64,000 nucleotides of DNA, taken from the NCBI RefSeq assembly GCF_002119765.1, contig NZ_CP021112.1, positions 862,501-926,500 on the forward strand, written 5' to 3'. The notes beneath the pieces are model-generated. The model had not been told where the DNA came from. It did no database searches and saw only the letters and a program-made list of their open reading frames with translations. Origin of the DNA: Pseudorhodoplanes sinuspersici. Its GTDB lineage: Bacteria; Pseudomonadota; Alphaproteobacteria; Rhizobiales; Xanthobacteraceae. The position numbers were made by a program, and so were the translations under genes. Positions 1-64,000 of the stretch are shown here, one piece after another. Numbering within the stretch: position 1 is the stretch's first letter; each line of letters opens with the position of its first letter.

Positions 1-1
1 C

Positions 2-475
2 GCCGCGGTGTGCGAGCTCGGCGTCCGCGACTTCATCGCCAATCTGCGCGGCATCCTGGACCGCAGCGAGCCCGCGGCGGAGAAGCTGCGGTCGGCGGTC
101 GCCAATCATCTCGCGCCGCTGCGCACGCATCCGGCGGCCGATTACATCCGCGTCTTCCTGCGTCACCGGCACCAGCTTCCGGACGGGCCGCGGCAGGCGG
201 TCGCCAAGCTCGCCGCCGAATATCAGGGATTGATGGAGCAGATCTTCGTCGAAGGCGTCGCAAGCGGCGAGTTCCGCGCCGATCTCGATCCGAAGCTCGC
301 GACGCTCGCGCTTCTCGGTCTCTGCAATTCCGTGATCGGCGCGCGCTCACTGCCGCGCGGCGCCAGCATCGACGATTTCATCGACGAATATTCGAAGATC
401 GCCATTCATGGAGTGATTTCCGGTGACGCCGCGCGAAAGAGCCGGCGCAAAAAGAAGAGTGCGGAGGAAGACTGA
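2..475 (+). CDS. TetR/AcrR-family regulator, C-terminal part (5' end outside window)
   Basis: The reading frame is open from the window edge, so the N-terminal helix-turn-helix is missing from view and only the ligand-binding/dimerisation half is seen. The visible 157 or so residues are helical and end in a Lys/Arg-rich tail. The segment LRHRHQLP followed by EYQGLMEQIFVEGVASGEF and LLGLCNSVIGARSLP is typical of TetR proteins linked to fatty-acid, sterol or aromatic catabolism. The next gene starts 2 bp after the stop, so it probably regulates or is co-transcribed with the GcvT-like gene. A decayed paralogue of this same C-terminal half lies at 39811-40146. Family assignment is from recognition, not a search. 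Confidence 0.8.
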   Translation, partial: AAVCELGVRDFIANLRGILDRSEPAAEKLRSAVANHLAPLRTHPAADYIRVFLRHRHQLPDGPRQAVAKLAAEYQGLMEQIFVEGVASGEFRADLDPKLATLALLGLCNSVIGARSLPRGASIDDFIDEYSKIAIHGVISGDAARKSRRKKKSAEED

Positions 476-477
476 CG

Positions 478-1776
478 ATGGCTATCGATGTTGCAGCGAT
501 GCGGACGACTCCGCCCGGATATTTCACCTCGCGCTGGGGGTTGCCGGAATATTCCGACTGGCGCGACGAGAGTATGTCGTGGAAAGAGGCCTGCTATATC
601 GGCGATTGGTCTTTCTTGTGGGAGCGGCGATTCAAAGGGCCCGACGCGATCAAGCTGTTCTCCGATATCAGTGTGAACAGCTTCGCCAAATTCGATATCG
701 GCCAAAGCAAGCATGTCATCCACTGCGACGACAACGGCAAGGTCATCCACGAAGGCATCTTGAGCCGATTGTCGGAAGACGAGCTGATGCTGTTCGGGCG
801 CGGCTGTTTCTGGGCCGACTACAAGCTGCGGCACGGACAATACGATTGCACATCGAAGGCGGATGACTGGTTCAACCTTCAGGTCTCAGGCCCGACCGCG
901 ATCTATGTCGTCGAGAAGGCCGCCGCACAGAGCCTGCGCGACGTAAAGTTCATGCATTCGGGGAAAATCAGGATCGCCGGCTGTGAGTTGCTCGCGCTCC
1001 GTCAGGGCATGGCGGGCGAGATCGGCTTCGAGTTGCAGGGGCCGATGACGCATCACAAGGTCGTCTATGACGCGATCATGGAGGCCGGAAAGGACTTTGG
1101 CATCCGCAAGCTCGGCGGCCGCGCGGTCTTCATCAATCATCTCGAGGCGTGCTTTCCGACCATCATCACTGATTATTGTCCGGCGATTTTCGGCGACGAC
1201 ATGAAGGACTATCGCGACGAATTCCAGGCCGCGATGCCGGGCTTTGCGGCGACGTTCAATATCGCCGGCAGCTTCGAAGCGAACGATATCAGCGCCTGGT
1301 ACCGCAGCCCGGTCGAGCTCGGCTGGGGAAAAAATGTCAAATTCGATCACGACTTTATCGGGCGCAAGACGCTGGAGGCCGAGGTCGCGGCGCCAAAGCG
1401 CGTGATGCGCACCCTGGTCTGGAACGCGCAGGATATCGTCGACGTCTATGCCTCCCTGTTCCGGCAGGATCATCCATACGATTACATGGAAATGCCGCGC
1501 GATCAGCGTGGCTTCATGTATGCCGACAAGGTCGTAAAAGACGGCAAGCTTGTCGGCGCCGCGACCTCGCGCGGCTACAGCTACTATTTCAGGGAAATGC
1601 TTTCGCTATGCACGATCGATGTGGCGCAGAGCGAGCCGGGGACCGAAGTCACCGTGATCTGGGGCAATCCGGGAACGCCGCAGAAGGAGATTCGCGCCAC
1701 AGTTTTCCCGGCGCCCTACAAGACAGATAACCGGCGCGCCAACCTTGCCTCGCTGCCGAATAGTAAAAAGAGCTGA
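478..1776 (+). CDS. GcvT-family folate-dependent demethylase/aminomethyltransferase-like protein
   Basis: The 432-residue protein has the GcvT (glycine cleavage T-protein) fold plus a C-terminal beta-barrel segment (motif GWGKNVKFDHDFIGRKTLE near residue 280). This is the architecture of tetrahydrofolate-dependent O- and S-demethylases such as LigM, DesA and DmdA as well as of aminomethyltransferases. The N-terminal stretch WRDESMSWKEACYIGDWS resembles the aryl-methyl-ether demethylases. No gcvH or gcvP is nearby, which argues against a role in the glycine cleavage complex. It lies 2 bp after a TetR regulator and 117 bp before a solute-binding protein, suggesting that a methylated compound is imported and demethylated. 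The actual substrate cannot be read from the sequence. Confidence 0.75.
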   Translation: MAIDVAAMRTTPPGYFTSRWGLPEYSDWRDESMSWKEACYIGDWSFLWERRFKGPDAIKLFSDISVNSFAKFDIGQSKHVIHCDDNGKVIHEGILSRLSEDELMLFGRGCFWADYKLRHGQYDCTSKADDWFNLQVSGPTAIYVVEKAAAQSLRDVKFMHSGKIRIAGCELLALRQGMAGEIGFELQGPMTHHKVVYDAIMEAGKDFGIRKLGGRAVFINHLEACFPTIITDYCPAIFGDDMKDYRDEFQAAMPGFAATFNIAGSFEANDISAWYRSPVELGWGKNVKFDHDFIGRKTLEAEVAAPKRVMRTLVWNAQDIVDVYASLFRQDHPYDYMEMPRDQRGFMYADKVVKDGKLVGAATSRGYSYYFREMLSLCTIDVAQSEPGTEVTVIWGNPGTPQKEIRATVFPAPYKTDNRRANLASLPNSKKS

Positions 1777-1893
1777 TGCCGATCCAGAGCGGGCCGGCGT
1801 GTCCGGTGCCCCCGCGACCCGCTGCCGCTGGACTTTGGTTGGGGCCACGTCACCAAAACAAAAAGGCCGACAAAGCGGCCGGGAGGAATCGTC

Positions 1894-3066
1894 ATGAAAC
1901 GAGCGTTACTGATTGTGGGAGCCGCCTTTCTGCTCGCGGGGCCTGCCGCTGCCCAGGCCAAGCCGATCAAGATCGGGTTTGTTTCAACCTTCAGCGGCCC
2001 GGCCGCTGTGATGGGCAACGACATGCGCAATGCCTTCGAGCTTGCGCTCGATCACATGGGCCGCAAGATCGGCGGTCAGCCGGTCGAAGTGATTTATGAA
2101 GACGACACGCAGAAGCCGGATATCGGCAAGCAGAAGACCGAGAAGTTGATCGAAGCCGACAAGGTCGATTTCATCGTCGGCTATATCTGGTCGAACGTGC
2201 TGCTCGCCTCGCTCAAGCCGATCACGGATTCCAAGACGATGACGGTGGTCTCCAATGCAGGGCCCTCGCAACTCGCCGGCGAATTGTGCTCGCCCTATGT
2301 GTTCTCGACGTCATGGCAGAACGACCAGACGCCGCAGGCCGTCGGCGAATACATGAACCAGAAGGGCGTGCAGTCGGTTTATCTGATCGGCCCGAACTAC
2401 GCTGCCGGCAAGGACATGTTGGCGGGTGTGGCCTCGACCTTCAAGGGCAAGATCATCGGCCAGGATCTGACCAAGTGGCCGGACCAGCTCGACTTCTCCG
2501 CGGAACTGTCGAAGGCGCGTGCGGCCAGGCCCGACGCGATCTTCGTGTTCTATCCGGGACCTTCCGGCGTGCAGTTCCTCACGCAATATGCGCAGGCCGG
2601 CATGAAGGGTCAGATTCCGCTCTACACCGCGTTCACCATCGATGAGCTCTCGCTGCCGCTCCAGAAGGACCTGGCACTCGGCGTACCGGGCGCCCAGCAA
2701 TGGGTGAACGACCTGCCTTTCGATGAGAACAAGAAGTTCGTGTCGGGCTTCCGTCAAAAATACAAGACTTCGCCGACCTTCTATGCGGCGCAGACCTATG
2801 ACGCGGCAAACCTTATCGCCAGTGCGGTGAACGCAGTGAAAGGCGACCTTAGCAAGAAGGACGCCATGCGCGACGAGATGCGCAAGGCGAATTACGCCTC
2901 GGTGCGCGGGCCGTACAAGTACGGCAACAACCACATTCCGATCCAGAACTTCTATCTCCAGGACGTGGTGAAGAAGGAAGACGGCACCCTCGGCCTGAAG
3001 ACGGTGGCCACGATCGTCAAGGACAGCCGGGACCGCTTCCACAGCAAGTGCCCGATGCAGTGGTGA
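1894..3066 (+). CDS. ABC transporter substrate-binding protein, LivK/Peripla_BP_6 type
   Basis: A Sec signal peptide (MKRALLIVGAAFLLAGPAAAQA) is followed by KIGFVSTFSGPAAVMGNDMRNAFELA, the usual start of branched-chain-amino-acid-type periplasmic binding proteins, and the length of 390 residues is typical. A strong GGAGGA ribosome-binding site precedes the ATG by 6 bp. In Hyphomicrobiales these proteins often bind aromatic acids, amides or urea derivatives rather than amino acids. No permease or ATPase genes follow, so it is an orphan here. It may dock with the LivHMGF system at 11.2-16.0 kb or with a system outside the window. Confidence 0.9.
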   Translation: MKRALLIVGAAFLLAGPAAAQAKPIKIGFVSTFSGPAAVMGNDMRNAFELALDHMGRKIGGQPVEVIYEDDTQKPDIGKQKTEKLIEADKVDFIVGYIWSNVLLASLKPITDSKTMTVVSNAGPSQLAGELCSPYVFSTSWQNDQTPQAVGEYMNQKGVQSVYLIGPNYAAGKDMLAGVASTFKGKIIGQDLTKWPDQLDFSAELSKARAARPDAIFVFYPGPSGVQFLTQYAQAGMKGQIPLYTAFTIDELSLPLQKDLALGVPGAQQWVNDLPFDENKKFVSGFRQKYKTSPTFYAAQTYDAANLIASAVNAVKGDLSKKDAMRDEMRKANYASVRGPYKYGNNHIPIQNFYLQDVVKKEDGTLGLKTVATIVKDSRDRFHSKCPMQW

Positions 3067-3114
3067 TCGAACCGGACGCTTGGCCACCCCGCCTTCGCTT
3101 CACTTCGGCGGACG

Positions 3115-3137
3115 ACCTCCCCCTTTCAGGGGGAGGT
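3115..3137. repeat. Palindromic CCTCCCCC/GGGGGAGG hairpin
   Basis: Nine bases ACCTCCCCC, a five-base loop and the exact reverse complement lie between two convergent genes. It may serve as a weak bidirectional terminator but lacks a T tract. Similar G/C-block palindromes recur at 5607-5692, 5785-5807, 14350-14370 and 14440-14458, so it is best seen as one member of a dispersed intergenic family. Confidence 0.7.
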
Positions 3138-3153
3138 AAAGGCAGAGAGCCCT

Positions 3154-3441
3154 TTAGACCCCCCGGTTCCGCAGCACCCGCTGGCAGGCCTGGGTGAGCT
3201 TTGGCCGGTTGGCCTGGAGGCAGCCCAGGACCTGAAAGGCATCCGGCTCGAACTTCTTGCAGAAGCGGGACGAATCCGGGGCGCAGGCGGCCTCTTCCTC
3301 CGGCGTGCCCTTCATGTCGAACGGCATCGGCAACGGGCGCTGCTGACCCTGTTGCGCCTGGGCGAAGGAAGCCGGCGAGGCGGCCACCCCCAAAGTTGCA
3401 AAGATCACGGCAAAGACAACGGATCGGACCGTCTGCGGCAT
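3154..3441 (-). CDS. Small exported Cys-rich protein
   Basis: The 95-residue product has a signal peptide (TVRSVVFAVIFATLGVAASP, cleavage near AQA) and a mature part with four cysteines (EAACAPDSSRFC, LGCLQANR, QACQRVL). This spacing resembles the Cys-rich repeat (Golgi-apparatus-protein type) found in many small periplasmic proteins of Bradyrhizobium relatives. The start at 3441 has AAGGA seven bases upstream. Upstream in-frame codons extend into palindromic repeats and were rejected. The gene converges on the binding-protein gene. Function is unknown; structural disulfides in the periplasm are likely. Confidence 0.75.
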   Translation of the reverse strand: MPQTVRSVVFAVIFATLGVAASPASFAQAQQGQQRPLPMPFDMKGTPEEEAACAPDSSRFCKKFEPDAFQVLGCLQANRPKLTQACQRVLRNRGV

Positions 3442-3553
3442 GGGGATGTCCTTGAACATGCAGGAAAAATAAAGGAGAGACGCGTCATACCGCGAATCAT
3501 ATGACGCATTTTCAGGCACCCTAATTAACGAAGGTGGCGAAGGCGAGATCAGC

Positions 3554-3604
3554 AGAGCATGATGCCGAAAAGTGCGCAGCGGTTTTCGGACCACATCATG
3601 CTCT
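3554..3604. repeat. Dispersed palindromic repeat, family A, copy 1
   Basis: Outer arms AGAGCATGATG and CATCATGCTCT are exact reverse complements, and inside them CCGAAAA pairs with TTTTCGG. A near-identical copy lies at 4157-4203, after rpsU. Repeats of this sequence type are frequent between genes in Bradyrhizobium-like genomes (from memory). The element could form a long cruciform or an RNA hairpin. Confidence 0.85.
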
Positions 3605-3618
3605 AACGTATTAGAATC

Positions 3619-3667
3619 GATCACGTTTATGATTTTGGACCGTTTCGGATCCAAAATCATCGTGATC
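3619..3667. repeat. Long near-perfect hairpin with bulge
   Basis: GATCACG, three bulged T, then ATGATTTTGGA, a ten-base loop, TCCAAAATCAT and CGTGATC: an 18-bp stem. It lies 14 bp after repeat-family-A copy 1, so the two look like one composite intergenic element. The second family-A copy at 4157 is followed by a rudiment (AATTTTGGAAAT) of the same module. No T tract follows. This and the neighbouring elements account for most of the 410-bp gap between 3441 and 3852. Confidence 0.8.
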
Positions 3668-3851
3668 GGCCGCCACACCCGCCCCGCCAATCGTCGCAGG
3701 CCGGTTTTTGTACACTTCTGTGGACTCCTGGACTTATTTCTGTTACAGGCGCGCAACTCGAAAGGCCTGATTCAGGCCCTTTCCGGCCCCCGAACACAAT
3801 CAGGCCGACATCACCCCGACGGTGTGCAGGCTTCTGTCAGAAGGAATACCC

Positions 3852-4151
3852 GTGCAGGTACTCGTCCGCGACAACAACGTCGACCAGGCCCTCAAGGCGC
3901 TCAAGAAGAAGATGCAGCGCGAGGGCATTTTCCGCGAAATGAAGCTTCGCGGCCATTATGAAAAGCCGTCCGAGAAGAAGGCTCGTCAGAAGGCGGAAGC
4001 GGTGCGCCGTGCCCGCAAGCTTGCGCGCAAGAAGCTGCAGCGCGAGGGCCTGTTGCCGATGAAGCCGAAGGTGATGCCGGGCGCCGGCGGACCGGGCGGT
4101 CGTGGCGCGCGTCCGGGCGGCGGTTTCGGCGGCGGCGGCGGTCGCGCCTGA
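3852..4151 (+). CDS. rpsU: 30S ribosomal protein S21
   Basis: The product begins [20 protein letters not shown], the canonical S21 start, with Arg/Lys-rich helices binding 16S rRNA near the anti-Shine-Dalgarno region. The GTG at 3852 is chosen because AAGGA lies six bases upstream and it matches the family start. At 99 residues it is longer than the roughly 70-residue enterobacterial S21 because of a C-terminal tail rich in Gly and Arg ([19 protein letters not shown]). Such tails are known in alphaproteobacterial S21. It is monocistronic, with a good terminator at 4236-4267. Confidence 0.96.
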
Positions 4152-4156
4152 TTTCG

Positions 4157-4203
4157 AGCATGATGCCGAAAAGTGTGAAGCGGTTTTCGGACAACATCAT
4201 GCT
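4157..4203. repeat. Dispersed palindromic repeat, family A, copy 2
   Basis: AGCATGATG...CATCATGCT with inner CCGAAAA/TTTTCGG, differing from copy 1 (3554-3604) at a few positions. It begins six bases after the rpsU stop codon and so lies in the rpsU transcript before its terminator. Confidence 0.85.
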
Positions 4204-4235
4204 TTAACGTATCTGTTTTCAATTTTGGAAATACG

Positions 4236-4267
4236 AACCGCCGGGTGAAAGCCCGGCGGTTTTGTTT
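4236..4267 (+). terminator. Rho-independent terminator of rpsU
   Basis: The stem AACCGCCGGG / CCCGGCGGTT with a six-base loop is followed by TTGTTTT. It lies 85 bp after the rpsU stop codon. Confidence 0.85.
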
Positions 4268-4564
4268 TGTGTGCTCTCTTCACCCTCCTCGCTCTTCCTT
4301 CGCCCTCCTCTGGAGGGGGAGGGGTCGTCCGCCGAAACAACGTGAAGGCGGACGGGGTCGGGTGAAAAGCTTTCAGCAACGTCTCTCACGACACGCGCGA
4401 TCTCGTCCCTCCGCTGCAGGGAAAGCGGGGGCACGCCCCATGTAACCTTCTCGCACCGTCAGCCGAATTGATAAGTCGAGCGAGGCTTAAGAACCGCGGC
4501 ATCATGTCCGGCGGCAGGGTATTTGCTGTTATCGCGCGAAAACGGCCACCATTAACAACGCTTT
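4268..4564. other. Gene-free stretch with G/C-block palindromes
   Basis: No credible gene was seen. The stretch holds a CCCTCCTC/GAGGGGGAGG palindrome near 4304-4321 and an inverted pair GTCCGCC (4327-4333) / GGCGGAC (4347-4353). It reads as further copies of the local palindromic repeats. Confidence 0.5.
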
Positions 4565-4589
4565 GGAACGAACTGTCAGCACGCAAGTT
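4565..4589 (+). promoter_or_regulatory. Possible EcfG-type (general stress response) promoter
   Basis: GGAAC at 4565-4569 and AGTT at 4586-4589 are separated by 16 bases. This resembles the alphaproteobacterial EcfG consensus (GGAAC, 16-17 bases, CGTT) with one mismatch in the -10 box. It lies about 65 bp before the start of the membrane protein gene. A match this short can arise by chance. Confidence 0.35.
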
Positions 4590-4654
4590 GAACCAAAGCC
4601 AATCCTTCGTCCTCGTCCTGGCGAATGAATCGACGAGCATGCATGGAGGTTCAC

Positions 4655-5182
4655 ATGGCCCTTTTAGTCCATTCACATGTCCCGGTTGATCGATCCGAGG
4701 TTCCCTGGGCGCTGCGTGCAGGCGCGATCAGTGGAATCGGCGCCGGAATTGTCTTTGCTGTCTTCGAGATGGTGGCGAGTGCCGCGATGATGGGGGCGGG
4801 CGCGTCCTTCATGCCGCTCCGCATGATCGGTGCCATTCTGCTCGGCCCCGGCGCACTGGACCCGAGCTACTCGATCTGGGCCGCAGGCGCGGCCGGTCTC
4901 ATCGTTCATCTGGCGCTGTCGGTTGTCTATGGCGCTGTCTTCGCCATGATCCTCGGCGGCTTGCGCTCGGCGACATGGGACGTTCTTCTTGGCGCGGCTT
5001 TTGGTTTCGCCCTCTGGCTCATCAACTTCTACCTGATCGCTCCCATGGCCTTCCCATGGTTCCTCGATGCCAACCCGGTGATCCAATTCGTCGCGCATAC
5101 GATCCTCTTCGGCGCAGTGCTGGGCTGGCTCATGTGGCGGTCACGCGAAAGCGCGACGCCCATCGGCGAAGCCGGCGTTTAA
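4655..5182 (+). CDS. Four-helix integral membrane protein of unknown function
   Basis: The ATG at 4655 is preferred because GGAGG lies five bases upstream; an in-frame ATG at 4625 has no such site. The 175-residue product has four clear hydrophobic segments (starting near AISGIGAGIVFAVFEMV, IWAAGAAGLIVHLALSVVYGA, DVLLGAAFGFALWLINF and FVAHTILFGAVLGWLM). No catalytic motif was recognised. A possible EcfG promoter upstream would fit one of the many stress-induced small membrane proteins of Hyphomicrobiales, but that is inference. Neighbours are repeat-rich gaps on both sides, so it is probably monocistronic. Confidence 0.75.
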   Translation: MALLVHSHVPVDRSEVPWALRAGAISGIGAGIVFAVFEMVASAAMMGAGASFMPLRMIGAILLGPGALDPSYSIWAAGAAGLIVHLALSVVYGAVFAMILGGLRSATWDVLLGAAFGFALWLINFYLIAPMAFPWFLDANPVIQFVAHTILFGAVLGWLMWRSRESATPIGEAGV

Positions 5183-5283
5183 GCGTAAGGAACAATCAGA
5201 GGGCGCGCGGTACTCACCGGCAATCCACGGGCGCCCTCGTATCGCGATCCCTCAGACAACGGGTTGAACCGCCTTCTCCGCTC

Positions 5284-5303
5284 GTCCCCGCGAAAGCGGG
5301 GAC
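5284..5303. repeat. Hairpin GTCCCCGC-GAAA-GCGGGGAC
   Basis: A perfect eight-base stem with a GAAA tetraloop, followed about 35 bases later by CTGGATTCCCG. These are the two hallmarks of a repeat that is very common between genes in Bradyrhizobium-like genomes. A degenerate relative with CTGGATTCGCG and a GTCC/GGAC hairpin lies at 57163-57215. Confidence 0.75.
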
Positions 5304-5493
5304 CCAGAGTCACAAGCACCGATTCCGTTGAAGCATTCCTGGATTCCCGAGCCCGCGGCGAAACATCCGGAGTAAAGCGCGGCCCGGTGGTCGCACAAAC
5401 GCTGCCGATGGTGCGCCGAGAGGCGGCTGCGGGCGAAATCTCGCAGCATCACAGGACTGACCTGCGTCTGTCGGCGCACCGTCGTCCCTCACT

Positions 5494-5521
5494 GCGCAAA
5501 TCGGATGTTTCCGATTTGCGC
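5494..5521. repeat. Hairpin C, inverted copy 1
   Basis: GCGCAAATCGGA, loop TGTT, TCCGATTTGCGC: a perfect 12-bp stem. Its reverse complement matches the hairpin at 5653-5680 apart from two stem pairs, both of which are compensated. Confidence 0.85.
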
Positions 5522-5606
5522 CACGAATAGAACTCAGCCGGGCGCGATGGCGTCGTGGCAACGCTGACGCGTGGCTGTTTGATATTTGAATCGGCATCTT
5601 CTCTTC

Positions 5607-5692
5607 ACCCTCCCGCTGAAGTCGCGTGTACGCGACTTCAGCTCCTTTGACGACGCAAGTCGGAAACATCCGACTTGCGTAAGGGGGAGGGT
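5607..5692. repeat. Nested palindromes: outer G/C-block stem holding two inner hairpins
   Basis: The outer arms ACCCTCCC (5607-5614) and GGGAGGGT (5685-5692) are complementary. Between them lie two complete hairpins: GCTGAAGTCGCGT / ACGCGACTTCAGC (5615-5642, two-base loop) and ACGCAAGTCGGA / TCCGACTTGCGT (5653-5680, loop AACA). The whole could fold as a three-way junction. It looks like a common G/C-block palindrome into which two other palindromes were inserted. Confidence 0.8.
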
Positions 5693-5761
5693 CGCTGTGA
5701 GCGAAGCGAGCAGCGGGGTGGGGTGACTTACTTTCAAAATCACCCCACCCCGGCTCGTATC

Positions 5762-6541
5762 TCACTTGCGTTCGATACGCGCCGACCCTCCCCCTCCAGG
5801 GGAGGGTGCCAGCGCCGGCGCCATTTCATCCGGCGGCTCCTGAAAGCTCTTCACCAATGACGCCTTGATGCTCGCGACATGCTCGCGCATCAGCGTCTCC
5901 GCCCGCCATGGCTCGCGCGCGGAGATCGCCTCATAGATGCGATGATGATCGTCATGCCGCCGCCGCACGTCGTGATAATGGAACGCGACGATGTTGCGGC
6001 TCGACGAGATCGGCACGTGATGGCAGATGCGGATCATCTCGCCGAGCATGCGGTTGCGCGCGCCGCTCAGAATGGTGTCGTGGAAATTGCCGTTGATGAC
6101 GCGGTAGATCGACATGTCGCCGGTCTTGAACGCGCCGCGCTTGAGCAGCTTGTCGCCATCGGCAAGGCTTTTCTCGATCACCTTCTTCTCGGCGGCGCTG
6201 AGGCCGCGCTCGGCGGTGAAGCGCGCGGCCACGCCTTCCAGCGTCGCGCGGATGTCGTAGGCATCGACGATCTCGTTGAGCTGAAACGCCCGCACGGTGA
6301 AGCCGCGGTTGGGCGCGTAATCGAGCAGCCCTTCGCCGGCCAGCGCCTGCAACGCGGCGCGCACCGGCGTGCGCGAGGCATTCATCGCCTGGCTGAGATG
6401 CACTTCGTTCAGCCGCTGTCCCGCTTCGTGGGCACCTGAGAGGATCGCTTCGCGCAATTGATCCATGATCGACAGCGAGCGCGTGCCGCTGCGCCCTGTC
6501 TGGCTTCCCGCCTCGTCCAAGCTTTCGCGCGTTTTCGTCAT
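5762..6541 (-). CDS. GntR-family transcriptional regulator (FCD/FadR subfamily)
   Basis: A winged helix-turn-helix occupies roughly residues 20-90 (LREAILSGAHEAGQRLNE, ASRTPVRAALQALAGEGLL). It is followed by an all-helical FCD ligand domain with metal-binding histidines (FHDTILSG, ICHHVP, DDHHRIYEAI). The ATG at 6541 with AGAGG just upstream is preferred to the GTG at 6559. It is transcribed divergently from the hydrolase gene, and two candidate operators lie in the shared intergenic region, so it probably represses the catabolic island and itself. The last 15 or so codons run through a G/C-block palindrome (5785-5807), giving an odd Gly/Pro-rich tail (LAPSPGGGGSARIERK). Confidence 0.9.
   Translation of the reverse strand: MTKTRESLDEAGSQTGRSGTRSLSIMDQLREAILSGAHEAGQRLNEVHLSQAMNASRTPVRAALQALAGEGLLDYAPNRGFTVRAFQLNEIVDAYDIRATLEGVAARFTAERGLSAAEKKVIEKSLADGDKLLKRGAFKTGDMSIYRVINGNFHDTILSGARNRMLGEMIRICHHVPISSSRNIVAFHYHDVRRRHDDHHRIYEAISAREPWRAETLMREHVASIKASLVKSFQEPPDEMAPALAPSPGGGGSARIERK
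5785..5807. repeat. G/C-block palindrome inside the gntR 3' end
   Basis: ACCCTCCCC, loop CTCCA, GGGGAGGGT. The element lies wholly within the reading frame of the GntR regulator and supplies its C-terminal residues, so the original stop codon was probably lost when the repeat arrived. Confidence 0.75.
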
Positions 6542-6586
6542 CGGCCTCTGGTGGGGCACCCGGGCCCCTTGCTTCGACAGACCCTA

Positions 6587-6600
6587 AAGTGCGTACACTT
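6587..6600. promoter_or_regulatory. Candidate GntR/FCD operator 1
   Basis: AAGTGCGTACACTT has fully complementary five-base arms around CGTA. It matches the second site at 6662-6675 as AAGTGYRTACAYTT. A central GTAC or GTATAC core fits FCD-type GntR operators. Confidence 0.6.
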
Positions 6601-6661
6601 CTGTCGTCAATCCGGACAAATGGCCAATGTAATTGCAGGTCGTGCTCAATTGACTGTCATC

Positions 6662-6675
6662 AAGTGTATACATTT
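6662..6675. promoter_or_regulatory. Candidate GntR/FCD operator 2
   Basis: AAGTGTATACATTT is a palindrome with one mismatched pair, built on GTATAC. It lies 81 bp before the hydrolase start and 75 bp (start to start) from site 1, a spacing that would allow looping or two-promoter control. Confidence 0.6.
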
Positions 6676-6742
6676 GGCTTGACTCTGTCGCCCGCCCGTC
6701 GAACGATAGGCCAGCTTCAGTGTGTGCGAGTGCGGACCCGCG

Positions 6743-7981
6743 ATGTCGGAAAACGCGTTGGCTGACGACACCATCGACCAGATCACGGCGGACCGCGGGC
6801 CGCATTACGAGCCGTTCGGCTGGCATCACTGGCCGGAGCATCCGTGGCTCTCCTATCAATTTCGGCGAGGCCTCGGCGAAACGCAGGAAGGCGGCGGCGC
6901 GATCAGCGAAGTGCTGATGGCGGGATCGCGGATGATCCCCGGCGATCTCGAAAGCTGGCACACCGAATGGATGCGCATCGCCGATCGCAACTGGCAGCGC
7001 GGTCTGGATGAGGAGAAGGCCGGCCATATCCGCACGGCGATGAACTGCTTCCTGCGCGCGGCGGATTATTATCGCCAGGCGGAATTTCACCTCGAGCCGG
7101 ACGATCCGCGCCGGCTGCCGACCTTCGAAAAGATGGAAGCCTGCTCGAAGACATTCATCGCCTATCTGAACCCGCCCGGCGAAGCCGTCGACATTCCCTA
7201 CGAGCCCGGCAAGCCGATCTGCGGTTATTTCGTGCGCGCGTCGTTCCCCGGCGAACGCCTGCCGGTGTTGATCTGCATGGGCGGCCTCGACTCCATCAAG
7301 GACGAGATGTGGTTCATGCAGGCCCATGGCTGCCTGCAGCGCGGCATCTCGGTGCTGATGATCGACGGCCCGGGACAAGGCGGCACCTTGCGCCGGCACA
7401 AACTCGCCAGCCGCCCCGACACCGAGGTGCCGATCGGCAAATGCATCGACTGGCTGGTGCAGCGCGACGATGTCGATCCTGAGCGCATCGCCGTCTGCGG
7501 CTCCAGCATGGGCGGTTATTATGCGGCGCGCGCCGCCTGTTACGAGCACCGCCTCGCCGCAGCCATCTCCCATGGCGCGATCTGGTCGGTGCATGACATG
7601 TGGGGCAACAAGGGCGACGATTTCGGCCTCGCCATGCACATCCGCTGGGTGCTCGGCGCTAAGACGATGAAAGAAGCGCACGAGATCATGAAGCCCTTCA
7701 CGCTCGAGGGGCATCTCGAGCATATGAAATGCCCTTATCTCGTCATGCATGGCGGCCACGACGTGCTGACCGTCAACGCCGCGCGCAAGACCTACGACTA
7801 TGCGAAAAAGCACGGCATCGATGCGACGCTTCGCATCCTTGAACCGGAAGAGACCGGGGCCGAACATTGCCAGCATGATAATCCGACCATCGGTCAGGAA
7901 ATCCTGGCCGACTGGCTGGCGGATCGCTTCGGCATCGATCAGCGCAAGCTGCTGAAGACATCCTTCAACCCGCTCATCTGA
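6743..7981 (+). CDS. Alpha/beta hydrolase, FrsA / 2,6-dihydropseudooxynicotine hydrolase-like
   Basis: The 412-residue protein has a helical N-terminal cap (about residues 40-170) and a C-terminal alpha/beta hydrolase core. The nucleophile elbow is GSSMGG, the acid Asp is in GGHDVL and the His in AEHCQHDN, giving a complete triad. The large N-terminal domain and the core resemble C-C bond hydrolases such as 2,6-dihydropseudooxynicotine hydrolase and the FrsA group. It is the first gene of a run of closely spaced genes (15 bp to the next) facing away from the GntR regulator. The ATG at 6743 is chosen over a GTG at 6722, but neither has a strong ribosome-binding site. Substrate unknown. Confidence 0.8.
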   Translation: MSENALADDTIDQITADRGPHYEPFGWHHWPEHPWLSYQFRRGLGETQEGGGAISEVLMAGSRMIPGDLESWHTEWMRIADRNWQRGLDEEKAGHIRTAMNCFLRAADYYRQAEFHLEPDDPRRLPTFEKMEACSKTFIAYLNPPGEAVDIPYEPGKPICGYFVRASFPGERLPVLICMGGLDSIKDEMWFMQAHGCLQRGISVLMIDGPGQGGTLRRHKLASRPDTEVPIGKCIDWLVQRDDVDPERIAVCGSSMGGYYAARAACYEHRLAAAISHGAIWSVHDMWGNKGDDFGLAMHIRWVLGAKTMKEAHEIMKPFTLEGHLEHMKCPYLVMHGGHDVLTVNAARKTYDYAKKHGIDATLRILEPEETGAEHCQHDNPTIGQEILADWLADRFGIDQRKLLKTSFNPLI

Positions 7982-7996
7982 AGAGAGAAGAAAAAA

Positions 7997-8653
7997 ATGA
8001 TTCAGGGAGTGAAGACACCGAAGGCCGGTATCGTAGCCATCGATCTGCATCGCGGGCATCTCGATCCCGCGGTGGCGACCATGCCGCTGGAGGCAGAGGC
8101 TGCTGCCCGCGTCGTTGCCGCCAACGAAAAGCTGTTCAAGCAAGCCCGCGCCGCCGGCATCCCGGTCTTCCATTGCGTCGCGACGTATCGCGATTCCGAG
8201 GAAATCGCCCTCAATCCGGCCTGGCGGCATCGCGGCGAAGATCCGAACAATCCGCGCAAGAATGTGCTGAAGCATAATATTCTGGGCATGCCGGGCTGCG
8301 AGGTGATGCCGACGCTGCTCGACGAGCGCGATTTCATCATCGACGCCAAGAAACGCTACGACTGCTTCACCGCCACCGATCTCGAACTCTCGCTGCGCGC
8401 ACACGGCGTCAACACCGTGCTGATCACCGGCGTGAACACCAATTCCTGCGTGATGGCGACATCCACCGCCGCCTGCTGCCGCGATTTCGCGGTCGTCGTC
8501 GTCTCCGATTGCGTCGACACAATGGACGGGCGCGAATTGCACGACGCAGCGCTGAAGGTCATCGGCCGCGCCTTCGGGCAGGTGATGACCACCGACGAAG
8601 CGCTCGCTGCCGTGGGCGCCTCCACACCTGCGCCGATCCAGAAAAGCGCATGA
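7997..8653 (+). CDS. Isochorismatase-family cysteine hydrolase
   Basis: The 218-residue product carries the family's Asp (VAIDLHRGHLDP), Lys (DAKKRYDCFTATDLE) and nucleophilic Cys (VNTNSCVMATSTAACCRDF) in the expected order. The Cys-containing group includes N-carbamoylsarcosine amidase, nicotinamidase, maleamate amidohydrolase and ureidoacrylate hydrolase. All release ammonia from an amide or ureide, so an amidohydrolase step is the best guess. A purine-rich leader (GAAGAGAGAAGAAAAAA) precedes the ATG. It lies 15 bp after the alpha/beta hydrolase and 30 bp before the first deacetylase. Confidence 0.88.
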   Translation: MIQGVKTPKAGIVAIDLHRGHLDPAVATMPLEAEAAARVVAANEKLFKQARAAGIPVFHCVATYRDSEEIALNPAWRHRGEDPNNPRKNVLKHNILGMPGCEVMPTLLDERDFIIDAKKRYDCFTATDLELSLRAHGVNTVLITGVNTNSCVMATSTAACCRDFAVVVVSDCVDTMDGRELHDAALKVIGRAFGQVMTTDEALAAVGASTPAPIQKSA

Positions 8654-8683
8654 CCTTCTCAACATCCTGCCGGGTGAAATGAC

Positions 8684-9586
8684 ATGTCCGATCCCATGCT
8701 TCCCACTGAGCGCGCCGACTTTTCAGCAATCGTCGATCGCCCGCCGCTGAAATTGCCCGGCGGCGCGCGCATCGTCGTCTGGACCATCGTCAATTTCGAG
8801 GTGTGGGATATCGCCCGGCCGATGGCGCGGCAGGTGCTGCCGGCACCGACCGGTCAGCCACTGCTCCCCGATGTACCGAACTGGAGCTGGCACGAATACG
8901 GCATGCGCGTCGGCGCCTGGCGTTTCTTCGATCTCTACAAGCGCCACAACATCCGCCCCACCCTCTCGATCAACGCGCGCGTCTGCGAGGATTATCCGCG
9001 CGTCGCCCAAGAGGCCAAGGATCTCGGCTGGGAATTCATGGGCCACGCCTATGACCAGGGGCCGATCCACAAGGTCGAGGACCAGCGCGGCATGATCTTC
9101 AAATCGATGGACATCATCGAGAAGTTCACCGGCACGCGCCCGGTCGGATGGCTTGGACCGGGCCTGACACAAACCCTCGACACACCGGAAAACCTTGCCG
9201 AAGCCGGCGTGAAATATATCGGCGATTGGGTCTACGATGACGAGCCGACGGTCATCCGCACCAAAAAAGGCCCGCTGGTTACCCTGCCCTACACGGTCGA
9301 ACTGAACGACATCCCGATGATGATCGTGCAGCACCACGAGAGCGATCATCTCTACAAGCGCTTCGTCGAAAGCTTCGATCGCCTTTACGAAGAGAGCGCC
9401 GAGCGGGCGAAGTTCGTGTCGATCGCGATCCATCCCTACATCAGCGGCCAGCCATTCCGCATCAAGGCGCTGGAAGCGATTTACGATTACGTCGCCAAGT
9501 TCGACGGCGTGCTGCACTGGAACGGCGCCGAGATTCTCGACTGGTACACCAAGACAGCCAATGTGAAATTCGGAGCCGCGGCATGA
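8684..9586 (+). CDS. Polysaccharide-deacetylase-fold hydrolase, PuuE-like (copy 1)
   Basis: The 300-residue protein belongs to the NodB-fold carbohydrate esterase 4 superfamily but lacks the classical TFDDG motif. It has instead WTIVNFEVWD, WEFMGHAYDQ and IAIHPYISG, as in the PuuE-type (metal-independent allantoinase) and related cyclic-amide hydrolase branch. It is cytoplasmic, with no signal peptide, which fits small-molecule metabolism rather than cell-wall work. It overlaps the following hydrolase gene by 4 bp (ATGA). A clear paralogue lies at 10292-11170, sharing LPDVPNW/LPDIPNW-type, WHEYG, WEFMGH, GWLGPGLT and IQHH/VQHH motifs. Confidence 0.85.
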   Translation: MSDPMLPTERADFSAIVDRPPLKLPGGARIVVWTIVNFEVWDIARPMARQVLPAPTGQPLLPDVPNWSWHEYGMRVGAWRFFDLYKRHNIRPTLSINARVCEDYPRVAQEAKDLGWEFMGHAYDQGPIHKVEDQRGMIFKSMDIIEKFTGTRPVGWLGPGLTQTLDTPENLAEAGVKYIGDWVYDDEPTVIRTKKGPLVTLPYTVELNDIPMMIVQHHESDHLYKRFVESFDRLYEESAERAKFVSIAIHPYISGQPFRIKALEAIYDYVAKFDGVLHWNGAEILDWYTKTANVKFGAAA

Positions 9587-10287
9587 GCCTCGCGCAGCGT
9601 GTCCTTCCCGCGGTCGATGAGACCACCGTCCCGGTTCTCGGTGGCGGCGTGTTTCCGGTCCGCCGCATCTATTGCGTCGGACGCAACTATGTCGACCACA
9701 TCCGTGAAATGAAGGAAGCCGATGAACGCGATCCACCGTTCTTCTTCCAGAAGCCGCGCGATTCCATCGTTCAGGATGGCGACACCGTTCCCTATCCGCC
9801 GCTGACCTCGGACTTTCAGTTCGAAGGCGAACTCGTGCTCGCCATCGGCAAACCGGGGCGGCAGATCGCCGTCGAAAACGCGCTCGATCATGTCTTCGGC
9901 TATGCCGCCGGCATCGATCTGACGCGACGCGATCGCCAGCGCGATGCACGCGACATGCGGCTGCCATGGGAAATCGGCAAGAGCTTCGATGCATCCGCAC
10001 CCTGCGGCATCGTCACGCCGGTCTCCGCTGGCGGCCATCGCACCAGCGGCGCGATCACGCTTGCGGTGAACGGCGCCGAGCGTCAGCGCGGCGAGCTTGC
10101 GCAGATGATCTGGAATGTGCCGGAAATCATCGCGCAATTGTCGCGTCAAGTGACGCTTGGCATCGGCGATCTGATTTTCACCGGAACGCCCGCCGGTGTC
10201 GGCGCGGTTGTTCCCGGCGACGAGATCGTTGTCACCATCGATGGCCTGAAGCCGCTCACCATCGCCATCGCGGCGCCGGAGAATTGA
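9583..10287 (+). CDS. Fumarylacetoacetate hydrolase-family protein
   Basis: The 234-residue product has the FAH core: IYCVGRNYVDHIREM, FFFQKPRDSIVQDGD, FEGELVLAIG (metal-binding Glu pair) and AAGIDLTRRDRQRDARD, then LIFTGTPAGVG near the end. Single-domain members act as acylpyruvate hydrolases, 2-oxo-hepta-diene-dioate isomerases or decarboxylases, cleaving C-C bonds in ring-fission products. It overlaps the preceding deacetylase by 4 bp and is 4 bp from the second deacetylase, so translational coupling is likely. Its position between the paralogues suggests it acts on a deacylated intermediate, which is inference. Confidence 0.9.
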   Translation: MSLAQRVLPAVDETTVPVLGGGVFPVRRIYCVGRNYVDHIREMKEADERDPPFFFQKPRDSIVQDGDTVPYPPLTSDFQFEGELVLAIGKPGRQIAVENALDHVFGYAAGIDLTRRDRQRDARDMRLPWEIGKSFDASAPCGIVTPVSAGGHRTSGAITLAVNGAERQRGELAQMIWNVPEIIAQLSRQVTLGIGDLIFTGTPAGVGAVVPGDEIVVTIDGLKPLTIAIAAPEN

Positions 10288-10291
10288 AATC

Positions 10292-11170
10292 ATGTTGCCG
10301 AACGAACGCCTTTCCTATTCCGCGATAAGCCAGCGTCCGAAATTGAAGCTGCCGGACGGCAAGCGCATGGCGGTGTGGGTCATCGTCAATGTCGAGGAAT
10401 GGGACGCAAAGCAGACCATGCCGCGCACGGTGCTGACGCCGCCGGCCGGCGGCGCACCGATGCCCGACATTCCGAACTGGTGCTGGCACGAATACGGCAA
10501 CCGCGTCGGCTTCTGGCGTATCCTGAAGGTGTTCGACGATTACAAATTGCCGGCAGCACTCGCCATCAATGGCAGCGCCATCGCCGCCTATCCGGCGATT
10601 ACCGAAGCCGCCGTTGCGCGCAACTGGGAATTCATGGGTCATGGATTCACCCAGCGCAACATGCAGAAGGTCGAGGATGAGCGCGAGGATATCCGCAAAA
10701 CCAACGCCGCCATCGCGAAGGTGACCGGCAAGCCGCCTCGCGGCTGGCTCGGACCGGGCCTCACCGAGACCTGGGAAACGCCGGATATCCTCAAAGAGGA
10801 AGGCTACGATTATGTCTGCGACTGGGTGCTGGACGATCAGCCGGTCTGGCTAAAGACGCGCACCGAGCCGATCGTCAACATTCCCTACACGCAGGAATGC
10901 AACGACGTCGCCATGATGCTGATCCAGCACCACAAGGCATCGGAATATTACGAGCGCGCTATCGATCAGTTCGAGCAGATCTATGAGGATGCCGAGGACT
11001 CGGCCCGCGTCATGGCGATCGTGCTGCATCCCTACATCATGGGCGCGCCGCACCGGCTGAAATACTTCCGCAAGATTTTCGAACAGATCCGATCAAAGCC
11101 CGACGTGGCCTTCATGACCGGCGGTGAAATCTACGACTGGTTTATCGCGACGGGGCCGAAAGCACCGTGA
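10292..11170 (+). CDS. Polysaccharide-deacetylase-fold hydrolase, PuuE-like (copy 2)
   Basis: The 292-residue paralogue of the 8684-9586 gene shows similarity over nearly the full length (PNWCWHEYGNRVGFWRI, NWEFMGHGFTQ, GWLGPGLTETWETPD, YDYVCDWVLDDQPVWL, VLHPYIMG). Conserved His residues in GHGFTQ and HPYIMG are retained, so both copies look active. Keeping two divergent copies in one operon suggests two sequential or alternative substrates, or a heteromer. It lies 4 bp after the FAH-type gene and 14 bp before the livH-type permease. Confidence 0.85.
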   Translation: MLPNERLSYSAISQRPKLKLPDGKRMAVWVIVNVEEWDAKQTMPRTVLTPPAGGAPMPDIPNWCWHEYGNRVGFWRILKVFDDYKLPAALAINGSAIAAYPAITEAAVARNWEFMGHGFTQRNMQKVEDEREDIRKTNAAIAKVTGKPPRGWLGPGLTETWETPDILKEEGYDYVCDWVLDDQPVWLKTRTEPIVNIPYTQECNDVAMMLIQHHKASEYYERAIDQFEQIYEDAEDSARVMAIVLHPYIMGAPHRLKYFRKIFEQIRSKPDVAFMTGGEIYDWFIATGPKAP

Positions 11171-11184
11171 AAGACGTATAAAGG

Positions 11185-12036
11185 ATGAACACCTTTCAGA
11201 TTCTCAACGGGCTGACCTTCGCCGCGCTCCTCTTCGTCGTGGCGAGCGGCTTCACGTTGATTTTCGGGCTGCTGAGGATCGTCAATCTCGCGCATGGCGC
11301 GATGTATCTGATCGGCGGCTATATCGGCTACACGCTCGGCGTCAAGACGGGCAGCTTCCTGATTGGCGGCATCGGCGCGATGGCAGGCGTCGCGGCGATC
11401 GGCTTCGTCCTCGATCAGGGTTTGTTGCGCTTCGTGCGCGGACACGAATTGCGGCAGGTGCTGCTGACGCTCGGCTTTGCTTTTGTCCTCAACGACATGG
11501 CGCTGGTGATCTGGGGTGGCGACAGTTTCACGGTGCCGATCCCGGAAAGCTTGCGCGGTGCCGTCAACTTCTTCGGCATCTTCTATCCGAAATACCGGCT
11601 GTTCGTGCTGGTGGTCGGCATCCTGCTCTTTATTCTGCTGTGGCTGCTGTTGCAGAAAACGCGGCTCGGTGCGCTGATCCGCGCCGGCGTCGATGACGCC
11701 GAGATGGTCGAAGCGTCGGGTGTCAATATCCGCCTCGTCTTCCTCATCACCTTCCTGCTCGGCTCAGCCTTGGCCGGTCTTGGCGGGCTGATGGGCGGCG
11801 CGTTTCTCTCTCTCTATCCCTCGGCTGACGCGGAGATTCTCGTCTTCAGCCTGGCCGTTGTGATCATCGGCGGAAGGGGCAGTCTGCTCGGCGTTGCCGT
11901 CGGCAGTCTTCTGGTCGGAATCCTCAATACCTTCGGGCAGGTCATGTTCCCAGAACTCGCCTATTTCGTGATCTTCGGGCCGATGGCTGTGCTTCTTGCC
12001 TTCCGTCCTCTCGGATTGTTCGGGAAAGCGACATGA
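11185..12036 (+). CDS. Branched-chain-type ABC transporter permease, LivH family
   Basis: The 283-residue protein has about eight hydrophobic helices and starts QILNGLTFAALLFVVASGFTLIFGLLRIVNLAHGAMY, the standard LivH opening with the NLAHG motif. The later EASGVNIRLVFLITFLLGSALAGLGG is the EAA-like loop that contacts the ATPase. It overlaps livM by 4 bp. With the four following genes it forms a complete HAAT importer in the inner membrane, apparently co-transcribed with the catabolic enzymes. Confidence 0.93.
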   Translation: MNTFQILNGLTFAALLFVVASGFTLIFGLLRIVNLAHGAMYLIGGYIGYTLGVKTGSFLIGGIGAMAGVAAIGFVLDQGLLRFVRGHELRQVLLTLGFAFVLNDMALVIWGGDSFTVPIPESLRGAVNFFGIFYPKYRLFVLVVGILLFILLWLLLQKTRLGALIRAGVDDAEMVEASGVNIRLVFLITFLLGSALAGLGGLMGGAFLSLYPSADAEILVFSLAVVIIGGRGSLLGVAVGSLLVGILNTFGQVMFPELAYFVIFGPMAVLLAFRPLGLFGKAT

Positions 12037-13007
12037 CACAGACGACCCGAACACTCTCGATCGGACTGATCACCGTCATCATCGCGGCGCTGCTGCCGTT
12101 CGGCCTGTCGAATTATCAGGTCGGTCTCGCCACCGAAGTGCTGATCTTCGGCATCCTGGCGATGTCGATCGACATTCTGGCCGGTTTTGCGGGACGCACC
12201 TCGCTCGGCCATGGCGCGATCTTCGGCGTGTCGACCTATGTCGTGATCTATATGGTGTCGCATGGCGTCTCGCCGGTGCTGGCGCTTGGTCTCGGCATTC
12301 TCGCAGCAACGATCGTTGCTGCCGTGTTCGCGCTGCTCGCCGTGCGAACATCCGGCGTGTACTTCCTTCTTCTGACTCTGGCGCTCGGCATGATCGTCTG
12401 GGGCATCTGCCTGCGCTGGACGCAGGTGACTGGCGGCGAGAACGGTCTGCGCGGCGATATCCGTCCGCAATTTCTTTACGACCACCGCTCATTCTATTGG
12501 GCCGTGCTTGCGGCAACCGCGGTGCTCGCTTTCGGCATCTGGCGCTTCGTACGCTCACCATTCGGGCTGACGCTGCGCGGCATCCGCGACAGCGAGAGCC
12601 GCATGCGCAGCCTTGGCTATAACGTGCCGCTGCATCTCTTCATCGGCTTCACGGTGTCGGGCTTCTTCGCCGGTGTCGCCGGTGGGATCTACGCCTTCTT
12701 CAACAATTTCGTCAGTCCATCGACGGTTGCGCTCACGCAATCGGTCGAAGGCCTCTTGATGACGATCGTCGGTGGCGTCGGCACGCTGTTCGGTGCCTTT
12801 GTCGGCGCCGCCGCCATCATCTCGCTGGAGAATATCGTCTCCTCCCACACCGAGCGCTGGCAGACCGTGCTCGGCATCACCTTCATCCTGATCATGATTC
12901 TCGCGCCGGAGGGACTTGTCGGGAAAGTGCGCATCCTTTTGGGACGCGTAAGGGGTTCAAAGCCCCGAACTCTACAGGATCAAGCTCTGCAGAATCCTAA
13001 ACCCTGA
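12033..13007 (+). CDS. Branched-chain-type ABC transporter permease, LivM family
   Basis: The 324-residue membrane protein carries the LivM hallmarks: SIDILAGFAGRTSLGHGAIFG, LALGMIVWGICLRWTQVTGGENGLRGD and RSPFGLTLRGIRDSESRMRSLGYN. It overlaps livH by 4 bp at its start. The stop codon falls just before the binding-protein gene, whose ATG is 18 bp further on. Confidence 0.93.
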   Translation: MTQTTRTLSIGLITVIIAALLPFGLSNYQVGLATEVLIFGILAMSIDILAGFAGRTSLGHGAIFGVSTYVVIYMVSHGVSPVLALGLGILAATIVAAVFALLAVRTSGVYFLLLTLALGMIVWGICLRWTQVTGGENGLRGDIRPQFLYDHRSFYWAVLAATAVLAFGIWRFVRSPFGLTLRGIRDSESRMRSLGYNVPLHLFIGFTVSGFFAGVAGGIYAFFNNFVSPSTVALTQSVEGLLMTIVGGVGTLFGAFVGAAAIISLENIVSSHTERWQTVLGITFILIMILAPEGLVGKVRILLGRVRGSKPRTLQDQALQNPKP

Positions 13008-13024
13008 TGGAAAAGGATATTGTT

Positions 13025-14284
13025 ATGGACAGGCGTCAATTTTTGAAAACGACCGGCTTCACACTCGCATCGGCGGGCATTGGCGTCGGACCATGGAACC
13101 AGGCCCTCGCGCAGGAAGGCCCGATCAAAGTCGGCCTGCTCGCTCCGCTCACCGGCGTCGTCGCCTCCGGCGGCCGCGAAATGGTGGAAGGCACGCAGTT
13201 CTTCTTCGACTCGATTGGCAATCAGGTTGCCGGACGCAAGATCGAACTCATCGTCGAAGACGATGCGTCCAATCCCGACACCGCGTTGCAAAAAGCCCGC
13301 CGCCTTGTCGAACAGAACAATGTGCACTGGCTGATCGGCAACCTCCTTGCCAATACCGGCCTCGCCGTTGCGAACTACGTCAAGGGCACCGGCACGCCCT
13401 ATTTCATTCCGATCATTGCCGCTGACGACCTGACCCAGCGCCAGCGCATCAAGAATGTCATTCGCGTCGCCGGTTATTCCGCAAGCCAGTTCACGCACCC
13501 GCTCGGTGACTGGGCGCTGAAGCAAGGCTACAAGAAGATCGCGACCGTCAGTCAGGATTACACGTTCGGTCACGAACAATGCGGCGGCCTTTGCCAGGTG
13601 TTTAGTGAAGGCGGCGGCGAGATCGTGCAGCAATTCTGGCACCCGCTGAACACCGCCGACTTCAGCCCCTATCTCGGCCAGCTCGCCAACATGAAGGTCG
13701 ATGCCATCTTCGCGATGGAGACCGGCGCCGACGCAACGCGCCTCATTCAGCAATATGCGAGCTTCGGCCTCAAGGGGCGGATCCCGCTGCTCGGCGCCAT
13801 GAACGCCACCGACCAATCGGTGATCCGTACGCTGGGCGACGAATGCGAAGGCATCGTGTCGCCGGCGCATTTCGCCGAAGGCTCGGACAATCCGGTCACC
13901 AAGAAATTCGTCGAAGATTATACGGCGAAGTATAGCAAGATTCCGTCGCTCTACGGCTTCTCGATGTATTCCGGCGCGATGTGGGTGACGGAAGCGATGA
14001 AGAAGATGGGCGGCAAGATCGACAACCGCGAAGCCTTCATCGACACCGTGCTCAAGACCGACCTGACCGGCTCGCCGCTCGGCAAGACCATCAAGCTCGA
14101 TGAGTACGGCAACCCGATCTACGATGTGTACATCCGCAAGACGATGAAGCGTCCGGACGGCAAATACTGGAACGTGCCGATCGAGACCTACAACAACGTC
14201 TCGCAATTCTGGAAATACGATCCGGCGACTTATCTCAAGCAGCCGCCGTACTCCCGCAATTTCCAGGGAATCAAGAAGAGTTGA
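13025..14284 (+). CDS. ABC transporter substrate-binding protein with Tat-type signal
   Basis: The 419-residue protein begins MDRRQFLKTTGFTLASAG, a twin-arginine signal (RRQFLK) ending near ALAQ, followed by KVGLLAPLTGVVASGGREM, the Peripla_BP_6 opening. AAGGA lies seven bases before the ATG at 13025, preferred to 13007. This is the cognate binding protein of the LivHMGF system. Tat export implies folding or cofactor loading in the cytoplasm, or simply lineage preference. Later motifs such as QDYTFGHEQCGGLCQVF and FSMYSGAMWV are typical of binding proteins for aromatic acids or amides. Confidence 0.92.
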   Translation: MDRRQFLKTTGFTLASAGIGVGPWNQALAQEGPIKVGLLAPLTGVVASGGREMVEGTQFFFDSIGNQVAGRKIELIVEDDASNPDTALQKARRLVEQNNVHWLIGNLLANTGLAVANYVKGTGTPYFIPIIAADDLTQRQRIKNVIRVAGYSASQFTHPLGDWALKQGYKKIATVSQDYTFGHEQCGGLCQVFSEGGGEIVQQFWHPLNTADFSPYLGQLANMKVDAIFAMETGADATRLIQQYASFGLKGRIPLLGAMNATDQSVIRTLGDECEGIVSPAHFAEGSDNPVTKKFVEDYTAKYSKIPSLYGFSMYSGAMWVTEAMKKMGGKIDNREAFIDTVLKTDLTGSPLGKTIKLDEYGNPIYDVYIRKTMKRPDGKYWNVPIETYNNVSQFWKYDPATYLKQPPYSRNFQGIKKS

Positions 14285-14349
14285 GCGTGACATGTCGTAA
14301 GATGTCGGCAGCTGTAGAGCGAAGCACTGGCGACATCCGCAGTGGACTC

Positions 14350-14370
14350 CCTCTCCCCTTTGGGGAGAGG
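14350..14370. repeat. Palindrome CCTCTCCCC/GGGGAGAGG
   Basis: A perfect nine-base stem with a three-base loop, followed by GCTGGGGTGAGAGG. It lies in the 220-bp gap between the binding protein and livG, together with a second element at 14440. This is a widespread proteobacterial intergenic repeat. It may attenuate transcription between the two parts of the transporter operon. Confidence 0.75.
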
Positions 14371-14439
14371 GCTGGGGTGAGAGGAAGCAACTCTATCGAT
14401 CCATTTTAACCCCTCACCCGAATTGCTCCGCAATCCGAC

Positions 14440-14458
14440 CCTCTCCCATAGGGAGAGG
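14440..14458. repeat. Palindrome CCTCTCCC/GGGAGAGG
   Basis: An eight-base stem with loop ATA, in opposite arrangement to the element at 14350-14370 (CCCCTCACCC precedes it). The pair may be the two ends of one long inverted structure. Confidence 0.7.
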
Positions 14459-14504
14459 TGACCACCAACATTTTGCCGCCGCAACCGAAAGCCATTCGTC
14501 GCCT

Positions 14505-15260
14505 GTGACTGAAACCATTCTCACCCTCACCGATGTTGTCGTCGCCTTCGACGCGCTGCGCGCCGTCGACGGCGTCAGCCTGACCGTGCCGCGCGGACAA
14601 CGGCGCGCGATCATCGGCCCCAATGGCGCGGGCAAGACAACGCTGTTCAATGCGATCACCGGTGTGATCCCGCCGACCGACGGCACCATCGTCTTCGAGG
14701 GCAAGACCATCACCAAGCTGCCGCCCCATCGTAGAGCAGCGCTTGGCATCTCACGCACCTTCCAGATCACCAATCTGTTTCCGACGCTGTCGGTGCAGGA
14801 CAACATGGTGCTGGCCGTGCGCGGATTGTCGCCACGAAAATTCTCGCTGTTCGGCTCACCCGACACCAACGACGAAGAAAATGCCCGGATCGTGAAGGCG
14901 CTCAACGCCGCGCAGATGCATCACCGCACCGACATCCCGGTGAAGGATCTGTCCTACGGCGAACAGCGTCAGCTCGAAATCGCGCTCGCCTTGGTCACCG
15001 AGCCAACCACATTGTTGCTCGATGAGCCCGCCGCCGGCCTGTCGCCGGCGGAGCGCACCATCGTCGCCGACGTCATCAAATCCCTGCCGCGCGATTTGAC
15101 GCTGGTACTGATCGAACACGACATGGCGTTGGCCCTTGGTCTCGCCGATTTCGTCACTTGCCTGCATGAAGGCCGCGTCCTCGTCGAGGAATCTCCGGAC
15201 GCCATCCGCAAGAACCAGAAGGTGCAGGAAGTTTATCTCGGAAAGCCGCGTCATGCTTGA
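14505..15260 (+). CDS. Branched-chain-type ABC transporter ATP-binding protein, LivG family
   Basis: The 251-residue ATPase has Walker A GPNGAGKTT, the Q-loop in SRTFQITNLFP, signature LSYGEQRQLEIALAL, Walker B TTLLLDEPAAGLSPAE and the switch His in LIEHDM. It starts with GTG. It follows a repeat-filled gap of 220 bp and overlaps livF by 8 bp. Confidence 0.93.
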   Translation: MTETILTLTDVVVAFDALRAVDGVSLTVPRGQRRAIIGPNGAGKTTLFNAITGVIPPTDGTIVFEGKTITKLPPHRRAALGISRTFQITNLFPTLSVQDNMVLAVRGLSPRKFSLFGSPDTNDEENARIVKALNAAQMHHRTDIPVKDLSYGEQRQLEIALALVTEPTTLLLDEPAAGLSPAERTIVADVIKSLPRDLTLVLIEHDMALALGLADFVTCLHEGRVLVEESPDAIRKNQKVQEVYLGKPRHA

Positions 15261-15957
15261 GGTCCGCGATCTGCAAAGCTATTACGGCGACGCGCATGTC
15301 ATTCATGGCGTCTCACTGAACGTCGCAGCCGGCGAAGTCGTGGCTCTGCTTGGCCGCAACGGCATGGGCAAGACCACAATCATCCGCTCGATCATGGGCC
15401 TGACGCCGCCGCATGTGCGCAGCGGCAGCGTGCGCTGGAAGGGCCAGGACCTGCTCGGTCTTCGCCCGCATGACATTGCCGCCCGCAAGATCGCCATCGT
15501 GCCGCAGGGGCGCCGCCTGTTCCCGTCGCTGACCGTGACCGAGCATCTCACCATGCTCAAGAGCGCCCGCGCCACAGAGGGCTGGACGATGGAGAAGGTG
15601 TTCGGCCTGTTTCCGCGTCTTGCCGAACGCCGCCATCATCGTGGCGGCCAACTCTCCGGCGGCGAACGCGGCATGCTGGCTGTCGGCCGTGCCTTGATGA
15701 TCGATCCGGAACTGATCCTGATGGATGAGCCGTCGGAAGGTCTTGCACCGGTAATGGTGCAGCACCTTGAGGATATCGTCCTCAGCTTGAAAAAAGAGGG
15801 ATTATCAATCCTGCTAGTCGAGCAAAATCTCTACAGCGCCCTCGCCGTCGCCGACCGCGTCTATGTGCTCGATACCGGACGGATCGTCAGCGAAGGTGTC
15901 GGCAAAGAGATTTCAGAAAACCCCGAGCAACTCCTCGAGCATCTCGGCGTACATTAG
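15253..15957 (+). CDS. Branched-chain-type ABC transporter ATP-binding protein, LivF family
   Basis: The 234-residue ATPase begins MLEVRDLQSYYGDAHVIHGV, with Walker A GRNGMGKTT, signature LSGGERGMLAVGRAL, Walker B LILMDEPSEGLAP and LLVEQN. The ATG at 15253 overlaps the livG end by 8 bp. Longer in-frame starts inside livG are not credible. Its last four bases overlap the convergent IclR gene. Confidence 0.93.
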   Translation: MLEVRDLQSYYGDAHVIHGVSLNVAAGEVVALLGRNGMGKTTIIRSIMGLTPPHVRSGSVRWKGQDLLGLRPHDIAARKIAIVPQGRRLFPSLTVTEHLTMLKSARATEGWTMEKVFGLFPRLAERRHHRGGQLSGGERGMLAVGRALMIDPELILMDEPSEGLAPVMVQHLEDIVLSLKKEGLSILLVEQNLYSALAVADRVYVLDTGRIVSEGVGKEISENPEQLLEHLGVH

Positions 15958-16703
15958 GATCGATATCCGAGCAGCGCCGACAATGCCGACGCCGATTGCT
16001 TCACCGCCTGAGCGCAGTCGGCCACCCGCTTCGGCGGAAAACGCACCGATGGTCCAAACAATCCCAGCGAGCCGACGACATCGCCCTGTCGATCGAAGAC
16101 AGGACTGGCGATCGCCTGCGCCCCCTCAATGAAGTCACCACCACTGAGGGCGAAGCCATCGCGGCGGATATCGAGAAGCTTGCGCTGCAAAGTGCGGACC
16201 TTCGCCTCATCGAGTTCTTCCGCAATGATTTCAGCGGCCTGCTTCCCATCAACATGGGCGAGAATAGCAAGGCCGCTCGCACCGCGGGCGAGGCTGCCGG
16301 AAAATCCAAGCCCGTTCGCGTAGGATAACGGCTGCTGGCTCGGCAGCTCCGCCACACAAAAGCGCATCTTGTCCTTGCGCAGATAAAGCCCAACTGTCTC
16401 GTTGTGAAGCTCGAGCAATTCCTGCAGCAGCGGTGCTGCGAGGCGCGCGATATCGAGCGAGTTGGCCCAGGCATCCGCCAGCCGGCCGACGCCGACATCC
16501 AGCCGGTAGCGCGGCGGATCGCCATCCTTGCGCACGAAGCCGCGGCGGATCAGCGTCGAGAGAATGCGATACAGCGTCGGACGCGACAGCTTCGCGCGCT
16601 TCTCAATCGCCGTGATCGACAGCGCATTGCGATCGGACGCAAAGCATTCGAGCACATCGATGGCCCGGTCGATGGCACGTACGTTCTCGGATTTCACGCC
16701 CAT
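15954..16703 (-). CDS. IclR-family transcriptional regulator
   Basis: The 249-residue protein has an N-terminal winged helix (SITAIEKRAKLSRPTLYRILSTLIRRGFV, about residues 28-57) and a C-terminal IclR effector domain (ANGLGFSGSLARGASGLAILA; ALSGGDFIEGAQAIASPVFD). It is divergent from the UbiD gene, and the 130-bp spacer holds a perfect palindrome suited to an IclR dimer. It likely controls the decarboxylase and perhaps the importer. It converges on livF with a 4-bp overlap. Confidence 0.92.
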   Translation of the reverse strand: MGVKSENVRAIDRAIDVLECFASDRNALSITAIEKRAKLSRPTLYRILSTLIRRGFVRKDGDPPRYRLDVGVGRLADAWANSLDIARLAAPLLQELLELHNETVGLYLRKDKMRFCVAELPSQQPLSYANGLGFSGSLARGASGLAILAHVDGKQAAEIIAEELDEAKVRTLQRKLLDIRRDGFALSGGDFIEGAQAIASPVFDRQGDVVGSLGLFGPSVRFPPKRVADCAQAVKQSASALSALLGYRS

Positions 16704-16785
16704 TATTCGATAGTCCCACTGTCGCTTGTCATTGAAATTTGACGGACACGCGCCGCCAGCCTACCCTCTGTTTTTGAGACTTATA

Positions 16786-16800
16786 GTCCGCTTAGCGGAC
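16786..16800. promoter_or_regulatory. Candidate IclR operator
   Basis: GTCCGCTTAGCGGAC is a perfect 7-1-7 palindrome, the same size as known IclR-family operators. It lies 34 bp before the UbiD start and 83 bp before the iclR start. Confidence 0.65.
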
Positions 16801-16833
16801 GATTGCCAGAGACCCGACAGGAGAAAGTCCGAA

Positions 16834-18381
16834 ATGGAAGCCGAGGCCGCGGGCGGGTCGAAACCGGCGTCACCACGACGGCGCGACACTGTGCTTGGCT
16901 GGCAGGATCTGCGCGCTTGGCTCGCGCAAGTGGAGCAGCATGGCGAGTTGCAGCGGATCGCCGCGCCGGTCGATCCGAACGAAGAGTTGGGGGCCATCAC
17001 GCTGCTGGCCACGCGGCAGGACAAGTCGCCGGCGCTGATGTTCGAAAACATGACCGGAGACACGACCGGCTCGCGCATCCTCACCAACATGCTCGGCGCC
17101 AGCAAGGAACGCTTTGCCCTGGCTGTCGGTTTCGATCCCTCGCTCTCTACGACGGAGATGATTCAAGCGACGCGAGCGATCATGAATGAGCCGATCAAGC
17201 CGGTGATGATTGCGAAGGACAAGGCGCCGGTGAATGAAGTCGTGCTCACCGGCAACGACATCGATCTCACGACATTCCCGGTACCGCGCTTCTGGCCCGG
17301 CGATGGCGGACAATTCATCGGCACCGGCAACATCACCTTCACCAAGTCGCCCGATACCGGCCGCATCAATGTCGGCTGCTATCGGCAGATGTTGCAGGGT
17401 CCAGACAAAATCGGGCTGTATTGCTCACCCGGAAAACATGGCCTGCTCGATCGCGAAGCCTGGTGGGCACAAGGCAAGCCCTGCGAAGTCGTCGCCGCTT
17501 ACGGCATCGACCCGGTGCTGTTCATGCTGGCGGCGCAAAGCTTCGGCGCCGACCAATCCGAGCTTGATGTCGCCGGCGGCATCATGGGCCGGCCGATCGA
17601 ACTCACCAAATCCGAGTTTGTCGATCTGCCGATCCCGGCACATGCGGAATTTGTCATCGAAGGCGTGCTGCATCAGGGCAATGTGATGCCGGAAGGGCCG
17701 CTCGGCGAATTCACCGGCTATTACGGGCGCGAGCGTTCGCCGCAGCCGGTGATGGAGATCAAGGCGATCCATCATCGCAAGTCGCCGATCTTCACGCATG
17801 CGCTGATGGCGCGTTATCCATCCTGTGAGATCGGCGCCTATTACGCGATCATGCGCTCGGCCCGCATTCTCGACGATCTCGAACGCATCGGCGTGCCCGG
17901 CGTGGTCTTGGCCTGGTCGCATCCCGCCGCGGCTTCGGGCTGGGGCATGGTGGTCGTCTCGGTGCAGCAGAAATATGCCGGTCATTCGGCGCAGGTGCTT
18001 GCGCTGGCCGCGCAATGCCCGGCGGCGGCCTATTACACGAAGTGGGTCATCGTGGTAGACGAGGATGTCGATCCGACCGATCTCAACGATGTGCTGTGGG
18101 CACTCTCGACGCGCTGCCATCCGTCCGAGGATATCGACATCCTACGCAACACGTGGTCGACGGGGCTCGATCCCAGCCGCTTCCCGCCAGAGGCGCGGCC
18201 TTATGGCTCGAAGGTGCTGATCAATGCCTGCAAGCCGCATCAGCATCTGAAGCAATTCCCGCAATCGACGGCGATCCGCCAATCGGTTCACGATCGCGTG
18301 CGGGCCCGCTGGGAAGAGCTGGGCTTCAGCGGCCCTGCACCGAAGATGACGGCGTTTCATCCGGAAACGCCGTCCGAATGA
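16834..18381 (+). CDS. UbiD-family (de)carboxylase
   Basis: The 515-residue product matches the UbiD family: WQDLRAWLAQVEQHGELQRI at the start, then NVGCYRQMLQGPDKIGLYCSPGKHG, GPLGEFTGYYGRERSPQPVMEIKAIHHRKSP split across two motifs, and the ISTRCHPSED-like LSTRCHPSEDIDIL near the end. UbiD enzymes use prenylated FMN to (de)carboxylate aromatic or alpha,beta-unsaturated acids. No ubiX partner was seen in the window. AGGAGA lies nine bases before the ATG at 16834. Divergence from an IclR regulator and proximity to the hydrolase island suggest a decarboxylation step in the same pathway. Confidence 0.92.
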   Translation: MEAEAAGGSKPASPRRRDTVLGWQDLRAWLAQVEQHGELQRIAAPVDPNEELGAITLLATRQDKSPALMFENMTGDTTGSRILTNMLGASKERFALAVGFDPSLSTTEMIQATRAIMNEPIKPVMIAKDKAPVNEVVLTGNDIDLTTFPVPRFWPGDGGQFIGTGNITFTKSPDTGRINVGCYRQMLQGPDKIGLYCSPGKHGLLDREAWWAQGKPCEVVAAYGIDPVLFMLAAQSFGADQSELDVAGGIMGRPIELTKSEFVDLPIPAHAEFVIEGVLHQGNVMPEGPLGEFTGYYGRERSPQPVMEIKAIHHRKSPIFTHALMARYPSCEIGAYYAIMRSARILDDLERIGVPGVVLAWSHPAAASGWGMVVVSVQQKYAGHSAQVLALAAQCPAAAYYTKWVIVVDEDVDPTDLNDVLWALSTRCHPSEDIDILRNTWSTGLDPSRFPPEARPYGSKVLINACKPHQHLKQFPQSTAIRQSVHDRVRARWEELGFSGPAPKMTAFHPETPSE

Positions 18382-18477
18382 GGGTCACATCACGTTGACC
18401 AAAGCCACATCCGGTGGGGCTTAAAGGCCCAGCCGGCATTGCGGCGCCCCTGCGGTTACGATAACGCCTGTCGCATT

Positions 18478-19641
18478 ATGATCACCGGTATTGCGGCACT
18501 GTCCCTCGTTATCTGGCTGTATCTCCTGCTGTTCCGCGGGGGCTATTGGCTGTCCGCCGTGCGCGATGACACGGTGTCAGATGCGCCACTGGCGAAGCCC
18601 CACATCGTCGCTGTGATTCCGGCGCGGAACGAAGCCGACAACATCGCCGACAGCCTCGGCTCGCTGCTGGCGCAGGACTATGTCGGGCGCTTCTCGATCA
18701 TTCTGGTCGACGACAACAGCGAGGACGCAACAGCCGCGATTGCCGAAAGGCTCGCGCGCGAGGCGCCCAAGGTGCCGCTGACCGTGCTGCGCGGCACCCC
18801 GTTGCCGGAAGCGTGGACCGGTAAGCTCTGGGCGGTGAAACAGGGCATCGCAGCGGCGAGCAACCATGCGCCCGATTTCCTGCTGCTGACCGACGCCGAC
18901 ATCGTCTACGAGCCACAGGTCGTGTCGTGGCTAGCCTCACATGCGGTCGCAGGCCGCTACGTGTTGACCTCGCTGATGGCCAAGCTGCGCTGCGAAACTT
19001 TCGCTGAGCGCGCTTTCATCCCGGCCTTCATCTATTTCTTCGAGATGCTCTACCCGTTCCGCTGGGTGAACAACCCGCACAAGAAGCTCGCCGCCGCAGC
19101 CGGCGGCTGCATGCTGGTGAAAGCGGATGCGCTGGCGCGGGCCGGCGGGATCGAGGTGATCCGCGATGCGCTGATCGACGATTGCACGCTCGGCAAGGTC
19201 ATGAAGGACCAGGGGCCGATCTGGCTCGGGCTGACTAGCCGGGTGCACAGCATCCGCCCCTCGGTCGGCATCGGCGATATCCACGCCATGGTGTCTAGGT
19301 CGGCCTATGCCCAGCTTCGCTATTCCCCGCTCCTCCTAGCCTTAACCATTCTGGGCATGGCGCTGACCTATTGGGTGGCTCCGCTGGCGGCCATTTTCGG
19401 GGATGGCCCCGTCCGGTGGCTGGGGCTTGGAACCTGGGCTCTGATGGCGGTCACCTTTTGGCCCACGTTGCGATTTTATGGTCTGTCCGCGCTCTGGGGC
19501 CTCGTTTTGCCGGCCATTGCAACGGCCTATATGGCCTTCACAATCAGTTCCGCGCTACAGCATATCCTCGGGCGGGGCGGCCGCTGGAAGGGCCGTAACC
19601 AGGCCAGAATGCATAACGCAGGCATGAAAAAGGTATCATGA
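18478..19641 (+). CDS. hpnB: Hopanoid-associated glycosyltransferase HpnB
   Basis: A family 2 glycosyltransferase of 387 residues with an N-terminal membrane helix, catalytic motifs VAVIPARNEADNI, ILVDDNSEDAT and LLTDADIVYEP (DxD-like), and two or three C-terminal helices. The start MITGIAALSLVIWLYLLLF at 18478 fits HpnB. It overlaps hpnC by 4 bp and opens the hopanoid operon. HpnB is regularly found in hopanoid clusters, but its exact step is not established. The stop of the UbiD gene lies 96 bp upstream. Confidence 0.9.
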   Translation: MITGIAALSLVIWLYLLLFRGGYWLSAVRDDTVSDAPLAKPHIVAVIPARNEADNIADSLGSLLAQDYVGRFSIILVDDNSEDATAAIAERLAREAPKVPLTVLRGTPLPEAWTGKLWAVKQGIAAASNHAPDFLLLTDADIVYEPQVVSWLASHAVAGRYVLTSLMAKLRCETFAERAFIPAFIYFFEMLYPFRWVNNPHKKLAAAAGGCMLVKADALARAGGIEVIRDALIDDCTLGKVMKDQGPIWLGLTSRVHSIRPSVGIGDIHAMVSRSAYAQLRYSPLLLALTILGMALTYWVAPLAAIFGDGPVRWLGLGTWALMAVTFWPTLRFYGLSALWGLVLPAIATAYMAFTISSALQHILGRGGRWKGRNQARMHNAGMKKVS

Positions 19642-20522
19642 GCCAGTCGGCGGACTATCGGTCCGGAAAGGGTCATCGGGACGAGAATTTCCCCGTCGCC
19701 TCACATCTCGTGAGCGCGCGACACCGGCCGATCATCATGGCCTTTTATGACTTCGCCCGCGCGGCCGACGATATCGCCGACCATGCCACCCTGACCCCTG
19801 ACGAAAAATTCGTCCAGCTCGACCGGCTGGAGGCCTCGCTGACCGGGACCGGAGCCGACGATCCTACGGGGCTGCGGCTCCGGGCGGCGCTAATGGACTG
19901 TAACCTGCCGCCGCGCCACGCGCTCGATCTGCTCAAGGCTTTCCGGCAGGACGTGACCAAGACTCGCTATGCCGACTGGGACGAACTGATCGGCTATTGC
20001 ACCTACTCCGCGATGCCGGTTGGCCGCTTCGTGCTTGATGTGCATGGCGAGGATGTCTCCACCTGGGCGGCATCGGACGTGCTCTGCACCGTGCTGCAGA
20101 TCATCAATCACACCCAGGATTGCGGAAAGGATTATCGTAATCTCGACCGCGTCTATATCCCGCAGGATATGCTGGCGGCGGCCGGTGCGACCACTGCAAT
20201 GCTGGGCGCCGCCTATGCGACACCGCAATTGCTGAACTGCCTGCACAGGCTGACCGACCGCACGCAAGTTTATTTCGATGCGTCGCCTTCCCTCGCCGGC
20301 GAAATCAAGGACACGCGCCTCGCCTGCGAGGTCGCTGCGATTGATGCGTTGGCGCGCAAGCTGCTTGCGATCCTGAAACAGGGCGACCCGCTGAAAGACA
20401 AGGTGCATCTCGGCAAGGGCGCAATGCTGGCGACCATGATCACTGCTGTTGCCGGCACGCTGGTTCGCCGTGTCGGATCAGGCAGCACGATGCAACGCGG
20501 CTCACAAGGTGCACGGCCGTGA
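19638..20522 (+). CDS. hpnC: Hydroxysqualene synthase HpnC
   Basis: The 294-residue squalene/phytoene synthase-fold protein has two aspartate-rich motifs (FARAADDIADHA and QDCGKDYRNLDRVYIP). In the HpnCDE route HpnC converts presqualene diphosphate to hydroxysqualene. It overlaps hpnB by 4 bp and hpnD by 4 bp, indicating tight coupling. Confidence 0.95.
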   Translation: MSQSADYRSGKGHRDENFPVASHLVSARHRPIIMAFYDFARAADDIADHATLTPDEKFVQLDRLEASLTGTGADDPTGLRLRAALMDCNLPPRHALDLLKAFRQDVTKTRYADWDELIGYCTYSAMPVGRFVLDVHGEDVSTWAASDVLCTVLQIINHTQDCGKDYRNLDRVYIPQDMLAAAGATTAMLGAAYATPQLLNCLHRLTDRTQVYFDASPSLAGEIKDTRLACEVAAIDALARKLLAILKQGDPLKDKVHLGKGAMLATMITAVAGTLVRRVGSGSTMQRGSQGARP

Positions 20523-21364
20523 GCATGTCTGCGACCGCCGACTCCAGCAACGCGGAAGCCGCACAACAGGCGAGCGGCTCGTCCTTCTATCTCGCCATGC
20601 GCATCCTGCCGCGCGAAAAGCGTGAGGCGATGTTCCAGGTCTACAAATTCTGCCGAGAGGTAGACGATATCGCCGATACCGCAGGGCCGCGCGATGCCCG
20701 CATCGCGGCGCTCGACCGCTATCGCGCCGATGTTGCCTCACTCTATGGGGGGCTGCCACCGGGGCAGATGAAAGGCTTTGTCGAGCCGCTGAAGCAGTTT
20801 GGCTTTCGCAAGGAAGACTTTCTCGCAGTCATCGACGGCATGGAGATGGATGTCATCTCCGATATCCGCGCGCCGGACCTCGCGACGCTCGATCTTTATT
20901 GCGACCGCGTCGCCAGCGCCGTCGGGCGTCTCTCGGTGAAGGTCTTCGGCGTGCCGGATGAGGATGGCATCGCGCTGTCGCATCACCTCGGCCGCGCCTT
21001 GCAACTGACCAATATCCTGCGCGATGTCGATGAGGACGCCGATATCGGACGTCTTTATTTGCCGCGCGAATATCTTACCGCGGCCGGCATCGCCACCACC
21101 GATCCAAAAAAAGCATTGGCAAGCCCTCGGCTCGGCGAGGTCTGCGCGCCGCTGATTGCGCAGGCCCGCGAGCATTTCAAACAAGCCAGTGCGATCATGG
21201 ACAAACAGACACGCGCCAGCGTGAAGGCGCCGCGCATCATGGCCGAGGCCTATGCGCCGATGCTCGATGCGCTGGAAAAACGCGGATTCAATCCGCCTCG
21301 TCACCGTGTGCGTATGAACCGCGCCCATCTCATCATCGCGATCCTGCGATACGCCTTCATCTGA
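20519..21364 (+). CDS. hpnD: Presqualene diphosphate synthase HpnD
   Basis: The 281-residue squalene/phytoene synthase-fold protein has FCREVDDIADTAG and LTNILRDVDEDADIGRLYLP, the two diphosphate-binding motifs. HpnD condenses two farnesyl diphosphates to presqualene diphosphate. The GTG at 20519 overlaps the hpnC stop; an ATG at 20525 is a possible alternative. hpnE follows after 3 bp. Confidence 0.95.
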   Translation: MSMSATADSSNAEAAQQASGSSFYLAMRILPREKREAMFQVYKFCREVDDIADTAGPRDARIAALDRYRADVASLYGGLPPGQMKGFVEPLKQFGFRKEDFLAVIDGMEMDVISDIRAPDLATLDLYCDRVASAVGRLSVKVFGVPDEDGIALSHHLGRALQLTNILRDVDEDADIGRLYLPREYLTAAGIATTDPKKALASPRLGEVCAPLIAQAREHFKQASAIMDKQTRASVKAPRIMAEAYAPMLDALEKRGFNPPRHRVRMNRAHLIIAILRYAFI

Positions 21365-21367
21365 TCC

Positions 21368-22603
21368 ATGCTCAAACACGTCCACATCATCGGCGCCGGC
21401 CTTGCCGGCCTTTCCGCTGCGGTTCGGCTGACGCAAGAGGGCATTCCCGTCACCGTGCACGAAGCCACGCGGCAGGCCGGTGGCCGCTGCCGCTCGTATG
21501 ACGACGCGCAGACGGGAATGCATATCGACAACGGCACGCATCTGTTGCTGTCCGGCAATTACTCCGCCGTCGACTATCTGAGGGCGATCGGCGTCACACC
21601 GGATTTCGCGCCGGCCGATTTCCGTTTCGTCGATGGCGCCAATGGCGAAAGCTGGGTGCTGCGCCTTGGCGATGGCAGCCTGCCACTGTGGATCTTCGAC
21701 CGCTCGAGCCGTGTGCCGCAAACCAGCATCACCGATTATCTCAAGCTGGCGCCACTCCTCCTCGGCACGCAGGACAAGCCGCTGAGGGAAGTGATCGATC
21801 GCGACGGCGAATTGTATCGCCGTCTGCTTGATCCTTTAATGATCGCGGCTCTGAATATCGACACGCCGAGCGGCTCGTCGAAACTGGCCGCACAGATAGC
21901 ACGCGAGACGCTTCTTCGCGGCGGCCATGCGTGCCGGCCGCTGGTATTCGAACGCGGCCTCAGCAGCGCCTTCGTCGATCCCGCGCTCACGTTCCTGAAA
22001 GGTCGCGACGTTGATGTGCGCTTCGAGCACGAACTCGAATCTCTGAAAATCTCGGACGGCCGCGTCGAGACTCTCACATTCAAGGACGGCGAAACGGCCC
22101 TTGGCCCGGATGACGCCGTGATCATGGCGGTTCCGGCCTATACCGCAGCCAGCCTCGTGCCGGGCCTGATGGCGCCGGATCAATTCCGCGCCATCATCAA
22201 CATTCATTACGATCTCGCACCACCCGCCGGTTCACCATTCATGACAGGTGTCATTAACCAAACGGTCGAATGGATTTTCGCCTTTAAAAGCCGCATTTCC
22301 ATCACCATTAGTCATGCCGATCGGTTACTTACTCTACCTAGGCTGGAGATCGCAGAGACGGTGTGGCGAGAAGTCACAGCCATTCTCGGCATGGACGCGC
22401 CGCTTCCGAAATGGCAATTGGTACGGGAACGGCGCGCAACTTTTGCCGCAACTCCGGAACAGAATGCACGCCGGCCAGCTCCGCGCACTCAATGGCGCAA
22501 CCTGGTCCTGGCCGGCGACTGGACCGATACCGGCTTGCCCGCCACGATTGAAAGCGCGATCCGATCCGGCGCGCGCGCAGCACAGTTTGTCCGCAACGCA
22601 TGA
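21368..22603 (+). CDS. hpnE: Hydroxysqualene dehydroxylase HpnE
   Basis: The 411-residue flavoprotein begins VHIIGAGLAGLSAAVRL (dinucleotide-binding GxGxxG) and ends NLVLAGDWTDTGLPATIESAIRSG, typical of the amine-oxidase/phytoene-desaturase family. HpnE reduces hydroxysqualene to squalene. Tryptophan-rich TVEWIFAFK lies in the substrate domain. It overlaps shc by 4 bp. Confidence 0.95.
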   Translation: MLKHVHIIGAGLAGLSAAVRLTQEGIPVTVHEATRQAGGRCRSYDDAQTGMHIDNGTHLLLSGNYSAVDYLRAIGVTPDFAPADFRFVDGANGESWVLRLGDGSLPLWIFDRSSRVPQTSITDYLKLAPLLLGTQDKPLREVIDRDGELYRRLLDPLMIAALNIDTPSGSSKLAAQIARETLLRGGHACRPLVFERGLSSAFVDPALTFLKGRDVDVRFEHELESLKISDGRVETLTFKDGETALGPDDAVIMAVPAYTAASLVPGLMAPDQFRAIINIHYDLAPPAGSPFMTGVINQTVEWIFAFKSRISITISHADRLLTLPRLEIAETVWREVTAILGMDAPLPKWQLVRERRATFAATPEQNARRPAPRTQWRNLVLAGDWTDTGLPATIESAIRSGARAAQFVRNA

Positions 22604-24564
22604 ACATAATGACGACCATATCTACCCCTGTGGCCCGCGAGGCGCTGACGCATTCGGTCGGCAAGGCGGCGGACGCATTGCTGAAGCTGCAGCAGCCGGA
22701 CGGTCACTGGGTGTTCGAACTGGAAGCCGACGCCACAATCCCCGCTGAATATGTGCTACTGCGCCATTACCTTGGCGAACCGGTCGATGCCGAGCTTGAG
22801 CGGAAGATCGCCGTCTATCTGCGCCGTATCCAGGGCAAGCATCACGGCTGGCCGCTCTTCCACGGTGGCGAGTTCGACATGAGCGCCAGCGTGAAAGCCT
22901 ATTTCGCGCTGAAGATGATCGGCGATTCCCCGGATGCCGATTACATGCGCCGTGCGCGCGAAGCGATCCTGGCCCGCGGCGGCGCATCGGGCAGCAATGT
23001 GTTCACCCGCGTACTGCTGTCGCTGTTCGGCGTTACCACATGGCGTAGCGTCCCGGTGATGCCGGTGGAGATCATGCTGCTGCCGCGCTGGTTTCCGTTT
23101 CACATGTCGAAGATTTCCTATTGGGCACGCACGGTCATCGCACCGCTTTTGGTGCTCGGCGCGTTAAAGCCGAAGGCGCGCAACCCGAAGGGCGTCACGA
23201 TCAACGAACTGTTTCTGGAGCCGCCGCACTCCCTCGGCGGCGTGAAGAAGGCCGGCCATCAGAAATGGTCGTGGTTCCTGTTTTTTCGCAGCGTCGATAT
23301 CGTTCTGCGCGCGACCGAACCATTCTTCCCGAAAACGACGCGCAAGCGTGCGATCGACGCCGCTGTCGCCTTCGTGAAGGAGCGCCTGAACGGTGAAGAT
23401 GGCCTCGGCGCCATTTATCCGGCGATGGCCAACAGCGTGATGATGTATGACGTGCTGGGCTATCCCGAAGATCATCCGGATCGCGCCATTGCGCGCCTGT
23501 CGATCGACAAGCTGTTGGTCGTCAAAGACGACGAGGCCTATTGCCAGCCTTGCGTCTCGCCGGTGTGGGACACTGCACTGACGGCACACACGATGCTGGA
23601 AGCCGGCGGCGAACAAGCAACCAAGGCGGCACAGGCGGGACTCGATTGGCTGATCCCACGGCAGGTTCTGGACGTCAAAGGCGACTGGGCCGAAGCACGG
23701 CCTGATGTCCGTCCGGGCGGCTGGGCATTCCAGTACAATAACGCGCATTATCCCGATCTCGACGATACGGCCGTCGTCGCGATGGCGATGGATCGCGCGC
23801 AGGCCAACAGCAGCACACACAATTTCGATAAGTCGCTGAGCCGCGCGCGCGAATGGGTGCTCGGGCTACAAAGCAAGAATGGCGGCTGGGCCGCCTTCGA
23901 TGCGGACAATACCTACAGCTTTCTCAACAACATCCCGTTTTCGGATCACGGCGCGCTGCTTGATCCACCGACCGAGGATGTCACCGCGCGCTGCATCTCG
24001 ATGCTGGCGCAGATGCCTGGCGACGTTCAGGGCGACCAAGCGATCGAGGCCGGCATTGAATATTTGCGCAAGACGCAGTTGCCGGATGGCTCGTGGTACG
24101 GGCGCTGGGGCCTGAACTACATCTACGGCACATGGTCTTCGCTCTGCGCGCTGAACGCCGCCGGCCTCGATCACAAATCGGATGTGGTACGCAAGGCCGC
24201 CGACTGGCTGCTCAAAATCCAGAACGCGGATGGCGGCTGGGGCGAGGACGGCACCAGCTACAAGCTCGAATACAAGGGTTATGAACCCGCACCGAGCACG
24301 CCGTCACAAACCGCATGGGCCCTGCTCGGCCTGATGGCCGCCGGCGAAGTGGATCATCCTAAAGTTCAACAAGGTATCCGTTATCTGATGGAGCAGCAGG
24401 GCAAAGACGGCCTCTGGGACGAAGAGCGCTTCACCGCGACGGGCTTCCCGCGGGTATTCTATTTGCGCTATCACGGATACCGGAAATTCTTCCCGCTCTG
24501 GGCGCTGGCGCGTTATCGCAACCTGACCTCGGCAAACGACCGCCGCGTCGCTTTTGGTATGTAA
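22600..24564 (+). CDS. shc: Squalene-hopene cyclase
   Basis: The 654-residue cyclase has the catalytic DxDD as DLDD (about residues 386-389, in HYPDLDDTAV). Several QW repeats are visible (LQSKNGGWAAFDADN, KTQLPDGSWYGRWG, IQNADGGWGED, QQGKDGLWDE). It folds squalene into hopene and diplopterol at the inner membrane. Length is as expected. The gene overlaps hpnE by 4 bp and hpnG follows after 18 bp. Confidence 0.97.
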   Translation: MNIMTTISTPVAREALTHSVGKAADALLKLQQPDGHWVFELEADATIPAEYVLLRHYLGEPVDAELERKIAVYLRRIQGKHHGWPLFHGGEFDMSASVKAYFALKMIGDSPDADYMRRAREAILARGGASGSNVFTRVLLSLFGVTTWRSVPVMPVEIMLLPRWFPFHMSKISYWARTVIAPLLVLGALKPKARNPKGVTINELFLEPPHSLGGVKKAGHQKWSWFLFFRSVDIVLRATEPFFPKTTRKRAIDAAVAFVKERLNGEDGLGAIYPAMANSVMMYDVLGYPEDHPDRAIARLSIDKLLVVKDDEAYCQPCVSPVWDTALTAHTMLEAGGEQATKAAQAGLDWLIPRQVLDVKGDWAEARPDVRPGGWAFQYNNAHYPDLDDTAVVAMAMDRAQANSSTHNFDKSLSRAREWVLGLQSKNGGWAAFDADNTYSFLNNIPFSDHGALLDPPTEDVTARCISMLAQMPGDVQGDQAIEAGIEYLRKTQLPDGSWYGRWGLNYIYGTWSSLCALNAAGLDHKSDVVRKAADWLLKIQNADGGWGEDGTSYKLEYKGYEPAPSTPSQTAWALLGLMAAGEVDHPKVQQGIRYLMEQQGKDGLWDEERFTATGFPRVFYLRYHGYRKFFPLWALARYRNLTSANDRRVAFGM

Positions 24565-24582
24565 GGATTTCAGTACCCGCGT

Positions 24583-25275
24583 ATGAGTTTCTCCCCACCA
24601 GACCTCCTGGTTGTAACCGGCCTGCAGCGTGAAGCGCAGATCGCCGCAGGCGATGGCGTGATGACCGTCTGCAGCGGCGGCAGCCGCAGCGTGCTGTCGC
24701 AATGGCTGGCGGGCGTGGAACCGCCGCGCGGCGGCGTATTGAGCTTTGGTCTCGCCGGCGGTCTATCGCCCGACCTGCGTTCGGGTGATCTCGTGTTGGG
24801 TTCGCATGTTCTCGAACAGAGTGAACGTCACGACGTCCATAGCGACTGGCACAGCACCATCCTGTCGGCCGCGAAGAGTACGATGCGCGTGCGGTACGGC
24901 GGCATCACCGGCCATGACGCCGTGGTGGCAAGAGCCGCCGACAAGGCGGCTTTGCATGCGGGCAGCGGTGCACTTGCGGTCGACATGGAATCCCATATCG
25001 CCGCAATTTATGCACGCAAACACGGGCTTCCCTTCGCCATCATCCGGGTGATCAGCGATCCGGTCACACGCAGTCTGCCGCCGATTGCGTCGGACGCGTT
25101 GAAGCCCGACGGCAATATCGATATGCCGAAAGTCCTGAAAGGGATTGCGCGGAGCCCCGGTCAATTGCCGGCGCTGATCGCAGCCGGCTTCGATTCGGGG
25201 CGCGCTTTCGCCTCGTTACGCCGCGTCCGCGGTATTCTTGGCCCGCTCTTCGGCCTCCGCCTTCCGCATCTCTGA
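24583..25275 (+). CDS. hpnG: Adenosylhopane nucleosidase/phosphorylase HpnG
   Basis: The 230-residue purine-nucleoside-phosphorylase-fold protein has LVVTGLQREAQIA, GVLSFGLAGGLSPDLRSGDLVLGS split between two motifs, and ALAVDMESHIAAIYARKHGLP with the conserved MES. HpnG releases adenine from adenosylhopane to give ribosylhopane. Its last 60 bp overlap the 3' end of hpnH on the other strand. Confidence 0.94.
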   Translation: MSFSPPDLLVVTGLQREAQIAAGDGVMTVCSGGSRSVLSQWLAGVEPPRGGVLSFGLAGGLSPDLRSGDLVLGSHVLEQSERHDVHSDWHSTILSAAKSTMRVRYGGITGHDAVVARAADKAALHAGSGALAVDMESHIAAIYARKHGLPFAIIRVISDPVTRSLPPIASDALKPDGNIDMPKVLKGIARSPGQLPALIAAGFDSGRAFASLRRVRGILGPLFGLRLPHL

Positions 25276-26364
25276 CAGCTTCATCTGAACTTGCGACGAG
25301 AACACGTACTGGGCCGGGCGCTGCTTATCGAGCCCGATTTCCGGCGCCATCGGTCCTGAGGTGCGGACGCCGCGCAGCGACACCCACAGCGCCTTCAGCG
25401 GATTGTTGAAGGCTGCATCCGCAGCGGTCGGCTCATAGCCGCAATGGGCCATGCAGTTCGCGCATTTTTCATACTTGCCGGTGCCGTAGGAATTCCAATC
25501 CGTGGTTTCCATCAGCTCCTTGAAGGTCTTGGTATAGCCTTCGCCGAGCAGATAGCAGGGCTTCTGCCAGCCGAAAATGTTGCGCGCAGGCATGCCCCAC
25601 GGCGTGCATTCGTATTCCTGGTTGCCGGCAAGGAAGTCCAGAAATGAGGTTGAGTGCATGAACTTCCAGCGCTTGCCCTTGCCGAGCTCGAACACCTTGC
25701 GGAACAGTTCCTTGGTCTTCTTGCGATTGAGGAAATGCTCCTGATCCGGCGCACGCTCGTAAGCGTAGCCTGGCGAGATCGACACGCCGACGTTCATTTC
25801 CTTCGCGTAGTCGAGGAAGGCCGCGATGTCCTCGGCCGAATGCCCGTCGAAGATGGTCGCATTGACGTTGACCGCGAAGCCCGCGTCCTGCGCCGCCTTG
25901 ATCGCCTTCACCGCCTTGTCGAACACGCCCTTCTGCGACACTGCTTTATCGTGATGATCGCGCAGACCGTCGAGGTGGACGGAGAAAAACAGATAGGGCG
26001 ACGGCTTGAACAGATGCAACTTTTTCTCAAGCAGCAGCGCGTTGGTGCAGAGCGAGACGAATTTCTTGCGCGCCACGAGGCCGGCAACGATCTCGCCGAT
26101 CTCCTTGTGGATCAGCGGCTCGCCGCCCGGAATGGCGACCATCGGCGCGCCGCATTCTTCCGCGGCGTCCCAGCACTCCTGCGCCGACATGCGGCGATTG
26201 AGGATCGCATCGGGATAATCGATCTTGCCGCAACCGACGCAAGCGAGATTGCACCGGAACAAGGGCTCCAGCATCAGCACCAGCGGATAGCGTTTCCGGC
26301 CAAGCATCTTCTGCTTCAGCAGATAGGCGCCGATACGGATTTCCTTGTGAAAGGGAATAGCCAT
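25216..26364 (-). CDS. hpnH: Adenosyl-hopene transferase HpnH (radical SAM)
   Basis: The 382-residue radical SAM enzyme has CNLACVGCGKIDYP (CxxxCxxC cluster motif), VAIPGGEPLIHKEI and a C-terminal Cys-rich segment (CANCMAHCGYEPTA). It adds the 5'-deoxyadenosyl radical to hopene. The start MAIPFHKEIRIG at 26364 matches the family; upstream in-frame codons are not conserved in style. Its 3' end overlaps convergent hpnG by 60 bp, so transcription of the two arms meets here. ispH lies upstream at a distance of 34 bp. Confidence 0.96.
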   Translation of the reverse strand: MAIPFHKEIRIGAYLLKQKMLGRKRYPLVLMLEPLFRCNLACVGCGKIDYPDAILNRRMSAQECWDAAEECGAPMVAIPGGEPLIHKEIGEIVAGLVARKKFVSLCTNALLLEKKLHLFKPSPYLFFSVHLDGLRDHHDKAVSQKGVFDKAVKAIKAAQDAGFAVNVNATIFDGHSAEDIAAFLDYAKEMNVGVSISPGYAYERAPDQEHFLNRKKTKELFRKVFELGKGKRWKFMHSTSFLDFLAGNQEYECTPWGMPARNIFGWQKPCYLLGEGYTKTFKELMETTDWNSYGTGKYEKCANCMAHCGYEPTAADAAFNNPLKALWVSLRGVRTSGPMAPEIGLDKQRPAQYVFSSQVQMKLSEMRKAEAEERAKNTADAA

Positions 26365-26398
26365 GAGTGTGTGTCTGCCCAATTGGATCTTAAAATCT

Positions 26399-27331
26399 TT
26401 ACACCGACGCCAGTTCAGCGGGGAGGCGGAATTCGATATTTTCTTCGCGACCGGGCAGCGTGGACACTTCAACCGGCTTCAGCTTCTTTAGAGCAGTTAT
26501 AACGTCATCGACCAATACTTCGGGTGCAGATGCACCAGCCGTAATGCCAACGGTTTTGACTCCATCCAGCCAGGCCGGATCGAGTTCGGAGCCATTGGCG
26601 ATCAGATAGCTCGGAATGCCGAGTTCGGCTCCGATCTCACGCAGCCGATTGGAATTGGACGAGTTCGTTGCTCCGACAACCAAAAGTAGATCGGCGACCT
26701 CGCATAGATCGCGCACGGCGCTCTGGCGGTTCTGCGTTGCGTAGCAAATGTCGCGCGTATCCGGCCCCTGGATATCGGTGAAGCGGCGAGTCAGCGCGGC
26801 AATGATTTCCTTGGTATCGTCGACGCTGAGCGTGGTCTGCGTGACGTAGGCAACCGGCGTATCAGTCGGGATCGTCAGCGTTTCGACGTCGGCGACGGTC
26901 TGAACCAGCACCACCGGTGCCGGGATCTGACCCATCGTGCCTTCGACTTCCGGATGGCCTGCATGGCCGATCAGGATCACGGTACGGCCCTGCTTGACGT
27001 AACGCTTGCCCTGATTGTGAACCTTGGTGACGAGCGGACAGGTCGCATCGATCACCGGCAGGTTGCGCACTTCCGCTTCGCCTTCCACGGCTTTCGACAC
27101 GCCATGCGCCGAGAAGATCGCGACCGCATCGTCCGGGATCTCGGACACGCTCTCGACGAAGCGCGCACCCTTCGCCTTCAGCGTCTCGACCACGTATTTA
27201 TTGTGAACGATCTCGTGACGCACATAGACGGGCGGCCCATATTTCTTGAGCGCCCGTTCGACGATGTCGATCGCTCTCACGACACCCGCGCAGAAGCCGC
27301 GCGGCTGCGCAAGAACGACCTTCAAAGTCAT
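26399..27331 (-). CDS. ispH: 4-hydroxy-3-methylbut-2-enyl diphosphate reductase IspH
   Basis: The 310-residue protein holds the three cluster cysteines ([26 protein letters not shown]), HEIVHN and the SSNSNRL motif. It makes IPP and DMAPP in the last step of the MEP pathway. The ATG at 27331 gives [17 protein letters not shown], the standard start; an ATG at 27349 is possible. It lies between hpnH and dxs on the same strand with 27-34 bp gaps. Confidence 0.96.
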
Positions 27332-27358
27332 GATCTGAGTTCCGTGCATGACAGTCGT

Positions 27359-29275
27359 TTACGCGAGCTGCATGGTTTCGATTTTACGGTCCTTGCCGAG
27401 CGCCTCGAAGGCCTTGGCAATAATACCGTTCGCATCGAGGCCAGCACGGGCATACATCGCCGCCGGACTATCGTGATCGATGAACACATCCGGTAGAACC
27501 ATCGAGCGGACTTTCAGGCCAGTGTCGAGCACGCCATGCTCGGCCAGAGCCTGCATCACAAATGATCCGAAGCCGCCGATCGACCCCTCTTCGATGGTGA
27601 TCAGGACTTCGTGGTTCTTGGCCAGGCGCAGCAGGAGATCGACGTCCAGCGGCTTAGCGAAACGGGCGTCCGCCACTGTGGTCGTTAAACCATGCGCGGC
27701 GAGCGATTCCGCCGCCTTCATGCATTCGGCGAGACGGGTGCCATAGGAGAAAAGCGCAACTGTGTTGCCTTCGCGCAGGACGCGACCTTTGCCAATTTCC
27801 AGCGGCTTGCCGATCTCCGGCATGTCGACGCCCACACCATCACCACGCGGGTAACGCAACGCCGATGGGCGATCGTCAATCACGGCCGCGGTCGCCACCA
27901 TATGCACCAGGTCAGCCTCGTCGGCTGCCGCCATCAGCACGAAGTCCGGCAGACAGCCAAGATAGGCAACATCGAACGAGCCGGCATGGGTCGGACCATC
28001 GGCGCCGACAAGACCTGCGCGGTCCAGAGCGAATCGCACCGGCAGTTTCTGGATCGCGACGTCGTGTACGATCTGGTCGTAGGCGCGTTGCAGGAAGGTC
28101 GAATAGATCGCGACGAACGGCTTGTAACCACTCGTTGCAAGCCCTGCAGCGAAGGTCACCGCGTGCTGTTCGGCGATGCCGACATCAAACGTACGTTTCG
28201 GAAACGCCTTCGAGAAGATGTCAACACCGGTACCGGACGGCATGGCTGCGGTGATCGCAACGATACGATCGTCCTTTTGCGCTTCCTTGACGAGGCTCTC
28301 GCCGAACACCTTGGTGTAGGACGGCGCATTCGCTTTCGCCTTGGACTGACGGCCCGTGACCACATCGAACTTGACGACACCATGATATTTGTCGTCTGAC
28401 GCCTCCGCCGGAGCATAACCCTTGCCCTTTTGCGTCACGACATGAACGAGGATCGGCCCCATGTCGGCGTCCCGCACATTGCGCAGCACGGGCAGGAGAT
28501 GATCGAGATTATGGCCGTCGATCGGGCCGACATAGTAGAAACCGAGTTCTTCAAACAGCGTGCCGCCGGTCACCATGCCGCGTGCATACTCTTCCGCGCG
28601 TGCGGCCTGGGTCTTCACAAACTTCGGCAGATGACTTCCGATTTGTTTACCGATTTCGCGCAACGACAGATAAGTGCGGCCGGAAATCAGGCGTGCCAGA
28701 TAAGCCGACATCGCGCCAACGGGGGGCGCAATGGACATCTCGTTGTCGTTCAGGATCACGATCAGACGCGAGTCCATCGCGCCCGCATTGTTCATGGCCT
28801 CGTAAGCCATGCCAGCCGACATCGCACCATCACCGATGATGGCAACGACATTGTTCTTGGTACCGGACAGATCGCGGGCCACAGCCATGCCAAGGCCCGC
28901 CGAAATCGATGTCGACGAATGCGCTGCCCCGAACGGATCGTATTCGCTTTCGGTGCGCTTGGTGAAACCGGACAAACCGCCCCCCTGTCGCAGCGTGCGA
29001 ATGCGATCGCGCCGGCCGGTCAAAATTTTATGCGGATAGGCCTGATGCCCGACGTCCCAGATCAACCGGTCTTCCGGGGTGTTGAATACAGCGTGCAAAG
29101 CCACGGTGAGCTCGACAACGCCAAGGCCGGCGCCGAGATGTCCCCCGGTGACAGCCACCGCGCTGATCGTTTCATTCCGCAACTCGTCGGCGACCTGTCG
29201 CAATTGACTGTCGCGAAGCTTACGGAGGTCAGCGGGTGTCTGGAGGGTGTCCAGGAGGGGGGTAGAAACAGTCAT
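27359..29275 (-). CDS. dxs: 1-deoxy-D-xylulose-5-phosphate synthase
   Basis: The 638-residue thiamine-diphosphate enzyme has [70 protein letters not shown] and [15 protein letters not shown]. It condenses pyruvate and glyceraldehyde 3-phosphate to DXP, the first MEP step. The ATG at 29275 is chosen with AAAGGTG upstream. It is divergent from hpnN, with 152 bp of shared control region. Its place in the hopanoid cluster suggests that precursor supply is matched to hopanoid demand. Confidence 0.97.
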
Positions 29276-29427
29276 TATCGAAACACCTTTGCTCCGGACG
29301 TTGTTAAACTTATGGCGCAATTACAGGATTTTGGTTCCTTGGAACGCAAAAAACATGCCCCGGCAAGCCCAATTAAGCCAGCCAAGGCGTCGCTTTCGAA
29401 GAATGAAGGTTACGGAAACGGAAATTC

Positions 29428-32064
29428 ATGATGGATTCTCAGAAGGCCTCGGTGTTGCCCGGGATCATTGGAAAAATCGTTCAAGGCAGCATTCGGTTCC
29501 CTTGGCTCACGATCCTACTTTTCTGCCTGATTTCGGCAGTATCCGGGATCTATGCGGTTCGCAACTTCGCCATAAACACCGATATCAGCAACCTCATCTC
29601 ACCGGAACTTGATTGGCGGAAGCGAGAAATCGCATTCGAAAAGGCCTTTCCAAGCCGTTCTGAGAGCATTCTGGCGGTCGTAGACGCACCAACGCCGGAA
29701 CTGGCGGCCCTCGCGGCGGATGCCCTGACCGAGAAATTGAAAGGCCAATCCGGCATTTTCAACGCTGTCCGGCGCCCGGACGGGGGCGAATTCTTCGAAA
29801 AAAACGGCCTGCTCTTCATGCCGGTTGAGAAAGTCGGCGAGACCCTGGGCCTCCTGCAGGCTGCGGGACCGTTTATCGGGACGCTGGGCCGCAATCCGAA
29901 CTGGCAGGGCCTCGCCCAAGCGACGCAGATGAGCCTGATCGGTGTCCGGGGTGGTCGGCTCACCCTCGATGGCATGACACCGATCTTCGACCGGTTCTCC
30001 AATACCTTCGAACAGATCGCCGCAAATCAGCCGGCCAGCTTTTCCTGGCAGGAGCTGTTGAACAATGCCAAGTCCCAGCCCGGCGATACCCGGCGCTTCA
30101 TCGACATCTGGCCAAAGCTGGATTTCTCCGCTCTGGAGCCTGGCCGTGCGGCCACGGATGCCGTCCGCAAGGCGGCGGCCGATGTCGACATCGCATCCAA
30201 TTATCAGGCACGTCTGCGCCTGACAGGCCCAGTGCCGATATCGGACGAAGAATTCGCCACAGTAAAGGAAGGAGCGCTGGTCAACGGCATCGGGACGGTC
30301 ATCATCGTCCTCTTCATTCTGTGGTTTGCGCTGAAATCGGCGCGTATCATTGCTTCAGTCTTTATCGCATTGACAGCAGGCCTCGCCATTACGGCAGCGC
30401 TTGGTTTCGCGCTGGTCGGCTCGCTTAACCTGATATCTGTCGCTTTCTTTGTCCTGTTTGTCGGGCTGGGCGTCGATTTCTGTATTCAGTACAGCGTCCG
30501 TTATCGCGACGAGCGATATCACGGAGACACTCTCAAAGATGCGCTTGTCGATGCTGCTAAAGGTGTCGGCGGCCCATTGACGCTCGCGGCCGCCGCCACA
30601 GCAGCGGGCTTCCTGGCGTTCCTGCCGACCAATTATCAGGGCGTGTCCGAACTCGGACTGATCGCCGGCCTCGGTATGATCATCGCATACGCGGTCACGA
30701 TCACGCTGCTGCCGGCGCTCCTCGCGATCGTCAATCCACCGGGCGAGAAGGAACCGCTCGGATACGCGTTCCTCGCACCGGTCGACCGCTTTGTGGAGCG
30801 CTATCGCATCGCCGTCGTTGCCGGCACGCTTGGCGTGGCTATCCTTGGTGCGCCATTGCTCTATTTTCTGCGCTTCGATTTTAACCCGCTGAACTTGCGC
30901 AGCCCCACCGTCGAATCCATCGCGACCTATCTTGACTTGCGCAAGGACCCCAACACGGGTGCAAGCTCGATCAATATCCTTGTGCCCAATGCCAAAGACG
31001 CGCAAGCCGTCGCCGCCAAGCTGCGCGGCCTTCCGGAGGTCGCCCGGGTCATGACCCTGGAGAGCTTCGTGCCCGAAGATCAGGAGGCCAAGCTCGGCCT
31101 GATCAAGCAAGCGATCCCGGCACTGAGGCCGAACCTGAACGTCAAGCCCGGCCCGACGCCAAGCGATGCCGACAGCATCGCAGCGATCAAACAGACGTCG
31201 GAAGCATTGAAAGGCATCGCTGAAGGCAAAACCGAACCGGGCGCTGTCGCCGCACAGCGGCTTGCCAAACAACTCGATGCCCTCGCCACCGATTCAACTG
31301 CGAGACGAGCCGCGGCCGAGAAGGCTGTCACCATGCCGCTCAACTTCAAGCTGGCTGAACTGCGGAACCTCCTGCAGGCGCAGCCCGTCACAGCGGCGAA
31401 TTTGCCAGACGATCTCAAGCAGACATGGACAACAGCGGACGGGCAAACCCGCGTTGAAGTGTTTCCCAGCGGTGACCCAAACGATAATGAGACGCTCCGC
31501 ACATTCGCGCAGAAAGTCTTGGAGGTCGCGCCGAATGCGATCGGTGGGCCGATCTCCATCCTAAAATCGGGCGACACGATTATCGTCGCGTTCATTCAAG
31601 CTGGAGCGCTGGCTCTGTTCTCGATCAGCATCCTGCTTTGGATCGTGCTGCGACGTTTTGGCGACGTATTGCTCACCATTGTGCCGCTGCTGCTCGCCGG
31701 CGTGATCACGATGGAAATCTGCGTATTGATCGGGTTACCCTTGAACTTTGCGAACATCATCGCGCTGCCGCTGCTGCTGGGCATCGGCGTCGCCTTCAAG
31801 ATCTACTACATCATGGCATGGCGGTCGGGTCAGACCGGCCTGCTGCAATCGAGCCTGACCCGCGCTGTGTTTTTCAGTTCGCTGACCACCGCAACGGCTT
31901 TCGGCAGCCTGTGGCTGTCGAGCCATCCCGGCACGTCGAGTATGGGCAAGCTTTTGGCCCTGTCGCTGGTGACAACGCTGGCCGCCGCAGTGCTCTTCCA
32001 GCCTGCGCTAATGGGCCGGCCGCGGAACGGAACCAAGCCGGGAACAGACGCTGGCGTTAAGTGA
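29428..32064 (+). CDS. hpnN: Hopanoid transporter HpnN (RND/MMPL family)
   Basis: The 878-residue membrane protein has one N-terminal helix, a large periplasmic domain, a five-helix bundle (IGTVIIVLFILWFALKS and following), a second periplasmic domain and a C-terminal bundle (LLTIVPLLLAGVITMEICVL). The motif FVLFVGLGVDFCIQYSVRYRDE marks the RND/SSD region. HpnN moves hopanoids from inner to outer membrane in R. palustris and Burkholderia. The last 57 bp overlap the convergent DUF2147 gene. Confidence 0.94.
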   Translation: MMDSQKASVLPGIIGKIVQGSIRFPWLTILLFCLISAVSGIYAVRNFAINTDISNLISPELDWRKREIAFEKAFPSRSESILAVVDAPTPELAALAADALTEKLKGQSGIFNAVRRPDGGEFFEKNGLLFMPVEKVGETLGLLQAAGPFIGTLGRNPNWQGLAQATQMSLIGVRGGRLTLDGMTPIFDRFSNTFEQIAANQPASFSWQELLNNAKSQPGDTRRFIDIWPKLDFSALEPGRAATDAVRKAAADVDIASNYQARLRLTGPVPISDEEFATVKEGALVNGIGTVIIVLFILWFALKSARIIASVFIALTAGLAITAALGFALVGSLNLISVAFFVLFVGLGVDFCIQYSVRYRDERYHGDTLKDALVDAAKGVGGPLTLAAAATAAGFLAFLPTNYQGVSELGLIAGLGMIIAYAVTITLLPALLAIVNPPGEKEPLGYAFLAPVDRFVERYRIAVVAGTLGVAILGAPLLYFLRFDFNPLNLRSPTVESIATYLDLRKDPNTGASSINILVPNAKDAQAVAAKLRGLPEVARVMTLESFVPEDQEAKLGLIKQAIPALRPNLNVKPGPTPSDADSIAAIKQTSEALKGIAEGKTEPGAVAAQRLAKQLDALATDSTARRAAAEKAVTMPLNFKLAELRNLLQAQPVTAANLPDDLKQTWTTADGQTRVEVFPSGDPNDNETLRTFAQKVLEVAPNAIGGPISILKSGDTIIVAFIQAGALALFSISILLWIVLRRFGDVLLTIVPLLLAGVITMEICVLIGLPLNFANIIALPLLLGIGVAFKIYYIMAWRSGQTGLLQSSLTRAVFFSSLTTATAFGSLWLSSHPGTSSMGKLLALSLVTTLAAAVLFQPALMGRPRNGTKPGTDAGVK

Positions 32065-32604
32065 CGCCGCGCTGCCGGTTGTGGTGGTGGCACTTGCCCC
32101 GCCGGCGCCGGCAGCGCCTTTGCCTTTTGTGGAGGGAGCCGGAGCGGTCGTGGGTGCAGGAGCATCCGCAACCTTCGTCCAGGTTTCGCCGCCGCAGAAC
32201 ACACCAAGGACACAGCCCTGCACCTTGAGGGCGGTAGGAGACACGAGGGTTACGTTGGAGTCATACATCTTGCCGTTCTTGGCATTGTAAATCTTGCCGA
32301 CCCACTTGTTGGCCTCGGGCTTCTTGGTGTCGGGTTTCATATTCATGAGGATCGGCATACCTAACGTCGGACGGGTCCGCAGCGCCGGGTCAGGATTTTC
32401 CGAGTCCGTGCCTGGGCTTTGTTCCCAGCCGATCACACCCCAAAGGGCGCCGTCGCAAATGGCGACCCGGATATGGGCCGTACCCTCTTCGACCCGCCAG
32501 TCACCGGTCGGATCGGGTGCCGAGGCGGGAGAAGCCGGAGCCTGCGCGACAGCTTGTCCCGCGTTGAGAACCAAAAACACCGTGAGCACCAACAGCTTTT
32601 TCAT
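32008..32604 (-). CDS. DUF2147 periplasmic protein with low-complexity tail
   Basis: The 198-residue product has a signal peptide (MKKLLVLTVFLVLNAGQAVA) and a DUF2147 domain (PTGDWRVEEGTAHIRVAIC, GKMYDSNVTLVSPTALKVQGCVLGVFCGGETWTKV). A Pro/Ala/Ser/Thr-rich tail follows. The tail and last codons overlap the 3' end of hpnN antisense by 57 bp, so the tail may be a by-product of the overlap. DUF2147 proteins are small outer-membrane or periplasmic proteins of unclear role. The position between hpnN and hpnO suggests an envelope link. Confidence 0.85.
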   Translation of the reverse strand: MKKLLVLTVFLVLNAGQAVAQAPASPASAPDPTGDWRVEEGTAHIRVAICDGALWGVIGWEQSPGTDSENPDPALRTRPTLGMPILMNMKPDTKKPEANKWVGKIYNAKNGKMYDSNVTLVSPTALKVQGCVLGVFCGGETWTKVADAPAPTTAPAPSTKGKGAAGAGGASATTTTGSAASLNASVCSRLGSVPRPAH

Positions 32605-32705
32605 GCTACCCAACTTTCCGAAACGTGGGCCCATACCAATTTGCCTTTGCAGCCTTGAGGCCAAAGGCGTAAGGGGCACCCAGATACCCTAGCAGAATCA
32701 ACACC

Positions 32706-34112
32706 ATGCTTGAACGCCAAAACTACGACATTGCGGCCCTTTTTGAAGCGCGCGAACGCGAGCGGTTCGACATTCATACTCGTTATCTGAACGAGCAGAT
32801 GGTCCGGGTGTTGCGGACCATCGGATACGACGTCGGTTTCCGACGTGGTCTGGGGCAATATCTCTACGATCGGAACGACGCGCGTTATTTGGACCTGCTG
32901 AGCGGATTTGGCGTTTTCGGGATCGGCCGAAACCATCCTGCCCTGCGTGTGGCGCTGGAAAGCGTGCTCGATGCCGAGTTGCCCAATCTGGTGCAGATGG
33001 ATGTTCCGCCCCTCGCGGGGGTGCTGGCTGAGCGACTGCTGGGGAAAGCGCCCTACCTGGACAAGGTTTTCTTCGCCAATTCGGGCACTGAATCGGTTGA
33101 GGCCGCGATCAAGTTTGCCCGCGCAGCGACCGGGCGCTCGCGTATTCTGTCCTGCGAACATGCGTTCCATGGATTGACCTTTGGCTCGCTCTCGCTGATC
33201 GGCGACGATATTTTCAAGAACGGCTTCGAGCCGTTGCTCGGCGACTGCGCCGCTGTCCCTTTCAACGATCTCAACGCACTTGAGGACAAGCTCCGCACAC
33301 GCGAAGTCGCTGCCTTCATCGTCGAGCCGATCCAGGGCAAAGGCGTTCATCTGCCGAGCCCCGACTATCTAAAGAATGCGGCAGAGCTTTGCCGCCGGTA
33401 TGGCAGTCTTTTCATTGCCGATGAGATTCAGTGTGGCCTTGGCCGCACTGGGAAATTCTTCGCGGTCGATCATTTCGACGTGAAGCCGGACATGATCCTT
33501 GTCGCGAAGGCCTTGTCGGGCGGTCATGTGCCGGTTGGCGCCGTGCTGACGCGCAAGGACATCTACGACAAGCTGTTCAACCGAATGGACCGTGCCGTCG
33601 TGCATGGGTCGACATTCGCCAAAAACGACCTGGCAATGGCCGCCGGGATCGCGACGCTCGAAGTCATCGAATCCGAAAAGCTTGTCGAAAATGCCGCACG
33701 CACCGGTCAGCGTCTGCTGACCGCGTTCAAAGATATGGCTGAGCGGCACGAATTGCTGTGCGACGTGCGGGGCCTCGGCCTCATGATCGGCATCGAGTTC
33801 GGCACACCGAAATCGCTGAAGCTGCGAGCCTCATGGACGATGATCGAAACCGCCAGCCGGGGCCTGTTCTGCCAGCTCATCACCATCCCCCTGTTCAAGG
33901 AACACAAGATCCTGACACAGGTGGCGGGACATGGCAGTCGCACCATCAAGCTGCTTCCGCCCTATGTCATTGCCGACGATGACTGCGCCTGGATTGAAAA
34001 GGCATTCGACACGGTGATCGCCGAAAGCCACCGGGTGCCCGGCGCCATCTGGTCGCTTGGCAAGACCCTGATCGAGAATGCCGCCGCAGCCCGGCGCGCC
34101 CAGGCGTCCTGA
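32706..34112 (+). CDS. hpnO: Aminotransferase HpnO (aminobacteriohopanetriol synthesis)
   Basis: The 468-residue class III PLP aminotransferase has FFANSGTESVEAAIKFARA, CEHAFHGLTFGSLSL, FIADEIQCGLGRTGKFFA and the PLP lysine in LVAKALSGGHVPVGA. In hopanoid clusters HpnO aminates the ribosylhopane-derived side chain. The ATG at 32706 follows the divergent DUF2147 gene by 101 bp. No terminator was seen after it. Confidence 0.93.
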   Translation: MLERQNYDIAALFEARERERFDIHTRYLNEQMVRVLRTIGYDVGFRRGLGQYLYDRNDARYLDLLSGFGVFGIGRNHPALRVALESVLDAELPNLVQMDVPPLAGVLAERLLGKAPYLDKVFFANSGTESVEAAIKFARAATGRSRILSCEHAFHGLTFGSLSLIGDDIFKNGFEPLLGDCAAVPFNDLNALEDKLRTREVAAFIVEPIQGKGVHLPSPDYLKNAAELCRRYGSLFIADEIQCGLGRTGKFFAVDHFDVKPDMILVAKALSGGHVPVGAVLTRKDIYDKLFNRMDRAVVHGSTFAKNDLAMAAGIATLEVIESEKLVENAARTGQRLLTAFKDMAERHELLCDVRGLGLMIGIEFGTPKSLKLRASWTMIETASRGLFCQLITIPLFKEHKILTQVAGHGSRTIKLLPPYVIADDDCAWIEKAFDTVIAESHRVPGAIWSLGKTLIENAAAARRAQAS

Positions 34113-34324
34113 CTGACTGGCCAGGGCGCGGAGGCTATGGAAAAAATGGCCGATGAAAGGGTTTGTTAATCCGCAGTTTTTGCCGATTTGACCGGTTCGG
34201 ATTCGTTCTTTGGGAACAAAGCGGCATCATTTTGCGAACGCCGGAACAAAATAAGGTCGCTGCCATTTTGATTGCGTGCTAACCTGTGCGTCCCGGCGAG
34301 GGCGCCGAATTGGAGAAACTACAA

Positions 34325-34525
34325 GTGGCTAAAGGCACCGTGAAGTGGTTCAACAGCACGAAGGGATACGGCTTCATCCAGCCCGATACAGGCGGAAAGG
34401 ACGTGTTCGTTCATATCTCGGCTGTTGAGAAGGCTGGTCTGAGAGGCCTCAATGAAGGTCAGAAGATCGAATATGAAATCGTAGCAAATCGCGGCAAAGA
34501 ATCTGCGGAAAACCTGAAAGTCTGA
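34325..34525 (+). CDS. Cold-shock protein, CspA family
   Basis: The 66-residue protein has the RNP1 and RNP2 motifs KGYGFIQ and DVFVHIS in the usual order. The start is GTG at 34325 with GGAG nine bases upstream, matching [10 protein letters not shown]; an upstream GTG at 34286 is rejected. It is an RNA chaperone. A leader of unknown length (34113-34324 is gene-free) and a good terminator make it monocistronic. Confidence 0.95.
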
Positions 34526-34531
34526 TATTCC

Positions 34532-34560
34532 AGCCCGGCCCCAGCGCCGGGCTTTTTATT
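34532..34560 (+). terminator. Rho-independent terminator of the csp gene
   Basis: AGCCCGGC / GCCGGGCT stem with a six-base loop, followed by TTTTATT; it starts six bases after the stop codon. Confidence 0.9.
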
Positions 34561-34634
34561 ATCGCAGTGGCCATGCGCCAGATTGACGCTCTCATCGAGA
34601 TTTCCCTCGGCGTAGGACGGTGCATCATCGACCC

Positions 34635-34830
34635 TTGGATCGGAAAGCGCTTCTTGCGGTCGTGCTGCGCGTGCCGGGCTATCAGGTGCCGTTTGCCGAG
34701 TGCATCGAGCACGATGCCGGCATCCCGACCATAGCGGTCAGCCTTATCACCATCACCGAGGCGCCGTCCTATGCTGCACCGGCGCGAGCAAGTGCGCCAG
34801 CTTTATCCGCCCGGCACCAAAGCGGCCCCG
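34635..34830 (+). pseudogene. Remnant of an Old Yellow Enzyme (NADH:flavin oxidoreductase)
   Basis: A short frame reads VPGYQVPFAECIEHDAG followed by IPTIAVSLIT (core 34671-34751). This matches the conserved segment PGYQVPFAEKIR...AVGMIT near the C-terminus of YqjM/NamA-type flavin oxidoreductases. Neither the N-terminal 270 residues nor the following active region is present, and the frame is lost after SLIT. It lies just before an intact LLM flavin enzyme, so this locus may once have held a larger oxidoreductase cluster. Recognised by eye only. Confidence 0.55.
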
Positions 34831-34981
34831 CAATAGCCAAGCTGCTTGTGGCTGACGCCCGCTGTCTTGTTTCAGTATCAGAGGAGTAACCTGCGCACAT
34901 GGCTGAGGCTGGCGAAGCATGCCAACGGCCACCACATCGCGGTCGTCAAAACCTTATTCTCCCCGAAAGCTTAAAGCCCTC

Positions 34982-36016
34982 ATGCCGCAACAGATCGAAC
35001 TCGGCCTCGATACCTTTGGCGATGTCACCAACGGTGCCGACGGCAACCCGCTCTCCCAAGCCCACGTCATTCGCAATGTCATCGAGGAGGCGGTCCTGGC
35101 AGACGAGACCGGCATCGATTTCATCGGCCTCGGCGAACATCATCGCGCGGACTTTGCGATCTCCTCGCCCGAAATAGTGTTGGCCGCCATTGCGGGACGG
35201 ACCAAGCAGATCAAGCTCGGCTCGGCCGTCACGGTGTTGAGCTCGGATGATCCGATACGCGTGTTCCAGCGCTTCTCGACGCTGAATGCCGCATCAAACG
35301 GACGTGCCGAAGTCATCCTCGGCCGCGGCTCCTTCACCGAATCCTTTCCGCTCTTTGGCTATGAACTCCGCGACTACGAGTCCTTGTTCGAGGAGAAGCT
35401 CGACCTGTTCGCGGCCTTGCTGCGTCAGGAGCCGCTAACATGGAAGGGTACGACACGCGCGCCGCTTAAGGATCAGAGCGTCTATCCGCACACCGAGTGT
35501 CCTTTCACGACCTGGGTTGGCGTCGGCGGCAGTCCGCAATCGGTCGTGCGCGCAGCGCGCTATGACCTTCCGATGATGCTGGCGATCATCGGTGGCGATC
35601 CCGTTCGCTTCAAACCGTATGTCGATCTCTATCACCGGGCCCTGAACGAGCTCGGCAAGCCGGTGCTGCCGATCGGCGTGCATTCGCCCGGCCATGTCGC
35701 TGATAGTGACGAACAGGCGCGCGAGGAGCTCTATCCGGATTACAAGACAATGCGCGATCGCATCGGCGCAGAGCGTGGCTGGCCGCCAATGGGCCGCGCT
35801 GAGTTTGATCAGGAGATCAGCCGCGGCTCGCTCTATGTCGGCGCGCCGGACACCGTTGCGCGCAAGATCGCGACCACAGTCAAGACGCTTGGTCTGTCGC
35901 GCTTCGACATGAAATACAGCGCCGGTCCTTTGTCGCATGAAAAAATGATGCGGAGCATTGAACTCTATGGCACCAAAGTGATCCCGCTGGTGCGGTCGAT
36001 GTTGCAGGACGGCTGA
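34982..36016 (+). CDS. LLM-class flavin-dependent oxidoreductase
   Basis: The 344-residue protein has the luciferase-like TIM-barrel features EEAVLADETGIDFIGLGEHH, IKLGSAVTVLSSDDPIRVFQ, LGRGSFTESFPLFGYEL and VGAPDTVARKIA. It probably uses F420 or FMNH2 for monooxygenation; the substrate is unknown. MPQQIELGLDTFGD at 34982 is the family-like start. It follows the Old Yellow Enzyme remnant, and a hairpin (36060-36091) separates it from the TRAP genes. Confidence 0.9.
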   Translation: MPQQIELGLDTFGDVTNGADGNPLSQAHVIRNVIEEAVLADETGIDFIGLGEHHRADFAISSPEIVLAAIAGRTKQIKLGSAVTVLSSDDPIRVFQRFSTLNAASNGRAEVILGRGSFTESFPLFGYELRDYESLFEEKLDLFAALLRQEPLTWKGTTRAPLKDQSVYPHTECPFTTWVGVGGSPQSVVRAARYDLPMMLAIIGGDPVRFKPYVDLYHRALNELGKPVLPIGVHSPGHVADSDEQAREELYPDYKTMRDRIGAERGWPPMGRAEFDQEISRGSLYVGAPDTVARKIATTVKTLGLSRFDMKYSAGPLSHEKMMRSIELYGTKVIPLVRSMLQDG

Positions 36017-36059
36017 GCTGTTTCAACACGCTTGCCACCGGGGGCAAAGAGCTGCGAAA

Positions 36060-36091
36060 GCACCCGCTTCTGCTTGCTCAGAAGCGGGTGC
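36060..36091 (+). terminator. Perfect 13-bp hairpin, terminator-like
   Basis: GCACCCGCTTCTG, loop CTTGCT, CAGAAGCGGGTGC. There is no T tract, so it may be a transcript-end stabiliser rather than an intrinsic terminator. Confidence 0.6.
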
Positions 36092-36258
36092 GCCGCATGG
36101 AAGCGGATGCTTGCCTGGGCAGCACATTTCAAAAGGCGAAATTCCGCAAAGCAGCAGTAGCTTAGGCGTCATTTATATCCGTTGACTTTGCCCCCTGCCG
36201 CGCCCGATGCTTCGACCATAACGAAAAGAAGCCGCAAAGACGGTATCGGGAGGACATC

Positions 36259-37329
36259 ATGACCTTACGCACTCTTGTGCAATCGCTTGCGATCGCCTTG
36301 CTCGTATCTGTGGCTGGAAGTGTCTCGGCGCAGGAAACGATCCGCCTGCGCATCGCCTCCGGCCACCCGACGGTGAATACCTATGTCAATCTGATGCAGA
36401 CATTCTTCGTGCCGGAAGTCACCAAGCGCGTCGCGGAGAGAACCAAACACAAGATCGAGTTCGTCGAAGGCTATGGCGGCTCGATGGTGAAAGTTGCCGA
36501 TACGCTTGAAGGAGTGCAATCGGGCATCATCGATATCGGCGGTTATTGCTTCTGCTTCGAGCCATCGAATCTTCCGCTTCACGCCTTCCAGGTGATGCTG
36601 CCATTCGGCACGATGAGCCCGGTCGCGAGCGTCAAGATTGCGCGCGAGGTGTATGATCAGGTGCCATATATGTCGAAGGTATTCGAGGACAAGTACCGGC
36701 AGAAGCTGATCGCGCTCATCGCCGACAATGGGTACAATCTCGGCACCAATTTCGAATGGAATAAGGTCGCCGATCTCAAAGGGCAAAAGCTCGCCGGCGC
36801 CGGCCTCAATCTGAAATGGCTGGAATATGCCGGCGCCACGCCGGTGCAATCATCATTGCCCGACGCTTACACCGCAATGCAGACAGGCGTTTACAATGGT
36901 TGGATCATGTTTCCATCAGGCTGGGTGAATTTCAAGCTGTTCGAAGTTGGAAAATTCTACACCGAAATCGGCTTCGGCGCGATCACGTGGCATGGCTTGA
37001 CCATCAACAAAGCGCGTTTCGACAGGCTTCCCAAGGATGTTCAGGACATCATCCTCGAGGTCGGCAAAGAATATGAAGCCCGGACCGGCACGGTGAATGA
37101 AGCAAATTATCCCAAGCAGCTCGACGAGCTGAAATCGAAGGGCACCAACGTTCGCAAGCTGCCTGAGAGCGTGCAGGCGGACTGGGCAAAGTCGCTGGCC
37201 ACTTGGCCAAAAGAAAAAGCCAAAGAGCTTGATGCGCAGGGCCTTCCGGCAACGCAGGTTCTGGAAGCGACGCTGACTGCCGCCGAAAAAGCTGGCCACA
37301 AATGGCCGGTTCGCTACTCGGTCAAATGA
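36259..37329 (+). CDS. dctP: TRAP transporter solute-binding protein, DctP family
   Basis: The 356-residue protein has a signal peptide (TLVQSLAIALLVSVAGSVSA) and DctP-type motifs (IRLRIASGHPTVNTYVN; GVQSGIIDIGGYCFCFEP; MQTGVYNGWIMFPSGWV; ITWHGLTINKARFD). A strong GGGAGG lies upstream. TRAP systems import carboxylates using ion gradients; the ligand here cannot be deduced. Membrane subunits follow at 37461 and 37995. No regulator is adjacent. Confidence 0.92.
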   Translation: MTLRTLVQSLAIALLVSVAGSVSAQETIRLRIASGHPTVNTYVNLMQTFFVPEVTKRVAERTKHKIEFVEGYGGSMVKVADTLEGVQSGIIDIGGYCFCFEPSNLPLHAFQVMLPFGTMSPVASVKIAREVYDQVPYMSKVFEDKYRQKLIALIADNGYNLGTNFEWNKVADLKGQKLAGAGLNLKWLEYAGATPVQSSLPDAYTAMQTGVYNGWIMFPSGWVNFKLFEVGKFYTEIGFGAITWHGLTINKARFDRLPKDVQDIILEVGKEYEARTGTVNEANYPKQLDELKSKGTNVRKLPESVQADWAKSLATWPKEKAKELDAQGLPATQVLEATLTAAEKAGHKWPVRYSVK

Positions 37330-37460
37330 AATTCAATGCCGATCTCGGGCCCTCCCCCGACATCGGCATTCAGCAAACGCAAGTCGGCTACAGCTGACTT
37401 GCAGCGTTCGAGACGCCGCACTTCGCACGGCGCCGGAAGATGAGGCGACACGGGGCCACG

Positions 37461-37982
37461 ATGCTGGAACGGATAACCACTCGCCTGGTGCATAGCCTGC
37501 TTGCCATCGCCGCTGCGATCATCTTCCTGTTGAGCTTTCTGGTCGTCGCTGACGTCGTCGGGCGTGGCCTGTTCAATTCGCCGGTCAAAGGCACACCGGA
37601 AATCGTTTCGATGTCGATCGTCATCATCTGCTTTCTGCTCGCGGCCTATGCCGTGCAGAGCGGCGGTATGCTGCGCACCGATGTCATCGTCGGCATGTTC
37701 GGCCGGCGCGGTCACGCCTTTGCCGATCTCGCATCCGGCCTGCTGGGCGCGGCGTTCTTTATTCTGATCGTGTGGGGCAGTTTCGAGCCTGCATTGCATT
37801 CCTGGATCAGCAATGAGTTCGAAGGCGAAGGCGCATTGCGCGTGCCAGTCTGGCCGGCACGCTTCATCGTCATGTTCGGCGCCGCGCTGGTGGTCGCGAT
37901 CTACCTGGGGCAGACGCTACTGGCGCTCCTTGCAATGCTTCATCCAGAAGACGCTTCGCCTCCCACAACCTCTCCGCCTTGA
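37461..37982 (+). CDS. dctQ: TRAP transporter small permease, DctQ family
   Basis: The 173-residue protein has four membrane segments with the small-permease layout (SLLAIAAAIIFLLSFLVVADVVGRGLF, EIVSMSIVIICFLLAAYAV). The ATG at 37461 is chosen; an ATG at 37440 would add seven polar residues. It lies 12 bp before dctM. It links the binding protein to the large permease. Confidence 0.9.
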   Translation: MLERITTRLVHSLLAIAAAIIFLLSFLVVADVVGRGLFNSPVKGTPEIVSMSIVIICFLLAAYAVQSGGMLRTDVIVGMFGRRGHAFADLASGLLGAAFFILIVWGSFEPALHSWISNEFEGEGALRVPVWPARFIVMFGAALVVAIYLGQTLLALLAMLHPEDASPPTTSPP

Positions 37983-37994
37983 CGGGAGCGCACG

Positions 37995-39347
37995 ATGTTC
38001 GGCCATGGCGAAATGATCACCATCGTGGTTGTGCTGCTGGCGCTGGTTTTTGCCGGCGTGCATATAGCGATCGCACTCGGCGTCACTGCGGCCATCGGCA
38101 TCTATCTCATGCTGGGCGATATGGAGGTGGTGCGCACCTTCGTCGCCAACACCGCCTATGAAGCGTTGCGAGACTATGTTTTTGCTGTAATTCCGCTGTT
38201 CATGCTGATGGGCGATTTTCTCGCCAAATGCGGGGCTGCGACCGACCTTTACACGCTTGCGAACCGGATGAGTCGCTGGCTGCCGGCGCGGCTGGCGGTC
38301 GCCACCATCATCGCCAACGCGATCTTCGCTTTCGTCACCGGTGTCAGCATTGCCGCGGCGGCCGCATTCTCCCGCATCGCCTATCCGGAAATGCGGCGCT
38401 ACGGATACGACCGGCAATTCGCACTTGGCTGCATCGCTGGCAGCGCCTGCCTTGGCATGCTGATTCCGCCTTCCGTGCTGATGATCGTCTGGGGCGTGCT
38501 CACGGAGCTTTCAATTGGCAAACTGTTTCTTGCTGGCGTATTACCGGGATTGTCGCTGGCTTTCGGTTTCTGCGCCTATGTCGTCATCGCTGCGATGAGC
38601 AAACCGTCGCTGATCGGCAGCGGTATCGGACAGCCGATGAAAGCAGCACCCCTCGGAGCCGCGGTCACGGTCCCGCTCGATCCGGATGAACAGCCGATCG
38701 GCGAGCTGCTTTTCAGCACGTCCTTGGTGCTCGCGCTGATTGCCGGCGTGCTCGGCTCGATCTGGTTCGGCATCTGCACGCCGACTGAAGGCGCCGGTGT
38801 CGGCGCCGTCGGCGCATTGGTGCTGGCGCTGATCAAGGGCATTACCTGGCGGGAAATCTGGCAAGTAGTGCTGAATGTCGGCCGCACATCGGGACCGTTG
38901 TTGCTGCTGCTGTTCTGCGCACAACTTTATTCACGCGTGCTGTCGATGACCGGTTTCACCGAGACGGCCAAGACGTTCCTGCTCGGCACCGGCATGGGAC
39001 CGATCGGCATTCTGCTGGTGATGCTGGCGATCTGGTTCGTGCTGGGTTGCTTGATCGATTCGATCTCGATCATCCTGCTTACCGTCCCGATCTTTGCACC
39101 GATCGCAATGGCGCTCGGCTTCGACCCGATTGCTTTTGCGATCATAGGCATTCTTGCGATCGAAGCTGGCCTCCTGACTCCGCCTTTCGGCATCCTCGTC
39201 TTTACCGTGAAAGCAGCGGTGCCTGAACCGAATGTGCAACTTGCCGAAATCTTCCGCGGGTCAGCGCCCTATTGGATCATTCTACTTCTGGTCATCGCAA
39301 TCATCATCGTGTTTCCACCGATAGCGACTTTCCTGCCAGGGCTGTAA
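37995..39347 (+). CDS. dctM: TRAP transporter large permease, DctM family
   Basis: The 450-residue protein has about twelve hydrophobic segments and DctM motifs (VIPLFMLMGDFLAKCGAATDLY, GVSIAAAAAFSRIAYPEMRRYGYD, GSACLGMLIPPSVLMIVWGVL, IEAGLLTPPFGILVF). It forms the transport channel. A central loop near residues 205-240 is longer than usual and hydrophilic (SLIGSGIGQPMKAAPLG). Confidence 0.93.
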   Translation: MFGHGEMITIVVVLLALVFAGVHIAIALGVTAAIGIYLMLGDMEVVRTFVANTAYEALRDYVFAVIPLFMLMGDFLAKCGAATDLYTLANRMSRWLPARLAVATIIANAIFAFVTGVSIAAAAAFSRIAYPEMRRYGYDRQFALGCIAGSACLGMLIPPSVLMIVWGVLTELSIGKLFLAGVLPGLSLAFGFCAYVVIAAMSKPSLIGSGIGQPMKAAPLGAAVTVPLDPDEQPIGELLFSTSLVLALIAGVLGSIWFGICTPTEGAGVGAVGALVLALIKGITWREIWQVVLNVGRTSGPLLLLLFCAQLYSRVLSMTGFTETAKTFLLGTGMGPIGILLVMLAIWFVLGCLIDSISIILLTVPIFAPIAMALGFDPIAFAIIGILAIEAGLLTPPFGILVFTVKAAVPEPNVQLAEIFRGSAPYWIILLLVIAIIIVFPPIATFLPGL

Positions 39348-39512
39348 TTTATTTTACAAAGCCCACAGCAACAGCATCTCACCTAACCCATCTCCGAAGT
39401 CGATCCCGACGACCCGAAGCAGCCTCGCAATGCCGGTAATCACTACTCGCCGCAACAGCAAAAAGCTGGTTGGTGTGTTGCCATTTATCAGCAACACCGC
39501 AGAGACGATTCA

Positions 39513-39577
39513 GAGTGTTTCGAGCGAAGTGGCTACCGGTTCGCGTAAATAGAACGCGCCAAAACAAAAACTAGAGC
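39513..39577. repeat. Dispersed repeat, family B, copy 1
   Basis: The sequence CGAGCGAAGTGGCTACCGGT followed by TCGCGT, CGCGCCAAAACAAA and CTAGAGCC matches the element at 61724-61794 with a few differences. It lies 20 bp from the MetE-like remnant. This repeat type is common in Bradyrhizobium-like genomes (from memory). Confidence 0.8.
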
Positions 39578-39596
39578 CGCGGAGCAGCACTTGAAA

Positions 39597-39813
39597 TCAC
39601 TTTACGAGTTGCCCTTGTTTCGGGACCAACCGGCCCCCCCATTGCCTCCACACATCCCGCGCGACATCGACGACAAGCTGCAACTTGGCGCTCATCGTCC
39701 TCCGTAATCGTATTTCCGCCGGCAACCGAAGCGAAGCCGCATTGCGGGCTCAGCGACAGCTGTTCGAGCGGGATGAATTTCGTGGCATCGCCGATCTTCT
39801 TCTTCATCGCCTC
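39597..39813 (-). pseudogene. Remnant of a MetE-like (cobalamin-independent methionine synthase family) gene, frameshifted
   Basis: One frame on the minus strand reads EAMKKKIGDATKFIPLEQ then LSLSPQCGFASVAGGN and TITEDDE. That is the C-terminal motif of UROD/MetE-like methyltransferases, including the zinc-ligand Cys in SPQCGFAS. The expected continuation AKLQLVVDVARDVWRQW is present but in the +1 frame, so a single-base indel near 39707 broke it. Only the last 70 or so codons survive. The upstream end abuts the TetR remnant at about 39812. Recognised from memory of the family consensus. Confidence 0.7.
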
Positions 39814-40146
39814 CGGCATCGGCATGAACTGCCGGAAGAACTGCGAAGACCTATTGTCAATCTATCCCGCGAATATCAATCGCTGGTGCAAAGAATTTTT
39901 GAAGAAGGTGTGGCCAAGGGAGAATTTCGCGGTGGCCTAAATCCGCAACTCGCGATGCTGGCCTTGCTTGGCTTGTGTAACTCCGTGATCGCGGTGCGCT
40001 CGCTGCCAAAGACAGTCAAGATCGACGCGATTATAGACGAATATTTTCAGATCTTTGTATCTGGCTTTCGAGGTTCAGCGATGGTTCGATCGAATACCCG
40101 ACCTCGCAAAAGAACCCACCGATCCTGCTCCACGAAAGCATTCTAA
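39811..40146 (+). pseudogene. TetR-family C-terminal remnant, paralogous to the gene at 2-475
   Basis: From LRHRHELPEELRRPIVNL through EYQSLVQRIFEEGVAKGEF and LALLGLCNSVIAVRSLPK to DEYFQIFVSGF, the frame aligns almost without gaps to the C-terminal half of the TetR protein at the left edge of the window. The DNA-binding N-terminus is absent and is replaced at 39812 by the antisense MetE-like remnant. The residues before that point (from 39685) are translated MetE antisense. The tail after SGF is unrelated. Confidence 0.75.
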
Positions 40147-40507
40147 TGAGCAAGGGGACGTCCCAGAGCAAAGACCATCGCGTCAAGGCCTGCCCAGCGT
40201 CCATTTCGTTACGATGGCCTTTGGAAAAGCGGCCATGAGCAAAACTTTTCGGTGAAGACAACCATCTCCGGGGGCCAACTGCTTGACGTCGACCGGCACG
40301 CCCGGAGGACTGCCCATGTCGCAGCGATCTTCGATGGCCGGACCAAATCACTCCGTGAAATGACGTCCAACAGAGTTGGCCGCACCTCAGGTCATCGCCG
40401 GAACGACGACGATCTAGGCGCCACCTCATCTCTAGATCCTTGCCCCAGCCGAATAGGTTGACGTCAAATAGTTTGGAACTTATCCTTTCTTTGCTTCGGG
40501 AACCGAC
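40147..40507. other. Region without a recognisable gene, probably decayed
   Basis: No intact gene is supported. A short plus-strand frame from 40252 (ISGGQLLDVDRHARRTAHVA) has a faint likeness to the N-terminus of amidohydrolases, but nothing follows it. With remnants on both sides this is best read as part of a decay zone. Confidence 0.4.
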
Positions 40508-40510
40508 TTG

Positions 40511-41005
40511 ATGCCAGCCAAGACTTCGAAAAGGCGCATAACCACCAGCGCAGAATCTCCGCCGCCGCTCAACTTGGGATGGCTCGGCGGAACTATTGGA
40601 TTTAATCTTCGAATCGCGCAGGAAGCTTCTGTCAGGACATACCTTCGAAGCGTTGCGGATACCGGCACGCTACAATGGCGTTTCGCCATTCTGGCACTTA
40701 TAAATGAAAATCCTGGCCTTACTCAAGCAGCTCTCGGGAAGGCGATCAAAAGAGATACGTCCAGTCTAACACCCGCACTTGACGATCTGTGCAACCGCGG
40801 CCTTGTGACCCGAATCCGCCCGGAGCATGACAGGAGAAGTTATGAACTCCGTCTTACCGCACGTGGCAAAACCACAATGGAGCAACTAAAGGCCAAAGTG
40901 CAGGCTCACGAGGAGGAGCTGGACCGGTTGATCACGAAAGACCAGCGCACACGCTTGATACAGACTTTACGTCAGATCGCAGCAGGGATCTCTCCGGAAG
41001 AATAA
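40511..41005 (+). CDS. MarR-family transcriptional regulator
   Basis: The 164-residue protein has the MarR winged helix (LINENPGLTQAALGKAIKRDTSSLTPALDDLCNRGLVTRI in two parts, then the wing RPEHDRRSYELRLTARG) flanked by dimerisation helices. The N-terminal 25 residues are polar and Pro/Ser-rich. An ATG at 40511 is preferred over the overlapping TTG at 40508. It faces the convergent hydrolase remnant 9 bp away. Its target is unclear because both neighbours are decayed; it may have regulated the lost hydrolase gene. Confidence 0.88.
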   Translation: MPAKTSKRRITTSAESPPPLNLGWLGGTIGFNLRIAQEASVRTYLRSVADTGTLQWRFAILALINENPGLTQAALGKAIKRDTSSLTPALDDLCNRGLVTRIRPEHDRRSYELRLTARGKTTMEQLKAKVQAHEEELDRLITKDQRTRLIQTLRQIAAGISPEE

Positions 41006-41014
41006 CTTTACTCG

Positions 41015-41503
41015 TTAGATTGCATGGCCCTCATGCATGTCCAGCCTGACGAAATCAAGCAGAGTACGCCCCAGTAAACCGTAAGGGCTGCCAATTGTTT
41101 CGAGGATATCGAAGTGATTATAGCTCTCCCCGACGATAACCGTTGCCTGCTTCCCTGATTGTGCCACTGCCTTCGCATAATCTCGCGCCTGACGCCGAAA
41201 TTCGGGAGACTCCGTCGAACCTACCGCCAAAAGAAGCGGCGCCGTAAGGCTAGCGATCTCGTGTAAGGGACTCAGTTGGCGCTCAGCACGATCATCGATC
41301 CGCACATATTTGCTCCGCGAGGTGTGCCGCAACGGGCCAAGATCATAAATCCCGCTGACAAGAACGCCACCCCTGCTCGGTTTAGTTGGAAGGCCATAAT
41401 CAGCCCAACGTGTTGAAAGAGCCATGGCGGCAAGATGGGCGCCGGACGAGTGACCAACCACGTATAGCCGGCCCGCATCGCCTCCAAAAGCAGAACAGTT
41501 TCG
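41015..41503 (-). pseudogene. 5'-truncated arylformamidase-like alpha/beta hydrolase
   Basis: The frame reads RNCSAFGGDAGRLYVVGHSS then GAHLAAMALSTRW and runs to LLGRTLLDFVRLDM. It holds the nucleophile elbow GHSSG, the acid loop near VGSTESPEF and the His in YNHFDI. These are the C-terminal 160 or so residues of a hydrolase of about 280 residues (KynB-like/BD-FAE group). The N-terminal 100 or so residues with the oxyanion HGG motif are missing, and homology stops near 41503, just downstream of the IclR gene. A GTG at 41461 could still start a fragment. Confidence 0.75.
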
Positions 41504-41550
41504 GTGCCTGTTCGGCCGTCCAATGTTTGCGATGCGAGCACCCGATCCGC

Positions 41551-42309
41551 TCAGGTCAGTGCTCTTCCCATTGTCTGTGACATAGCACGCAAGGCTTCTC
41601 TGAATTCCGCGTCACGATCAGGCGTAAATCGCGCGGTCGGCACAGCCACGTTGAGTGCGCCGATGAAGCTGCCTCCCTCCCGAACCGCGATGGCGATCGC
41701 CGTAATGCCTGGAGTGAACTCATCGTGCGAATAAGCGAAGCCCGTCGCCTTGATCGTTTGGATTTCCTGTCTCAGTTGCGCCTTAGATCGTATCGTGTGG
41801 GGCGTTACCGAGGTGAGCACGGTTCGGGCCAGATATTGCTTCAACGCCTCAGGCTCGAGCTCGGCAAGAACGATCTTGCCGGCCGAAACAGCATAAAGCG
41901 GCGCGCGGGCACCGACTTTCATTGTGTAGGACAGCGCCTGCGTGCTGATCGCAGATCCGATCACCTCCACCGCATCATCCACACGGATATAGAAGCCGCA
42001 TGTTTCATGGACCTCGCCGCTGAGTTCACGAAGGAATGGCAGGACGTCGTCACTGAGCGATGGCTGAGGCGCGGCTTTTGCGAGCCCGACGATTTTCGGT
42101 CCGAGGCCGTAACCCTCGGTCGCGGAATCGCGTGCGATGAATCCTCGCGCCTGCAAGTTGTTCAGGAGATGAAACAGACTGCTACGCGGGATGCCGAGAT
42201 CTGCGAGAAGCCGCGAGAACGACGGCGGCCGTTTTGCAGTGGCGATAAATTCAAGAATGTCGAGGCCACGGTCCAAGGACTTGACAGCTGCGCTCTCGTT
42301 TCGTTTCAT
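41551..42309 (-). CDS. IclR-family transcriptional regulator of the hydroxyquinol genes
   Basis: The 252-residue protein has the IclR winged helix (SFSRLLADLGIPRSSLFHLLNNLQARGFIARD, in two parts) and effector domain (KVGARAPLYAVSAGKIVLAEL; ATGFAYSHDEFTPGITAIAIAV). It is divergent from the flavoprotein hydroxylase gene, and a perfect 8-2-8 palindrome starts 11 bp upstream of its start codon. It most likely responds to an aromatic acid or pathway intermediate. The hydrolase remnant lies downstream on the same strand. Confidence 0.92.
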   Translation of the reverse strand: MKRNESAAVKSLDRGLDILEFIATAKRPPSFSRLLADLGIPRSSLFHLLNNLQARGFIARDSATEGYGLGPKIVGLAKAAPQPSLSDDVLPFLRELSGEVHETCGFYIRVDDAVEVIGSAISTQALSYTMKVGARAPLYAVSAGKIVLAELEPEALKQYLARTVLTSVTPHTIRSKAQLRQEIQTIKATGFAYSHDEFTPGITAIAIAVREGGSFIGALNVAVPTARFTPDRDAEFREALRAMSQTMGRALT

Positions 42310-42319
42310 ATCTTATACT

Positions 42320-42337
42320 AGTTCACATCTGTGAACT
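42320..42337. promoter_or_regulatory. Candidate IclR operator
   Basis: AGTTCACATCTGTGAACT: perfect eight-base arms around a two-base centre, between the divergent iclR-type gene and the hydroxylase gene. The position so close to the iclR start would allow autorepression. Confidence 0.7.
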
Positions 42338-42416
42338 TATGTTTCTGACATGCCCACGCTGGCTTGGCAAGAGGCGAACAAAGGAATCCTGCGCCCTGAG
42401 AGACCAAGGAATGCCC

Positions 42417-44093
42417 ATGCCTCCGGCTGACTGTTCAGTGCTGATCGTCGGTGGCGGTCCCTGCGGACTGATGCTGGCGAACGAATTCGGACGCCGCGGC
42501 GTTACCGCTGTGCTCGTGGATCAGAAGGCGACCACGGCTTTCAATCCGCAGGCCAACGCGACTCAAGCTCGCACCATGGAGCATTTCCGGCGCTTGGGGT
42601 TCGCGCAGGAGATCAGAGCGCTCGGGCTTCCATCCGATTTTCCAACCGACATTGCCTATTTCACGCGTTATACAAAACACGAACTCGCACGCTTCAAGCT
42701 GCCGTCAGCGCGCGAAGCGGTCGAGCGCATCAAGCAGCTCTCCGGCTCATGGAGCGCCGCCGAGCTCCCGCATCGCGTCTCGCAGAAATTCGTCGAACAG
42801 GTGCTCAGACGGCATGCCGAAGCCCTTCCCGGAATTTCGGTTCATTACGGCTTTCGGCTGACCCGCTTCAGTGAGACGGCCCAGGGTATCGAAGCCGAGA
42901 TCGAGCGTGTGAGCGATGGCGCAACGCATCGCATTCGCTCTACCTATCTTGTTGGTGCCGACGGCCCGCGCAGTACCGTGCGCCAGGCCCTCGGTTTCGG
43001 GTATACCGGCGAGGACGGCGCCGTGCGCGATTTTTTCGGCGGGCGCATGTTCGCGATCTATCTCCGCGCACCGGATTTCTATCGTGTGGTGCCGCACCCG
43101 CCTGCCTGGATGAATGTCACCTTCAATCGCGAACGCCGCGCCTTCATGGCGGCGGTCGATGGCAAAGGCGAGTTTGCCTTCCACACGCAATTGCGCGCTC
43201 ATGAAGCCGAGAGCGAGATCACGCCAGATCGCGCGCTGGCGATGTTTCAGGAGGCCGTTGGCGCGCCGATCAATGCTGAAATCCTGTCCTACGGCACATG
43301 GATCGCAGGCTATGCGCTGGTCGCCGAAAAATTCCAGCGCGGTCGTGTCTTCATCGCCGGCGATGCTGCGCATCTGTTCACGCCTGCCGGTGGACTTGGT
43401 TACAACACCGCGATCGAAGACGCAGTGAATCTCGGCTGGAAACTTGCGGCGGCGATCCGCGGGAAAGCCGGCCCTGATCTGCTCGCCAGCTACGAAGCCG
43501 AGCGCCAACCGAACGCCAGACGCAACACTGGCTATGCAAGACAATTCGCCGACTCGTTGGGCCTGTTCGTGCCGGTGCCCGAGATCGAAGACGATACCCC
43601 TCAAGGCGCAGACGCACGCCGTGTTGCCGGCGACTATCTCGAGGCCCACGGCAGAGCCGAGTTTAACATCCCGGGAATTACCTTCGGCGCGCGTTACTAT
43701 ACCTCGCCCATCGTTGCCGCGGACGGAACAGAACCGCCGCCCGATGCGGCCAATCTCTATATCCCCTCGGCTTGCCCCGGCGGCCGTGCACCACATCTAT
43801 GGCTCTCGGCAGAGCAATCCCTTTACGACCTTTTCGGGTTTGAATGGACGTTGCTGCGACTCTCTCGCGGAGCCGATGGGCAACGGATTATCACAGCTGC
43901 CACCGACGCCGGACTTGACCTGACGGTCGTTGACCTCCCGCTGGACGAAGCGCGCGATCTCTATCAAGCCGATCTCGTCCTGATCAGGCCGGACCAGATC
44001 GTGGCATGGCGCGGCAATAGCGACGAAACCGCGCCGGAGATTGTCCGGCGTGTTCTCGGCTTCGAGACATCCGCGGCCCCCGCAACAGTTTGA
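42417..44093 (+). CDS. FAD-dependent aromatic hydroxylase (phenol hydroxylase/MhpA type)
   Basis: The 558-residue class A flavoprotein monooxygenase has CSVLIVGGGPCGLMLANEF (FAD ADP-binding), the DG motif VGADGPRSTVRQALG and the GD motif FIAGDAAHLFTPAGGLGYN. A C-terminal thioredoxin-like domain (LTVVDLPLDEARDLYQADL) is typical of the larger phenol-hydroxylase/MhpA subgroup. The start at 42417 has AAGGA six bases upstream. Followed by an intradiol dioxygenase and maleylacetate reductase, it probably makes hydroxyquinol or its substituted form from a resorcinol- or hydroquinone-type compound. Confidence 0.88.
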   Translation: MPPADCSVLIVGGGPCGLMLANEFGRRGVTAVLVDQKATTAFNPQANATQARTMEHFRRLGFAQEIRALGLPSDFPTDIAYFTRYTKHELARFKLPSAREAVERIKQLSGSWSAAELPHRVSQKFVEQVLRRHAEALPGISVHYGFRLTRFSETAQGIEAEIERVSDGATHRIRSTYLVGADGPRSTVRQALGFGYTGEDGAVRDFFGGRMFAIYLRAPDFYRVVPHPPAWMNVTFNRERRAFMAAVDGKGEFAFHTQLRAHEAESEITPDRALAMFQEAVGAPINAEILSYGTWIAGYALVAEKFQRGRVFIAGDAAHLFTPAGGLGYNTAIEDAVNLGWKLAAAIRGKAGPDLLASYEAERQPNARRNTGYARQFADSLGLFVPVPEIEDDTPQGADARRVAGDYLEAHGRAEFNIPGITFGARYYTSPIVAADGTEPPPDAANLYIPSACPGGRAPHLWLSAEQSLYDLFGFEWTLLRLSRGADGQRIITAATDAGLDLTVVDLPLDEARDLYQADLVLIRPDQIVAWRGNSDETAPEIVRRVLGFETSAAPATV

Positions 44094-44171
44094 TTTTTTT
44101 TGACGAGCGGCTGCCGCGCCATCTTCGCGTGAACCGCCGTACAACGACACACAACACCACACGAGGACGCC

Positions 44172-45032
44172 ATGAGGAACTTCAACGAACTCACCATCAC
44201 CGACGCGGTTGTCGATCGCATCAAGAATACGCCGGATGACCGACTGAAGCAGATCAGCACGTCGCTCATCCGGCATCTGCATAATTTCGTACGCGATGTG
44301 CGGCTGACCGAAGCCGAGTGGGCTTATGCCATCGACTTCCTGGCACGCACCGGCAAGATCTGCGATGGCAATCGTCAGGAATTCATCCTGCTGTCCGATA
44401 CGCTCGGGGTGTCGATGCTGGTCGACGCGATCAATCACGCGTCGCCCGGGACCACGGAAAGCACCGTACTCGGCCCCTTCTATGTTCAAAACCCGCCGGA
44501 ATATCCGCTGGGAGCCGACATTCGCGGCGCGCTGAAAGGCGATCCTCTTTACGCTCACGGCCGCATAACCTCCTCAGACGGCAGGCCACTCACGAATGCC
44601 ATCGTCGATGTCTGGCATTCCGACAAGGATGGCTACTACGACGTGCAGCATCTCGATGAGACCGGCGGGCTCGCCGGCCGAGCGCGTTTTCGCACCGACA
44701 AGGACGGCCTATATCGTTTCTGGTCGATCAAGCCGGCAGCCTATCCCATCCCTTATGACGGCCCCGTCGGCGATATGCTCCAGGCACAGGCGCGGCACCC
44801 TTGGCGTCCCGCTCACGTGCACTTTATGATCGAAGCGCCCGATCACGAAAAACTCACAACCCATGTTTTCGTTGATGGCGATCAGTATCTCGATTCCGAC
44901 GCTGTGTTCGGCGTCAAAGATTCGCTGGTTGCAAATTTCGTCCGGCACGATGGCGGCATAGCACCGGACGGGCAGAAGCTGGATGATCCTTTCTTCACCC
45001 TGGAATATGACTTTAGGCTAAAGAAGAGATAA
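44172..45032 (+). CDS. Intradiol ring-cleavage dioxygenase, hydroxyquinol 1,2-dioxygenase type
   Basis: The 286-residue protein has an N-terminal helical dimerisation domain (TSLIRHLHNFVRDVRLTEAEW) and the dioxygenase core. The Fe(III) ligands are visible: Tyr in DGYYDVQ, Tyr in YPIPYDGPVG, and two His in HPWRPAHVHF. Catechol and hydroxyquinol dioxygenases share this layout. The adjacent maleylacetate reductase favours hydroxyquinol, whose cleavage gives maleylacetate. The gene lies 78 bp after the hydroxylase. Confidence 0.9.
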   Translation: MRNFNELTITDAVVDRIKNTPDDRLKQISTSLIRHLHNFVRDVRLTEAEWAYAIDFLARTGKICDGNRQEFILLSDTLGVSMLVDAINHASPGTTESTVLGPFYVQNPPEYPLGADIRGALKGDPLYAHGRITSSDGRPLTNAIVDVWHSDKDGYYDVQHLDETGGLAGRARFRTDKDGLYRFWSIKPAAYPIPYDGPVGDMLQAQARHPWRPAHVHFMIEAPDHEKLTTHVFVDGDQYLDSDAVFGVKDSLVANFVRHDGGIAPDGQKLDDPFFTLEYDFRLKKR

Positions 45033-45086
45033 GAACTCCCGTGTTCGCGGTCATAAGCAAGGACGCATTGAGAAGTTGGGATCGTT

Positions 45087-46151
45087 ATGCAGTCATTCGT
45101 CTACAATGCCCTGCCCGGGCGGGTCATCTTCGGTACCGGCACCATCTCGACGCTGAAAGCCGAAATAGAGCGCGCCGGTTGCAAGCGCGCGCTGCTGCTG
45201 AGCACGCCTGAGCAGGCGCCGGCACTGAAAGACATCGCCGCGTCCATCGGACCATTGGCGGCTGGCATTTTCAGCCAAGCCGCCATGCACACGCCCACCG
45301 ATGTCACCGAACGCGCGCTACAAGCGGCGAAGGATTGTGGCGCGGATTGCACCGTCGCCTTCGGCGGGGGCTCGTCGACCGGTCTCGGCAAGGCCATTGC
45401 GCTTCGCACCGACCTGCCCCAGATCGCAATCCCGACCACCTATGCCGGTTCGGAAATGACGCCGATCATCGGCGAGACCGAGGGCGGCAAAAAGATCACC
45501 CAACGCACGCTGAAGGTGCTGCCGGAGATCGTTATCTATGATGTCGATTTCACCCTCACCCTGCCGCCGCGGCTGACGGTGACATCGGGCACCAACGCGA
45601 TTGCGCACGCGGTGGAAGCACTCTATGCGCAGGATCGCAATCCGGTCATCTCGATGATGGCGGAGCAAGCGATCGCCGCGATGGGGCGCGCGCTACCTGC
45701 GATCGTCACCAACCCGCAGGATCGCGAGGCGCGGGCGGAAGCGCTCTATGGTGCGTGGCTGTGCGGCGTCTGTCTTGGATCTGTCGGCATGGCTTTGCAT
45801 CACAAGCTTTGCCACGTGGTCGGCGGCTCTTTCAATCTGCCGCATGCAGACACCCACACAGTCATTCTACCCTATGCCATGGCCTACAACGCAAAGGCCG
45901 CACCGGAAGCCGACCAGGCAGTCGCCCGTGCGCTCGGCGGCCGCAACGGCACGCAAGCCCTGGTCGACCTGGCAAAGAAGCTCGACAGCCCGAACAGCCT
46001 GAAATCCATTGGCATGGCGGAAAGCGACATCGACCGCGCGGCCGATCTCGCCGTGCAGAACCCATACTGGAACCCGCGCCCTATCGAACGAGGTCCTATT
46101 CGCGATCTCATCGCCAATGCCTGGGCGGGCAACATTAAAAATTACGCGTAA
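45087..46151 (+). CDS. Maleylacetate reductase
   Basis: The 354-residue iron-containing-alcohol-dehydrogenase-fold protein starts FVYNALPGRVIFGTGTI, a stretch shared by maleylacetate reductases. It then has FGGGSSTGLGKAIAL, IPTTYAGSEMTPIIGET, and the metal-site His residues in LHHKLCHVVGGSFNLPHADTH. It reduces maleylacetate to 3-oxoadipate using NAD(P)H, completing the hydroxyquinol route toward the TCA cycle. 54 bp separate it from the dioxygenase. Confidence 0.94.
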   Translation: MQSFVYNALPGRVIFGTGTISTLKAEIERAGCKRALLLSTPEQAPALKDIAASIGPLAAGIFSQAAMHTPTDVTERALQAAKDCGADCTVAFGGGSSTGLGKAIALRTDLPQIAIPTTYAGSEMTPIIGETEGGKKITQRTLKVLPEIVIYDVDFTLTLPPRLTVTSGTNAIAHAVEALYAQDRNPVISMMAEQAIAAMGRALPAIVTNPQDREARAEALYGAWLCGVCLGSVGMALHHKLCHVVGGSFNLPHADTHTVILPYAMAYNAKAAPEADQAVARALGGRNGTQALVDLAKKLDSPNSLKSIGMAESDIDRAADLAVQNPYWNPRPIERGPIRDLIANAWAGNIKNYA

Positions 46152-46353
46152 AAGCTAAGAAGTTTCAGCCAAAACGACAATATTATGTGTCCCGAGCACA
46201 TTGATCTGCCGGCGAAGCCGCCGCGCAATTTTGACCGGCCACATATACCGCCGCTTTTTAAAAAGCCACGCTTGCAATACTTGATTATTGCTGCGATTGC
46301 GGGCGGCTGAGTGATTATTTGTCCTCAAGCAACAGCCGTAGGAGCATCCGTAT

Positions 46354-47508
46354 TTGAACACTTCACTCGCGGCTGGCGTAGTGCAGGGCGCGTCCGGACA
46401 GCATGTCGTTGGCCGCTTCACTGCAGTCTATCATGTGAACGAAACCGCCGGCCGTATTGCGGCACGGGCGGAGGCCATTGCCGTCGAGCAAAGCGTGGAA
46501 ATGCCCCTCACGGCAATTTCCGACCGAGCTGTACTGGACAATATCGTAGGCCGCGTGGAGGCCATTAAAGCGGTTGACGAGGGCTTGTTCGAAGTCAGCG
46601 TTGGACTTTCCGTCGCCACCTCCGGGATGGAAGCAGGCCAGCTTTTTAACATGCTGTTCGGCAATACGTCGTTGCATCCCGAGGTGATGCTCAAGGATGC
46701 CGTATTCCCCGACGAGTTATTGGCTGCTTTTGGCGGCCCACGTCATGGAATTTCCGGATTGCGTCAGCGTGTCGGTGCCGGCATCCGCGCGTTGACCTGC
46801 TCGGCACTCAAACCTCAGGGCTCAAGCGCACGCGAGCTTGCGGAGCTGGCCAGACAACTGGCGCGCGGTGGCCTTGATTTCATCAAAGACGATCATGGTC
46901 TGGCCGACCAAGTCTACAGCCCCTTTGCCGAACGCGTGCCGCGGATCGCTGAAGCGGTGCGCGAAGCGCGCGCAAACGATGGCGGGCGCACATGCTACCT
47001 GCCGTCACTGTCGGGCAATCTCGATCAGCTCCGCCGCCAGGTCGAACTCGCCCGCGCTGAAGGGATCGATGCGGTCCTGATCGCACCCATGGTCACAGGA
47101 GTTTCCGCCTTCCATACGATCGTGCGCGAAAATCCCGATTTCGCTTTCATGACGCATCCTTCCATGGCGGGTGCGGCGCGCATTGCCCCGCCGCTACTGC
47201 TGGGCAAACTGTTCCGTCTTCTAGGCGCCGATGCGACGGTGTTTCCCAATTACGGCGGTCGATTCGGCTATTCGCAGGATGAGTGCCGGGAGCTGGCAAA
47301 GGCAGCATTGGCGCGCTGGAGCAAGTTTCCTGCTACCGTACCGGTTCCGGCAGGCGGCATGACGCTCGACCGTGTCGCCGAAATGCTGGAATTCTACGGT
47401 CTTGATGTGATCGTGCTGGTCGGCGGCGGACTTCTGTCAGCAGGCACGCGCATCACACAAGAAACTGCCGCCTTCGTCGATGCGGTCGTGCGGCACCAAA
47501 CTGCGTAA
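46354..47508 (+). CDS. RuBisCO-like protein (form IV)
   Basis: The 384-residue protein is a RuBisCO large-subunit homologue with a small N-terminal domain and a C-terminal barrel. The active-site strands read CSALKPQGSSA (aligned to Lys175) and GGLDFIKDDHG (aligned to GGxDFxKDDE), with Lys178 but His181 in place of the metal-binding Glu. The usual loop-6 Lys region is not recognisable, so it cannot be a CO2-fixing RuBisCO. It should act as an isomerase, tautomerase or decarboxylase on a phosphorylated or acid sugar. The start is TTG at 46354 with AGGAG nine bases upstream. A cupin gene follows after 5 bp, and the hydroxyquinol genes precede it by 202 bp. Confidence 0.9.
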   Translation: MNTSLAAGVVQGASGQHVVGRFTAVYHVNETAGRIAARAEAIAVEQSVEMPLTAISDRAVLDNIVGRVEAIKAVDEGLFEVSVGLSVATSGMEAGQLFNMLFGNTSLHPEVMLKDAVFPDELLAAFGGPRHGISGLRQRVGAGIRALTCSALKPQGSSARELAELARQLARGGLDFIKDDHGLADQVYSPFAERVPRIAEAVREARANDGGRTCYLPSLSGNLDQLRRQVELARAEGIDAVLIAPMVTGVSAFHTIVRENPDFAFMTHPSMAGAARIAPPLLLGKLFRLLGADATVFPNYGGRFGYSQDECRELAKAALARWSKFPATVPVPAGGMTLDRVAEMLEFYGLDVIVLVGGGLLSAGTRITQETAAFVDAVVRHQTA

Positions 47509-47513
47509 CAACG

Positions 47514-47984
47514 ATGGACAAACCTGAAACCAAACACGCGGATTTGTTCCGCACCTTTCTCTCGAAGTATCGATGGGAAAACGTGCCGTTTCTTCCCTAC
47601 AAGGAGGAAGGCACTGCGCCGTTCAAATCCATCACCCGCCAAGTTCTGTTCGATGTGCCGGAACTGCGTTGCGAATTGCGCTACTTTGAGGTCGCGCCGG
47701 GCGGCTATTCCACTCTGGAGCGCCACGAGCATGTTCACGGGGTGATGATACTGCGCGGTGAGGCGGACGTGCTGGTGGGCGGCGAGATCAAAGCAGTCAA
47801 AGCCTTCGATCTGGTTCACATTCCGCCGATGACCTGGCATCAATTTCGCACCAAGGGCGATGAGCCGATGGGCTTTCTCTGCATGGTGAATGTCGAACGC
47901 GATCGGCCGCAACTGCCGAGCGAAGAGGATTTGCGTCGGCTCAGGCAAGATCCGAAATTGGCAGCTTTCCTGTCACCGAACTGA
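47514..47984 (+). CDS. Small cupin-domain protein paired with the RuBisCO-like protein
   Basis: The 156-residue single-domain cupin has metal-ligand motif 1 in TLERHEHVHGVMILRGEADV and motif 2 in FDLVHIPPMTWHQFRT. It starts 5 bp after the RuBisCO-like gene, so the two are almost certainly co-translated. In Rhodospirillum rubrum a RuBisCO-like protein and a cupin act in sequence in the MTA-isoprenoid shunt, the cupin releasing methanethiol to give DXP. Whether this cupin does the same is inference. A bidirectional hairpin (48009-48036) ends the transcript. Confidence 0.85.
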   Translation: MDKPETKHADLFRTFLSKYRWENVPFLPYKEEGTAPFKSITRQVLFDVPELRCELRYFEVAPGGYSTLERHEHVHGVMILRGEADVLVGGEIKAVKAFDLVHIPPMTWHQFRTKGDEPMGFLCMVNVERDRPQLPSEEDLRRLRQDPKLAAFLSPN

Positions 47985-48008
47985 CTGCTTTTATTCGATA
48001 AGGGCCAG

Positions 48009-48036
48009 CGCGCCCAGAAAGTGCTGGGCGCGTTGT
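48009..48036. terminator. Bidirectional terminator between cupin and dadA genes
   Basis: CGCGCCCAG, loop AAAGTG, CTGGGCGCG, followed by TTGTCTT. It lies between two convergent genes. Confidence 0.65.
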
Positions 48037-48059
48037 CTTCCCCTTGCGTTCAGAGCGAC

Positions 48060-49322
48060 CTATGCGGCGCGACGGACCGGCACGTGCGATGCGGCATCGG
48101 GCGCGAGATCACTGCTGACGGACTGGGCGACCATCTGTGCCGTCGCCGCCGATAACGTCCAGCCGAGATGACCGTGACCGGTGTTGTAATAGACGCCCGG
48201 ACGGCGGCCGCGACCGACCCTCGGCAGCATGTTCGGCATCATCGGCCGCAGCCCGCTCCACGGCACCACGCGATCTGTTGCCACTCCGGGAAACAACTCG
48301 CGCGTCCATGTTATCAGCGGCCGCACGCGGTCGTCGCGGATATCGCGATTATAGCCGTTGAATTCCGCCGTCCCGGCAACGCGGAAACGATCGCGACCAA
48401 GCCGGCTCGCTACGATCTTGGTTGCATCATCAAGAATACTCACCGTCGGCGCGGCATTCTGGCTCGCCTCGTCAAGCATGTTGATCGTGATCGAGTAGCC
48501 CTTCACCGGATAGATGTTGAGACGATCGCCAAGCATCGCCGCGAAATTGCGGCTGGCGACGCCCGCGCAGACCACGACGGCATCGGCATGCAGCGCCTGC
48601 ATTCCGCTATCCGGCGACCGCCAGTGCAGCACATGCCCGTGACTTTCCGGGATGATTGCTTCAACACTGGCATCGTAATGCACCACCACGCCACGGTGCA
48701 CACACGCCGCTGCCAGTCCGCGCGTGAATTTATGGATGTCGCCGGTGGCATCCGAAGGCGTGAAGAAGCCTCCATAATAGGCACCGCTCAGCGTCGGCTC
48801 GATCTGCGCGATGTCGTCTGGCGTCACCACAAACCGATCGAGACCGCCCTCCTTCAGAAGCGCATTGACCTTGGCTGCCTTCTCGAAGCCCGCGCGGTCC
48901 CGATAGATGTGCAGGATGCCGCGCTTCTCGAGATCGAAGTCGATATGCTCCTTCTCCGCCATCGCGAACAGGTGCTCGCGCGCGGCGATCGCGAGCCTCA
49001 CCGTCTCGATCGTGTTGCGGCGATAATGCATGATGTGTCCGGCGAATTGGGCCATCCACGAATATTTGTGCCAACTCGGACGCGGGTTCATCAAAAGCGG
49101 TGCGTCGGCCTGCAGCATCCAGCGCAGCCCGTGCAGGATGGTGGACGGCTTGTTCCAGACCTCGGCATTGCTGGCCGAAAGCTGGCCGCCATTGGCGAAA
49201 GAGGTTTCCATGCCGGCGTAGCGATGCCGGTCGAACACCGTGACGCGATAGCCGCGTTCGAGCAGCGCGTAAGCCGTGGTCACGCCGGTAATGCCGGCGC
49301 CGATAACAGCAATGTGAGTCAT
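48060..49322 (-). CDS. D-amino-acid dehydrogenase/glycine oxidase-like FAD oxidoreductase (DadA type)
   Basis: The 420-residue DAO-family flavoprotein begins HIAVIGAGITGVTTAYALLERGY, then FANGGQLSASNAEVWN and RPMMPNMLPRVGRGRRPGVYYNTGHGHLGWTLSAAT in two motifs, all DadA-like. It oxidises D-amino acids or glycine-type amines to the 2-oxo acid and ammonia, feeding electrons to quinone at the membrane. The start at 49322 has GGGAGA nine bases upstream. Longer in-frame extensions are translated riboswitch and are rejected. A tandem glycine riboswitch precedes it, suggesting that glycine or a glycine-derived compound is the physiological cue. Confidence 0.9.
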   Translation of the reverse strand: MTHIAVIGAGITGVTTAYALLERGYRVTVFDRHRYAGMETSFANGGQLSASNAEVWNKPSTILHGLRWMLQADAPLLMNPRPSWHKYSWMAQFAGHIMHYRRNTIETVRLAIAAREHLFAMAEKEHIDFDLEKRGILHIYRDRAGFEKAAKVNALLKEGGLDRFVVTPDDIAQIEPTLSGAYYGGFFTPSDATGDIHKFTRGLAAACVHRGVVVHYDASVEAIIPESHGHVLHWRSPDSGMQALHADAVVVCAGVASRNFAAMLGDRLNIYPVKGYSITINMLDEASQNAAPTVSILDDATKIVASRLGRDRFRVAGTAEFNGYNRDIRDDRVRPLITWTRELFPGVATDRVVPWSGLRPMMPNMLPRVGRGRRPGVYYNTGHGHLGWTLSAATAQMVAQSVSSDLAPDAASHVPVRRAA

Positions 49323-49384
49323 AAAATCAGGTCTCCCGAAGACAGACTGCGATCTTCCGGCGCTTCCCGCCGGCGCGACGCCCC

Positions 49385-49563
49385 ATCTGTCCCGGTTGCC
49401 TGAGAGCTTGGTCCAACCCGATGCGGGCCGACATCCCCTTCGGCGGATGCCGCAAGCGGCATCTCTCTCCAGATTGCCTGACGATACGGTTCTTTTGCCT
49501 GAGAGTTTCCGGGGCGGTTGCTCCGTCGGCGTCGGGCACAAAGCCCGAGCTCTCCTGCATCGT
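49385..49563 (-). ncRNA. Tandem glycine riboswitch upstream of the dadA-type gene
   Basis: On the minus strand the first aptamer has GCAGGAGAGC, the core CGCCGACGGAGCAACC and GGAAACTCTCAGGCA. A short linker with AAAGAACC follows, then a second aptamer with CTGGAGAGAG, CGCCGAAGGGG and AAGCTCTCAGGCAACCGGGACAGATGG. These are the conserved cores of the gcvT (glycine) motif in tandem. The end lies about 60 bp before the dadA start. Tandem glycine riboswitches mostly switch genes on when glycine is abundant. Both cores look intact. Confidence 0.92.
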
Positions 49564-49685
49564 CACATTTGGCAACGCTAACTTAGTGCAGAATCGCCTG
49601 CCGGACAAGGCAATGCGCCGCCAAGCCGCCGTCTGCCGACCAACGGTTAACGGCCTGCGGTTAACGGCTGAGAAAGTGCGCTCCG

Positions 49686-51062
49686 TCAAACGATCTGCCG
49701 TATCGCCGGCGGCGACCGCAGCGTTTCTGCAAGCAGGTGCAACGCCTGACTGAGTTCGGCACGATTGCGCGCCGCGCCCAGTGAGACGCGCACGGCATGA
49801 GGCGAATTCTCCGTAACGGAGAATGCTTCGGCGCCGACAACAGCCAACCCGTCGCGAAGCACCTGCGATATGAAATCTGCGCGGCTCCACTGCCGCGGCA
49901 GTGACAACCATAGATGATGCGCCGTTGGCCCCGCGGCGAATGACGCACCGTTCAAGATCCTGCTGGCGAGCTGCTGCCGCCCCGCGGCCTCGTTGCGAAT
50001 CGCCGTGATGATCTGATCCGCCACTCCCGTCTTTATCCAGTGCGTCACCAGCGCCACCATCAACGGGGGCGGCATCTGCATCGTCGCTTGCAAACTCGCT
50101 CGCATGATCTGTTCGGAGGCGGCATCAGGCACAATCAGGTAAGACACCCGAAGCGCCGGGGCGATGCACTTTGAAAGGCTGACCGGGAGATAGGTCCTTT
50201 CGGGAATAAGGTTCGCGATCGGCGAGACGGTCGGCTCCAGAAAGCCATAAGCATCGTCCTCGATCAGCATTATGTCGCCCGCACGGATCACTTCAGCGAC
50301 GGCTTTGCGACGCGACGGTCCCATCGTCGCTGTCGTTGGATTGTGGAGCGTTGGCACGAGGTAAACGGCCTTTGGATTATAGTCGTCGCAGGCGCGCTTC
50401 AACGCATCCGGGCGGACACCCTCGTCGTCCATTGCAACGCCGATCAGTTGAACGCCGAGCTTCGCCGCCGCGGCCCTGATACCGGGGAATGTCAGCGCCT
50501 CGGTCAAGATGACATCGCCGGGCGATGTCATCGACAACAGCGAATTGAACAAGGCGGCCTGGCTGCCCGGATAGACGATGATTTTGTCAGCGCTTATTTT
50601 CGGCAAACGCGGCCGCAACCACTCGGCCGCGACATGACGATCTTCATCGCTGCCGCCGGGACGCTGATAATTGAGAAAGGCCGTGAAGCTCGCCTGGTCC
50701 TGAATAGCCGAGAGCCCCTGCGCGATGCGAACATCCAGATTGGCCTCGACCGGATGCGGCGGCACGTTCATCGAGAGATCGATCTTGGCTTGATGCGGCA
50801 TATCGGTTGCCGCGCGGATCGTCGTCTCCGACACGAATGTGCCGCTCCCGACTCGCGCATCGAGCAAGCCGCGCCTGCGCGCCTCGCTATAGGCTCTCGT
50901 CACCGTCGTCAGATCGACATTGAGCGCCTTCGCCAACGCGCGATGGGTCGGCAATTGCTGCCCACGCGCCAGCCGGCCATGGGCGATATCGGCCGCCATG
51001 GCGTCGACGATCCGCATGTAAAGCGGGCCCGGCCACTCCGAAATTGCAGGGACCCATTCCAT
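49686..51062 (-). CDS. MocR-type regulator (GntR DNA-binding domain fused to PLP aminotransferase fold)
   Basis: The 458-residue protein has an N-terminal GntR winged helix (DIAHGRLARGQQLPTHRALAKALNVDLTTVTRAYSEARRRGLL, about residues 26-70) and a class I aminotransferase-like domain. In the latter, LVPTLHNPTTATM, IEDDAYGFLEP and the PLP lysine in SLSKCIAPALRVSYL are retained. MocR proteins sense PLP-linked amino metabolites. The start at 51062 is the family-like choice. It is divergent from the DUF983 gene and points toward the riboswitch-dadA gene on the same strand, a possible regulatory partner. Confidence 0.9.
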   Translation of the reverse strand: MEWVPAISEWPGPLYMRIVDAMAADIAHGRLARGQQLPTHRALAKALNVDLTTVTRAYSEARRRGLLDARVGSGTFVSETTIRAATDMPHQAKIDLSMNVPPHPVEANLDVRIAQGLSAIQDQASFTAFLNYQRPGGSDEDRHVAAEWLRPRLPKISADKIIVYPGSQAALFNSLLSMTSPGDVILTEALTFPGIRAAAAKLGVQLIGVAMDDEGVRPDALKRACDDYNPKAVYLVPTLHNPTTATMGPSRRKAVAEVIRAGDIMLIEDDAYGFLEPTVSPIANLIPERTYLPVSLSKCIAPALRVSYLIVPDAASEQIMRASLQATMQMPPPLMVALVTHWIKTGVADQIITAIRNEAAGRQQLASRILNGASFAAGPTAHHLWLSLPRQWSRADFISQVLRDGLAVVGAEAFSVTENSPHAVRVSLGAARNRAELSQALHLLAETLRSPPAIRQIV

Positions 51063-51139
51063 ACAATTATCCCTTAACGTCTGGATTGTTCGGCAACATA
51101 TCAATATTGTATGGATCAATCAAACTGCAGGAAATGGCC

Positions 51140-51559
51140 ATGAAGACAAGTGCAGCAGAGCCGGTCACGCTGGCCAAAGCGGCCTTACGGGGCTTTCTTG
51201 GCAAATGCCCCCATTGCGGCGAGGGCAAGCTGTTCGGACGCTTTCTGAAGGTCGTCCATCATTGCGAAGCCTGCGGTGAGGAGATGCATCACCAGCGCGC
51301 AGACGACTTCCCGGCCTATCTCGTGATCGTTATTGTCGGCCACGTCATCGTTCCGTTGGTCCTGGCCGTGGAGATGGCTTATGCGCCACCTTATTGGCTG
51401 CATTTTCTGATCTGGATACCGTTGACGTTTTTCAGTTCGATTGGCCTGCTGCAGCCCACCAAGGGCGCAATTGTCGGCCTGCAATGGCAATCTGGGATGG
51501 ACGGTTTCGAACGGTCAAAGCTGGATCGGGATGCGATTCGGGAGCCCGGTCTTTCTTGA
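51140..51559 (+). CDS. DUF983 membrane protein with zinc-ribbon motif
   Basis: The 139-residue protein has two CxxC pairs (KCPHCGEGKLFGRFL and HCEACGEEMHHQRADDFPAY) that probably bind zinc, then two hydrophobic helices (LVIVIVGHVIVPLVLAVEM and WLHFLIWIPLTFFSSIGLL). This is the DUF983 layout, common in alphaproteobacteria and of unknown function. The ATG at 51140 has AGGAA six bases upstream. Confidence 0.88.
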   Translation: MKTSAAEPVTLAKAALRGFLGKCPHCGEGKLFGRFLKVVHHCEACGEEMHHQRADDFPAYLVIVIVGHVIVPLVLAVEMAYAPPYWLHFLIWIPLTFFSSIGLLQPTKGAIVGLQWQSGMDGFERSKLDRDAIREPGLS

Positions 51560-51681
51560 TCATCCCGGCTGATCACGTATCGCTAGATGTGATTGCAGTC
51601 GGATCTGGAGATCTTCTGAACTGAGGCAACTGGTCTGAATTGCCGGATTAATGGTCGGCTATGCCAGCCTCACGTGCCACT

Positions 51682-51708
51682 AGCCCACTGATCTCACTGG
51701 GCTTTTTG
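51682..51708 (+). terminator. Rho-independent terminator
   Basis: AGCCCA / TGGGCT stem with further inner pairing, followed by TTTTT. It lies 122 bp after the DUF983 stop; the 250-bp gap 51560-51810 holds nothing else recognised. Confidence 0.65.
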
Positions 51709-51810
51709 AAATAATCCCCCTGAAACTCACGAGGGACCGCCGAGACCTTCCACTCTCCAGCGCAACCGCCGAGCGCCGGCAAGCCTTGCTTGCGCTGTCA
51801 CAAGCCTGTT

Positions 51811-52200
51811 ATGCAAAAACAGTCCTCCGAACAGCGTATTTGCCGGAACCCCTCTGTGGAAACCTTATCTCTTCTTAGCGGGCCGTTCGTTTTCCTCGAC
51901 TGGGCGTTGCCATTTATTGTCTTTCTGCTTGCCGCGCTGATCCTGACCGGCAACTTTGCCGTGAAGTCATTCTTCGATCGCTGCGGCATCGGCCTGTATG
52001 GACGTACTCTTTGTGGTGGATTGGTCGCCATTCTCGGCCTGGCTCTGATCACCGGGTTTGAAGCGATTGCAACCGAAGTGCTGATCGCCATGCTCGTGAT
52101 ACTCGCAGCGATGGCGATGCGTCGCGGCGGCTCCCGCGAGATCGCAGCGGCCAACCTTGTGCTCGCAGCGATCCTCATTCCCGTCGCGATCATCCCGTAA
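51811..52200 (+). CDS. Small hypothetical membrane protein
   Basis: A 129-residue product with three hydrophobic segments (WALPFIVFLLAALILTGNFAV, GGLVAILGLALITGFEAIA, VLIAMLVILAAMAM) and a final short one. No family was recognised. The start is uncertain; the ATG at 51811 gives a polar N-terminus. It lies 7 bp before the methyltransferase gene, so co-transcription is likely. Confidence 0.6.
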   Translation: MQKQSSEQRICRNPSVETLSLLSGPFVFLDWALPFIVFLLAALILTGNFAVKSFFDRCGIGLYGRTLCGGLVAILGLALITGFEAIATEVLIAMLVILAAMAMRRGGSREIAAANLVLAAILIPVAIIP

Positions 52201-52207
52201 GGCGGAA

Positions 52208-52996
52208 ATGATGCAGATCAACACCGCCACGCCCCCCTCACCCTACTGGCCCGCGGGCTGGAGCGTCGATGCCTTCTCTGTTGTCGACCGGATGATGCCG
52301 GAGTTTCATCCGAGCGATACGGTGACCAAATATCCGCTTCGCTATCTGCGCTACTGGTTCATCCGGCACCTTCTCGAAGCGCACGCGCGCAAGCTTGGCC
52401 GTCCCATCGACGTCCTCGAAGTCGGCGTCGATCGTGGACAGATGCTGGCCTTCATGGATCCATCGCCGGAGCGGAAAATTCCGAGCATCGCCTCGCGCTG
52501 GCATGCCGTCGATGTGAAGGCCGACGAAGCGCAGCTGCTGGCACTCGGCTATAGTGGCTATACATCGTTCAATGTCGATGGCAGCGCCAAGCCGCCGCTC
52601 GAGCGCCAATACGATGCGATGATCTTCCTGCATCTGCTCGAACACCTGCACGCACCGGAAGCCTGCCTTGCGGCGTTTCTGCCGTTCCTGAAAGACGATG
52701 GCATCATGACCGGCGGATCGCCGACGATGCCGAAACTTTTTGCCGATCTCGGCTATGAAAAGCGCCTTGCGAAAAACGCTGGCAATTTCGGCCATGTCAG
52801 CGTCATCTCGCCGGAGCGCATTGAGCAGTTCGCGGACACGCATGGACTGAAGGTCGCGTTCCTGTCCGGCTCGTTCCTCGCGCGCAACAACGGCAAAGCG
52901 ATCGAGAATTCGTCGGCGTGGCTTCGGCTGAATGTCGCCTTCGGTTCGCTGTTTCCCTCGCTCGGCAGCGAGGTCTATTTCTCTCTGTCGCGTTAA
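52208..52996 (+). CDS. SAM-dependent methyltransferase-like protein
   Basis: The 262-residue protein has a class I methyltransferase motif I (VLEVGVDRGQMLAFMD), an acidic motif II (WHAVDVKADEA) and the post-motif YDAMIFLHLLEHLHAPEACLAAFLPFLKDDG, as in the Methyltransf_23 group. The substrate is unknown. ATG codons at 52208 and 52211 are both possible. It converges on dsbB with a 16-bp gap. Confidence 0.8.
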   Translation: MMQINTATPPSPYWPAGWSVDAFSVVDRMMPEFHPSDTVTKYPLRYLRYWFIRHLLEAHARKLGRPIDVLEVGVDRGQMLAFMDPSPERKIPSIASRWHAVDVKADEAQLLALGYSGYTSFNVDGSAKPPLERQYDAMIFLHLLEHLHAPEACLAAFLPFLKDDGIMTGGSPTMPKLFADLGYEKRLAKNAGNFGHVSVISPERIEQFADTHGLKVAFLSGSFLARNNGKAIENSSAWLRLNVAFGSLFPSLGSEVYFSLSR

Positions 52997-53012
52997 CAGC
53001 GAGGCGCTACTC

Positions 53013-53567
53013 TTACGTCAGCTTCTCCGGCGCTGGCAGGGTGCGATAGGCCGCAAGTGCGCCCCAAGCGGCGATCAGCGACAACACCAGGGAGATGATC
53101 GCGTTATAGCCAGCGAGCGAAATGCCGAGAAAGCTCCACGGGATTTCATCGCAACGCACGACCCGGATCGATTTGAGCTTGTCGAGCAGGCCGCCGGCGG
53201 TGCCGAGATCATTCAGTGCACCGGAGCAATCCTGCGGGCCGGCCCAGAATTTCCATTCGACCCCGGCATGATAGGCGCCGAGCCCGGCATTCCACAGCAT
53301 GCCGAGCGCAATCACCGCCAGTGCCGCCACCAGCACCTTGCGCGAGGCGCCGAACGAGACGCCCAGCAGCACCAGCACAGCCAGCGGGATCGCAAAGTAA
53401 TAGGCGTAGCGCTGTTCGAGACAGAGCGGACAGGGTGGCAACCCCATGACCAGTTGAAAGAACCAGGCGCCACCGATGGTCGCCAGCCCCAGCAGGGCCA
53501 CCGCCCCGGCCGCGAGCTTGACCGGCTCATTGCGCTTCCAGTCCTCAAACACGCTCAATTGGCTCAT
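53013..53567 (-). CDS. dsbB: Disulfide bond formation protein DsbB
   Basis: The 184-residue membrane protein has four helices, the first redox pair as CPLCLEQRYAYYF and the second pair as QDCSG and VVRCDEIPW in the second periplasmic loop. It passes electrons from DsbA to quinone. The start MSQLSVFEDWKRNEP is preferred. It is convergent with the methyltransferase gene. Confidence 0.92.
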   Translation of the reverse strand: MSQLSVFEDWKRNEPVKLAAGAVALLGLATIGGAWFFQLVMGLPPCPLCLEQRYAYYFAIPLAVLVLLGVSFGASRKVLVAALAVIALGMLWNAGLGAYHAGVEWKFWAGPQDCSGALNDLGTAGGLLDKLKSIRVVRCDEIPWSFLGISLAGYNAIISLVLSLIAAWGALAAYRTLPAPEKLT

Positions 53568-53771
53568 ATCGATCCCATCATGTCCGGCAGCACGGCACCG
53601 TGGCCGGTTTCAAGGGGAAAGGCAGCGGGCCGTCAAGACACAGGACCGCGATTGGCTCCCGAAGCGCAAATGCGCCGATTCCTGCTTGATCGGCGGAAGC
53701 GATCCCCGTATGTCTCCCGCCGGGATGGCGAATTTCAGCCTGTCCCCGCGCCCGAAGCCTTTCGCGGCGTT

Positions 53772-53856
53772 GCCCCTGTGGCGGAACTGGTAGACGCGCT
53801 CGACTCAAAATCGAGTTCCGCAAGGAGTGCTGGTTCGATTCCGGCCAGGGGCACCA
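53772..53856 (+). tRNA. tRNA-Leu, anticodon CAA
   Basis: The 85-nt gene has acceptor stem GCCCCTG/CAGGGGC, D-arm GGCGGAACTGGTAGACGC, anticodon stem CTCGA/TCGAG with loop CTCAAAA, a long variable arm (TTCCGCAAGGAGT), the T-loop GGTTCGATTCC and an encoded CCA. The long variable arm and the CAA anticodon identify tRNA-Leu reading UUG. Confidence 0.97.
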
Positions 53857-53921
53857 TTCTTCGCATGAAACCGATGCCGGCAAATTGCGCCGCCCCGCAC
53901 CACGGACACAACCGATAACCG

Positions 53922-54392
53922 TCACTCATGCAGGCTGAAGCGTCCATGACGTTCATTGGCCGTCAGGGACGCAAACTGCGCATGGCTGAGATGAAGCAGC
54001 GTCTCATGATCGCCGGCTTCCATATAAATCTCTGGCTGGGCCTCGATGCTATCGTCGACAATGACATCGAGCCCGTAGCATTTTCCGATGGCCGGAACCG
54101 CACCATACGCACAGTCGCGGAACAGCTGTTTGATCTCGGTTTCGTCGGCCATCTCCACATCTTGACCAAGCCTTGTCTTTAATTCCGAAAGCCGGATTCG
54201 ATGCGATGCCGGCATTACGGCCAGCATGTAGCCGCCGTCGTAACGCAACACGACACCTTTGGCGAGACGATCACCCGAGATGTGGCAGGCCTGTGCCGTG
54301 CGATTGGACGACATCGTGGGTTCGTGTGGGATTTCCTCGTACTGGATGTTTTCAGCAGTCAGATATTGCTGGAGCGTCGGGGCAATAGCCAT
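53922..54392 (-). CDS. YbaK/EbsC-type aminoacyl-tRNA deacylase domain protein
   Basis: The 156-residue single-domain protein has HEPTMSSNRTAQACHISGDRLAKGVVLRYDGGYML in two motifs, with the family's central Lys (LAKGVVL), and IYMEAGDHETLLHLSHAQFASL. This is the YbaK/ProX editing-domain fold, which hydrolyses mischarged tRNA. The ATG at 54392 gives MAIAPTLQQYL; an in-frame extension to 54434 is less likely. It faces the tRNA-Leu gene. Confidence 0.85.
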   Translation of the reverse strand: MAIAPTLQQYLTAENIQYEEIPHEPTMSSNRTAQACHISGDRLAKGVVLRYDGGYMLAVMPASHRIRLSELKTRLGQDVEMADETEIKQLFRDCAYGAVPAIGKCYGLDVIVDDSIEAQPEIYMEAGDHETLLHLSHAQFASLTANERHGRFSLHE

Positions 54393-54656
54393 GGCGTAAC
54401 CTCCCGTGAGATGTGCCGCCCACCGTAAATCCATCCATGCGCCATCGCCGCACGATGGGCGGCTGCCTAGTCTTCACAAAGATAGGTCGTGCATCCGCCA
54501 GTTGCAATTCGCCGGCGATCGCCGCCCTGCCGCGGAACAAAGCAGACGCCTGATCGAATTCAGTTCCCGCAGGAAATTGACGGTCTGTCGGCCCGGCGAT
54601 AGCCTTCGAGCCATAACAGCGCTTGCGCCCTGTCGCGCAAGCGAAGGGAGGGGCAT

Positions 54657-55115
54657 ATGATCAGAACGATTTTAGCGATCGGGTTTTTTGTATTGGTGAC
54701 GGCGGCCATACCGCAAGCGCGGGCGGCTGACGCCAAGCAGATGGAAGCCAACAAGAAGAACGTCGTCGAGTTCTACAACGCGGTGCTGAACGAGAAGGAT
54801 TTCGAGAAGGCATCAAAGTATGTCGGCGCAACCTATATCCAGCACAATCCCATCGGCGCCGATGGGCTGGACGGCATCAAGGGTTTCATCAATTTCCTCA
54901 AGGAGAAATTTCCGCAGAATAAGAGCGAGATCAAGCGCGTTTTCGCCGACGGCAATTACGTGATCGTCCATGTCCATGCGGTCCGCGAGCCGGGCACGCG
55001 CGGCAACGCGATTTTTGATCTCTTCCGTCTCGACGATAACGGCAAGATCGTCGAGCACTGGGACGCCGTTCAGCCGATTCCTGAAAAGTCGCTGAATAAC
55101 AATACGATGTTCTGA
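54657..55115 (+). CDS. Exported SnoaL/NTF2-like protein
   Basis: The 152-residue protein has a signal peptide (TILAIGFFVLVTAAIPQARA) and an NTF2-like fold (NVVEFYNAVLNEKDFEKASKYVGATYIQHNPIGADG; VIVHVHAVREPGTRGNAIFDLFRLDDNGKIVEHWDAVQ, in parts). SnoaL-like proteins include cyclases and ligand binders; the exported type is mostly uncharacterised. A strong AGGGAGGG precedes the ATG. Confidence 0.87.
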   Translation: MIRTILAIGFFVLVTAAIPQARAADAKQMEANKKNVVEFYNAVLNEKDFEKASKYVGATYIQHNPIGADGLDGIKGFINFLKEKFPQNKSEIKRVFADGNYVIVHVHAVREPGTRGNAIFDLFRLDDNGKIVEHWDAVQPIPEKSLNNNTMF

Positions 55116-55130
55116 TTGCGTAAGCCCAGA

Positions 55131-55165
55131 GGTGAGCTGACACGAAGCGAGCTCACCGTTCTTTT
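55131..55165 (+). terminator. Terminator after the NTF2-like gene
   Basis: GGTGAGCT, 11-base loop, AGCTCACC, then GTTCTTTT. It lies between convergent genes and may serve both. Confidence 0.7.
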
Positions 55166-55176
55166 GATTCAACGAA

Positions 55177-56760
55177 TTACTTCATCGCATCTTCTAGAAA
55201 AAACGTTTCCATCAGCCCGGCGCCCTTCACTTCAAGAGCGCCGCGCGGAACGATCCTGAACACGTTGTCGAGCCGGTCGGCAATGACCTTCGTCACATGG
55301 ACGCGGTCCGGTATGCCATGGGATTCCATGCGGCTGGCGATATTCACCGTCGTCCCCCAGATGTCATAGGCGAATTTGCGTTCGCCGATCACCCCTGCAA
55401 CCGCAGGCCCAGCATGCAGACCGATACGCAACTGAATCGGCGCACCGAGTTCATTGCGGATATCGGCAAGCGATGTCAGCATCGCCAGCGCAAGGCGTGC
55501 CGCGACCTCCGCATGGTCGTCGCGCGGCTCAGGAATACCGACAGCCACCATATAACCGTCGCCAATGGTCTTGATCTTCTCGGCACCAAATTGCTCGACC
55601 AGACGATCGAAAGCCGAGAACACTCGGTTGAGCACGCCGACAACATCCGACGGCGACAGCTTGGCGGTGAATGGCGTGAAGTTGACGATATCGGCGAACA
55701 GGATCGTCGCTTCCGGAATATGATCGGCCACCATGCCGGCGCCGCCATTGATGCGCTCGACCACTGCCTTCGGCAGGATGCTCAGCAGCAGCGTCTCGTT
55801 GCGCTCCTTGGCGAGACGGATCTCCTCCATCATCGCGCGCTCGCGGTCCCGCAACAGCTTGTTTTCCAGCGAGGCACGAATGCGCGCGCGCAGCAAGGCC
55901 GGCGCAAACGGCTTCGGCAAATAATCGACGGCGCCGGCCTCGATGCAGTGGACGATCGACTCCATCTCATCGAGCGCGGATATCATGATCACCGGAATGT
56001 CGGCCGTACGCCGTTCGTGCTTGAGCCGGCTCAACACTTCATAGCCGCTCATTTCCGGCATCAGCACGTCGAGCAGGATCAGGTCGAACGCTCGTTCGGC
56101 GACGATGCCAAGCGCCTCCATGCCAGACGCGGCAATCTCGACCGCATGGCCATCGCGCGTGAGCTGGCGCGCAAGGAGATCGCGATTGGAGGCGTTATCG
56201 TCGATGACGAGAATTTGACCCGCGATGGAGCGATGGACGGCAACAGGTTGCGAATGTCGTAACGCATCCAGCACCCGTGACGCATCGGCGAAATTCGGCT
56301 CCGCCTGTGCCTGGTCAAACGAGGTCTCGCCAGAAAAAGCGACCAGCGCATCGATCCGGTCCAGCATGCCATCGGCGGCGGCCAACAGCTTTTCGAGATC
56401 CGGCAAAATCGATAGATGACCGCCATCGCGCGCATCCTCGACAATCATCTCGCCATAGCCTTTTACCGCATTGATCGGCGTGCGCAGATCATGTCGCAGT
56501 TTGGCACGATAACCGTCGATATCGGAGGCATTGCCCTCCTGCTGCAGTACCTCGTCAAGCAGCGTCTGCAGCGCGACGCCGGCGCTGCGAATCCGGTCGA
56601 GATCGGTGCGATAAACGGTGAGACCGGCCTGATCGGCGTCCTCGATCACAATGTCGGCGAAACCGACAATCGCCGCAGCAGGCGCAACAAATTCCTGACG
56701 CAGATGCGCGCGCAACGCATTGTGCAGCCGCACGGCATCACTGTCAGGACGACCATTCAT
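55177..56760 (-). CDS. Receiver-class III nucleotide cyclase with a kinase-like H-box domain
   Basis: The 527-residue protein has an N-terminal helical region with a HisKA-like H-box (RHDLRTPINAVKGYGE, His90) but no ATP-binding domain. A receiver domain follows (about residues 182-300; LVIDDN, phosphoacceptor Asp231 in LLDVLMP, Lys in LPKPF). After a coiled coil comes a class III cyclase domain (350-520) with metal Asp357 (FADIVNFT) and Asp401 (TIGDGYMVAVG), WGTTVNIASRME. Its start overlaps the single-receiver gene by 4 bp. It probably makes cAMP or cGMP in response to phosphorylation by the upstream hybrid kinase. Confidence 0.9.
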   Translation of the reverse strand: MNGRPDSDAVRLHNALRAHLRQEFVAPAAAIVGFADIVIEDADQAGLTVYRTDLDRIRSAGVALQTLLDEVLQQEGNASDIDGYRAKLRHDLRTPINAVKGYGEMIVEDARDGGHLSILPDLEKLLAAADGMLDRIDALVAFSGETSFDQAQAEPNFADASRVLDALRHSQPVAVHRSIAGQILVIDDNASNRDLLARQLTRDGHAVEIAASGMEALGIVAERAFDLILLDVLMPEMSGYEVLSRLKHERRTADIPVIMISALDEMESIVHCIEAGAVDYLPKPFAPALLRARIRASLENKLLRDRERAMMEEIRLAKERNETLLLSILPKAVVERINGGAGMVADHIPEATILFADIVNFTPFTAKLSPSDVVGVLNRVFSAFDRLVEQFGAEKIKTIGDGYMVAVGIPEPRDDHAEVAARLALAMLTSLADIRNELGAPIQLRIGLHAGPAVAGVIGERKFAYDIWGTTVNIASRMESHGIPDRVHVTKVIADRLDNVFRIVPRGALEVKGAGLMETFFLEDAMK

Positions 56761-57125
56761 TTCGGCAGCAGCGCGTTGATCTTGCCGAGCAAGCGTGGCA
56801 ATTCGATAGGCTTGGTATCAAAATCGTCACAGCCGGCCTGCATCGCCTGCGCGCGATCGGATTCCATCGCATGCGCTGTCAGCGCAATCACCGGGATCGT
56901 CTTCGTCATTTCATCGGCCTTCAGTGTGCGGGTCGCTTCCCAGCCGTCCATCACCGGCAGACTCATATCCATGAGTACGATGTCCGGCCGCTCGCTGCGC
57001 GTCATGTCGACGCCTTCCTGTCCGTTCACCGCCATCAGGACTTCGAAGCCATTGCGGACAAGCCGCCGCGACAGCATGTCCCGGTTCATTTCATTGTCTT
57101 CAACGAGCAGGATTTTTTTTGACAT
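56757..57125 (-). CDS. Single-domain response regulator
   Basis: The 122-residue protein is a lone receiver domain: ILLVEDNEMNRDMLSRRL, phosphoacceptor in PDIVLMDMSLPVMDGWEA, ALTAHAM and the conserved Lys in FDTKPIEL. With no output domain it likely acts as a phosphate shuttle. It overlaps the cyclase gene by 4 bp and follows the hybrid kinase by 119 bp of repeat-bearing spacer. Confidence 0.93.
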   Translation of the reverse strand: MSKKILLVEDNEMNRDMLSRRLVRNGFEVLMAVNGQEGVDMTRSERPDIVLMDMSLPVMDGWEATRTLKADEMTKTIPVIALTAHAMESDRAQAMQAGCDDFDTKPIELPRLLGKINALLPK

Positions 57126-57162
57126 TGAGGAGAACTCTTTAGTTCAAGCGTGGAAAACAAGC

Positions 57163-57192
57163 CGTTCGTCCCCGGGAAGGCGAGGACGAACG
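57163..57192. repeat. Palindrome CGTTCGTCC/GGACGAACG in signalling operon
   Basis: A nine-base perfect stem with a 12-base loop, followed by CTGGATTCGCG and GCGGGAATGAGCGG. It is a degenerate member of the GTCCCCGC repeat type seen at 5284. It sits between the kinase and receiver genes and could change the relative amount of the downstream proteins. Confidence 0.65.
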
Positions 57193-57244
57193 CTAAAACT
57201 TTTCTGGATTCGCGTTTGCGCGGGAATGAGCGGAGGATAATTCT

Positions 57245-59989
57245 TCATTCCGCGGCCTCTACCGGCCGCCGCGCGATGGCGGCCAGCGCCGAGCCGAGCG
57301 ATGACAAGGGTTGGGCGCCCTTGGTAAGAACGAGCAAGGTGCGCTCGTTGATGACGTGCCGTTCCGTCTCGGTCAATTCCTTGGCGGTCAGCACCACAAC
57401 CGGGACACGCGCCAAAGCCGGCACCTGCTGCACGCGTTCGAGGAACGCGAACCCATCCATGACCGGCATCATCAGATCGAGCAATACCAGAGCTGGCGCA
57501 GGATTTTTCCCGAGCCAGTCCAGCGCCACCTGCCCGTTCTCGGCCTCGACTGTTTTCAAACCGGCCTTCTCGACCGTCGAGCGCACCACGGCCCGGACAT
57601 CCTCACTGTCATCGACCACCAGCACGACCGCCTCGCGCGACTTCGCAGCAAAGCGCCGCAGCAATTCGAGCAGCCGGTTGCGATCGACCGGCTTGGTCAT
57701 GTATTCGGCCGCGCCGAGCGAATAGCCGGTGGTGCGCTCATCGACGATGGTGAGCATGATGACCGGGATCGGCGCCAGCGCCGGGTCGGATTTCAACTTG
57801 CCGAGCACGGTCCAGCCATCAAGCTTCGGCATCATCACGTCGAGCGTGATGACATCGGGGCGCTCCTCCCGCGCGATTTTCAATGCCTGCTCGCCGTCAT
57901 AAGCGTGCAGCAGGCGATAGCCTTCTTTGGCGATGGTTGCGCGCAGGACGTCATGCACGGTCGGATCGTCATCGACAATCAGCACGGTCTTGCCGGACGC
58001 ATCGCCGCTGACCACAGGCGCCGTCTCTCCGCGTTCTGCAGCCGGCGCTGCTTTGCCACCGTCCGGCAGGGTAATGGTGAAGGTCGAACCCAGGCCCGGC
58101 GCGCTGGTGACCTCGATATCGCCGCCGAGCATCATGCAGAAATGCTTGGTGATCGTGAGCCCGAGACCGGTGCCGCCGTAGTTGCGCGTCGTCGATGCAT
58201 CTGCCTGTGTGAAAGCCTGAAACAGTCGGCCCACCTGCTCTTGATTCATGCCGATGCCGGAATCCTTCACCGCAAACCTGAAAACCGGCTTGCGCGGGTC
58301 CGCCATGTCCTTCGACACGCTCAGTTTCACCAGACCATCCCTGGTGAATTTCGCAGCATTGCTGAGAATGTTGATCAGGCTCTGTTTAAGCTTCACCAGA
58401 TCGATATGCATGACACCGATATCGGCCGGCATGTCGATCTCGAAGGTGTTGCCGTTCTTGTCCATCAGCGGCGTCACCAGCACCCGCACGTCGGAGAGCA
58501 GCCTGCCGAGATCGACATCTTCAAAATGCAGATCCATACGTCCGGCTTCGATCTTGGAAAGATCGAGAATGTCGTTGATCAGACCGAGCAGATGCTTGCC
58601 GGCGGTTTCGATCTTGACCAGATCGGCTTCGCTGGTGCTGTCGCCGCGATCCTGCGCATCCTCGCGGAGGATTTCGCTATAGCCGATAATGGCATTCAGC
58701 GGCGTTCGCAATTCGTGGCTCATATTGGCAAGGAAGGCCGACTTGGTGCGCGAAGCGGCTTCCGCCTGATGGCGTGCGGCTTCGGCCTCCTCGCGCGCAT
58801 CGCGGATCTCGCGGGCATTGTCCCGGAAAACCGAGAGAGCGCGACTCATGTCGCCGAGTTCATCCGGCCCCGGCGGCGGCAGAGGCGCATCGAGCTGGCC
58901 GCTTGCCACCGCCAGCATGCTGTTGGTGACCTGATGCAAGCGCGCAATGACGTAGCGCGCAACGAAAAGCCAGGCGATGAGAACCGCAAGCACGACACTG
59001 GTGATCGAAATCGCCATCAGCCAGAAACGGGTGGTATCGATCGCGTGGGCGGTCAGCGCGGTCGTATCGGCGGCGACACTTTCGGCGCGATCGACCAGGC
59101 CGCGAACCAGCGCCTCCATGTCAGCAGCCGCCTGATCCATGGCGCCCTGCATTTTTGCGGCATTGGCACGCTGAGTCAGATCGGCCTCGCGCAGCGAGAA
59201 CACGCCACCAGACTTGTCGCCAAACGCGAGAAGCGAGCGCACGGCCGCGCTGAGTTCATCGAGTTGCGTGCGATCAAGCGAAGGGTCCTGCGATAGCGTG
59301 TCGAGTGAGGATTGGAAGCGCGAGCGCAGGCCGTCAAATTGGGCCTGCGAAGCCGACACGACCAGCGCGGACATGCTGGTCGCCCCCTGATAGAGCAGAC
59401 CGGCGGACCGATAGGTATCAGCCCGCATCGCATTCAGGGCGTCCTGTGCGGCCTCTCCTTGCGGCGGCAACCGCAGCATGCGCTCGGCCAAAGCAACGCC
59501 GTTCTGGGTTACGCGCGCCACCGCATTGTCGAGTTCGGATGACACCGCGATCTTCTCGCCGATGGCGCGATCAAGCTGGCCGAGCTCGCCGTCGAGCTGT
59601 GCAATCAATGCCTGCAGTTTTCCGATTGCATCATTGTCCCCCATCAGCGCGCGCAGTTGCGACAGCGCCGACCAGAGCCGGCCGATCCGTTCGGTCGCCT
59701 CACTCATGCGGGCGAAACGCTGAAGCTCCGAGGTGGCCGAGGCCAGTTCAGAACCGGAAGCGGCGACGGCACGCGCGGTCGATTCGACGGCAAGCGAGTA
59801 TTTGACGGCCGGCAAGCTCTCGGTGGTGAGCTTGCCCATCGCCGTTTCGACACGACTGAACTGCAGACCCGCCAGCAACGCGGCGATCGCCGTGAGCGCT
59901 GCAATGACCGCAAACGCGCTGAGGAGCTTGGCGGCAATCGTCCGGCGCCACGACCGACGCGGCGCGCGGTTGATAATCCCCGTCGTCAT
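57245..59989 (-). CDS. Hybrid sensor histidine kinase with two receiver domains
   Basis: The 914-residue protein has a transmembrane helix at about 21-42, a long helical periplasmic sensor (43-320), a second helix (323-346) and a HAMP-like linker. HisKA follows (SHELRTP, His425), then HATPase (N box NILSNAAKF, G1 VKDSGIGM, G2 YGGTGLGL). Two receivers end it: phosphoacceptor Asp717 in TLDVMMP and Asp838 in LLDLMMP. The layout recalls TorS-like kinases with a helical sensor. The ATG at 59989 is preferred. With the following single receiver and receiver-cyclase it forms a probable multistep phosphorelay; the signal is unknown. Confidence 0.93.
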   Translation of the reverse strand: MTTGIINRAPRRSWRRTIAAKLLSAFAVIAALTAIAALLAGLQFSRVETAMGKLTTESLPAVKYSLAVESTARAVAASGSELASATSELQRFARMSEATERIGRLWSALSQLRALMGDNDAIGKLQALIAQLDGELGQLDRAIGEKIAVSSELDNAVARVTQNGVALAERMLRLPPQGEAAQDALNAMRADTYRSAGLLYQGATSMSALVVSASQAQFDGLRSRFQSSLDTLSQDPSLDRTQLDELSAAVRSLLAFGDKSGGVFSLREADLTQRANAAKMQGAMDQAAADMEALVRGLVDRAESVAADTTALTAHAIDTTRFWLMAISITSVVLAVLIAWLFVARYVIARLHQVTNSMLAVASGQLDAPLPPPGPDELGDMSRALSVFRDNAREIRDAREEAEAARHQAEAASRTKSAFLANMSHELRTPLNAIIGYSEILREDAQDRGDSTSEADLVKIETAGKHLLGLINDILDLSKIEAGRMDLHFEDVDLGRLLSDVRVLVTPLMDKNGNTFEIDMPADIGVMHIDLVKLKQSLINILSNAAKFTRDGLVKLSVSKDMADPRKPVFRFAVKDSGIGMNQEQVGRLFQAFTQADASTTRNYGGTGLGLTITKHFCMMLGGDIEVTSAPGLGSTFTITLPDGGKAAPAAERGETAPVVSGDASGKTVLIVDDDPTVHDVLRATIAKEGYRLLHAYDGEQALKIAREERPDVITLDVMMPKLDGWTVLGKLKSDPALAPIPVIMLTIVDERTTGYSLGAAEYMTKPVDRNRLLELLRRFAAKSREAVVLVVDDSEDVRAVVRSTVEKAGLKTVEAENGQVALDWLGKNPAPALVLLDLMMPVMDGFAFLERVQQVPALARVPVVVLTAKELTETERHVINERTLLVLTKGAQPLSSLGSALAAIARRPVEAAE

Positions 59990-60110
59990 GTCCAGCCTAG
60001 CCCTCCCCGGTTGCGGCTTTTGTGCACTGCATCCCGGCACCGCTCATAGCGGATTGTCCCGATCAAGTCTAAATTTGAAATCCTCGATTGTGACAGCGGA
60101 GGCCGATGCC

Positions 60111-60317
60111 ATGGATGAAGATGCCCTCAACACTTCGATCCGGAAATATCTGAAAGAAGTGGGCGTGACATCGCAGCGCGAGATCGAGAAAGCGATTCGT
60201 AGTGCGATCGAAAGCGGCAAGTTGAAGGGCGGCGAGAAGCTGCCTGCCAAGATGGTGTTAACGATTGAACCGCTAGGACTGATGCACGAGGTCGATGGCG
60301 CGATAAAGCTTGAATAA
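60111..60317 (+). CDS. Small DUF6494-like protein
   Basis: A 68-residue protein, MDEDALNTSIRKYLKEVGVT followed by SQREIEKAIRSAIESGKL and ending EVDGAIKLE. GGAGG lies eight bases before the ATG. The sequence is like the conserved short DUF6494 proteins of proteobacteria, of unknown function. It is divergent from the hybrid kinase. Confidence 0.8.
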   Translation: MDEDALNTSIRKYLKEVGVTSQREIEKAIRSAIESGKLKGGEKLPAKMVLTIEPLGLMHEVDGAIKLE

Positions 60318-60431
60318 TAACGAGCTTGAATGAGCGTTCATCGACTCTCCCAACAAACGTCCAATTCCTGCGGAACGTTGGCCTCGCCCGCGACATTGTC
60401 GGCCGGGCGACATGCATATGGAGAATTCAAG

Positions 60432-60749
60432 ATGCGCTTCACTTTCGCCGCGATCGCTGCAACCACCGCGGTCATGGCCACACTCTTTGCTGCACCGGCG
60501 GCACAGGCGCGTATGGCCGCGCCAGTTGTTGCCGTACCAAACCATGTTGATCAAGTCGCTTGCCGCGTCGTGAAGGACCGCGTCGTTCGCCCAGGCGGCC
60601 GCGTTGTCGTCACCACCCGCCGCGTGTGCGGCCCGGGCGTTGGGCCGGTTGTTTTCGCGCCGCGCCCTGTCGTCGGCTGCCGGACGGTCAAGGAGCGTAT
60701 CGTGCGTCCGAACGGCACCGTCGTGGTTCGCACCGCCCGCCGGTGCTGA
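60432..60749 (+). CDS. Small secreted protein with a duplicated Cys-containing module
   Basis: The 105-residue product has a signal peptide (FTFAAIAATTAVMATLFAAP, AQA cleavage). Two related modules follow: CRVVKDRVVRPGGRVVVTTR-RVC and CRTVKERIVRPNGTVVVRTA-RRC. Each module starts and ends with Cys, suggesting two beta-hairpins closed by disulfides. GGAGAA precedes the ATG. Function unknown; a terminator follows at 60781. Confidence 0.75.
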   Translation: MRFTFAAIAATTAVMATLFAAPAAQARMAAPVVAVPNHVDQVACRVVKDRVVRPGGRVVVTTRRVCGPGVGPVVFAPRPVVGCRTVKERIVRPNGTVVVRTARRC

Positions 60750-60780
60750 GCCTGACAGATTTTCTGTATCGCGAAACAGC

Positions 60781-60814
60781 TTCGGCCGCCGTATTCCGGC
60801 GGCCGAATACTTTT
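60781..60814 (+). terminator. Terminator after the duplicated-module gene
   Basis: TTCGGCCGCC, seven-base loop, GGCGGCCGAA, then TACTTTT. Confidence 0.8.
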
Positions 60815-60868
60815 GAGAGGAAGGCCCTCAAAAAAGACGGGCTATGCTTTTGAAAAACGTCCGTGCAG

Positions 60869-61561
60869 CTATTGGCACGCCGCCTTCACGACCACTGTTT
60901 CGGTCCTGCACCCGCCTTCATTGCGCGTGAGAAAGGCCTTGGCGGAGCACTTGCGTGTCGTCTGGATATCCGCGCTCTGCCCTTTGTCGAAGCCCTTGCC
61001 GCGGCAAATGACTTCAGCTGCAGTCTGGCAATCAGGCGAACCATTCGGCGCCTGTGCGCAGATCTGGCGGCCTTCCACAACGCGGACATTTGACAAATTC
61101 TTGAAGGCGTCGGCTGCTTCTTTTTGAGCCGCCGCCGCATCCTTGGCCGCCTTCTCGGTCTTCTCGCCCAATTCCCGCCATTTGGCGTTGGATTCGTCGA
61201 CACTCGCCTTGAAGTCCTTCGCTGACTTGTCGATCCAGCGATTGAGTGCATCGAAAAAGCCCTCGGACTTCGGCGCATCTTCAGGCTTAGCGACCAGCGG
61301 CAACTGCGCCGGCGGCAAGGGCTGCGCCTGAGGCGAAGGCTGTGCTTGAGGCAACGACAGGCCTTGTGGCGAAGAGGGTAGCTGCGGAGGAGACTGTGCC
61401 GCTGGGTCTTGGGTCTCAGATTCAACAGGCGCAATTTGCGGCTGCGAGGACTGAGCGACCACCGCCGACGTACACAGGAACGAGGCCAAAACCGCGAAGA
61501 CAACCGTCCATCCGCGATACGCGGAAAGCGGCGTCATTCCCGACATTGCCGGTCCGGCCAT
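60869..61561 (-). CDS. Exported protein with Pro/Gln-rich linker, helical middle and Cys-containing end
   Basis: The 230-residue product has a hydrophobic signal (GWTVVFAVLASFLCTSAVVA), a stretch of about 55 residues rich in Pro, Gln and Ser, and a charged helical segment (DFKASVDESNAKWRELGEKT, KEAADAFKNL) likely to form a coiled coil. The C-terminal part has six Cys (RQICAQAPNGSPDCQTAAEVIC; TTRKCSAKAF; GGCRTETVVV; KAACQ). The start is uncertain: 61561 is used, with 61639 possible. It looks envelope-anchored; no function is recognised. Confidence 0.7.
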   Translation of the reverse strand: MAGPAMSGMTPLSAYRGWTVVFAVLASFLCTSAVVAQSSQPQIAPVESETQDPAAQSPPQLPSSPQGLSLPQAQPSPQAQPLPPAQLPLVAKPEDAPKSEGFFDALNRWIDKSAKDFKASVDESNAKWRELGEKTEKAAKDAAAAQKEAADAFKNLSNVRVVEGRQICAQAPNGSPDCQTAAEVICRGKGFDKGQSADIQTTRKCSAKAFLTRNEGGCRTETVVVKAACQ

Positions 61562-61723
61562 GAATCGGTCCAGGAAAGCGTTCAAGGTAATTAAAAATCT
61601 AGCACGCGACGCGCGATCGTCCCTACGCATCTTTTGCAACAGACGGATGGCGGAAATGAGGATTTCGCAACCCGGCGTCGCCCAATACTGCCGAGGCGAG
61701 CCGGATTTTTAGAAGCCACGCGT

Positions 61724-61794
61724 CTAGAGCGTTTTCGAGCGAAGTGGGCACCGGTTCGCGTGAAGAAACCGCGTCAAAACAAAATGCTAGAGCC
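61724..61794. repeat. Dispersed repeat, family B, copy 2
   Basis: CTAGAGCGTTTTCGAGCGAA through GCACCGGTTCGCGTGAAG to GCGTCAAAACAAAATGCTAG. It is close to the copy at 39513-39577 and flanked by CTAGAGC on both sides in inverted order. It sits in the 265-bp gap 61562-61826, which holds nothing else recognised. Confidence 0.8.
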
Positions 61795-61826
61795 TCGGCT
61801 TTGCTTCCATCAAAGCCCGAACGGCT

Positions 61827-62408
61827 CTAGAAAAGATACAGGGCTGCGACGATTCCGGCGACGAGGACAATCGCGCCGAGCGTGACCCAGAAGCCCAGCC
61901 TCTCTTCGATAATCTCGCGCGCCTTGGCTCCGTACCGGTGCAGCAGGAAGGCGAGCATATAGAACCGGCCGGCCCGGGTGATGATCGAAAACAGGATAAA
62001 GAGCCAGATATCGTAGCCGGCGAAGCCCGACGTAATGGTGACGATCTTGTAGGGGATCGGCGTCAGGCCCTTTAACAAGATGATCCACATGCCGTATTGG
62101 GCATAGGCTTCACGGAAAGCCTCGACTTTGTCGCCGTAGCCGTAGAGCGCGATCAGCCACTGCCCGACCGAGTCATAGAGAAGGGCCCCAATGGCATAAC
62201 CCAGCACGCCACCTGCGACCGAGGTCCAGGTGCAGATAAAGGCATAGGAATAGGCTTTTTCCGGCCGCGCCAGCGCCATCGGCACCAGCATCACATCGGG
62301 CGGGACTGGAAAGACCGAACTTTCGAGGAACGAGACAATCCCCAGGATCCAGGTCGCAAACGGCTTGTAAGCCGCAGCGACGCACCAGTCGTACATCCGT
62401 CGAAGCAT
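61827..62408 (-). CDS. YqaA/DedA-family membrane protein (VTT domain)
   Basis: The 193-residue protein has about four hydrophobic segments and VTT/DedA motifs (ILGIVSFLESSVFPVPPDVML, VAGGVLGYAIGALLYDSVG, ILLKGLTPIPYKIVTITSGFAG, ITRAGRFYMLAFLLHRYG). DedA proteins are membrane transporters or scramblases needed for envelope integrity; YqaA forms a short subgroup. The ATG at 62408 gives MLRRMYDWCVAAAY; longer in-frame starts lie in hisE antisense and are rejected. hisE is 64 bp upstream on the same strand. Confidence 0.9.
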   Translation of the reverse strand: MLRRMYDWCVAAAYKPFATWILGIVSFLESSVFPVPPDVMLVPMALARPEKAYSYAFICTWTSVAGGVLGYAIGALLYDSVGQWLIALYGYGDKVEAFREAYAQYGMWIILLKGLTPIPYKIVTITSGFAGYDIWLFILFSIITRAGRFYMLAFLLHRYGAKAREIIEERLGFWVTLGAIVLVAGIVAALYLF

Positions 62409-62472
62409 GCGGAATCTGGGGTCCTGAGAATGAGAGGGAGATACGCCTGGGAGGAGGCGGCCGAGCGCAGGG

Positions 62473-62880
62473 TCAATAGCCGGATCGGCGGCGCTTGGAA
62501 ATGCTGCGGGGCCCCAGCGCGACGACTTTTCGTCGCACCGGCTCCTCCAAGGTATCATTCGCTGGCTGGGTCTTGGGCAATTTTTCGGCCAGGCCAAGCA
62601 GCTTTTCGCGGCGCTCCATTTCCGCCCAGACGTCCTGCGGAGCGATGCCCATATCGGTCCAGAGCACAACGAGATTGTACAGCAGATCGGCGCTTTCGCG
62701 GACCACGGCCTCACGATCGCCGCGCATCGCATCGATGACGACTTCGACGGCTTCCTCGGCCAGTTTCTTGGCGACCTTGGACCGCCCAGCACGGATCAGC
62801 CGCGCCGTGCGCGACTGCACCGGATCGCCCGTCTGCAGGGCGAGCACAGACCTATGAAGGCGTTCGAGCGAATCACTCAT
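62473..62880 (-). CDS. hisE: Phosphoribosyl-ATP pyrophosphohydrolase
   Basis: The 135-residue MazG-fold protein has KVAKKLAEEAVEVVIDAMRGD and ESADLLYNLVVLWTDMGI, the ExxE and ExxD metal-binding motifs of HisE. It converts phosphoribosyl-ATP to phosphoribosyl-AMP in histidine synthesis. A basic tail of about 25 residues (PVRRKVVALGPRSISKRRRSGY region) is longer than usual. No other his gene is in view. Confidence 0.88.
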   Translation of the reverse strand: MSDSLERLHRSVLALQTGDPVQSRTARLIRAGRSKVAKKLAEEAVEVVIDAMRGDREAVVRESADLLYNLVVLWTDMGIAPQDVWAEMERREKLLGLAEKLPKTQPANDTLEEPVRRKVVALGPRSISKRRRSGY

Positions 62881-63001
62881 GATTACACATTACTCCAAAA
62901 CACATTCAATTTTTGTTAATGAATAAGGCAAAAATAGCCCAATACCCTTAATCGCGCATAATGGTCCCGGGTTCCCCCTCCCGGCCGATGCGGGTGCGGC
63001 T

Positions 63002-64000
63002 TCACTCGTCCGTCGCCAACAGGCTGGCATTGCCGCCGGATGCGGCCGTGTTGACCGTCACCACCTGCTCGGTAGCAAAGCGCCGCAGATAATTAGGACC
63101 GCCCGCTTTCGGCCCTGTCCCCGACAGGCGCGTGCCGCCAAAGGGCTGCGTGCCGACCACCGCACCGATCATATTGCGGTTCACATAAACATTCCCGTTG
63201 GACAGCCGATCGGCGATCTGCATGACGCGCGCATCGATCCGGGAATGGATGCCGAGCGTCAGCCCGGTGCCGTTGCTTTCGATATCGTCGAGGAGTTGTG
63301 GCAGTTCGTGCGCACGCCAGCGGACGACATGCAGAATCGGCCCGAACACCTCCTCCTTGAGATCGGACGCGCGCGGCAACTCGATGATCGTCGGCGGCAC
63401 GAACAGACCCCGCGACGGCAGCGTATGATCACTGTCCCAACGATAGCGCACGCGGCTCGCGTGACTGTCGATCCAGCGGTCAAGCCGTTCCTTCGATTCG
63501 GTGTCGATCACCGGACCGACATGCGTTGATGGCTGCGAGGGATTGCCGAGCGTCAATTCGCGCGCTGCGCCCTCCACCATCTTGAAGACATGGTCGGCCA
63601 CATGCTCCTGCACACACAAAAGCCGCAGCGCCGAGCAGCGCTGACCGGCGGAGCGAAACACCGAACTGACCACATCGTCCGTCACTTGTTCCGGCAAGGC
63701 CGTGGCATCGACGATCATCGCATTCACACCACCGGTTTCGGCGACGAAAGGAACGATGGGCCCGTCCTTCTGCGCCAGCGTCCGGTTGATGATGCGCGCG
63801 ACCTCGGTCGAGCCGGTGAATGCGACACCGGCGACCCGCGAATCGTCGACCAGCGCACCTCCAGCTACACCGTCGCCGGTCACAAGTTGCAGCGCCGAGG
63901 TTGGAATGCCGGCCTCATGCAACAGACGCACGGCAGCGTAAGCAATCAATGGCGTCTGCTCGGCAGGTTTCGCCACGACGCTGTTACCGGCAGCCAGTGC
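63002..64000 (-). CDS. putA: Bifunctional PutA, C-terminal aldehyde dehydrogenase part (5' end outside window)
   Basis: The frame is open to the right edge (ALAAGNSVVAKPAEQTPLIA). It has the aldehyde dehydrogenase glutamate (FVAETGGVNAMIVD) and nucleophile Cys (SAGQRCSALRLL), and ends NVYVNRNMIGAVVGTQPFGG, LSGTGPKAGGPNYLRRFATE, VTVNTAASGGNASLL. These closing motifs are specific to PutA, which oxidises proline to glutamate through P5C. Only about 332 residues of roughly 1,000 are visible. Confidence 0.93.
   Translation of the reverse strand, partial: ALAAGNSVVAKPAEQTPLIAYAAVRLLHEAGIPTSALQLVTGDGVAGGALVDDSRVAGVAFTGSTEVARIINRTLAQKDGPIVPFVAETGGVNAMIVDATALPEQVTDDVVSSVFRSAGQRCSALRLLCVQEHVADHVFKMVEGAARELTLGNPSQPSTHVGPVIDTESKERLDRWIDSHASRVRYRWDSDHTLPSRGLFVPPTIIELPRASDLKEEVFGPILHVVRWRAHELPQLLDDIESNGTGLTLGIHSRIDARVMQIADRLSNGNVYVNRNMIGAVVGTQPFGGTRLSGTGPKAGGPNYLRRFATEQVVTVNTAASGGNASLLATDE

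Follow-up and report, generated by a model that had tools for sequence, protein, structure and literature searches.

Organization of the locus

The window analysed here is a stretch of 64,000 nucleotides from Pseudorhodoplanes sinuspersici, whose genome is a single contig of 5.97 Mb. Two adjacent genes on the plus strand are the subject of this analysis: the first encodes a RuBisCO-like protein (RLP; 46354..47508, 384 aa, TTG start), predicted to be a 5-methylthioribulose-1-phosphate 1,3-isomerase of the DeepYkr type, and the second a cupin (47514..47984, 156 aa, ATG start), predicted from homology and from its invariant histidines to be a 1-methylthioxylulose-5-phosphate methylsulfurylase. 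A preliminary description of this DNA had recognized both genes, with 5 bp between them and the motif KDDH in the RLP, and these observations hold: the RLP stop codon ends at 47508, the cupin ATG begins at 47514, and KDDH occupies RLP residues 178-181. The RLP scores 84.7 bits against Pfam RuBisCO_large (cut-off 30.1) and the cupin 56.5 bits against Cupin_2 (cut-off 27.2). By reading, an AGGAG resembling a ribosome-binding site is found on the plus strand (46340..46344), nine bases 5' of the TTG start.

On the 3' side of the cupin, a folding calculation gives a GC-rich plus-strand hairpin of 12 pairs with a 6-base loop (48006..48035), followed by UCUUCCCC. The stretch of 81 nt that contains it has a folding energy of -37.3 kcal/mol (z -4.44); the hairpin is absent from the list of the consensus terminator scan. 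Beyond it lies, on the minus strand and convergent, the gene of an FAD-dependent oxidoreductase (48060-49541) that scores over the cut-off of the D-amino acid dehydrogenase model NF009074, and the hairpin is likely to be the end of transcription between the convergent genes.

Upstream, on the same strand, are the genes of a predicted FAD-dependent aromatic-ring hydroxylase (FAD monooxygenase; 42339..44093), a hydroxyquinol-type intradiol dioxygenase (44172..45032) and a maleylacetate reductase (45087..46151), which are context and stand outside the pathway proposed below. They diverge from the gene of an IclR-family regulator (41551..42309, minus strand) that is PcaR/PcaU-like, with a score below the cut-off of that model. 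The functions first given to the three enzymes agree with the best PDB matches of the dioxygenase (6-chlorohydroxyquinol and hydroxyquinol 1,2-dioxygenases) and of the reductase (a maleylacetate reductase); the best match of the hydroxylase is RebC. A gap of 202 bp separates the maleylacetate reductase stop codon from the RLP start, and on its plus strand a simple scan, whose counts are near those of shuffled sequences, gives no terminator-like or promoter-like site. There is no clear break in base composition at the RLP-cupin pair. The shared strand, the short gap and the scan of it would all suit a reading in which the pair is part of the aromatic operon and transforms a hydroxyquinol breakdown product in a new reaction. 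A new reaction linked to aromatic breakdown had been suggested, and this alternative is weighed below with the related loci.

Relatives, clade and active site of the RuBisCO-like protein

The best PDB match of the RLP is 3qfw, with 420 bits against 131 for the next one. The identity with 3qfw, which we take to be RLP1 of Rhodopseudomonas palustris, is 56.4% over 358 aa; with the next-best match, the MtnW-type 2oek, it is 35.9% over 270 aa. A literature search by the code 3QFW returned, among the titles listed, only unrelated ones. The window RLP is the sole protein of the genome matched by PF00016 (in two stretches).

Phylogenetic placement of the RLP had been proposed as a check, and it was done with a maximum-likelihood tree computed quickly from 105 rows, with a long-branch warning for 2oek, L025 and L032: the window RLP, 3qfw and the RLPs of 89 distinct loci form one clade of 91 rows (SH-aLRT 99), presumably that of the shunt RLPs of the DeepYkr type. 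Fourteen of the 16 active-site columns checked, KDDH included, are identical in 91/91 rows of this clade, and so is the lysine equivalent to residue 175. Among the 14 rows outside it (RuBisCOs and other RLPs), Glu replaces the His of KDDH in 12; the other two are sister RLPs, one with KDDH (L023) and one with KEDH (L024). KDDH thus marks a group of RLPs, since all rows of the clade have it and most of the others have Glu, and the motif does not point to a new reaction. An identity as a CO2-fixing RuBisCO was rejected because the equivalents of Glu204, Arg295, Lys334 and Ser379 are His, Pro, Arg and Ala in the window RLP; this comparison presumes the usual numbering of RuBisCO residues and the alignment positions assigned to columns 334 and 379.

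The RLP could also be read as MtnW, which serves as an enolase in dioxygen-dependent methionine salvage and with which the RLP shares the RuBisCO family and a connection to methionine salvage; in fact, the best NCBIfam match of the RLP is an MtnW model. That match reaches 170.4 bits against a cut-off of 409, however, and TIGR03332 gives 122.3 against 513.6 bits. Moreover, the MtnW-type 2oek has KDDE where the window RLP has KDDH, and the genome has no match to acireductone dioxygenase (PF03079) or MTR kinase (TIGR01767), in searches whose controls detect the Bacillus subtilis copy of the former and the Escherichia coli and B. subtilis copies of the latter. With scores below the curated cut-offs and KDDH in place of KDDE, the MtnW identity was rejected, and we consider it exceedingly improbable. 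Based on its homology and clade, we infer that the RLP is the 5-methylthioribulose-1-phosphate 1,3-isomerase of the MTA-isoprenoid shunt.

The cupin and the published shunt pairs

The best PDB match of the cupin is 3jzv, named Rru_A2000, with 62.7% identity over 142 aa; identity with 3kgz, presumably the R. palustris cupin RPA2170, is 57.5%, and 3jzv and 3kgz are 56.0% identical to each other. Residues His71, His73, His75 and His109 are invariant in 77/77 aligned rows and would bind the metal.

In Rhodospirillum rubrum, Rru_A2000 is the 1-methylthioxylulose-5-phosphate methylsulfurylase and Rru_A1998 the matching DeepYkr-class RLP isomerase, according to PMC4958253; in R. palustris the same functions belong to RPA2170 and RPA2169, and between the two species the RLPs are 53% and the cupins 56% identical, according to PMC5893883. 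The window pair is therefore about as close to the published enzymes (56-63%) as these are to each other, and its cupin resembles Rru_A2000 more (62.7%) than the R. palustris cupin does (56%, as published). The identity calculated between 3jzv and 3kgz agrees with the published value, which fits the assignment of 3kgz to RPA2170.

The likeness to R. rubrum comprises the same two enzyme families and a genome that also has mtnP, mtnA and an O-acetylhomoserine sulfhydrylase, whereas the window pair differs in adjoining hydroxyquinol genes; this comparison is made through the cupin sequence. With R. palustris (via 3qfw and 3kgz) the RLP shares its clade and KDDH, but the window genome, with its one PF00016 protein, does not have a second, Photo-type RLP. 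The cupin is accordingly a predicted methylsulfurylase, which would release methanethiol and 1-deoxyxylulose-5-phosphate (DXP) from 1-methylthioxylulose-5-phosphate.

Conservation of the pair in related loci

The association of the two genes was followed in 80 named loci retrieved with the RLP sequence (the top 80 of 179) and in 16 loci of relatives with a close RLP. A cupin lies 3' of the RLP and on the same strand in 77/80 of the former, and 3' of it in 16/16 of the latter; after removal of 7 duplicates between the two sets, it follows the RLP in 86/89 distinct loci. The 77 include cupins cut by a contig end (L089, L110), a match in two pieces (L067) and cupins at some distance (0.4 kb in L104 and 1.4 kb in L090). 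As for the loci with no cupin, in L061 and L111 the DNA ends 54 and 281 bp past the match, and L118 (8001-10219) has a clade RLP with no cupin within 8 kb downstream. In L118 an ORF on the opposite strand (9203-10219) resembles, by eye, a cysteine synthase. The RLP of one relative (G059) has an in-frame TGA. Clustering of neighbouring ORFs was set aside, since antisense ORFs confound it in DNA this rich in GC.

In a collection of plasmids the RLP sequence matched 84 records, each below 60% identity, and four loci were examined. One of them, on a plasmid of Terrarubrum flagellatum (L147, 8001-10548), carries in a row an RLP, a cupin and cysE, encoding a serine O-acetyltransferase, a neighbour from sulfur metabolism.

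Within the genus, a close RLP is present in 3/8 genomes, the window's included, and in the tree the window RLP groups weakly with alphaproteobacterial bins and not with its genus mates. This patchy distribution and grouping fit horizontal transfer or loss.

The constancy of the partner also bears on a third reading of the RLP, as an OiaX-like enzyme acting on apionate-type acid sugars. RLPs with apionate-type activity exist, as a review (PMC6302742) states, and the window RLP does match the corresponding model NF042437, but with 59.7 bits against a cut-off of 700, and the partner in 86/89 neighbourhoods is a cupin of the methylsulfurylase type. The OiaX identity was rejected as far below the cut-off, and its probability is practically negligible.

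Related loci do not share the aromatic genes. A dioxygenase or FAD hydroxylase (E <= 1e-8) occurs in 0/89 distinct neighbourhoods, which span 3-17 kb each with many short contigs, and the single reductase match is a 24%-identical Fe-ADH in L121. Furthermore, the active-site columns of the window RLP are the same as those of its clade.

Co-occurrence of the pair with salvage and aromatic genes

The same question was addressed at the level of whole genomes, as the preliminary description had proposed, in a set composed of the window's genome and 100 relatives, with thresholds of E <= 8e-121 for a close RLP and E <= 2.5e-51 for a close cupin. A close RLP is present in 17/101 genomes and a close cupin in the same 17. 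Scores over the cut-off were obtained for mtnA in 17/17 RLP-positive genomes against 48/84 of the others (Fisher one-sided p 0.0002, relatedness ignored) and for mtnP in 16/17 against 53/84 (p 0.008, same test and again ignoring relatedness); in the seventeenth RLP-positive genome (G037) mtnP is in two pieces. Both genes are common also in genomes that do not have the pair and are thus not specific to it.

Dioxygenase homologues of any degree are no commoner in RLP-positive genomes (13/17 against 64/84), and 4/17 of these have none. Those with at least 50% identity lean the other way, with 6/17 against 13/84 (one-sided p 0.064, relatedness ignored), a result mildly against the reading preferred here and in favour of a link to the aromatic genes. 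Overall, the dioxygenase is not clearly associated with the RLP. One relative (G035) carries a dioxygenase homologue on the contig of its RLP, some 22 kb away from it. Given the neighbourhoods, the genome counts and the active site, we regard a new reaction of the pair within the aromatic operon as highly improbable, and its position beside the hydroxyquinol genes looks incidental, with or without read-through across the gap.

A probable MTA-isoprenoid shunt

The RLP-cupin pair is very probably the distinctive middle part of the MTA-isoprenoid shunt, with enzyme activities assigned by homology. The formation of DXP from methylthioribulose phosphate had been one of the functions first considered for it, and it is favoured by homology, by the clade, by the occurrence of RLP and cupin in the same 17 genomes, and by the presence of mtnP and mtnA in this one. 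Neither of these genes, nor a kinase, is near the pair, as had been noticed; mtnP (chromosome 115580-116293) and mtnA (1284363-1285358), both over curated cut-offs, occupy with the pair three separate places in the chromosome. The missing match to MTR kinase extends to the whole genome, where this enzyme is unneeded since mtnP is present.

In the proposed route, MtnP would convert methylthioadenosine to methylthioribose-1-phosphate and MtnA would convert the latter to 5-methylthioribulose-1-phosphate. The RLP would then shift the carbonyl, giving 1-methylthioxylulose-5-phosphate, which the cupin would split into methanethiol and DXP. Methanethiol could be returned to methionine by O-acetylhomoserine sulfhydrylase, a candidate for which is encoded at 4642054-4643304 (TIGR01326, 623.6 bits, cut-off 495.1). 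The shunt may be redundant here: a class II aldolase is matched in two stretches of the genome, one of which was scored and falls below all NCBIfam cut-offs. The shunt accounts for the sequence evidence with the exception of the neighbourhood, which does not recur in the related loci.

The window itself contains dxs (27359-29320, minus strand), ispH (26399-27349, minus strand) and a squalene-hopene cyclase gene (22600-24564, plus strand), each over a cut-off and about 17-24 kb from the pair. For the suggestion that DXP from the pair feeds this hopanoid cluster nothing speaks apart from distance; the genome has its own dxs, and the link was rejected. With dxs present, the shunt is not the sole source of DXP. 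PMC10663253 lists the RLP and cupin among what may stand in for Dxs in the small number of genomes without it, a role inapplicable to a genome with dxs.

A further substrate may be considered on grounds of chemistry. MtnP and MtnA acting on 5'-deoxyadenosine, a by-product of radical-SAM enzymes, would yield 5-deoxyribulose-1-phosphate, and it is conceivable, though we think it unlikely, that the RLP takes this compound as well. Its 1,3-isomerisation would lead straight to DXP, bypassing the cupin, and both SAM by-products would then feed isoprenoid synthesis via one enzyme. Such an action of an RLP is not described in the titles, abstract beginnings and passages of the literature matches listed.

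A sister clade with a different genetic context

The sister RLPs, one of which (L023) is 35.5% identical to the window RLP, have other neighbours: in 5/5 such loci examined they adjoin mtnK, mtnA and the two parts of a split transketolase. Two of these loci come from relatives (L055, L056) and three, drawn from the 84 plasmid records, from plasmids of Ensifer sp. PDNC004 (L148), Agrobacterium sp. MA01 (L149) and Pararhizobium qamdonense (L150); a sugar ABC transporter is annotated in all three plasmid loci. A shunt-type cupin was not found in the two loci of relatives, and the incomplete gene table of the three plasmid stretches lists none. It is a reasonable guess that the sister RLP makes 1-methylthioxylulose-5-phosphate and that the transketolase cleaves it, and these clusters possibly serve the catabolism of methylthioribose by RLP and transketolase. 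No title or abstract beginning among the literature matches listed describes this route, and the passages seen of a paper about an RLP from Rhizobium strains (PMC8914248) do not mention mtnK, mtnA or transketolase. The sister clade may represent a different salvage route and is more novel than the pair in the window.

Significance of the locus

For the RLP of P. sinuspersici, neither KDDH nor the aromatic neighbourhood should be taken to indicate a new reaction. The pair is instead a well-supported further case, predicted from sequence, of the characterised shunt through which sulfur salvage is connected with isoprenoid precursors and with the release of methanethiol.
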